From the NCBI GenBank assembly GCA_003833135.1, contig QZLH01000268.1, positions 38,226 through 78,887 on the forward strand: a stretch of 40,662 nt of DNA. Direction: 5' to 3'. The position numbers and the translations under genes were made by a program. The notes beneath the pieces were generated by a model. That model had not been told where the DNA came from and ran no database searches. It saw only the letters and a program-made list of their open reading frames with translations. Below are positions 1 through 40,662 of this stretch, piece by piece. Numbering within the stretch: position 1 is the first letter of the stretch; every line of letters starts with the position of its first letter. This stretch comes from Oehlia diaphana. Its lineage: Eukaryota > Glomeromycota > Glomeromycetes > Glomerales > Glomeraceae.

Positions 1-19
1 ACTCTAATTAATTAATGTT

Positions 20-115
20 AAATATATCTAACATATTGCATATATTAAACATATCTAACATATTGCATATATTAAACATATTTAATATGTTGCATATGTT
101 AAACATGTTAAACAT
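20..115. repeat. 27-bp tandem repeat, about 3.5 copies
   Basis: Three and a half imperfect copies of a 27-bp unit (AAACATATCTAACATATTGC followed by ATATATT) lie head to tail at the left edge. Later copies diverge to ATGTTGCATATGTT. The repeat lies upstream of the kinase gene that starts at 341. It may be simple AT-rich noise or part of its upstream region; no function can be read from it. Confidence 0.7.
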
Positions 116-119
116 TTGA

Positions 120-340
120 AACATTGATCGGCAATCACGGGTCCAGTCATATCACATGATCACTGCGCAACATTTTACTGCGTAACAATACTAACGGTTC
201 TTGTTACCTATATCTGGCTGAAAATTGGTATCTGCATTTTGCATAGATAATATTACACAAACAACTTTATATACTCGAATAAAAGCGTTTAATTGTATTT
301 ACCCTATTTTTAAGAAGAATTACAATATAATTATTTAGTA
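120..340 (+). promoter_or_regulatory. Probable promoter and 5' leader of the tandem-kinase gene
   Basis: This stretch is less A+T-rich than the repeats on either side and ends directly at the ATG at 341. A TATA-like TATATACT lies at about 268-275, some 70 bp upstream of the ATG, followed by an AT-rich leader. The assignment is by position only. Confidence 0.35.
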
Positions 341-3300
341 ATGGCTCAGAGTAACGACGAAGGTAAAAGCACATAATATGAATATAGATATCTAATACAA
401 ATTGAATTGCTCTAAAAATTTTTTCAAACCAAATTTGCAACATAATGAAACTAGTTTCAAAAATAGAAAAATATAAATGTAAGAAAATTATTTTAACAGC
501 TTGTAAATTATAAACATATAATTTAAATTTTTTAAACTATTTCTAAAAATTATTTACTATATTAGCTCGTAAGTAATAGGTTATCTTATAATCGGAATGA
601 TAAATAAATTACTTATTTCTATTATTTTATATAACCAAATAATTTATTTTATTATTATAGTTGGTAAGTTAATAGGTATTTTTTTCATTGTATTTTGTAT
701 GATATTTACTATTAATATAATTGTTTAATAATTGGTATTAATATTAGTATATACTTAATTTTTATATACAATTATAATATTTTATCTAATTGATTATAAT
801 TACTTGACTTTATAATTATTGTTAATTAATAATTCTACAGGGTGTAAGTTATTTATTTAATCTATTATATTTATATAATATTTACATATACTTTAAACTA
901 ACTAAATTCATTATTTAAAACATTGTTTATACAATTATATAGGGAGTATGTTATTTAATTAATTCTATAATATTTAATATTATTTACATATAATTTAAAC
1001 TAACTAAATTCTTTATTTAAAAAATTATTTTGAAATTTCTTTTAGTTGGTAAGTTATAAGTTATTTATTTAATTCTATTGTATTTATATAATATTTACTC
1101 ATAATTTAAACTAACTAAATTCTTATTTAAAAATTATTTATTTAATAATGTAGAGAGTATGTTATTTATTTAATTCTATTATATTTATATAATACTTAAA
1201 ATAATTTAAACTAACTAAATTCTTTATTTAAAATTTATTTATTTAATAATGTAGGGAGTATGTTATTATTTAATTCTATTATATTTAAATAATATTTACA
1301 TATAATTTAAACTAACTAAATTCTTTATTTAAAATTTATTTTGTAATTTCTATTAGTTGGTAAGCTATAAGTTATTTATCTGATTCTATTATATTTATAT
1401 AATATTTACATATAATTTAACTAACTAAATTTTTTATCTAAAAATTATTCAAATAATTTAGATCGTAAATAATTCTATTATATTTATATAGTATTTACAT
1501 ATAATTTAAACTAACTAAATTCTTTATTTAAAAAATTATTTTGTATTTCTCTCAGCTGGTAAATTATAAGTTATTCATTTAATTCTATTATGTTTATATA
1601 ATATTTACATATAATTTAAATTCTTTATTTAAAAAATTATTCAAATTTTTTAGAACGTAAGTAATTCTATTATATTTAAATAATATTTACATATAATTTA
1701 AACTAACTAAATACTTTATTTAAAAAATTATTTTGTATTTCCTTTAGCTGGCAAGTTATAAGTTATTTATTTAATTCTATTATATTTAAATAATATTTAC
1801 ATATAATTTAAACTAACTAATTTCTTTATTTAAAAAATTATTCAAATATTTTAGAACGTAAGTAATTCTATTATATTTATATAATATTTACATATAATTT
1901 AAACTAACTAAATTCTTTATTTAATAAATTATTCAAATATTTTAGAATGTAAGTAATTCTGTTATTTTTATATAATATTTACATGTAATTTAAACTAACT
2001 AAATACTTTATTTAAAAAATTATTTTTGTATTTCTTTTAGTTGGTAAGTTATAAGTTATTTATTTAATTTTTATTATAATTATATAATAGTTACATTACT
2101 TACATATAATTTAAACCAACTAAATTTTTTATTTAAAAAATTATTCAAATAACTTAGATTGTGAGTAATTTTATTATAATATATAATATTTACATATATT
2201 TAAACTAATTAAAAAAAAATATTCAAATATTTTAGATCGTAAGTAATTCTATTATTTTTATATAATATTTACATATAATTTAAAATAATTAAATCTTTAT
2301 TTAAAAAATTATTCAAATTTTTAGATCGTAAGTAATTCTATTATATTTATATAATATTTACATATAATTTAAAATAATTAAATTCTTTATTTAAAAAATT
2401 ATTTATTTAATAATATAGGGAGTATGTTATTCATTAATTCTATTATATTTATATAATATTTGCATATAATATAAACTAACTAAAAAATTATTTAAATATT
2501 TAGATTGTAAGTAATTCTATTATATTTATATATAATTTAAACTAACTAAATTCTTTATTTAAAAAATTATTCAAATAATTTAGATCGTAAGTAATTCTAT
2601 TATATTTGTATAATATTTACATATAGTTTAAGCAACTAAATTCTTTATTTAAATAATTATTCAAATAATTTAGATCGTAAGTAATTCTATTATATTTATA
2701 TAATATTTACATATAATTTGAACTAACCAAATTCTTTATTTAAAAATTATTCAAATATTTTAGATTGTGAGTAATTCTATTATATTTACATATAATTTAA
2801 ACTAACTAAATTCTTTATTTAAAAATTATTTAAATATTTTAGATCGTAAGTAATTCTATTGTATCTATAGAATATTTACATATAATAAACTAACTAAATT
2901 CTTTATTTAAAAAATTATTTTGCAATTTCTTTTAGTTGGTAAGCTATAAGTTATTTATCTAATTCTATTATATTTATATAATATTTACATATAATTTAAA
3001 CTAACTAAATTCTTTATTTATTTAAAAAATAATTCAAATATTTTAGATTGTAAGTAATTCTATTATATTTATTATATTTATATACATATAATTTAAACTA
3101 ACTAAATTATTTAAAAAATCGTTTAAAATATTTTAGCCTGTAAGTATTGCATTATTTTAATTATAATAATCCTATATTTTTTATTTTTATCGCACCTGCG
3201 TTATGTCACACCTCTATAATATGTTACATATAAAAGTAAAAAATGACATTCTGATTAAGAAAACTTGTAGAACGGTCAAAATTTCACATAGTATAAGGTT

Positions 3301-5970
3301 TCTTATAGTTACAGTATAGTACATAGTAAGTGCATAAGGTCGATTTTTAAAAATGAAAATCTTAACGAAGTCATGTGATCAATATGATAATTACCAAAAA
3401 AGGGAGATGCGACATATCGCAGGCGCGAAAAAAAAATATTCCTTTTTTATATTATAATTATGTAATATTTACTTGATTATTTATTTTAGTTGGTAAGTTA
3501 TAAGTTATCATATACTATTTATTTTAATTATTTATTTATTATATTAAAATCTTATAATTCTATTTAGAGTAAGTATAATTAATATTATTTAATATTTTAA
3601 TTTTTAATTTTTATTTTAAATTTAATTTTTAATATAATTTTATATTTATATTTAAAGATTTGGTAATAGTGGAAATGAAGTTGTGGATCAATTTATTTCT
3701 AAAAATAAATTAAAATGGGTTCCTTATGATAAATTTGAAAATATTGAATATCTTGATAAAGGAGGATTTGGTACTATATATAAAGCTAAATATAATAGTA
3801 TTGAATTAATTTTTAAATATTTTGTTTATCTTAATAATTCTGATGAAAGTTTAAATGAATTTTTAAATGAAGTATGATTAAATATTATTATTTTTTTTAA
3901 TATTTTTATTTATTTATATTAATTAATTAAATATTATTTTTTTTATAGTGGAAAATTATTAATTCACGTGGAACTATTAGAATATATGGATTTACAAAAG
4001 ATCCAGATACATTGAATTATGTATTAATAATGGAGTATACAAATAAGGATAGTTTAAAAAGATGTTTAACAGAAATAACAAAAAATTGGGAACAAAAATT
4101 ATTTCATTTATATCAAATCATTGAGGGTCTTAATGATATTCATGAAAAAGATCTTATTCATTATAACTTTCATAATGGTAATATTTTATGTAACAAATAT
4201 GAAGAAGATATATATGGAATTTTTATTAGTGATTATTTAGGATTATATCAACTTGCAAAATCTTTTTTAAAAGAAAACAATATCTATGGAGTTTTACCAT
4301 TTATAGCACCTGAAATTTTAAGAGGTCAAATTTATACTCAAGCTAGTGATATATATAGTTTTTCTATAATTATGTGGGAATTTACATCTAAAATTCCACC
4401 ATTTAATGATAAAGCACATGATCTTCAACTTGCTTTAAGTATTTGTAAAGGTGAACGTCCTAAAATTATTGAAAATACTCCACAATGTTATATAGATTTA
4501 ATGAAAAAATGCTGGGATGAAGATCCATTAAAAAGGCCATCTTCTAAAGAAGTTTTAAATATCATTGAAAATTGGATTTTTAGTCCTGGGTATAAGAAAA
4601 TTAAAGATATTAATGAAGAATTAAAAAGCAATATTATGGAATTTATGAATGCACCAATTGAACATAATAATATTATTGTAAAATCTCATCCAAAAGCATG
4701 CTATACAAGTCATTTACTTGATTTTACCAGTGAAGAATTAAATGAAATTCTAGAGGATTCTCAAGGATTTTTTAAATTTTTGAAACAAAAATATCAAAGC
4801 TCTCAAAATGAGTTAGATTATCGCTCTACAAAACTGAAAATAAAATGGATTTCATATTCACAAATTAAAATTTTAAATAAAATAGCAGAAGGAGGATTTG
4901 GTATTATTTATAAAGCTTTAATTAATGGAGACGTTGTTGCTATAAAAAAAGTTTTAAATTCTCAAGAACTAAATAAAAATTTTTTAAATGAGGTAATTAT
5001 TTTTCAAAATTTGTTTTTTTGAAAATATTTAATATACTAATTTAAAGTATAAAATTTTAGTTAGAATCACTTTATCAATGTTATGATAGTAAATTTGAAC
5101 ATATTATTAAATGTCATGGTGTCACAAAAGATCCTATAACAAAAGAATTTATGTTTATAATGAAATATGCAAATGGAGGAGATTTACATAATTATTTACA
5201 AAAGAATTTTGCAGAGATTACATGGAAGAAAAAATTGCACATTTTGTGGCGAATTTCAGATGGGTATTTATAACTTAACATTAATTAATAATTATCTTAA
5301 AAATTATTTAAATAAAATTTTATTAATAATTAATTTTTTATTTAGACTTCAAACTATACATGAAAAAGATTTCGTACATCGAGATTTTCATAGTGGAAAT
5401 ATATTGGTTGAAATAATTGAAAATGATTCATGTAAAATAGATCAATATCTAATTGGAGATTTAGGATTATCACAGCCCGCAAATGACATTCTACATGATA
5501 GCAGTATATATGGAGTAGTACCTTATATTGCACCAGAAATATTTAAAGGCGTCAAATTTTCTAAATCATCTGATATTTATTGTATGGGCATGATTATGTG
5601 GGAATTAACAACTGGTTGTAAACCTTTTGCTAATGTTGAACATGATGCTGATTTAATTTATAAAATTATTGATGGGAAACGACCTAATATTACTTATGAC
5701 ACTCCCGAAGATTTTGCTAATTTAATGAAAAAATGTTGGAATCCTGATCCTAAAAAGAGACCTTCAGCAACGGGTGTTTGTGAAATTTTTAATTCTTGGT
5801 CAAATATGGGAATGGATGCCAAATGTTTTAATCAAGCTGAAGAAATAAGATTAGAATTAATGAAATTAAAAATGCTTGGACCAGATTTTAATGAAAAACC
5901 TCATCCAAATGCAATTTATACAAGTAGATTATTAAGTTCTTTAACTGGTTCACCTTCTATAACGTTTTAA
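341..5970 (+). CDS. Tandem protein kinase assembled from many single-codon microexons
   Basis: Proposed exons: 341-362; 29 exons of 3 nt between 500 and 3492; a 1-nt exon at 3568; 3658-3871; 3949-4992; 5061-5263; 5346-5970. They sum to 732 codons in one frame. Domain 1 (about residues 55-320) has a glycine loop LDKGGFGTIY, but HRD is changed to HYN and DLG is interrupted (SDYLGL), so it is probably a pseudokinase. It ends in APEIL and CWDEDPLKRP, then a family tail motif HPKACYTSHLL. Domain 2 has AEGGFGIIY, VVAIKK, HRDFHSGNIL, GDLGLS and APEIF, so it looks active, and ends with HPNAIYTSRLL. The exon at 3658 encodes GNSGNEVVDQF, like the WTSGN segment of related kinases; it has no in-frame ATG and a TAA closes its frame just upstream (3653-3655), so the start must come by splicing. 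Downstream exons are confident; the microexon joining is inferred from phase and splice sites. Confidence 0.68.
500..3492 (+). repeat. Tandem array of intron-like units, each separated by a 3-nt exon
   Basis: Units of about 75-115 bp, each beginning GTAAGT, GTATGT, GTGAGT or GTAAAT (once GCAAGT) and ending in YAG, mostly with CTAACTAA inside. Between YAG and the next donor lie exactly three bases: 500 CTT, 566 CTC, 661 TTG, 841 GGT, 943 GGA, 1046 TTG, 1154 AGA, 1255 GGA, 1357 TTG, 1462 ATC, 1556 CTG, 1654 AAC, 1748 CTG, 1855 AAC, 1946 AAT, 2041 TTG, 2158 ATT, 2236 ATC, 2325 ATC, 2419 GGA, 2504 ATT, 2584 ATC, 2674 ATC, 2764 ATT, 2843 ATC, 2936 TTG, 3047 ATT, 3137 CCT, 3490 TTG. Three unit types share a common core but differ near the triplet: TTG/CTG follow a TTTCTTTTAG-like end, ATY/AAY follow CAAATATTTTAG, and GGA/AGA follow ATAATGTAG. 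The first three and last two units are unlike the core, which suggests older or independently derived introns. Confidence 0.9.
3184..3434. mobile_element. TIR element (MITE-like) inside microexon intron 29
   Basis: Ends at 3184-3214 and 3404-3434 are inverted copies of each other, about 26 of 31 bases matching (outer parts TCGCACCTGCG and TCGCGCCTGCG, then TATGTC). The interior has no open frame. The insertion explains why this intron (3140-3489) is 350 nt while its neighbours are about 90 nt. I could not fix a target-site duplication because the flanks are poly-A/T. Confidence 0.65.
3568..3568 (+). other. Putative 1-nt exon
   Basis: The sequence ATTTAG, A, GTAAGT leaves a single base between a good acceptor (ending 3567) and a perfect donor (from 3569). 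The preceding exons all run in phase 1, while the kinase exon beginning at 3658 needs phase 2. This one base converts one to the other, giving GAA across three exons. Without it the frame reaches a stop inside the N-lobe exon. Confidence 0.5.
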
Positions 5971-6201
5971 TATGAAACCGAGTATGTAAACATTATTTTT
6001 TATAAATTTGGACAATATTTACAACATTTTAATATTTAATAATTATTATCATCTTAGATATTAAACTTATTGAAGAATCGATCAACAATAAAGGTACTAA
6101 GTTATTTTTTAATCAGTACATAAAGTAATTTATTAATTACTTGATTCTTTTCTTTAGAATATATTACAAAAGAATATGAGTTTGATATAAATGAAATTTA
6201 A
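5971..6201 (+). pseudogene. Possible former 3' exons of the tandem kinase, cut off by a frameshift
   Basis: Past the TAA at 5968 lie two exon-like pieces with good splice sites: 6058-6093 (acceptor CTTAG, donor GTACTA) and 6158-6201 (acceptor CTTTAG, ending TAA). Joined, they read IKLIEESINNKEYITKEYEF and so on, a hydrophilic kinase-tail-like sequence. A donor GTATGT sits at 5982. Entering them from the kinase exon needs one base less in the TTTT run at 5964-5967. This is either a real truncating indel or a homopolymer error in the assembly. Confidence 0.5.
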
Positions 6202-7094
6202 AGGAACAATTAAAAGTTTTCTATATTGCTTTTAATAATTGTTTTGGCCAATTCAGTATCAAGATAAGATTTCAAAAATAATCCAATAAATCCAAGGAAA
6301 CAAGATGCAACTGAAGATTTTACTAGATAAATTTTTTATCATTTTATTCTATTTTATTTTATTTTTTTTCTTTTTTTTAAAAAAAAGGAATGCATATTAA
6401 AGTTAGTAACAATGTTAACACAGAATCTTATGAATAGAAACTTTTGTAATCATGTTCTGCTTTTCTTGAGTTAGTATTTACTTATTTTTCTTTTTTTATA
6501 GAAAATTCATTTATTATTACAATTACTATTTGTTGAAATAAAGATTAAATTACGTCTATATTATAAATCTTAAAATTCTCACTAATTGCTATGATTTTAT
6601 CATATTATTTATTTACATTTACTACATAAAAAAATGCATATGTGGCTATGAAAATAATGCTAACTTTTCAGATAAAACTATTTATATATCAAATCTGTAT
6701 ATGTGAATGTACATAGCTTTTCTCTAATGCGAACCAATTCATGATAATAACACTTTTTGCACTGAATATGATTTTTCCTGATGAAATAAATTATCATACA
6801 CTAAAATAATAAATGATAGTATGTATTTAGCTGTTATTTAAAGATAAAAATAATTGATAAATAAGCTAATAACTATGTGAGGAAACAAGTTGTATCTCTG
6901 TATACTGGATAATTGTCATTCTATCATTATATGAATTTTGTAATTTACGGAATTAATCATCAATTTCAAAGCAAAATTTCTAATTTTTCTGTAGTATTTC
7001 TTTCATAATAATTGATAATGGTTCTTTTTACAAAGGTAAGAGGTTGTATTTTGAAATCTGTCATATTTATTTTGAATTCAAAAGATATCACCAT
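6202..7094. other. Non-coding AT-rich stretch
   Basis: Homopolymer-rich intergenic DNA downstream of the kinase. I see no exon with supporting splice sites or family similarity. A short minus-strand open frame at its right end runs into the MITE and is not credible as a gene. Confidence 0.6.
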
Positions 7095-7102
7095 AATTAA
7101 AT

Positions 7103-7385
7103 CAGTGTTCGGCATATGACTTGAAATGACCAAATGATTCAAATGACAAATGACAAATGACATGTCATTTCAATGCTCAAATGACAAATTTGGTCATTTG
7201 AATGTAATTTTGGCCAACATTATAATTTTTGCCTACACTACATTCATTATTTTTTTAATTATAGTCACATAATTATTTATGTAATAAATATTAGCCAATC
7301 AAAATCAAATGATTGAATGACCAAATGACAAATGATTTCATAAATCATTTAAATGGTCAAATGACCAGGTCATTTCCGAACACTG
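7103..7385. mobile_element. hAT-type MITE with perfect 8-bp target duplication
   Basis: The ends are CAGTGTTCGG and its inverse CCGAACACTG, and the element is flanked by AATTAAAT at 7095-7102 and again at 7386-7393. CA-starting TIRs and an 8-bp duplication are the hAT signature. The 283-bp interior is full of ATGACAAATG/CATTTGGTCATTT words in both orientations and could fold into a long hairpin. It has no coding capacity, so it would need a transposase supplied elsewhere. Confidence 0.88.
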
Positions 7386-7393
7386 AATTAAAT

Positions 7394-7690
7394 TCCAACA
7401 AATAATTTTCTTGATTATGTTATCTCGATCCTCATCATCATAATCAGATTCATTATTATTACCCCTATCTTTATCATCATAATTAGATTCTTTTGATTAT
7501 CATTACCCATGCATTTAGTTATAAAAATTTTTATTGCAATCTAGGAAAATTTTTAAATTTGATTTTTATTTACTGCATTTACATATTTTATAAAGAGCTA
7601 ATATCTCAAAATAGATTACATCAACAAAAAAACTGCATATTAAACAATTATATGGACAACAAAAGTATTTTTCAATTTTTTTAATAATAT
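7394..7690 (-). other. Acidic low-complexity coding relic and flanking AT-rich DNA
   Basis: On the minus strand 7425-7510 can be read as an Asp/Asn-rich peptide containing ESDYDDEDRDN and a second related block. This resembles an acidic protein tail, possibly part of the F-box-like pseudogene lying upstream on the same strand. No start or splice sites support it as a gene, and it abuts the hAT MITE. Confidence 0.3.
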
Positions 7691-7714
7691 GAATACATGG
7701 CTAATATTATATTA

Positions 7715-8645
7715 ATCATCATCAAAAATCTGTAACTTTAAATTTCTTAATAATGCCTAATTTTAGTATATTTATTAATTATTTCAATATTTTCATCATT
7801 TTTATCTAAGCTATTTTCTTCATCACATATAACAATTACTAAAGAAAGTGATTTTTGTAGTACGCGATCTGTCCAATTTACGAAAAAGGACTCTAATTCT
7901 TCCAGAAGTAAATTAAATCGTACAGTAAATTAATGATATAATATTTTAGTTTATTAATATTTTGTGAATATTTCACAACTGTTTCCAATGCCTGCTTTTC
8001 ACTCAAAAATTTATCTTCACACCAAATTTTAATACTTTCTAAATATTTGCAACTATTAACAATTATTTTTAATGTTTCCAATTCCGTCATTATTTTCAAT
8101 TCCAGTGGAGAGTTTTCTTAGCATTGGACAAAACTTAGAAATAGCTAAATTTAATGAATTATCGTTATAACACTCAAACTTACCTATAAATTCCTTTTAG
8201 ATTTTTCACATTATTTTCTAATAATTTTATTAGCAACCCATCGCTTGGGAAATTCATAAGACATATTGTAACTTTTCAAGATCAACAAAGCATTCTTCAA
8301 GATCAAATGATAATTTAAGTTCCTGTAAATTCGAGAAATTGACAATGATGGAGTACAATAAATGCTACTATAAATACCTAATTTAAATAAAGTTTTACGA
8401 ACTTTTGACATTAATGAAAAAATCATATTTACCATACTATAATCAATCAAATAGTATCATATCAAAGCGTTTCAAATTTCTCTGTACAAAAATATCTGTT
8501 ATTCTATTCGAAATAACTCTTTTTAATTCTACAGTAAGTGATTGTATTTGAGGAAGTTGATAAAACAATTCAGCGGAAATATCTGAACTACAGCATAATT
8601 ATAAAGATTTTAGGCAATATTTTGCTCCAGGATATAGTATTACTT
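7715..8645 (-). pseudogene. F-box/LRR-like protein relic
   Basis: On the minus strand, successive fragments in changing frames resemble the long F-box/LRR-like proteins abundant in Rhizophagus: LYPGAKYCLKSL (about 8640), SDISAELFYQLPQIQSL (8586), LKLSFDLEECFVDLEKLQY (about 8315), LAISKFCPMLRKLSTG (about 8145), ELETLKIIVNSCKYLESIKI (about 8085), and a C-terminal ELESFFVNWTDRVLQKSLSL followed by FKVTDF (about 7730). The order matches the family, but stops and at least five frameshifts separate the pieces, and the F-box end is absent. It is a decayed copy without an intact reading frame. Confidence 0.8.
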
Positions 8646-10411
8646 TCATACTTTGTCATAAAAAAAAAGAACATCTAATTATTTTTTGTTTCACTAATTG
8701 TAATCATAATTATATAACATTTATTTATTACATTTTTACAACAAATTGAATTACTCATATAGTCAACTAAAATTATAAATTGCTTAAATCATCTTACGTA
8801 TAAACTACAGAAAAATAAATTGGTTAAGATTTTGAAATTTGAAACAGTATTTTAAAATTTTTCTCGAATGAATTTATTTGGATTGCAAAAAAGAAAAAAA
8901 ATTTTTATTGACTTGATTTTAAAATTATGTGAATGACTGTTTTTGATCAATTTTTAAATTTTTGTAACGTCAAGGAAACCTTTTTGCCAATAACATATGA
9001 TTTGCCAAACATAACCCTAACATGCATAACATATTATTAAGAGATAAGCTATACAGAAAGTAATCTGTCAAAATATTCAATTTAAATACTTTTCTTGTTA
9101 GCACCTACTATTTTGACAACTAATTAGAAGTCACAAACTATACTAGGTAAATGGAAACTGTTGAAGTCCGTCGTTTATTATGGTTCTTTGTAAATATAGT
9201 AAATATTAATCACGTTTAAATATTAAGTATTACAAAATTGTTTTGCAAAAAAAGAGAATACAAATATAAAAAGAAATGAGCAGGGATAGTTTTATATAAA
9301 AAATGAATTATGACGTAAGTGGATGGAAGGAAGGGAAGGAAAATTGTATGAGTTACAGATCAAAAGTTCAAAACCGTCTAATACAAAGCAATAGAATGCG
9401 TACCGGACAATAAATGAAATAATTATGCTCTAAAAAATAAAATTTTAAATAGAATATGCCAATATGCCTTCATGTTTTAACTAAAATTAGACCATATAAA
9501 AAATTTTTTCATTATTCTTTAAAAACAACATGAAAATGGGCCTTTCGCCGATCCATTCACGAAAAATGTAAATTATTCGATAAATTCCATGATATAAGGT
9601 TATTAATTCTGAAATATGAGCCTTTTACGGAAAAACGATGGAGTATAAAACACGGATTAACTTTATTTATAGGATCTTTAATGATTTTTATCAATTTTAT
9701 TAATGCATAAAATTGGCAGTCAAAATTTTCCTCGTCTTTTCTCAAATTGGCAAAAATACATAACTTTATTTATTAAATAAAAGAATTTTTAATGAAAATA
9801 TAAATATCACTTAATAAGATCAGAGTTTATAAACGATAATCAGTAGTTCTTGCATTATGCTTAGTAATGTAGACCTTTACTTGTATATACTTATGTACTT
9901 ACTGTATACACCAGCAATAATTATTGCTAGTAGAGATCAGGTATTCACCCATCGACATAAAATTACTGACGTCATTTTGCCTACTTGCCATTTTACCGAC
10001 ATCTCATTTTTCCGAAATTATTTAACGAATCCTTATTTTGTCGTTTGTTAGGGCGCAGTAGGATATTATTTACAGTTCTGTTTAATCAAAAGCAAAAGGG
10101 GATATCAGATGTACGAATTCTGGACATAAATTTTATAAGAAACGGTTAGTGTTTAGTTTTTGATTTCTTAAGTTCCAACATTCTCTGTGGGAAGTGGACC
10201 AGAATTAGAAATTGTTAAAGTACAGTATTTTGCGGATAAAGTAGATTTGTTTTAACATCAATTAAATACCAAAAGGGCTTTATGTGAGAATATTAATTGG
10301 AAACTTAAATTTTATCCCTAAATCAAGTCAAATTTCTTTAAGTTGAGCTCTAGCTTAACTCAAGTTGTTCAAGTGCCAGCCCAAGTTTTACTAATTGAGA
10401 TTCATTAACTA
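8646..10411. other. Non-coding region
   Basis: AT-rich intergenic DNA. The only recognisable item is one copy of a dispersed repeat at 9539-9657 (separate entry). Short open frames here show no family features. Confidence 0.55.
9539..9657. repeat. Dispersed repeat, copy 1
   Basis: Contains ATTCGATAAATTCC, ATGATATAAGGTTAT and ATATGAGCCTTTTACGG in order, the same order and spacing as at 23806-23932 and 32145-32235. The three copies differ at scattered positions. Copies 2 and 3 belong to the segmental duplication; this one is outside it, so the sequence is a dispersed element rather than only duplicated flank. Confidence 0.75.
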
Positions 10412-11819
10412 TTAAGATAACAAATTAATTATTAAATCATTATAAATACTAAAATTCTGAAGAAAATCAAAAATACCTTCATCACTTTCTTCACTAATAT
10501 TGAAATTAAATGCTCTACTAGTATATATAGCATCAGAATTCTTTTCATATGAAGTTGAAATGTTTGGTATTTCTTTATCAGCTTCATCGAATGCAGCTTT
10601 AATTTCTTTTCCTTTATAACCAAATTCTTCTTTTTCACCCCTCTTGCCATCAATGGATTCACTCCAAAAATAAAATATATCTCCTAATTCTCTAGCTGTT
10701 GGTCTTTCATTTGGATTAGCGCTCATACATTTATAAGCTAATTTTTTATAAAATTCAGGAGTTCCTTTTCCGAACTCTGGTCTAAGACCATTAAAAATTG
10801 CTAATGCTAAACTTGAATTATGTCTTTCATTATAAAAAGGTGGTTTACCGGATGACAATTCAGCCATAACCATACCAACACTATAAATATCAGCAGATGA
10901 TGTATATGGTTCATTGTTAAAGAGTTCCGGAGCAATATATGGCATCACGCCATATACTTTATCATCTGATCTTTGCTTATTTGCTGGCCCAGATAACCCA
11001 AAATCTGAAATATAAGAGTTAATATTATTACTATTAGGTATATTTTCAATTTGTAAAATATTTCTACTATGAAAATCTTTATGAAAAAATCCTAATTCAT
11101 GTAAATAACCTAGATCTGCTAATAAATGATATAATAAAAAAATTTTGTCCTTCCACATAATATTGTTAAAATTATTTAAAAGACTACTTCTTAAATCCCC
11201 TTTATTAGCAAATCGTATAATCATCATAAATTCTTTAGTTTCTGGATCTTTAGTTAACCCATAAAGATTGAATCTACTTTTTTTAGATATAATCCAGTGT
11301 ATTTTAAGCTACATTTACAAATAAATTTTTAATGATTCCTATTTTAAATAAATAAAAAGATGAAAAAAATTAAATTGAAAATATTGAACATACCTCATTT
11401 AAATATTCTTCTGATATATTCTGCGATCCATTTAACTTTTTTAATGCTACTTTCATAGGTCTAGGCTCTTTTTTTTGCCAGATTCCACCATAAAAATTTA
11501 TACGATATTCTGATTTACCATCAACCCATATTGCAGAATAAACTTTGGCAAATCCACCTTCACCAATTTCTTCTACATCTATAAATTTATCAAATGGTAC
11601 CCATTCAAGAAATTGATTACCACATTGTGGTTTATACATTGTTTCTTTTATAAACTTATCAACATCAGGATTTCCACTAGTCCATCCTTCCATTATTTTA
11701 AATGGATCACATTCTTTACACCATAATTTTTCGGTAAAGGGTTTATTACAATACGGACAATTTTTATGATTGGAATTTTTACTATTTGAGATTTTTAATT
11801 TACTAAATTTGGTTCCCAT
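10412..11819 (-). CDS. Protein kinase with N-terminal zinc-ribbon-like segment
   Basis: Two exons, 11819-11394 and 11308-10412, joined in phase 0 across an 85-nt intron (donor GTATGT, acceptor TGTAG), giving 440 residues. The start is the ATG at 11819. Residues 20-37 hold a four-cysteine CPYC...WCKEC cluster, then GWTSGNPDVDKF, the family linker. The kinase has GEGGFAKVY (glycine loop), KVALKKL (ATP lysine), HKDFHSRNIL (catalytic loop, Asp kept, Arg of HRD replaced by Lys), SDFGLSGPAN (metal-binding DFG), YIAPEL and CMSANPNERP. It ends with the family tail SDAIYTSRAF. All key catalytic residues are present, so it is probably active, as a TKL-like Ser/Thr or dual-specificity kinase; the substrate is unknown. 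The intron position after LNE is shared with the other kinases in the window. Confidence 0.88.
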
Positions 11820-13014
11820 TTTAGATTATGTTGATTATTTTCGAAACATACTGGAATATTTTTCTTTTTTTTATTTTCTAAGTTCTAACCAATAGATAAC
11901 TTACTTTAACCAAAAGTAGAATTATAATTTTTTTTCGGACCATACTTTTTCCGATGCAAATGGTCAATTTTAACCAAATTTAGTAGAACTACGATTTTGG
12001 CTAGAATTAAAAAAATTTTAGCCAAATTGATTCAAAGTTCGTTGATTTTAACTGGTTAGATTAATTTTAAATTTTATTGAGCGGATTGGATTATTAATTT
12101 TTTGGTAGTACCATAATAGTAGTGTGATAATAAATGGATCGGGTTATTTACTAATATGATCAGTTGGCGTATCATTTAAATGATTTATATAGTAGTTGTT
12201 AAAATAGCATGAATAGCTTGGAGGGTTTTCTGCTTTTTGCATTTATATATTTTTTTTAAAGTGTGCTCTTTGAAGGAGAATATTGGTAAGAAAAAAAGAG
12301 GGTATAAAGCTTTGAAATTAATTTTTTTTGAAAATTTAAATGACAAAGTTTAATGAAATAAAGCCAATTTTATTCATTCAAAAATAAAGTAAAAAGTAGT
12401 GTTCGTATTGTTATAAATTATTCTGCCGCATTTTTTATGATAAAATAGATATTATAAATAAGATTATACGAAATTTCGATCTATTAGTTATGAGCACATG
12501 ATTTTATTTTATAATCAATTGCCAAAAGTGGAGTGTAAAAAATACTTATTAAGTTATTGTAAGAAAAGCAATTTACTTTTTACACTATTTGTCAGTTTTA
12601 AAGTTTGAAAATCAATTTCATAGATATATCTTGATAAATAATATTTAGAAAAAACTTAACATTGTTGTCTTTAGAGGAGTAGCTAATATTTTTTTTTATT
12701 ATAAGCGCCTAATTCCCCAAGATATTTTTAACGAACATCTTTTATCATATTATGTAAGCGACAGCGGAAGACTATTAAGGTACACTCAAGACCATGTCCA
12801 TGTTTATTACGCCGCGACTATGACTATTATATCAAATTATGACGTTAATATTATCGTTGATCATGTGAATATAAGGTCCGCATTAAAAATGATCATCATT
12901 TTTCTTTTTAGAAGGTATCTACTATCTACATCAATTATAAAAATAGATTCATTATCCCATTGTTTCTAAATTATACCTTTTCTTCTCCAAGAAAAAAAAA
13001 AAAATTTATATATC
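11820..13014. other. Divergent intergenic region
   Basis: Lies between the minus-strand kinase and the plus-strand BTB gene and must hold both promoters. I see repeated TTTTAACCA-like words near 11890-12070 and a poly-A tract just before the BTB ATG, but no gene and no convincing element. Confidence 0.5.
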
Positions 13015-14511
13015 ATGGCAGCACATTTTTTCGCGACACTCAGTCAAAATTATATTGAACTGTTAGAAGACGATGAATATTACGATACTACGATTGAAGT
13101 TGGTGAAGATCCTTATGTAAAAATATTCCGTACCCACATGAATATTTTATGTTATCGTTCTCCATATTTTCGAAAAGTTTTTGCTTCTAATAAAAAAAAG
13201 AATGATGGTACCTTGTCTCATATTAAATTTCCAAATATTTCACCAGATACATTTGAGATTATTTTAATGTAAGTTATGAAGAAATAAACTAAATATTTAA
13301 ATTACTTTTCGGATTTAATTTTTATAATTTTTTCATAATTTAGGTATATTTATGGTGGCATTCTTTCGTTTAATGAGCAAATTACTTCAGACATCCTTAA
13401 AGTATTGGTTGCTGCTGATCAACTCTGTCTTCGAGAGTTAGTTTATTATCTACAAAGTTATTTAATTGAAAATAAATCGGAATGGATAGTGCAAAATTTT
13501 GAACTTACTCATCGAATAAGTTTTCAATCTGATAATTTATTAGGAATTCAACAATTTTGTACAAATTTAATGGCTAAATCTCCCGAAAAAATATTTGGGT
13601 CATTTGATTTTACTTCATTTCCTGAACAATCGTTAATTAAACTTCTTAAAAGGGATAATTTACAAATGAAAGAAGTTGAAGTATGGGAACATGTATTGAA
13701 ATGGGGTCTTGCGCAAAATCCAACTATTATTCCAGATCCTGATACTTGGGCAGATAATGATTTTGATACAATGAAAAATACTTTACAAAATTGTCTACCT
13801 TTAATCAGATTTTATTGTTTATCGTCCAAAGAATTTGTACAAAAAGTTCGTCCATATAAAAAAATATTAAATCATCAACTTTATGAAGATTTAGTAAATT
13901 CTTTTATGGATCCTGATAATGAACCAAATGAAACCGTCTTACTCCCTAGAAATGTCAAAATCGATTCAGAGATTGTGGATTTAAGAATTGTTTCGGCTAT
14001 TTCAAGATGGATTGATAATAAGGTTATCGATAATAAATTCGCTTATATTAGAGATTTATATTTACCTTATGAATTTGAATTATTGTTAAGAGGAAGCCAG
14101 GATGGATTTACACCTAGAAAATTTCATGAATTATGTGACGGTATAGCTAATACTATAACATTTATTAAAATAAAGGGAACGAATGAGATTATTGGTGGAT
14201 ATAATCCATTAAAATGGGAATCTTCTGGTAAATGGGGATTCACAAGAGATAGTTTTATCTTTTCTTTCAATAATAATGATATCTTTTTTAAAGATGCAAT
14301 TGTTAGTAATGTAGAAAATAATGATTGTGCAGTATGGTTTGGCTATTTAGGTGGACCATGTTTTGGAGATGACATTGTCGTATATTCTTCCAATGAATTC
14401 GCAAATTATGATGATAACTATCATGAATGGAGACATTATGAAAAAAATATAAGAAAAGATGGTAAATTTGCTATTAAAGATTATGAAATATTTCGTATTA
14501 TTAAAAAATAG
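13015..14511 (+). CDS. BTB-BACK-TLDc domain protein
   Basis: Two exons, 13015-13268 and 13344-14511, joined through a split Met codon (AT|G; donor GTAAGT, acceptor TTTAG), giving 473 residues. Residues about 10-120 are a BTB/POZ fold (YYDTTIEVGEDPYVKIFRTH, YRSPYFRKVF, then YIYGG after the intron). A BACK-like region follows (LKRDNLQMKEVEVWEHVLKW, LIRFYCLSSKEFVQKVRPYK). Residues about 285-473 are a TLDc domain (LLLRGSQDGFTPRKFHELCD, IIGGYNPLKW, DCAVWFGYLGGPCFGDDI, DYEIFRI). BTB-BACK proteins usually act as Cullin-3 substrate adaptors; TLDc domains bind V-ATPase in some proteins. The actual role here is unknown. The frame is intact throughout. Two decayed relatives lie downstream (15.7 and 24.2 kb). 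Confidence 0.92.
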
Positions 14512-15715
14512 GGTAAGTGTTAATTAATTCTGTAATATTATGAATTTTATACACAGTTTATGAAGCAATGTTAGACTAATATCACTCCATAAATACTAAT
14601 ATTTCAACACGAAGACTCCTCACGAGACGAGTCAGGTCGGGTTTACGAAACCGTTTAACTCAACCCGAATATTCTGTATTAAAGAGTCAATCATAGATTA
14701 ACTTGGGAATCCGAGCTGAATTTTATTTTTTTTTGGGTTATATTTTATTTGTATGTGACTAATTTTTTTTTTAAAAAAAAAAATTAAAATAAAATAAAAT
14801 AAAATATTTAGTATTCAATGTAATTTGCACGATATCTTGTTACTTAATTATAATACAAAAATTTATCCTAATGTCAATAATCTCGTACGATGCACCCAAT
14901 AATTTAAATTAGCAAGTTACTTCACAGGGATAATATTAATTGAACCAAATTTTTCTTTTTTTTTTTCTGTTTTAAGCTTTAGTTTATGATAATGATAAAG
15001 TAAAAAAGTTTTTAACTTAGTAGCTCAGTAACGTGTCCTAATAAATAATACTCATGAATTGATAAAATAATTTACCAGAAAATCAAAATTTGGTCGAATG
15101 AGTGACTCGTTACAATTTCAATTCGGCAATTTCAGTTCTGATAATTTCCGAAATGAATTACCGGATGAGTATAACAGTGATTTTTATTGAATTATTCAAA
15201 AATAATTTAATACTATATATAATATTGTATCGTAGCCATATTTATCGGACATAAATATTCTTAGAAATTATACATTATTTTTATTTTGCGGTGGATTTAT
15301 GAAATTTAGCAAAAATTCTGCTGCGCCCTCGGGAATTAAAATTGACTTACAGAAACATTGAGCTTTAGAATGTCAAATAATGACGCACCTTTAACACTGG
15401 AAAAATTGGTTAGACGCAAGTTGGGGATACAAAAAAATTTTTTAGGGCTCATTTTTAACTGTTCACTAATAAATTTGGGAAATTTGGAAACTAAAAGACT
15501 GTCAAATATTTATTTAATTTGACATGACGGACAAATTTAGGGTATTACATAAATCCGCCATGATGTTAATGTTTTATAGCAATCAAACTGTATACGTAAT
15601 CTAATGTGAAGTACGTATTTTAAATCTACATCAACACATGAATATTGCCACTTGAGCTACGAGAATATTTTTTTTCAAAAAAAAAAAAGCTATTTTATAT
15701 TATAAAAAAATTGTT
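14512..15715. other. Intergenic region with a possible inverted-repeat element
   Basis: No gene seen. At 15283-15566 the ends read GGTGGATTTATG and CATAAATCCGCC, an imperfect inverted repeat that could mark an old MITE, but the pairing is short and no target duplication is visible. Inside it, CTGCGCCCTCGGGAATTA near 15320 recurs near 39555. Confidence 0.4.
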
Positions 15716-16410
15716 TTCAGCACTAAGTCAACGTTATAGTGAAATATTGAAGGACGATTAATATTGTTATTGATGTTGGTAATAAAAGACCATAATGTAA
15801 AAATGTTAACGTTCTCCATATTAAGACGAACTTTTGCTTCTAATCAAAAAACAAAATGATGCTTTGGCCTATATCAGGTTACCAAATTTTCTACCAGAGC
15901 GAGATATTTCAGTTTACCTTAAAGTTATGCAGAAATGATTAAATGTTTAAATTATTTTTCAGTTAATAAATCTTTATAATTTATGGTGACATTCTTCTAT
16001 TGAATAAGCAAGATATTTCAGAAATTTTTAAAGTTTTGGTTGTCGCAGATGGCTTCATCTTCAAGAACTAGTTGATTATTAATAAATTGTTTAATCAAAA
16101 ATAAATTCGGTAATTTTAGAATAACATTGTTGGAATAAGTTTCAATCTAAAAAACTTTAGTTCAATTAATAAAAAGAGATAATTTACAAATGAAAGAAAT
16201 TAAAATCTGAATGGAAGCATGTATTAAATGAGATCTTGTACAAAATTTAATTTTGTTCAAGATTCCGATACTCGGACAGATGATAATCTCAAAATGATGG
16301 AAAATGATTATAAATTTTTTACCATCAATCGGATTTTTCAATTTATCATAAGATTTTTACAAAAAGTTGGCACTAAGTTAACTCACACTGGCTTTAGGGC
16401 AAAGATGGAG
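15716..16410 (+). pseudogene. BTB-BACK pseudogene, copy A
   Basis: Runs parallel to the intact gene at 13015, starting from a segment like its SQNYIELLEDDEYY region and passing YIYGG-, LCLRELV- and LQMKEVEVWEH-like segments. Stops and indels interrupt every domain (for instance the stop right after the EDD-like codons near 15758). The intron acceptor region is still visible near 15960-15985. The TLDc part does not follow; a matching piece lies inverted at about 17050-17700. Confidence 0.82.
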
Positions 16411-17049
16411 CACTATACAATCATGGATATATATGGTGCGCTCAGTCTAAATCCAACCAATGTTTTATTTAGTGGCCAAATTTGACATTAAATATATAAA
16501 ATCAAAATCAGGTATTTTATTAATTATACGTTAATGATTACTGAACTATCATTTAACAGAGTTTATTGTTACTTCTAATTTTTTTGAAGTCATGTGATAA
16601 AATGTAGGTGACATAAGTTACAAGCAACATGATTTATGATACTAGTTAACGAAGGTTAAGTTAATGCCGGCCGGAGTTAGTACAACACTTCAGTATATAT
16701 AATATCGAGAAAATCGAATGTTAATTAAAAAAAAAAAAACCAACTGGTTAAGACACCTATTCTAGGAAGCATACTAATTTGCTACAGATGCAAATATTTT
16801 TTGATACTCCAACATCAAGTTTGGATTGTTTGGGAGGGTTGATAAAAAAGACTCAACATGCTAGTTATAATATTAAAAAGGTGACAAGTTGATATCTTAG
16901 CAAGCTTTGGTTCAGACAGATCTAATGTATATTATCAAACTTTTTTTATTAAAATTATATACTGTTACTGGAGTAATTATATTTTAATTTCATGAAAATC
17001 TGCAAGTCAAATTTATGAATTTGGCAAATTAGTTATATTCTCAATTCGT
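16411..17049. other. Non-coding insertion between the two halves of copy A
   Basis: This stretch separates the BTB-BACK relic from its inverted TLDc part and has no clear counterpart at the same place in copy B (around 26085). It includes a G+C-richer GCCGGCCGG at about 16667. Nothing coding is seen, and an open frame at 16228-16485 is only the tail of the pseudogene. Confidence 0.45.
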
Positions 17050-17700
17050 AATATTTATCTGAATATGATAGTACAGTTTATAATCAAATGTTTATTCCCT
17101 AAAATACTTAATAATCTTCTATAGTTAATCTAGAATGTAGAATCATTAATTATCTTTTTCTCATAACTGAACGCTTTTCGTTTATAATAAGTACAAACTA
17201 CAATCAAGCAGGCTCATCTTCCGAATATATATTAACGTCTTTTCCAAAATAAGGCCAAGTGATGCTTTATACGTACATATCTTACAACATAACTAAATTG
17301 CATTATCCTTAATTCTACTATAAGAATTGGAGATTCAATTGCATTTTAATAAATTATATCCGCAATTTCTTTCAGTCCTACTAATTTAATAAATGTAATG
17401 GGTTAAGGTCTATAATTACATAGTGAATGAAATTTAAGTCAACAACTTGAATTTGTATGGTATGATAAGTATAAGTATGTACTATAAACTTGTTATTAGC
17501 GTCTGCTTTCATTAATCCATCCTGAAATAAATTATAATACTTAAATTAATAAATTTTGTATAAATAACACATCGTTAGACGAATATTTCTAGGAAGTGGA
17601 ATATTATAGTCTTCTATTATCTTTATTAGTATATGATACATACATATAAAAGATAATAAATAAAAAAGTTCCACGATCAGTATTGTAGCTACAAAATTAA
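17050..17700 (-). pseudogene. TLDc-region relic, inverted relative to its parent
   Basis: Read on the minus strand, it starts with GGATGGATTAATGAA (like the RWIDNK segment of the intact gene), followed by an AATAACAAGTTTATAG stretch (like NNKFIV) and later segments resembling the end of the TLDc domain, near ATTAACTATAGAAGATTATT (like IKDYEIF). In copy B (26150-26610) the same stretch is on the plus strand, so it has been inverted in copy A. Numerous indels make it non-coding. Confidence 0.7.
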
Positions 17701-17929
17701 AACTAGACTATCTAAGGTAAATTCTCCTAATCTCACTATGGTGCGCACAATCTTGATTACTATTAACTGATGGTGGTCCAAGTTTAATAATTCGGTGATG
17801 ATAGGTTGATCTGCATTATGACATTATCTGTTATTATCTGTTTAAACTGAAAATATATTACTACTTCAACCATATTTATTAATACTAATATATTAGTCAT
17901 TGATTACATCAAATAAATAGGTTGATATC

Positions 17930-18800
17930 AATATTCATGCATAATAGACTAAGATCACACAATAGTTTATTGCCACTTTTTTGAGATTTCTCTCTTTCTT
18001 TTTGGCTCTTCTTTCTTTGAATCTTCTGGTTGGATAAGTATCATTTTATGTTCTTACAAGAGAAAGGAAAACATGTGCACATGGTTCTGTTTGCTATATT
18101 TTGCTAATGACTAACTGTAGCCTAGAGAAACTAAGGTTCTATAGTTATTTTATGATGAACATTGTGGCAGTGTTCAGTTAAGATACTTCATTAATTTATT
18201 TGACTTTACCTTTTAATTTATTTTATAGTATTAGTGAAAATTTTATTATATTTAGTAGATTATGGATTTATTTCAGTTTATATAGGGAATGTCTAATGAA
18301 GATTGTTGGACTTAGATTTTTAGTAGTTATATAAAGTGTAGATATTTGACAACTATAGCATGTAACTGTAGGAGGTACCCCTGTACTGTACCTGTTTTCC
18401 ATCATACTAACCCTTTATATATATATTTTTTAGTTTTTTCTCTTAGTATCACTAGTCAAAAATTCACAAATATTCTGGCAAATAAAATATAACTTATAAA
18501 GGATCAGGGCAATTTAAATATATATTTCATTTAAATATATTCTTTTTCACAACTGTATTTATTTTAGTATTAATATCTAATAAATTGATAAAATTTAATT
18601 AGTGCAACCTTATATAATAAAATTATGAATGTAAATAAATATGAAGTTATTTATTCAATTACAAACTGATTTTATTTATGTAAAAAATAAGATTTACATG
18701 TGCTCTATAATCAGTGTTGAATATAGATATATGCTATATATGATAAATATAAATAAATAATATAATGTTATACTTTTACTAAAAATAGAATTTTACTCAT
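17930..18800. repeat. Duplicated 3' flank of module-kinase gene A
   Basis: This non-coding flank matches 26640-28020 over almost its whole length (shared words include TTTATGTTCTTACAAGAGAA and CATTGTGGCAGTGTTCAG). It belongs to the large segmental duplication. It preserves the empty site of the MITE inserted at 26908 in the other copy. Confidence 0.8.
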
Positions 18801-18801
18801 T

Positions 18802-21800
18802 TTATTCATTTGTGTCATCTTTGATTAAAAATCTGTATAAAGAATTGATTTAGGATTAGATAAATCAATTATAATATTTATTAAAAATAAAAATTATAAG
18901 ATTTACCTTGTAAAATCAAAAATTTCTACTGTATTATTATCAATATTATCAAATTTTGGGATATTTTTTGTAAAAGGATTAAGTAACCGAGATTTATAAA
19001 TAGCTTGTGGATGAGCCAGAGCAGTACTTTCATCAAAAGAAGCAGGATGTGATCTTCTGTAATCTTCTGCTTCTTTGAATTGTTTTTTAATTTCATAATG
19101 TTGTTGTTCTTTTTCAAACCCCATAATTGCTTTAAATATAGATGCATCACACAAATATGAGTATATAAATAATCGAATTAATTTTTCAATTTCAGCTGCT
19201 TTTGGTCTATTATTCGGATTTGAATCCCAACACTGTTTCATTAATTCAATATAACATTTAGGTGCTTCTGGTACATTAATTTCAGGCCTAATTCCATTGC
19301 AGATATTTAATACTAAATACTCATCATGAGCATAATTGAAAAAGGGTTCTTTTCCAGTTGCCACAAAATACATAATCATACCAAAACTATATATATCTGC
19401 TGCTTGAGTATAAAGTTCCCCTTTTAATACTTCAGGAGATACATAAGGCATAACTCCATAAATATTACTTTGATTATTATTATTAACATCTCTGCATAAC
19501 CCCATATCTGAAATATATAACGTACCATTATTTACACTATTTGATAATATATTTCCTGTATGAAAATCACGGTGAACCATCTTTTTTTGATGAATTTTTT
19601 CAAGACCTTCAATAGTATAAAGTAACATGAACATTTTGTTCTCCCAGTCAAGGTTCCTATAATTTTTCTTTATCAAATTATTTAAATTTCCGCCTTTTGC
19701 ATAGTCAAGAACCATAATGAATTCTTTTGTATCTGGATTTTGAGATATTCCATATATTTTAAGTAATCCAATTACATTCGCAATTGAATATGATTTAACC
19801 TATTAAAGTATAAAAGAAAGTAGTTATTAAAAATATACAACTAAATTAAATTTACAGAAAAATCCGTACCTCATTAAGAAATTCACTTGTGATAAGTTGG
19901 GAATTATATAAACATTTTAATGCAACTTTTTTATCCTGATTTCTCACATATTTATGTTTTATTGTATTATATTGTAATGGGCCATCCTTCCATATTGCTA
20001 AATATACTTTAGCAAAACCACCTTCGCCTATTTCTTTAAAATTGGTAAACTGATTATATGGTACCCATTCAAATACTATGTCATCATAAGAATTAATTTT
20101 CGAATGCATTTCCTGAATTAAATTATTAATTATTTCATATTTACTGGTCCAGTTCATAGAACTTTTTCTTGATAAATCATTAATTTGACATGGTTTGCAC
20201 CATTTATAGATATTATCTGTAAATCTTTTACATTTTTCACAATAATATTTATTTGGAAAAATTATAATATAATCTCTTGTATTAGAATTTTGAGATATAC
20301 CACATATTTCATGTTTATTACTATTAACCTATTAAATAAAGATTATCATTATCATATTAAAGTATTAATTATTCAAGTATTTAATTTAAAAAGAAAATTT
20401 ATACCTCATTCAGAAATTCATCAGTAGTTATAATTTGCGAATTATATAATTTTAAATTGACTTTTGTACTCTTACTTCTCATATATTTATGTTCAAAAGA
20501 GTAATCATGCAACAATGGACCATCATTCCATATTGCTGAATATATTGTGGCAAATTCATCTTTTCCTAACTCTTTAATATCATTAAACTGATTATATGGT
20601 ATCCATTCAATTATAATATCATCATAATTTTTAATTTTTAATTGCTCTTCCTGAATTAAACTATCAATTTGTTCATTTCCACTGGTCCAATTTTTTTCTA
20701 AATCATTAATTTGACATGGTTTACACCATTTATGATATTCATTTGTAAATTTCTTACTACACTTATCACAATATACATCTTCAAGAACTAAAATATAATC
20801 TTTTGTTTCTGTATTTTGAGATATTCCATGTAAATACTTCCCATTAAAATATGTTTTAACCTATTAAAATATAAAGAAATTATTATTATTACACTTTACT
20901 AAATATTTATATATAGTGAAATAAATGCATACCTCATTTAGAAATTCATCAGTAATATTTTGAGAGTTATATAATTTTAAATTGACTTTTGTACTCCATT
21001 TTCTTGAGTATTCACGTTCCTTATTGTCATGTTTTAATGGACCATCCTTCCATATTGCTGAATACATTGTAGAAAATTCATCTTTTCCTAATTCTTTAAT
21101 ATAATTGAACTGATTATATGTTATCCATTCAACCATATTATCATAAGAGTTATTAATTTCTAATTGCATTTCCTGAATTAAATTATCAATTTTTTCATTT
21201 CCACTGGTCCAGTTTGTAAAATTATTTTTTAGATTATTTATCTGGCAAGGTTTACACCATTTAGAATATGGATCTAAATATTTACTAATACATTTATCAC
21301 AATATATGTTTTGAAGAATTATAATATAATCCTTATCAGGATTTTGAGATATTCCACATAGGTGATCATTTTCAAAATATGGCTTAACCTATTGAAACAT
21401 AAAATATTATTATAAAATAATTTATAAATTAAATTAAAAACATTCATACCTTATTCAGAAATTCACTGGTACTATTATGTGAGTTATATAATTTTAAATT
21501 GACTTTTATACTCTGTCTTCTTATAAATTCATATTTATTTCTATCATAATCTAATGGACCATCCTTCCATATTGCTAAATATATTGTAGCAAATTCATCT
21601 TTTCCTAACTCTTTAATATCATTAAACTGATCATATGGTATCCATTCAACTATAGTATCATAATAATCATTGATTTCTAATTGCATTTCCTGAATTGAAT
21701 TATCAATTTTTTCATTTCCGCTGGTCCAGTTTATAAAATTTTTTTCTAAATCATTTATCTGACATGATTTACACCATATTTGATATTCATTTATAAAACA

Positions 21801-22507
21801 TTTGCCACATTTATTACAATATTTATTTCGAAGAACTAAGATAAAATCTTTTGTGTCTGAATTTTGCGATATACCATGTAGATGATCACATGTCTTAACC
21901 TATCAAAATAAAAGAAATTCATTATTATATTTATAATTCTATTATTATGCAGCATATTAGGATCATGCCGATCTTGATGGACCGTTATTTTTACCAGTAA
22001 AAAGTGTGGGATAAAAATATTGATTATACACATTAATTATTTAAAAAATTATACTTTTTATATAAAAACTGTGGCCGATATTTTATCCCATCCAATAACT
22101 ATATTTAAAGTATTTAAATTAAATAGAATAATTCATACCTCATTTAGAAATTCATCAGTGATATTTTGAGAGTTGTTTAAACATTTTAAATTGATTCTTG
22201 TATCCTGGTTTCTTGAATAATCATATTTATTTTCGTCATATTCTAATGGACCATCCTTCCACATTGCCGAATAAATTGTAGAATATTCATCTTTATCTAA
22301 CTCTTTAATATCATTAAATTGATCATATGGTATCCACTCAATTATACTATCATCTCTGTTAAAAATTTTTAATTGTATTTCTTGAATTAAATTATCAATT
22401 TTTTCATTTCCACTGGTCCAATTTATAAAATTATTTTTTAGGTTATTTATCTGACATGATTTGCACCATTCAGAAGGTAAATACTTTCCACATCTTTCAC
22501 ATATCAT
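18802..22507 (-). CDS. Multi-module kinase A: five zinc-ribbon/N-lobe modules before one full kinase
   Basis: Exons on the minus strand: 22507-22139, 21899-21450, 21388-20933, 20860-20405, 20328-19870, 19799-18907, 18832-18802; 1,037 residues in one frame. Exons 1-5 each encode one module of about 150 residues: a GISQN segment (absent in exon 1), a CxxC...WCKxC zinc ribbon, NWTSGNE, EWIPYDQF, and a kinase N-lobe ending EFLNE. Introns 1-5 are all phase 0 at the same place. In modules 1-4 the glycine loop is degraded (for example LGKDEFATIY). Module 5 keeps GEGGFAKVY and KKVALK, and exon 6 supplies the rest of a kinase: HRDFHTGNIL, SDMGLC (Phe of DFG replaced by Met), YVSPEVL, CWDSNPNNRP, HPQAIYKSRLL. 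The last exon gives FLIKDDTNE. The start is the first in-frame ATG; no ribosome-side evidence is available. Probably one active kinase carrying four non-catalytic N-lobes. Confidence 0.85.
22002..22093. mobile_element. Small inverted-repeat insertion in intron 1 of gene A
   Basis: Intron 1 (21900-22138) is 239 nt, while the matching intron in copy B is 84 nt. The extra sequence is bounded by GTGGGATAAAAATAT and its near-inverse ATATTTTATCCCA, suggesting a short foldback element. The exact ends are uncertain. Confidence 0.45.
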
Positions 22508-22580
22508 AGTCACAATAATATGGTTTATAATATTTTAAAATTTTTCAACGTTTACAAAAATGAAAATTTCGGAACGTCAA
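22508..22580 (-). promoter_or_regulatory. Conserved promoter/leader of gene A
   Basis: Sequence directly upstream of the ATG is nearly the same as at gene B (31645-31700): both include TTTTGTAAACGTTG and ATTTTCATTTTTGTAAACG on the minus strand. Conservation within the duplication is expected, so this supports shared ancestry more than function. Gene A has lost the upstream ATG that gene B uses. Confidence 0.45.
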
Positions 22581-23043
22581 CACTAAGTTCCTTATCTTTT
22601 TAATTGATTTGAAAACTGCGTTTTCATACATTGTATAACAAATAAATATCTCTGTGCATTGGCGTGACGCCACAAGTCCCTATCTGATTCGCGTTGTGCA
22701 ACAATAAAATATTGTTGTACATCAATCATCATTTGGCGTGGCACTGTTGTGACGATTATGAAAATGTTAATTTATAATCAGCGTGTACAACTGTACATCA
22801 GGAATTGTTATTTTCGTATAAAAGTCTTTAAAGTTGTTTAATTTAATTTTTATTATATTCAATTAATTTTATAAAAATAATATTCATTTGTATTTTATCA
22901 AAAGTTTTAAAAGTGATAAAAAAAATTTGAATAAAATTATAATTAATGTTTCTTTACAATTATAAAATTACATATAATTTTCATTTTTTTTTGTTTTAAG
23001 TGTAACCGACCCAAAAACGACGCAGAAGTATTACGCAATTTAA
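22581..23043. repeat. Upstream flank, first of two local copies
   Basis: Matches 23378-23757 over several hundred bases (shared CAATCATCAT, a GCGTGTACA...CATCAGGAA stretch, AAAGTTGTTTAATTTAATT, TATTCATTTGTATTTTAT, TTAAGTGTAACC). Copy B has only one such block (31780-32100), so this is an extra local duplication in copy A. Confidence 0.7.
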
Positions 23044-23377
23044 TATGGTTAGCCGAGTTGGACTATACTATCAGGCATTGGGCGGGTGAAAAATCAAGCA
23101 TGGATTGACTTGATATTTTTATCTATCCATCATGCTTGATGTTTATCTATCACATGCTTGATGTAATAGTATCTTTTCGTGCTTGATATTTTAGCTGTTC
23201 GTGCTTGATGTTTTATTTGTTCATGCCTGATGTTTTTACAGACGGACCAAATATCAAGCATAAACACATAAATATCAAGCACGAACAGTTAAAATATCAA
23301 ACAGGGATGAACATAAAGCATGAACGTGACATTTTGTCTATTCATGCCTGATAGTTTAGTCTAACTCGGCTTGCCAT
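23044..23377. mobile_element. Foldback element rich in TGCTTGAT repeats
   Basis: The ends are an inverted repeat of about 30 bp (outer part AGCCGAGTTGGACTATACTA and its near-inverse TAGTTTAGTCTAACTCGGCT). The interior repeats TGCTTGATRTTTT on the left half and the inverse ATATCAAGCA on the right half, so the whole element can fold into a long hairpin. It is absent from copy B. No open frame, and I could not settle a target duplication. Confidence 0.75.
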
Positions 23378-24150
23378 GTTGTGCAATATTTAAATATTGT
23401 TGCATCAATCATCATCGTGACACTGGCGTGAATATTAAGTTATTTTAATGTAAATATTTATTTTATTTAGCTTACAATCAACGTGTACATCAGGAAAAAA
23501 AAAATACATAACAAAATTAATTCAGTTCAAAATTACTTGATACATTATCAACTTTTAAAGTTGATAAAAAGTTTTAAAGTTGTTTAATTTAATTCTCTCA
23601 TATTCAGGTTAATTTTTAAAAGAATAAATATTCATTTGTATTTTATTAAAAGTTTTTAAAAAAAGTGATAAAAAATTTGAATAAATTATAATTAATGTTT
23701 CATACAATTATATAATTTTCATATAAGAAATATAACGCCATTTTTTTTTTTTAAGTGTAACCCTATAAAAAATTTTATCCGTTATATCTATAAAAACTCC
23801 GTAAAATGAGGCTTTCACGGGTCCATTCACGGAAAATGTAAATAATTCGATAAATTCCGTGATATAAGGTTATAAATTCCGGAAATATGAGCTTTTTACG
23901 GATTAAATGATGAAATATTAAAAACGGGTCGACTTTTACTTTTTTGCAAGATAACCGAGCAAAATATTTGTTTGTTACACAAATTATTAACATTCGACGC
24001 GCAGAAGGTATTACACAATTTAATTGGAAATCTAAACGTGATCAGTGTGACAGCGACAAAGCTTATAGTTACACAAGTGATTAAGAATAGCATGCCTTTA
24101 TTAAAATATATAAATAATATACAATTTATAATAAAACTTCACAGGAACCA
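23378..24150. repeat. Upstream flank, second local copy, with dispersed repeat copy 2
   Basis: The left part repeats 22581-23043. The rest (23757-24150) matches 32095-32450 in copy B, including the dispersed repeat at 23806-23932. The junction with the next duplication unit lies near the shared CTTCACAGGAAC at about 24138, where BTB-like sequence begins. Confidence 0.7.
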
Positions 24151-26610
24151 TATTACGATGCTTTGGTCCATATCAGGTTACCAAACGTTCTACTAGAAAT
24201 ATTTTAGATTACCTTAAGTTGCTATCAAGAAATGATTAAATATTTAAAATTAATTTTTAATTTAGATAACTTTATAACTTATGGTGGCATTCTTTATTGA
24301 AGAAGCAAGATATTTAAGAAATCATTATAGATTTGGTTTGCTGCAGACGGCTTCATCTTCAAGAACTAGTTGATTATTTACAAAATTTTTTTTTAAAATT
24401 AATAAATAAATAAATAATCAATTTAATAGGGATGGGAATAACATTTTGTGCTTACTCATCGAAAAATCTTTAGTTCAATTAATTAAAAGAGATGATAACG
24501 CCAATAAAAGATTACTTGACCGGTTGTTGTTTAAAAAATGGGAAGGTTTGGATTTAAAAAGGAAAGGATGAAATTCAAATCATTAAATCGATACAGCCCG
24601 ATTTACCAAAATAATAAAGTGGTTTATTTTGTAATTCCTTTTCAACTCTTTCAATTTTAAAATTGTAAAATCAATTATAATTGTTATTCTAAACAATAAA
24701 GATTATTGTGATATTACTATTAAAATGGGTTATATCCTATGTATAAAATAATTAGTGCACGTTAATGAAATTATATCGCATTACAGAAAATTTTCAAAGA
24801 ATTTTAAGGTACAGTATTAAGAATTCAGATTAGACGATAAATAGTTTGTTATTTTGTTTTGTTTTGTTTTTATTTATTTAAGAATATAGTAATATAATTT
24901 TCCTAGGTATATTATGGGAAGAATTTCTTTAGAGAAATATGATACTCCAGATATAATTAAAATTTTAGGTACTGCTAGTAATTATTAATACAAAATGGAT
25001 GAAATGGATGGAAAAAATTTTTTTTGATTTAATAATATCAGATAAGTTCAAAAATGATTCTTTCTTGGAACTTCAAAAAAAAATATTGTACTGATTTAAT
25101 ATTCAAAAACGGCTATAATATTCAAATCACCTAAATTTTTCTTTGATTCCATCCAGAAAAGAAAAGCTTTTGATATCTCTTATTCAAAATGGTTATTATC
25201 AAATGAGCAAATACAAATTTGGGAACGAGTGAAATCCCAAATTTTATTATCAGAATTCAATTATATCCTTTGTACTGGTCCCTGTCACATTATTTTAAGC
25301 ATTATTTTAAAGAATCGATTAAAAAGAACATTTAAAAATAAATTAGCTAAAGAACTGAAGTTCTTCGCATATTTCTGAATTATATTTGGTAAACATCAAA
25401 CCAACTTCGATTATAATTAACAAAAATAAAATAGTAAAGTAGATTTACTTAAAAAGGATTTATGATCATAAATCACAACTTGCAGCCATTCAACAATTAA
25501 ACACACAAAAATACATTTAATACAACAAAGTCACGATTAATGAATCATACTAATATTGATGCAAAATTTTTAATTAAAAATAGTGAGTATTAATATATTT
25601 TTAAGCAATATTCAGTTGTAGATTTAAAGTCACAAGCAAGGTAAAGGTCATTCTATTCGTATAGCCAGTTCGGTCAACTCAATGTTTGCCCACCCACTAT
25701 TACTATTACTTTAATGGTAATTAATCAAATACGGTATTATTCTGATTAACGGCTGGTAATTTAATTAATAAATAAATAAACAATTTATTTAATATAATTT
25801 GATAATCACAAAAATAATGTGCAATTATTGGTCAGAAGCTTCCGTTTTGTTAAATTTTTACTTTTCGATTTACAAATGAAAGAAAATAAAATCTGGAAGA
25901 ATTTATTAAAATGAGATCTTGCACAAAATTTAAATCTTATTCAAGATTCCGATACTTGAACAGATGATAATCTTTATAAATTTTTTACTTTTAATTTACA
26001 TCTCAGAATTTTACAAAAAATTAGCAATAAGTTGACTCATACTGGCTTTATGGCAAAGATGAAGTATACAATTATGGATATATAGTTAGCTACAAAATTT
26101 AAAATAGACTATCTAAGGTAAATTTTGTAGCTAAGTACTGATCGTGGGACTAGATATTTTATTTTCTTTTATATTGTATCATATGATAAAGACAATTGAA
26201 GACCATATAATATTCCACTTCCTAGAAATATTTATCTAACGATATGTAATTTATACAAAAATTATTAACTGTTAATTTTTATAATTCATTTAAAGATGGA
26301 TTGATGAAGCGAATGTTAATAACAAATTTATAGTGCATACTTAAGAGAATTATACTTACCATATAAATTTTAGTAAGAGGTCAAGGTGAACTTACACCTA
26401 AAAATTTTATTCTTATAGTAGACCAAGGATGATATATATAAAATATGAATGTATAAGGCATCACCTTGCCCTATTTTGGAGAATATGTCAAGATATATTG
26501 AGATAGAAGATAAGCCTGCTTGATTATAGTTGAACTTACTATAAACAAAAATATTACGAAAAAAAGATAAATTGATTAACTATAAAAGATTATGAAGTAT
26601 TTTGAATTTT
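24151..26610 (+). pseudogene. BTB-BACK-TLDc pseudogene, copy B, with a second BTB relic nested in it
   Basis: 24151-24500 and 25860-26085 match the BTB and BACK parts of pseudogene A, and 26150-26610 matches the TLDc part of the intact gene at 13015 on the same strand. The middle (24780-25400) is a relic of a different BTB subfamily: an intron acceptor TTTTCCTAG at about 24905 is followed by RISLEKYDTPDIIKILGTAS, then out-of-frame pieces resembling NDSFLELQK and LISLIQN. Stops and indels occur throughout; neither copy can be translated. A small inverted repeat, TAGCTACAAAATTT with AAATTTTGTAGCTA, lies at 26088-26133, exactly where copy A has its inversion point. Confidence 0.78.
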
Positions 26611-26639
26611 TAGGAAATAAACATATGATTATATACTGT

Positions 26640-28020
26640 CAGTATATAAAATGGGATCACATAATAATTTATTGCTACTTTCTTTTTAAGATTTCTCTCT
26701 TTTTTTGGGCCCCCTCTCTTTCTTTGAGACTTCACTTCTTTTTCTATGAGTCTGATATTAAAATATCATTTTATGTTCTTACAAGAGAAAAATATTCATG
26801 TGTATACAGCTCTATTTGCTAGGCAAAATTATATTTTGTTAATAACCAGCTGTGTCTGAGAGAAACTGAGGCTCTATAGATAGTTGTTTTATGATGAACA
26901 TTGTGGCTAGGGTTGGCAACAGTCAGTCATGGTCAGTCATCGGATGGTCATAACCGGTCAAGAACCTTTGACCGACCGACCGACCGTTTAACCAACCGTT
27001 TGACCAACTGTTTAACCGATCCTGAAAACATTTGCAAAACGTTTTTTTTTTTATGAAATACTTAATAAAAAACGTTTTCGCAACATTTTCTATTAAAATA
27101 ATTAAAAAATGTTTGCGAAACATTTTTTTATTAAAAAGACATTTCGCAAATGTTTTTAGGATCAGTTAAACGGTCAGTCAAGCGGTCAGTTAAATGGTCG
27201 GTCAGACTGGTTGGTCAAACGATCAGTCTTTGACTGACCAATATCGGTCACGGTCATGACCGGTCATAACCGGTTAATGACCGTAACCGTTGCCATCCCT
27301 AATTGTGGCAGTGTTCAGTTATGATATTTATTGGATTTAGATTTTTAATTTATTTTATAGTGTTAATGAAATTTTGTTAGATTTAGATTTTAGATTTATT
27401 TCAGTTTATATAGAGAATGTTTAGTGAAGATTATTGAATTTAAAATTTTAGATTTATTTTATGGTATCTAGTGAAGACTTCATTTATCTATTAGATTTAT
27501 CTGTTATATAAAGTGTAGATATTTCACAACTATAGCATGTGACTGTAGGAGGAGGTACCTCGCTCTATGTATCTTGCTTTCTTGCATACTTAATCCTTTT
27601 ATATATTTTAGTTTTTTTCTCTTAGTATCACTAGCCAAAAATTCACAAATATTTTGGCAAAATAAAATATGACTTAATAATGTAAGGATTAGGCCTTAGG
27701 ACAATTAAAAAAGTATATTTTGTTTAAGAATTTTTTTTTTTCACCAATTGTATTTTTTTTTTAGTATTGATACCTAATAAATTTATAAGATTTGAATTAG
27801 TGCAAACTTACTAGTACATTTATAGTTTGATCAACAATTGAAAGTATAATAATTTTCTAATTAATCTGAAGTTGTTCAATTACAAACTGATTTTATTTGT
27901 GTAAAAATAAAATTTACATGTACTCTATAATCAGTGTTGAACATATATAGATGTGCACTATATACGATAAAATAAAAATAAATTACATAACACTATAATA
28001 ATATAACTATACTAAGATAA
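26640..28020. repeat. Duplicated 3' flank of module-kinase gene B
   Basis: Counterpart of 17930-18800 in copy A, interrupted by the MITE at 26908-27301. No gene is visible; short open frames here are not supported. Confidence 0.8.
26908..27301. mobile_element. Palindromic hAT-type MITE with 8-bp target duplication and an empty site
   Basis: Ends TAGGGTTGGCAAC and GTTGCCATCCCTA are inverted copies, and ATTGTGGC flanks the element on both sides (26900-26907 and 27302-27309). Copy A at about 18160 has one uninterrupted ATTGTGGCAGTG, the empty site, so insertion came after the segmental duplication. The interior consists of GGTCAGTC/ACCGACCG-like words in inverted order around an AAAACGTTTT-rich centre. 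No coding capacity. Confidence 0.92.
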
Positions 28021-28024
28021 AATT

Positions 28025-31000
28025 TATTCATTATTTGTATCATCTTTAATTGATAATCTGTATAAAGGATTGATTTTAGGTTAAATAAAATTCAATTATA
28101 ATATTAATCAAAAATAAAAAATTATAAGACTTACTTTGTAAAATCAAAAATTTCTACTGTATTATTTTCAATGTTATCAAATTTTGGGATATTTTTCGTA
28201 AAAGGATTAAGTAACCGAGACTCATATACAGCTTGTGGATGAGCCAGAGTGGTGCTTTCATTAAAAGAAGTAGGATGTGATCTTCTGTATTCTTCTGCTT
28301 CTTTGAATTGTTTTTCAATTTCATAATGTTGTTGTTCTTTCTCAGATTTCATAATTATTTTAAAGTCCATCCTATCATAAAAATATGAATTATGAAATAA
28401 ATCAATTAATTCAGAAATTTCAGCTGCTTTTGGTCTATTATTCGAATTTGAATCCCAACACTGTTTCATCAAATCAATATAGCATTCTGGTACTTCCGAC
28501 ACATTAATGTCAGGTCTATTTCCATTACAAATATTCAGTATTAAAAGCTCATCATGCGCATAATTGACAAAAGGTTGTTTCCCTGTTGCAACAAAATACA
28601 TAATCATACCAAAACTATATATATCTGCTGCTTGAGTATAAGTTTCTCCTTTTAACACTTCAGGGGCTACATAGGGAATAACTCCATAAATATTATTTTG
28701 GTTAGTATTACTAACATCTCCACATAATCCCATATCTGAAATATGTATTGTATTATGATATGTAAATCCTGAGTTAAATTGGCTAAATAGTATATTTCCT
28801 GTATGAAAATCACGGTGAACAAACTTTTTTTGATGAATTTCTTCAAGGCCCTTACTAATATCATAAAGTACATCTAATTTTTTTTTCCATCCAAAATTGT
28901 TATAATTTTTATTCATCCAATAATTAAAATTTCCACCTTTTGCATAGTCAAAAACTATGATGTATTCCTTTGTATCTGGATTTTGAGATATTCCATATAT
29001 TTTAAGTATTTTACTACCATTATAACTAAAACAATCATTAATTGAATATAATTTGACCTATTAAAATATGTAAAAAAAAATTATTATATCAACAATATAT
29101 AATTAAGATTAATTGCAGAAAAATCCTATACCTCATTCAGAAATTCACTTGTGACATTTTGGGAGTTATATAAACATTTTAAAGCAATAATACCTTTATA
29201 ATGATTTCTCATATATTTATGTTTTATTGTATTATAGTATAATGGACCATCCTTCCATATTGCTGAATGCACTTTAGCAAAACCACCTTTACCTATTTCT
29301 TTAATATTGATAAACTGGTTGTATGGTATCCATTCAAATACTATATCATTATAAGAATTAATTTTTGAATGCATTTCTTGAATTAAATTATTAATTAATT
29401 CATTTCCACTGGTCCAGCTTATAGAATTTTTTCTTGATAAATCATTAATTCGACATAGTTTGCACCATTCATAGAAATTGTCTGCAAATTTTTTACATTC
29501 TTCACAATAATAACTTTCTGAAAAAACTATGACAAAACCTTTTGTGTAAGGATCTTGAGATATTCCACATAAATTATTATCATCAAAATATGCCTTAATC
29601 TATTAAGATACAAAACTTTTATTATTAAGTCTAAAATAATTTACAATTTAAAAAGAAATTTATACCTCATTTAGAAGTTTATCAGTTATATTTTGCGAAT
29701 TATATGATTTTAAATTGACTTTTACACTCTTCATCCTTGTATGTTTATGTTCATAAAAATTATAAATCAATGGACCATCATTCCATATTGCTGAATATAT
29801 TGTAGCAAATTCACTTTTTCCTAACTCTATAATATAATTAAACTGATCATATGGTATCCATTCAACTATAGTACAAAATATAGTATTGATTTTTACTTGC
29901 ATTTCTCGAATTAAATTATCAATTTTTTCATTTTTGCTGGTCCAATTTGTAAGACCATTTATTTGACATTGTTTGCACCATATACTAGATTCATCTGTAA
30001 ATTTCTTACCACAATTATCACAATATACATTTTGAAGAACTAAAATATAATCTTTTGTTTCTAAATTTTGGGATATTCCAATTAAATTATTATCGTTAAA
30101 ACATGTCTTAGCCTATTAAATTATAAAAAAAATGTTATTATTACACTTCATTACTAAATGTTTATTAATAGAAATATTTATACCTCAATTAGATATTCAT
30201 TGGTAATAATACTTTGAGAGTTGTGTAAACATTTTAAATTGGCTTTCATATTCTGTTTTCTCATATACGCATCTTTATCTAAATCATATTTTAATGGACC
30301 ATCCTTCCATATTGCCGAATATATTGTGGAGCATTCATCTTTTTCTAACTCTTTAATATCACTAAACTGATCATATGGTATCCATTCAACTATAATTTCA
30401 TGCGATCTATTAATTTTTAATTGCATTTCCTGAATTAAATTATCAATTTCTTCATTTCCGCTGGTCCAATTTATGAAATTTTTTTCTAAATCATTGATAT
30501 GACATGATTTACACCATTCATCATACATGTTTTTACCACATTTATTGCAATAAAATAACGTGTCTTGAAGTATTATTATATAATTTTTTGTACAAGGATT
30601 TTGAGATATTCCATGTAAATAATAAACATGATCATCAAAATATACCTTAATCTATTAAGATAAAAATTTATTATTAAATCTAAAATAATTTATAAATTAA
30701 ATTAGAGAAATTCATACCTTATTCAAAAGTTCATTAATATTTTGTGAGTTATATAATTTTAAATTGACTTTTGTACTTTGTTCTCTTGCAAATTCATCTT
30801 TATTTCTATCATATTTTAATGGACCATCCTTCCATATTGCTGAATATATTGTAGAAAATTCATCTTTTTCTAACTCTTTAATATCATTAAACTGATCATA
30901 TGGTATCCATTCAACTCTAGTATCATCCCATCCATTAATTTTTAATTGCATTTCTTGAATTAAATTATCAATTTCTTCATTTCCGCTGGTCTAATTTATG

Positions 31001-31644
31001 AAATTTTTTTCTAAATCATTGATATGACATGATTTACACCATTTATCGATAAAACATTCGCTACATTTATTACAATATGTATTTTCAAGAACTAAAATAT
31101 ATTCTTTTGTACTTGAATCTTGAGATATACCATATAGACATTCATCAATAAAATACATCTCAACCTATCAAAATAAAAGAAATTTATTATTATATTTATA
31201 ATTTATTATTATATTTAAAGTATTTAAATTAAATAGAGCAATTCATACCTTATTTAGAAATTCATCAGTGATATTTTGAGAGTTGTTTAAATATTTTAAA
31301 TTGACTTTTCTACCCTGTTTTCTTACATATTCATATTTACATTGATCATATTTTAATGGACCATCCTTCCATATTGCCGAATAAATTGTAGAAAATTCAT
31401 CTTTTTCCGACTCTTTAATGTCATGAAGCTGATGATATGGTATCCATTCGACTATTATATCAATATAATGATTAATTCTTAATTGCATTTTCTGAATTAA
31501 ATTAACAATTTTTTCATTTCCACAAGTCCAGTTTGTAAAATTATTTTTTAGATTATTTATCTGACATGATTTGCACCATTCAAAACGTATATACTTTCCA
31601 CATCTTTTACATTCATCATAATCACAATTATAAAAATATGGCAT
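28025..31644 (-). pseudogene. Multi-module kinase B, seven exons, with one in-frame stop
   Basis: Same architecture as gene A: exons 31644-31249, 31164-30718, 30651-30184, 30112-29666, 29599-29132, 29057-28135, 28058-28025, all in frame, 1,060 residues. The one lesion is in module 2: the Trp codon of the NWTSGN motif is TAG at 30991-30993 (residue 190), while the other copies have TGG. Everything downstream is intact: module 5 has a GKGGFAKVH loop and an ALK lysine, and exon 6 has HRDFHTGNIL, SDMGLCGD, YVAPEVL, CWDSNSNNRP and HPQAVYESRLL. So either this is a recent pseudogene, or translation starts below the stop, or the stop is read through or skipped with exon 2, which is phase 0 at both ends. 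Exon 3-7 conservation argues that loss, if real, is recent. Confidence 0.8.
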
Positions 31645-31710
31645 TATATTATTTTAAAATTTTTCCAACGTTTACAAAAATGAAAATCTCTGAACGTCTT
31701 ATCTTTTTAA
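31645..31710 (-). promoter_or_regulatory. Conserved promoter/leader of gene B
   Basis: Near-identical to 22520-22580, including ATTTTTGTAAACGTTG on the minus strand. Gene B keeps an ATG here (31644), which gene A has lost. Confidence 0.45.
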
Positions 31711-32460
31711 TTGATTTGAAAGCTGTGTCTCATACATTGTGCAGTGACGCCACAAGTCATTAATTGGTTTTAAAGCTGTGTTTCATACGTTGTGCGACAT
31801 TTAAATATTGTTGCATCAATCATCATCGTGACACTGGCGTGACTATTAATTTCATTAATGTAAATATTTATTTTAAATCAACGTGTATATCAGGCATTTA
31901 AACAAAAAAAAATACATAACAAATTTACTTGGTACGATAAAAGGTTTTAAAGTTGTTTAATTTAATTCTCACATATTCAGGTTAATTTTTACAAGAATAA
32001 ATATACATTTGTATTTTATAAAAATTTTAAAAAAAGTGTTCATTTCAATTATATAATTTTCATATAAGAGATATAACGCCATTTTTTTTTAAGTGTAACC
32101 CTATAAAAAATTTTATCCGTTATTTCTGTAAAGACTCCATAAAAAATGAGCCTTTTCACGGATTCATTCACGGAAAATGCGATAAATTCCGTGATATAAG
32201 GTTATTAATTCCGGAAATATGCGGAAAAAAGTTTTGATTTGTTTGTTACACATAAATTAATTAACTTTCGACGCAGAGTGTATTACACAATTTAATTGGA
32301 AATCTAAACGTGATCAGTGTGACAGCGACAAAGCTTATAGTTACACAAGTAATTAAGTATAACATTTTTTTTTTTTTGCCTTTATTCAAATAAGATAATT
32401 ATAATTATTATAATAAAAAGCACTACCGTCATTCAGTACTATCCGGAACTTCACAGGAAC
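31711..32460. repeat. Upstream flank of gene B, with dispersed repeat copy 3
   Basis: Non-coding counterpart of 23378-24150. The dispersed repeat sits at 32145-32235. A poly-T insertion near 32370 is absent from copy A. The duplication ends near CTTCACAGGAAC at about 32453. Confidence 0.7.
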
Positions 32461-32725
32461 TGACCATATTACAGGAGCTTTAAGTATTCCGTCATGCCCA
32501 TTGGAGATAATTCGCCTAGCGTTCTGCGTGAACGGTATCCGGGTAATGATCATACGTTGGTATGACGAGGTGCTCGGGAATTTAACAATACAAAAAAAAA
32601 AATGCTTTACCGACTACTTAAACCATACTAGGGAAAAGCAAGAATGCAAGATTACCAAAAAGACCTAAAGCTATTGCTACACTGAGACAGATTAATCCAC
32701 TCAATAAAACCTACCCGTCAACCCG
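32461..32725. other. G+C-richer unassigned stretch
   Basis: 32480-32580 is visibly richer in G+C than its surroundings (CCCATTGGAGATAATTCGCC and CGTGAACGGTATCCGGG). I see no tRNA or rRNA signature and no open frame of any length. It may be a fragment of a transferred or repetitive element. Confidence 0.35.
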
Positions 32726-32920
32726 TCAATTATCTTCCAATGAGCGAGGATGAAGCACTGGTCGGCCACTTGTATCACTCCTAATGTTGCTTTCAAGGTA
32801 ATAAATTTGATTGATGCCTGTGCTTGAGATCTTCTTGCCAATCACGATAAGCCACCACCTTTTATCACCTTTTAAAGGGACATAACATATGCACCAAAAT
32901 GACTGCGCTGAACAACCCAA
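32726..32920 (-). CDS. Hypothetical protein fragment
   Basis: The minus-strand frame reads AQSFWCICYVPLKGDKRWWL, then IVIGKKISSTGINQIYYLES, then a C-terminus ending PRSLEDN. Codon use and base composition differ from the AT-rich surroundings, which favours real coding ancestry. An acceptor-like TTGTTCAG lies at its upstream end. G+C-richer sequence further upstream (33000-33070) could hold another exon, but no phase joins the two without a stop. I do not recognise the family. Confidence 0.35.
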   Translation of the reverse strand: MGCSAQSFWCICYVPLKGDKRWWLIVIGKKISSTGINQIYYLESNIRSDTSGRPVLHPRSLEDN

Positions 32921-33164
32921 GAAAAAACCAAAAAAAAAGGAAAAAATAAGGAAAAGGAAAAAAACAATAAATTACCTTAATCTCTTCGAGTTTTCCCGCT
33001 CTCTTACCGCAAAACCCGTTTCACCCTTCCTCCTTCAATTCCACCTTCTCTCGTCCAAACCGAGTGATTAAGAGTAACATGCATAATATATGTAGTCAAT
33101 ACAATCTTTGCTAAATGTTTGAGGTAAATATAAGTAAAATTTAATTAAAATGACCTCTTTGTTT

Positions 33165-33401
33165 TAGAGATTGGAGCTGATTAAAATTAATCAATTAATT
33201 AGCTGATTTAAAGACAGTAAACCGGTTAAGAGGGTTACAACCAAATATATGAGCAAAGCAAATCCATACAATTTATGGTAAAAAAAAAAAAAAAAAATTT
33301 TTTTTTTTCAATACTGTATAATCGATTGATTAATCGGTTAAGGTTCTCGGTAAATCGGTTTTTAACTGGGTAAAAGTATTTTTAGTCGGCTCCAACTTCT
33401 A
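33165..33401. mobile_element. MITE with perfect 8-bp target duplication
   Basis: The ends TAGAGATTGGAGCTGATTAA and TAGTCGGCTCCAACTTCTA pair as a TIR of about 20 bp, and CTTTGTTT flanks the element at 33157-33164 and 33402-33409. The interior contains CCGGTTAA-like words in both orientations around a poly-A/poly-T centre (33282-33310). The 8-bp duplication fits the hAT group. No coding capacity. Confidence 0.85.
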
Positions 33402-33409
33402 CTTTGTTT

Positions 33410-35626
33410 ACGTGTATATCACTTGCATATTTTGAAATACTGTAATGTCTCGATTGTATGTATCAAAAACATTATTGATTGAAATTAAATATTATGAGTT
33501 TTATTGTTAAATGTTCATAGTATCATTTACGTCAGCTAAAATTTAAAGTTTAGAATAATATTTTTTCATTAAAAGAAAAGTTAGCATTATATTACAGTAT
33601 TAGATTTTTAAATTAAAATGGGAATAATTTATCGTGATTGCATAAATTTGTATTCGCTATAAAGACTTTTAAAAATAAAATAATTTTATCAAAATAAAAA
33701 TAATACGGCAAGATAATCCAATTTATGAAATAATGGGATAGTTATTAATAAAAAATATGACGTTATTACTAAATTAAAAAAAAAATATTTATTCATAACA
33801 ATAACACAGTCAGTTTTTTTGCACCTGAAATTGTTCATCTATATAAGGTAACGTTAAAGTGTTAGTCAGCATGATACATGGTGATTATTTATCCAAATTT
33901 ACAAAATTTTTATTATTAAATTATTAACAGGAATCACATGTTATATCATCTCGTACCCAACCTATTACTTCAGAGTGCTGACTGATAGATTTATGTTTAA
34001 GATTAGGAAAGAATGTTATATTTATTATTTTAATTTAATATATAGTACATTAACTAGTACATTTACTTGTATCATAACGCAGTTAATAGATTTTTTTTCT
34101 TCACCTGTTATCATAAAATCAAATAGTCATTAATTTTCTTTGTAAATTAAAAATAAAACTTAGAATATTAATTCCAATATGCGCTAAATATTAGGTATGA
34201 CATTTCCCCGATCGATCATAACAATTGAATAACTCCATTATAATTATGAATAGTCAACTGAAGGTAGACGAAGAATAATTCTTTCTTTTATTTGAGAAGC
34301 ATTAGAGAAATGTTATCAGCAAGTTCTCTATTATTTCATATTGATAAATTGCAGATGGACGGATGAATAATATATTAACGAAACAATTTAAAAAAAAACA
34401 AACAAAATTACAAGTTAGTGTATCATATAGATAACGCTTTTATTAATTAAAAATAATTCAAAGATAGAAAACATTCTTTTTCGATTTATATATTAAAATT
34501 TCTTGCACGTTTTTACATAAAAATCAGGTCCAATATCTCATGCTTACATTGATGAAAAATTTTTGAAAATAAAATAAGATTGAATATCAATGTATCACGT
34601 TACCGTTCGTTACCCATACACCATTATTAAGTACAATTTGAATATTCTCATTCTTTAAGAAAAATAACAAAGCAAAGACAAGGTCATGTTTTCCTCATAT
34701 TACGCTTGAACGTTTTCTTCAAGAGTTAGTTGAAAAGTTTTTAATTAAAATGAATCTGAAAAATATTCTGATTTCAATCTAACAATTTATAATATTCTCA
34801 CTAACTACACTAAATATAATATACTGTATAAACTGAACTAGTTGATCCAAGGACTGTATTATATAGAGAATTGCTGTATAAGTAAGTCATTACACGTAAG
34901 AAACATGTAAAATATTGAAATATTTACCTAACTACTAAAAAAGTAGTATTCATTGTTGATTTATTTTTTCTAATCAAAGATTCACAAAATTATTATCTTG
35001 CAGAATATCCATCGTTATGAGGGGATCATCAATTATAATAATTAAAAATTAAAAATTCAATCCAATCGAAATTATCGTTAAACAAAGAAAATAAAAAAAA
35101 ATGCAGTGTTACAATGATCATAAATAAGGGCGTTCTTGCATGCATAGTAAGAGATTACAAAAATTATGGATGGGACCTTGTAAATCCTTCCATATGAGTA
35201 ACCACCGGAAATCGGAATTACTATCGTGAGATATTATTTCTTTATCAAGTTAATCCGAATCATATAAAACTTTTTCCCGCATTAAACTTTTTTTTTAAAA
35301 AATTGTTAGTTTATCCTAATATGGATCATTTCAACATAAAGTTTTAAATTAAAAATTCATTCTCACATGATAAACATTTAAAGAAATAATCAGAGTGAAA
35401 TATTAACATTTTAAGGCTGTGATTTATTTATTTCTGCTATTTCTTTTGAGCACTACATACTTTTTCTTTAAAATAAATGAAATCAATCATTGAGGAATTT
35501 TATAAAACCTGTCGGTCTTCGATTATCCTAAACAAATAAATATACTACTGCGCCACATAAGATACTTTTTTTTTTTCTTCATAATATTCCTGAAAAAAAA
35601 TTAGGTCGTTTTTTTTTCATCGAAAA
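33410..35626. other. Long non-coding AT-rich region upstream of the SERINC gene
   Basis: Over 2 kb without a recognisable exon, element or RNA gene. The last few hundred bases must contain the SERINC promoter; poly-T tracts lie just before its ATG. Confidence 0.55.
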
Positions 35627-37624
35627 ATGGTTCTAGAAACTGGAGTAATTGCATGGATTTCATCATTCTTTTCGGCCGCTGCATGTAACCTTGGTTTTAG
35701 GTCATACCATTGCAGTAATTCTATAGCGACAAGAATTGTTTATGCAGTACGTAAAACAACAAGCTAAAATATACTTATTGTTATTATTATTATTAAGAAT
35801 ATATTTAACATAATATCATAAAATTTAGATAATCCTTTTATTGAATTCAATTGTAAGTAATATTTCATCATATATAAAGTATATTATATATTACTTCTGA
35901 TAACGTTATTAATTTTATAATAATGATAGCTTGCATGGGTAATGATGTCTGATTGGGTTGTTAAAAAACTTGAAAAAAAAACACATAATAATTTACACTT
36001 AAATTGTCCAGAAGGAAGTTGTTTTGGAGTTTTGACGGTAAAATCAATTTGATCAATAAATTTTTTTTTAAATTTCATAATTTTATTTTAAATAACGCTC
36101 ATGTGATGTATTGATTTAGGTTCATCGAGTTTGTTTTGCGCTTTCATTATTACATTTTATCTTGGGAATTTTAGTTATTGGAGTTAAAGATATTCGTAAT
36201 CCTAGGTCAACAATTCAAAATGGGTAAGTGTTAGTTAAAAATCATATTCGTTTCTTAACAAATATATTACTTATCATCCTTTATGTAGATGGTGGGGACC
36301 TAAAATATTTTTCTGGATAGGCTTTATAATCGGATCATTCTTTATTCCAAATGAATTTTTTATGGCCTGGGGAAATTATATTGCGTTAGTCGGAGCTGCA
36401 TTATTTATTCTTGTCGGTTTAATTCTCTTGGTAGATTTTGCACATACATGGAGTGAAAAATGTATGGACAAAGATGATCAATCTAAAGATAATAAATGGA
36501 AAGTAATTCTTGTTGGGTCAACACTTTTGATGTTCGCTGGTGCGATTGCGATGACATCAATAGTATACGTATTTTTTGCCAAATCAGGATGTTCACTTAA
36601 TCAATTTTTTGTTACATTGAATTCCATATTATGTGTCATTGGAACTTTATTATGTATACATCCAAAAATTCAAGAAGGAAATCCTCGTTCAGGGTTACCA
36701 CAAGCATCGATGGTAGTAATTTATTGTGCTTATTTAATATTAAGTGCAGTGGCAAATGAACCTAAAACTGAAACTAATAGTGAAAAAGTTGCATCACATT
36801 ATATGTGTAATCCATTATCTTCACATAAAACACGTAAAACATCAATTATTATTGGGGCTTTATTCACCTTTATTGCCATTGCTTATTCAACTTCAAGAGC
36901 TGCGAGTCAAGGAAGATTATTATTAACAAGTAGTTCTTCCACTAAGGATTATAAATATCGCCGTGTCAATAATGATGATATTTCCGATATGATTCCTTTG
37001 ACGAGTAACGAGCCCAAAGATATACCATCACTACCGACATCAAAAAATTATTCTCAAATAACCATGGATTCCGTTCAAAAAGGGTAAATAAATTGACCGA
37101 TTATTTTATTTTATTTTTTTTTTATTAGCGTGATTTTTTGATATTATTTTGTTATTTTTATTAGAATACTTCCTCCATCAGCCTTGGACGAAGAAGCGGA
37201 TTATCCTATAGATGATGAAGACTATGATGTTAATTATAATTATACATTTTTCCATTTTATATTTGCAATTGCTGCCATGTATGTTGCTATGTTATTAACG
37301 GACTGGTAAGTTGACGCTATTATTTTAAATATAATTTTTTTTTTAAGAAAGTTATATAATAACCACTTTTTTTTTAGGAACACTTTTACAATGACAGGAA
37401 ATGAGAAATTAGTCGTTATTGGTCGAAGTCATACAATTGTTTGGGTTAAGGTTATCTCAGGATGGGTTTGCTTTTTATTATACTATTGGTCCTTGGTCGC
37501 ACCTGCTTTATTTCCTGAAAGATTTGCCGTAAGTATATTTTATTTTGCGCTATACTGTACGTTATAGGATTACGCTATATTAAAAAATTATTTATTTTTT
37601 TTTTTTTAGGATTATTATTTATAA
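35627..37624 (+). CDS. TMS1: SERINC/TMS1-family membrane protein
   Basis: Eight exons: 35627-35746, 35829-35852, 35930-36037, 36120-36223, 36289-37083, 37165-37305, 37378-37528, 37610-37624; 485 residues, a normal length for the family. Recognisable landmarks in order: RIVYAIILLLNSILAWVMMS across exons 1-3, CPEGSCFGVLTVHRVCFALS across exons 3-4, GVKDIRNPRSTIQNGWWGPK across exons 4-5, SFFIPNEFFMAWGNYIALVG, LVDFAHTWSEKC, and near the end FTFMT-like NTFTMTG and a C-terminal PERFA then DYYL. About ten hydrophobic segments indicate a multipass protein. Family members sit in endomembranes or plasma membrane; early reports assigned serine incorporation into lipids, later work points to lipid scrambling. 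Exon 2 is only 24 nt. The loop between residues about 305 and 390 is hydrophilic and family-variable. Confidence 0.95.
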
Positions 37625-37999
37625 ATTACATTTCCGTGTTTCGAAATATAATCGGCTGTATTTATATTATTTTGATAAAATTATTTTTATCTTAAATGAA
37701 CGATATTATTTAAAAGAAAATTTTCTGCATTACGTAGGTATATAGAGATCAATTATTTAAAAAATTTTTAACTTATTGTATTATCATATTTTATAAAAAA
37801 AAAAGTTGAAGCCATAGAATTTTTTTATTTATCATTTATTTTTTTTTTTTTTCTATTGGGAACAAAAAATTAATTGTACGAAAATAAATAAATAAAATAA
37901 GACAGTTTAAATTATTAAATTAAATTAGATGATATCAGATATGATAAATTAATTATGCTTTGTGATGATGGCGATAAAGATATTGAATAATAATCAAAT
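37625..37999. other. 3' flank of SERINC gene
   Basis: Poly-A/T-rich non-coding sequence; no features beyond the presumed 3' end of the SERINC transcript. Confidence 0.5.
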
Positions 38000-38275
38000 T
38001 ATATTCATTCCCGTTTTAACGATATTAAATGGATCACAAAATTTGCTATTTTATGTCAAATTTCAGATGAGTATATATAATTATTAATATTTTTATCAAT
38101 CTTATTTATGTGAAATAATATTAAATTATTTAATATTATTTATTCTAGACTTAAGACTATTTATTCATCATAAAAATTTTATACATCGAGAAGATTTTGT
38201 GGAAATTAACAACAAGCCGTAAACCATTTTTCAATATTGAGTATGATATTGAACTTGTTTTTCAAATGATTGATG
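38000..38275 (+). pseudogene. Broken kinase fragment
   Basis: Pieces of a kinase like domain 2 of the tandem kinase: DIKWITKFAILCQISD before an intron-like gap (donor near 38068, acceptor TTCTAG ending 38157), then a frameshifted LKTIY... and ATACATCGAGA (HRD region). The chain jumps directly to LTTSRKPFFNIEYDIELVF, then QMIDG. The activation segment and APE region (about 60 residues) are deleted. The fragment stops exactly where a repeated GGGAACGTCATTAACGTTCC motif begins. Confidence 0.8.
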
Positions 38276-38790
38276 GGAACGTCATTAACGTTCCTTTTGC
38301 TTCTTTTCTTTAGGAGACGTCCTTCCTGGATTTAGGCTTGGGCTATAAAGGTGGGTATTTTAATTTTTTCTGTTTTTGAGAACATCATTAACGTTCCTTT
38401 TTTTTCTTTTCTTTTAGGGAACGCTCTCTTGGACTTGAATTTCGGTTTTGGATTATGAAAGGTAAGTTGGAGTGGGGTCATTTCGGTTTCATTGGAACGT
38501 TACTAATGTTCCTCTACTTTCTTTTCTTTAGGGAATGCCAACCTGGACCTAGATTTTGGCTTAGGCTATAAAGGTTAGTTGGATTTTTGTTGTTTTTGTC
38601 ATTGGGAACGTCATTAACGTTCCTTCCTCTTTTTCTCTTTAGGGGACGCCTGGATTTCGGCTTAGGTTATGAAGGTAAGTTTGGAGATAGTGATTTTCAT
38701 TCTTTTTGCCATTGGAAACATCATTAATGTTCCTTTTTTTTTTTCTTAGGGATGCTTTCCCGGACCTGGATTTTGGATTGGATTTGAATT
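38276..38790 (+). repeat. Array of short exon-like repeats with palindrome-bearing mini-introns
   Basis: Five units of about 105-115 bp. Exon-like parts: 38314-38350, 38418-38461, 38532-38573, 38643-38674, 38750-38790. Each follows a pyrimidine-rich acceptor (TTTCTTTAG) and ends at a donor (GTGGGT, GTAAGT, GTTAGT, GTAAGT, GTAAAG). They encode variants of DAFLDLDFGLGYE, best read in unit 3 (NANLDLDFGLGYK) and unit 5 (DAFPDLDFGLDL); units 1 and 2 carry frame-changing indels. Each intron has a near-palindrome, GGAACGTCATTAACGTTCC or a variant. It looks like a decaying multi-exon repeat gene. A minus-strand counterpart lies at 39677-40325. Confidence 0.8.
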
Positions 38791-38939
38791 GTAAAGATGG
38801 GAAAAAGTATTTTATTTATTTTATTTTATTTTATTTTTTATTTAGAAATTCTTGCCTCTTGGCGAAGAAAAGATTTCTTAAATTTTGGAAATCATTTGAA
38901 TATCCTCACTAATAGTCGAAGCTTCCAAACTCCATCAGC

Positions 38940-39100
38940 CATATTGGGAGTCTTCACAAAAAACGTGATTGAGATTGAGATTGAAATTTAATATAGAATT
39001 TCAATCTTACTAATATATTAAGATTGAAAATTCAATATGAAATCTCAATCTCAATCTCAATCACGTTTTTTGTGAAGGCCCCCATTGAGAGCTTCATGAT
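38940..39100. mobile_element. Foldback element with GATTGAGATTGA termini
   Basis: CTTCACAAAAAACGTGATTG followed by repeats of AGATTG on the left (about 38951-38990) is matched by its inverse on the right (about 39035-39080). The arms enclose a smaller inverted pair, TTTCAATCTT and AAGATTGAAA. The ends are uncertain (about 38940 and 39100) and no target duplication could be fixed. No coding capacity. Confidence 0.7.
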
Positions 39101-39311
39101 GTCAAATTGTCTCCAATTGGTGATGGTAATGCCATTTATACTATACAGATCGTTTTTTTAAAAAAAATAGGAATCTTTTGAAATTATTAGTTTTAGGATT
39201 TTACAATAATAAAAAAATAATAATATAATAAAATAATAATTTATTTATAATAAAATTATACAAATATTAATTTAGATATAAATAATTATTCAAAAATACT
39301 ATTAACTTTAA
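39101..39311. other. AT-rich non-coding spacer
   Basis: Mostly simple A/T sequence; nothing recognisable. Confidence 0.5.
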
Positions 39312-39450
39312 TTGCAAACATAATACACGTTGAAAAAGTTCAGAGTTCATTCTAGATCTTATTGCTAAAAGCAAAATTCCTGCATCAGAAAATAATTTTT
39401 CTGATAGTGTGGATAGTGTGGATGTTGCTGGAATAGCTAAATGGAATTCC
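39312..39450 (-). pseudogene. hAT transposase C-terminal (dimerisation domain) relic
   Basis: The minus strand reads EFHLAIPATSTLSTLSEKLF, then SDAGILLLAIRSRMNSELFQ, then RVLCLQLKL, matching the conserved hAT C-terminal block (SIPATS..SER.FSDAG....RSRL.PE...L). Upstream sequence decays within a few tens of bases, so only this block survives. It shows that hAT transposons were active here and could have mobilised the MITEs with 8-bp duplications. Confidence 0.8.
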
Positions 39451-39599
39451 TCTCTCCCAAATTTATAATATTATCACGGAATGCTAATAATAGTTAAGAT
39501 TTGTCGGCCTGATGATGTATTATTAATCATTGCGGCAGTTGGAAAAAAATCCCGCTGCGCCCTCGGGAATTACAGAAACATGTGATAAAAAATAGAAGT

Positions 39600-40325
39600 A
39601 TAAGGAATGTTAGTAATGTTAGTAACATGTGTCATTTCAAGACAAAAAAAGTGACATTTACCTATTCCCAATATACCTTTCATAGTCCAAGCTAAAATCC
39701 CGGTCAGGAGGGTATTCTCTAAAGAAAAAAAGCAAAGGAACTTTAGTGACGTTCCGAAGACCAAAAAAAAATGAAAAATCCCACCCAACTTATCTTTCAC
39801 AATCCAGACTGAAATTTAAGTCCAAGAAGGCGTTCCCTAATGAAAGTTCCAGAGACAAAAAAAAAATAAGTTTCTACCTTTCATAGCCCAGGCCGAAATT
39901 CAGGTCCAGGAAGGCGTCCCTACCCTAAAGAAAAGAAGTGAAGAACACGTTTAGTAACATTTCCCAAAGCGAAAGAACAAAGAATCCGCACTCACCGTTC
40001 AAAAACCAAGTTGTCCAAGTTGTCCAAGTCAGTCCTAGGCCAAGGAGAAGGCGTCCCTAAAGAAAAAATACAAATGGAACGTTAGTAACTTCCCAAAACG
40101 AAAGAACAAAGAAAACCAATACTTACCATTCGAAATCCAAAATTTCTAGTCAGAAGGAAAGAAAAGGAACATAAATGACGTTCAAATATATTATTGAAAT
40201 TCGCAGTCTATAGTGCCGTTGTAACCCTATAGTAAAAGAAACTAATCAATAAAAATCAATAAAAATAAAATAAAATCAATTAGATAAAAACTAACCTTTT
40301 TTGGTTTTTCCTTTGTCTTCCGAAT
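39600..40325 (-). repeat. Minus-strand array of short exon-like repeats
   Basis: Exon-like parts, read on the minus strand: 40325-40296 (DSEDKGKTKK when a preceding G is added), one ending at 40127, 40056-39996, 39919-39878, 39836-39794, 39718-39677. The best-preserved, 39919-39878, reads DAFLDLNFGLGYE. Acceptors are CTTTAG or CATTAG and donors GTTAGT, GTAAGT, GTGAGT, GTAGAA and GTATAT; the donor at 39793 has mutated from GT to AT. Introns hold the same near-palindrome as the plus-strand array (for example GGAACGTTAGTAACTTCC at 40077). It may be the 3' part of a gene continuing past the window, or two inverted relics. Confidence 0.7.
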
Positions 40326-40662
40326 CTAATAATATAAAAAAAAAATTAGTTCAATATAGTTGCAGTGCGTATATTTTCTTTATGTAAGTTTTCATACTAT
40401 AGTTTAAGATAAATAAATTCAAAAATGTTTATTTTAAAATTTATTTATTTGAAATTTTCTTATATATAAGTATAACCACGCACAAAAAAAAAAAAAAAAA
40501 TACTTAAATTTGATTCACAATGAAAATTTTTTTTATGTCGAAAGTTCGAAAGTTGATCATTGCTCAATTAACTTTTCACAATAAAAAATATTTTTTTTTT
40601 TTATGCAAAGAGGCGAAATTTTACGTACCGATTTATACATGTGTTTCAAGTAAAAAAGCTCA
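40326..40662. other. AT-rich right edge
   Basis: Poly-A tracts and AT-rich DNA. If the minus-strand repeat-exon array is a gene, its 5' exons would lie here or beyond the edge; none is recognisable. Confidence 0.4.

Follow-up and report, generated by a model that had tools for sequence, protein, structure and literature searches.

Can the 5′ end of a gene be assembled from a long run of exons of one codon each, and are all of these exons joined to one another in the mRNA? The question is raised by a kinase gene at the start of the window, by which we mean the whole stretch of DNA analysed (40 662 nt). The original prediction held that 29 consecutive three-base exons precede the kinase exons, that all of them are spliced and that each adds one residue. 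In the present analysis the splice signals of the window were parsed, related arrays were collected from the same genome and in-frame stop codons were counted at the junctions between triplets. We consider it highly probable that the 29 triplets and an additional one-base exon are spliced serially into the kinase mRNA as predicted single-codon exons.

Structure of the window gene

The predicted order of the gene is exon 1, 29 triplets (500–3490), an A at position 3568 and four kinase exons (Table 1). Splicing in silico gave a coding sequence of 2196 nt, corresponding to 731 residues without an internal stop. All 29 units with acceptor and donor three bases apart were found again in the splice-site parse. 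Each has a YAG acceptor; the donor is GT in 28 units and GC in one (GCAAGT after 1748). The chain given in the original prediction, ASLGWIERIDPEPEQ...YHHYLDSFEF, was reproduced and under the predicted splicing enters GNSGNEVVDQF in frame and free of stops. The two other ways of reading the triplets also behaved as had been described, with six stops in the third phase (28-triplet parse) and none when the triplets are taken as codons of their own. The proposal that every triplet is spliced and contributes one residue gains support from the stop test on paralogues described below, but the chain needs an extra exon of 1 nt. Similarly, the junction total of 88 nt was obtained again, but it had silently included the one-base exon at 3568, as had the 'SFEF' at the end of the chain.

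A homologue of the 22 nt exon 1 is present in 19 of the 29 parsed loci and carries the ATG in 18 of these 19; the window exon itself has 12 genome matches at three or fewer mismatches. The intron at 3140–3489 is 350 nt long because a 259 bp dispersed repeat (3182–3440) lies inside it. The 48 nt arms of the repeat are 73% complementary and it has 42 matches in the genome. The intron has thus gained a large insertion and the exon spacing has stayed intact. A TAG-TAA-GTGCAT sequence at 3327 agrees with the simple spacing pattern too but was not counted as a unit, as its splice score is −5.8 and it lies inside the dispersed repeat.

Table 1. Predicted exons of the kinase gene and the repeat within its longest array intron (window coordinates)
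Feature	Position	Strand	Basis
Exon 1, 22 nt, MAQSNDE + 1 nt (G), ends in phase 1	341–362	+	
Single-codon exon CTT	500–502	+	splice-site parse
Single-codon exon CTC	566–568	+	splice-site parse
Single-codon exon TTG	661–663	+	splice-site parse
Single-codon exon GGT	841–843	+	splice-site parse
Single-codon exon GGA	943–945	+	splice-site parse
Single-codon exon TTG	1046–1048	+	splice-site parse
Single-codon exon AGA	1154–1156	+	splice-site parse
Single-codon exon GGA	1255–1257	+	splice-site parse
Single-codon exon TTG	1357–1359	+	splice-site parse
Single-codon exon ATC	1462–1464	+	splice-site parse
Single-codon exon CTG	1556–1558	+	splice-site parse
Single-codon exon AAC	1654–1656	+	splice-site parse
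Single-codon exon CTG, GC donor (GCAAGT)	1748–1750	+	splice-site parse
Single-codon exon AAC	1855–1857	+	splice-site parse
Single-codon exon AAT	1946–1948	+	splice-site parse
Single-codon exon TTG	2041–2043	+	splice-site parse
Single-codon exon ATT	2158–2160	+	splice-site parse
Single-codon exon ATC	2236–2238	+	splice-site parse
Single-codon exon ATC	2325–2327	+	splice-site parse
Single-codon exon GGA	2419–2421	+	splice-site parse
Single-codon exon ATT	2504–2506	+	splice-site parse
Single-codon exon ATC	2584–2586	+	splice-site parse
Single-codon exon ATC	2674–2676	+	splice-site parse
Single-codon exon ATT	2764–2766	+	splice-site parse
Single-codon exon ATC	2843–2845	+	splice-site parse
Single-codon exon TTG	2936–2938	+	splice-site parse
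Single-codon exon ATT	3047–3049	+	splice-site parse
Single-codon exon CCT	3137–3139	+	splice-site parse
Dispersed repeat, 259 bp, degenerate inverted arms, inside intron 3140–3489	3182–3440	n/a	
Single-codon exon TTG, last of 29	3490–3492	+	splice-site parse
One-base exon A, sets phase for the kinase exon	3568	+	recurs in paralogues
Kinase exon A (FGNSGNEVVDQF...), first kinase domain begins	3658–3871	+	Pfam
Kinase exon B	3949–4992	+	Pfam
Kinase exon C, second kinase domain	5061–5263	+	Pfam
Last kinase exon, TAA stop at end	5346–5970	+	Pfam

Paralogous arrays

The genome (108.8 Mb in 1672 contigs) was searched for further arrays, and all paralogues come from this one genome. Unit DNA gave 398 matches, which among the matches listed fall on at least 35 contigs (an approximate count). 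Each of the 33 stretches that were fetched (L009–L041) contains an array with 3 nt spacing, some of them cut by gaps or by contig or stretch ends. The main parse, performed by splice signals, covered 29 loci including the window and yielded 747 triplets; L039–L041 were added afterwards, giving a total of 32 parsed arrays. L023, in which no recognisable kinase exon follows the array, and L027, which has neither exon 1 nor a terminal one-base exon, were excluded before stops were counted; their triplets gave 0/6 and 0/15 stops, respectively, the latter with a gap. In L023 (3094–3700) the 3 nt exons AAC, GGC and AGG precede a coiled-coil-like frame and not a kinase, and an N gap lies upstream.

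Both ends are present in 14 arrays, which hold 15–52 triplets. The shortest, with 15, is that of L013; the other 13, all with an ATG, hold 23–52. L013 is decayed, with AAT in place of the exon 1 ATG and one neighbour-junction stop in its chain. Arrays often start with CTT CTC TTG AAA ATT GGT and end with CCT or CTT, TTG and one base; these ends are conserved, and the middle differs among paralogues in the number and the content of its units. The parser was instructed to seek an exon of a single base upstream of the kinase exon, and one scoring at least 9.7 was returned in 24 of the 24 parsed loci whose stretch includes the kinase exon. The base is A in 21 loci and G in two; in L037 it was parsed as T, though an A 22 bases earlier fits. 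Part of the kinase family is decaying, as is evident from stops inside the kinase exon of L015 and L021 and from the broken frame of L016.

Exon length and splice signals

For a count without an assumed exon length, it was recorded for each strong donor how far upstream the nearest AG lies. In the window array this distance is exactly 3 nt for 24 of 27 strong donors. Two have the AG at 1 nt, namely those of an AGA triplet and of the one-base exon, and one, inside the dispersed repeat (3326), has it at 6 nt. Strong donors with the AG at 3 nt numbered 316 of 350 over 11 paralogous arrays. A further 29 have it at 1 nt (19 triplets that begin with AG after another AG, nine one-base exons and one stray) and five at other distances, two of these being triplets that end in AG. 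In the same count for control hexamers, 3 nt was absent from the eight commonest distances. A parser that left exon length free between 0 and 15 nt and had been trained on the window alone returned 390 exons in 12 loci, comprising 365 of 3 nt, eight of 1 nt and 17 of 6–15 nt. On inspection, the exons of 6–15 nt were attributable to AAG acceptors and to misplaced or skipped units. Because these longer exons were artefactual, the parser was retrained on pooled units with the interior exon length fixed at 3 nt, and the claim of a constant length therefore rests on the donor–AG distances and the free-length parser. The lengths of array introns are distributed evenly modulo 3 (245, 227 and 220 of 692). 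A fixed length is kept by the exons but not by the introns, and the sequences of the triplets are highly variable.

Donors of the parsed units are close to GTAAGT, with positions +3 to +6 at 91–97%. Acceptors are TTTTAG-like, with T before the AG in 91% of units. A CTAAY branch-point motif occurs in 516 of the 692 array introns of ordinary length, compared with 144 in shuffled introns, at a median of 37 nt from the acceptor. These donor, branch-point and acceptor signals, taken with the even intron lengths modulo 3, point to intron-by-intron recognition and stepwise removal. Each intron of ∼90 nt would be recognised singly (intron definition) through its GTAAGT donor, CTAAC-like branch point and TTTTAG-like acceptor. 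As a 3 nt exon can probably not accommodate two spliceosomes at once, the introns would leave one after another, and with every splice the exon bearing the next donor would become longer. Arrays would gain or lose units by tandem copying of blocks of triplet plus intron; since all units are 3 nt long and in phase 1, such a gain or loss would keep the frame and add or remove one residue per unit, unless the new junction forms a stop. Translation would place before the kinase a highly variable segment, 23–52 residues long in the 13 complete arrays that have an ATG, and in this expanded kinase family the segment would likely form a surface for binding or recognition.

Stop codons at triplet junctions

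In the proposed phase a codon consists of the last base of one triplet and the first two bases of the next, and an in-frame stop therefore depends on which triplets are neighbours. Expected numbers of stops were obtained by shuffling the order of triplets within each gene, using a parse that fixes exon length but ignores stops. Over all 29 loci a single stop was found at 718 neighbour junctions, in L013. The 28 loci without L013 have 0/704, against a shuffled mean of 30.6 (minimum 16 in 5000 shuffles). Junctions that skip one triplet gave 28/676 stops in the same loci (29.3 expected), and those that skip two gave 37/648, above the expectation of 28.0. As duplicated blocks make units non-independent and can inflate such counts, each distinct ordered pair was also counted once; stops then occur in 0/330 neighbour pairs and in 21/338 skip pairs. 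L039–L041 were selected through their kinase exon, among rows that the listing of the array search did not contain. Arrays were found in all three, with stops at none of 72 junctions (3.07 expected; 321 of 20 000 shuffles reach 0). For the 31 arrays without L013, neighbour stops are 0/776 against 33.6 expected, and skip-one stops are 31/745 against 32.3, which is the chance rate.

The value of zero depends somewhat on the score cut. At cuts of 4, 6, 8 and 10 (28 loci) the stops are 1/697, 1/695, 2/688 and 3/675, respectively, where ∼30 are expected, and those at the stricter cuts fall in L032, L035 and L020. An earlier, stricter parse of 12 loci, in which weak units were dropped, had two stops (L013 and L020) against 14.0 expected; the one in L020 disappeared with the later, looser cut, when a dropped TTG unit re-entered. 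A few stops are to be expected at stricter cuts because the loss of a real unit creates a skip junction. With neighbour junctions free, or nearly free, of stops and skip junctions at the chance rate, the paralogue sequences strongly support the view that selection acts on translated mRNAs in which every triplet is joined to the adjacent one.

Stop-like triplets are themselves present in the arrays: TGA in L031 (score 22.1), L027 and L041, and TAG in L013 (20.5). The TGA triplets are not stops in the proposed phase, and the occurrence of TGA and TAG triplets within arrays speaks against a reading in which the triplets are codons of their own. Two TAA units of L032 (scores −0.8 and −0.7), which are among the 747, are doubtful and were dropped as evidence.

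The same counts bear on the main alternative to full inclusion, namely that the triplets are alternatively spliced with many of them skipped, so that one gene gives many in-frame N-termini, as for the nank genes of truffles. Any subset of triplets keeps the frame (3 nt, phase 1), only 28 of the 676 possible single skips would create a stop, and published passages on Tuber melanosporum report alternative splicing of codon-sized microexons. Against this, stops occur at skip junctions at the chance rate and at neighbour junctions not at all or nearly so. Most single skips stay open, yet protection for regular skipping is not apparent in the sequences. Because skip junctions are unprotected from stops, full inclusion would be the main product under selection, and widespread skipping is possible but rather doubtful.

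Variation and origin of the units

In 72 independent closest pairs of units, 2.4% of sites are different in the intron flanks, compared with 36% in the triplets. Triplets between two matching whole introns follow the same trend and are far more divergent than the introns. What stays constant is the exon length and the open frame; the identity of the triplets is highly variable. Single triplet differences in 54 contexts (27 pairs, both ways) changed the residue in 45, kept it in seven and gave a stop in two, compared with 76% changed, 18% same and 6% stop for random change; diversifying selection on the chain residues was not demonstrated by this comparison (45 of 54 against 76%). The likeness of the introns may be maintained by gene conversion. 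The kinase part has a low fourfold synonymous divergence, however, so homogenisation of introns is inseparable from slow drift. In kinase exon B, the 12 of 153 pairs that are lowest at fourfold sites differ at 13–38% of residues and at 4–7% of fourfold sites (43–60 sites per pair), a pattern for which positive selection, codon bias or conversion is possible. Across the 31 loci the chains add up to 776 residues. R, N, D, F, L, W and Y are abundant among them (6% are W), and the chain is plausible as a candidate binding segment.

The greater divergence of triplets than of flanks would also suit an origin, distinct from the question of splicing, in which the introns are mobile introner-like copies that entered an older, ordinary exon between its codons. 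We regard this origin as improbable. Array lengths range from 15 to 52 and it is mainly the chain ends that are common to paralogues, multi-unit periods recur in the window array, runs of neighbouring introns match within and between arrays, and the unit-DNA matches, among those listed, cluster in arrays.

Kinase part and deposited proteins

Pfam searches of the window protein returned PK_Tyr_Ser-Thr (263 bits) and Pkinase, in two stretches each, together with a weak ABC1 match; neither NACHT nor ANK, the domains of the nank family, gave a Pfam match in this protein. The best protein matches are from R. irregularis and R. diaphanus. A Rhizophagus diaphanus 'kinase-like domain-containing protein' (P0002) is 98% identical over 66% of the query, which makes R. 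diaphanus, a root-symbiotic fungus, the most likely source of the window; the model of P0002 begins at an internal Met (MWEFTSK) and omits eight residues that are kept in the new model. The R. irregularis relative P0001 begins MEYTNK, and both models start downstream of the array and stop short of it. Among the best 120 listed relatives of the window protein, 23 have the start motif of kinase exon A, and 11 of these 23 start at most nine residues from it (e.g. MIYRF, MSKFG and MFSRFG). Such starts are circumstantial evidence that annotation programs have missed the 5′ exons.

One deposited protein reaches further upstream. P0042 from R. irregularis begins MALNNDKVSGNIEFEGSS, with an exon-1-like MALNNDK start. 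The segment after MALNNDK has a counterpart in L020, where an open stretch past exon 1 and ahead of the first triplet encodes SGNIEFEGSS, with TT on its upstream side and a donor on its downstream side; the match supports exon 1 and its phase. The stretch belongs to what is probably an additional exon of L020 (∼1714–1809), which encodes the near-repeats EFEGSS and EFKGSD. For the chain of L014, the one chain searched, no database protein was found that shares three five-residue words.

That the deposited gene models examined omit the array agrees with a reading of the array as a single long intron or 5′ leader filled with repeats, with the triplets discarded and the gene starting elsewhere, and tandem repeats are common in AT-rich introns. 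We consider this very unlikely. In all 14 loci that have both exons, a direct join of exon 1 and the kinase exon runs into a stop (within 26 codons in 13 of them), so an array removed as one intron would not yield the protein; the 3 nt spacing, the one-base exon and the avoidance of neighbour stops would also be left unexplained. It is scarcely credible that the units are recursive-splicing (ratchet) points at which a long intron is removed stepwise and the triplets are discarded, since ratchet points, which close acceptor–donor pairs resemble, have zero bases between acceptor and donor where 3 nt are found here, and avoidance of stops in a single phase would not be expected of bases that are thrown away. 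Serial splicing of single-codon exons is the reading retained below.

Three further open frames with kinase domains lie on the minus strand of the window (10412–11305, 18906–19799 and 28134–29057). Short open frames near them (11373–11825, whose zinc-ribbon match falls short of the curated cut-off, 21447–21899 and 30181–30651) may be parts of repeated genes. On the plus strand, an open frame at 13339–14508 has TLDc and BACK domains and one at 36239–37084 has a Serinc domain.

Comparison with known systems

The original prediction knew of no precedent for such runs of exons, a view that does not hold in the light of Tuber melanosporum. Short passages in three papers ascribe to its nank (NACHT-ANK) genes 'tens of' codon-sized exons (PMC3689799), multiple codon-sized microexons (PMC4986451) and 3 bp microexons (PMC10197012), and all three credit these to Iotti et al. 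(2012). As outlined in these passages, the nank genes resemble the present family in their many codon-sized exons and in forming an expanded, fast-changing fungal family thought to serve recognition. Tens of 3 nt exons are likewise found here (29 in the window and 15–52 in the 14 complete arrays), their inclusion being predicted. The differences are that nank genes are described there as ascomycete NLR-type genes with reported alternative splicing, whereas the window gene is a glomeromycete tandem kinase; in addition, the arrays of its family end in a one-base exon and their sequences favour full inclusion rather than skipping.

One-base exons with transcript support are described for Arabidopsis APC11 (PMC4674806) and Fusarium CYP621A (PMC12940212). 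There, as at 3568, the single base sets the phase; in those accounts the exons stand alone in conserved genes, whereas the putative exon here ends a run of three-base exons and recurs in 24 loci. Aphid bicycle genes have ∼17 exons on average, almost all internal ones in phase 2, according to a passage in PMC9168663. These genes and the schistosome micro-exon genes are similar to the present family in having many small exons and in belonging to expanded, fast-diverging families. The interior array exons here are in phase 1, unlike those of bicycle genes. Schistosome micro-exon genes have symmetric exons of at least 6 nt, compared with 3 nt here.

An expansion of tyrosine-kinase-like genes is noted for R. 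irregularis (PMC4219462). From its Pfam domain and close matches, the kinase part of the window gene most likely belongs to this Rhizophagus kinase-like expansion; the passages of that paper dealing with the expansion do not mention single-codon 5′ exons. Among the listings of a literature search, no mention of exons of one codon came up for Rhizophagus or Glomeromycota. The window family would thus be a second case of codon-sized exon runs in fungi, in another phylum and another protein class than the truffle genes. If RNA data confirm it, such runs have at least two origins in fungi, in protein classes that are not related, and both cases (truffle and Rhizophagus) sit in expanded families of plant symbionts. 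The array would also be a natural test of how the spliceosome deals with dozens of 3 nt exons and one of 1 nt in each transcript.

We tentatively suggest, as a speculation, that the cassette of single-codon exons might be the sensor part of dozens of receptor-like kinases, diversified among paralogues by the gain and loss of units and by changes of triplets, always in frame, and with a combinatorial repertoire made from one gene by selective skipping of its single-codon exons. If so, a fungal recognition system would have evolved in parallel to the NLR case of truffles. The predicted single-codon layout would let kinase proteins change one amino acid at a time. If the predicted gene structure is true, the 5′ ends of one class of Rhizophagus kinases are probably absent from current annotation, and with them what could be the region that varies most and reveals most about function.
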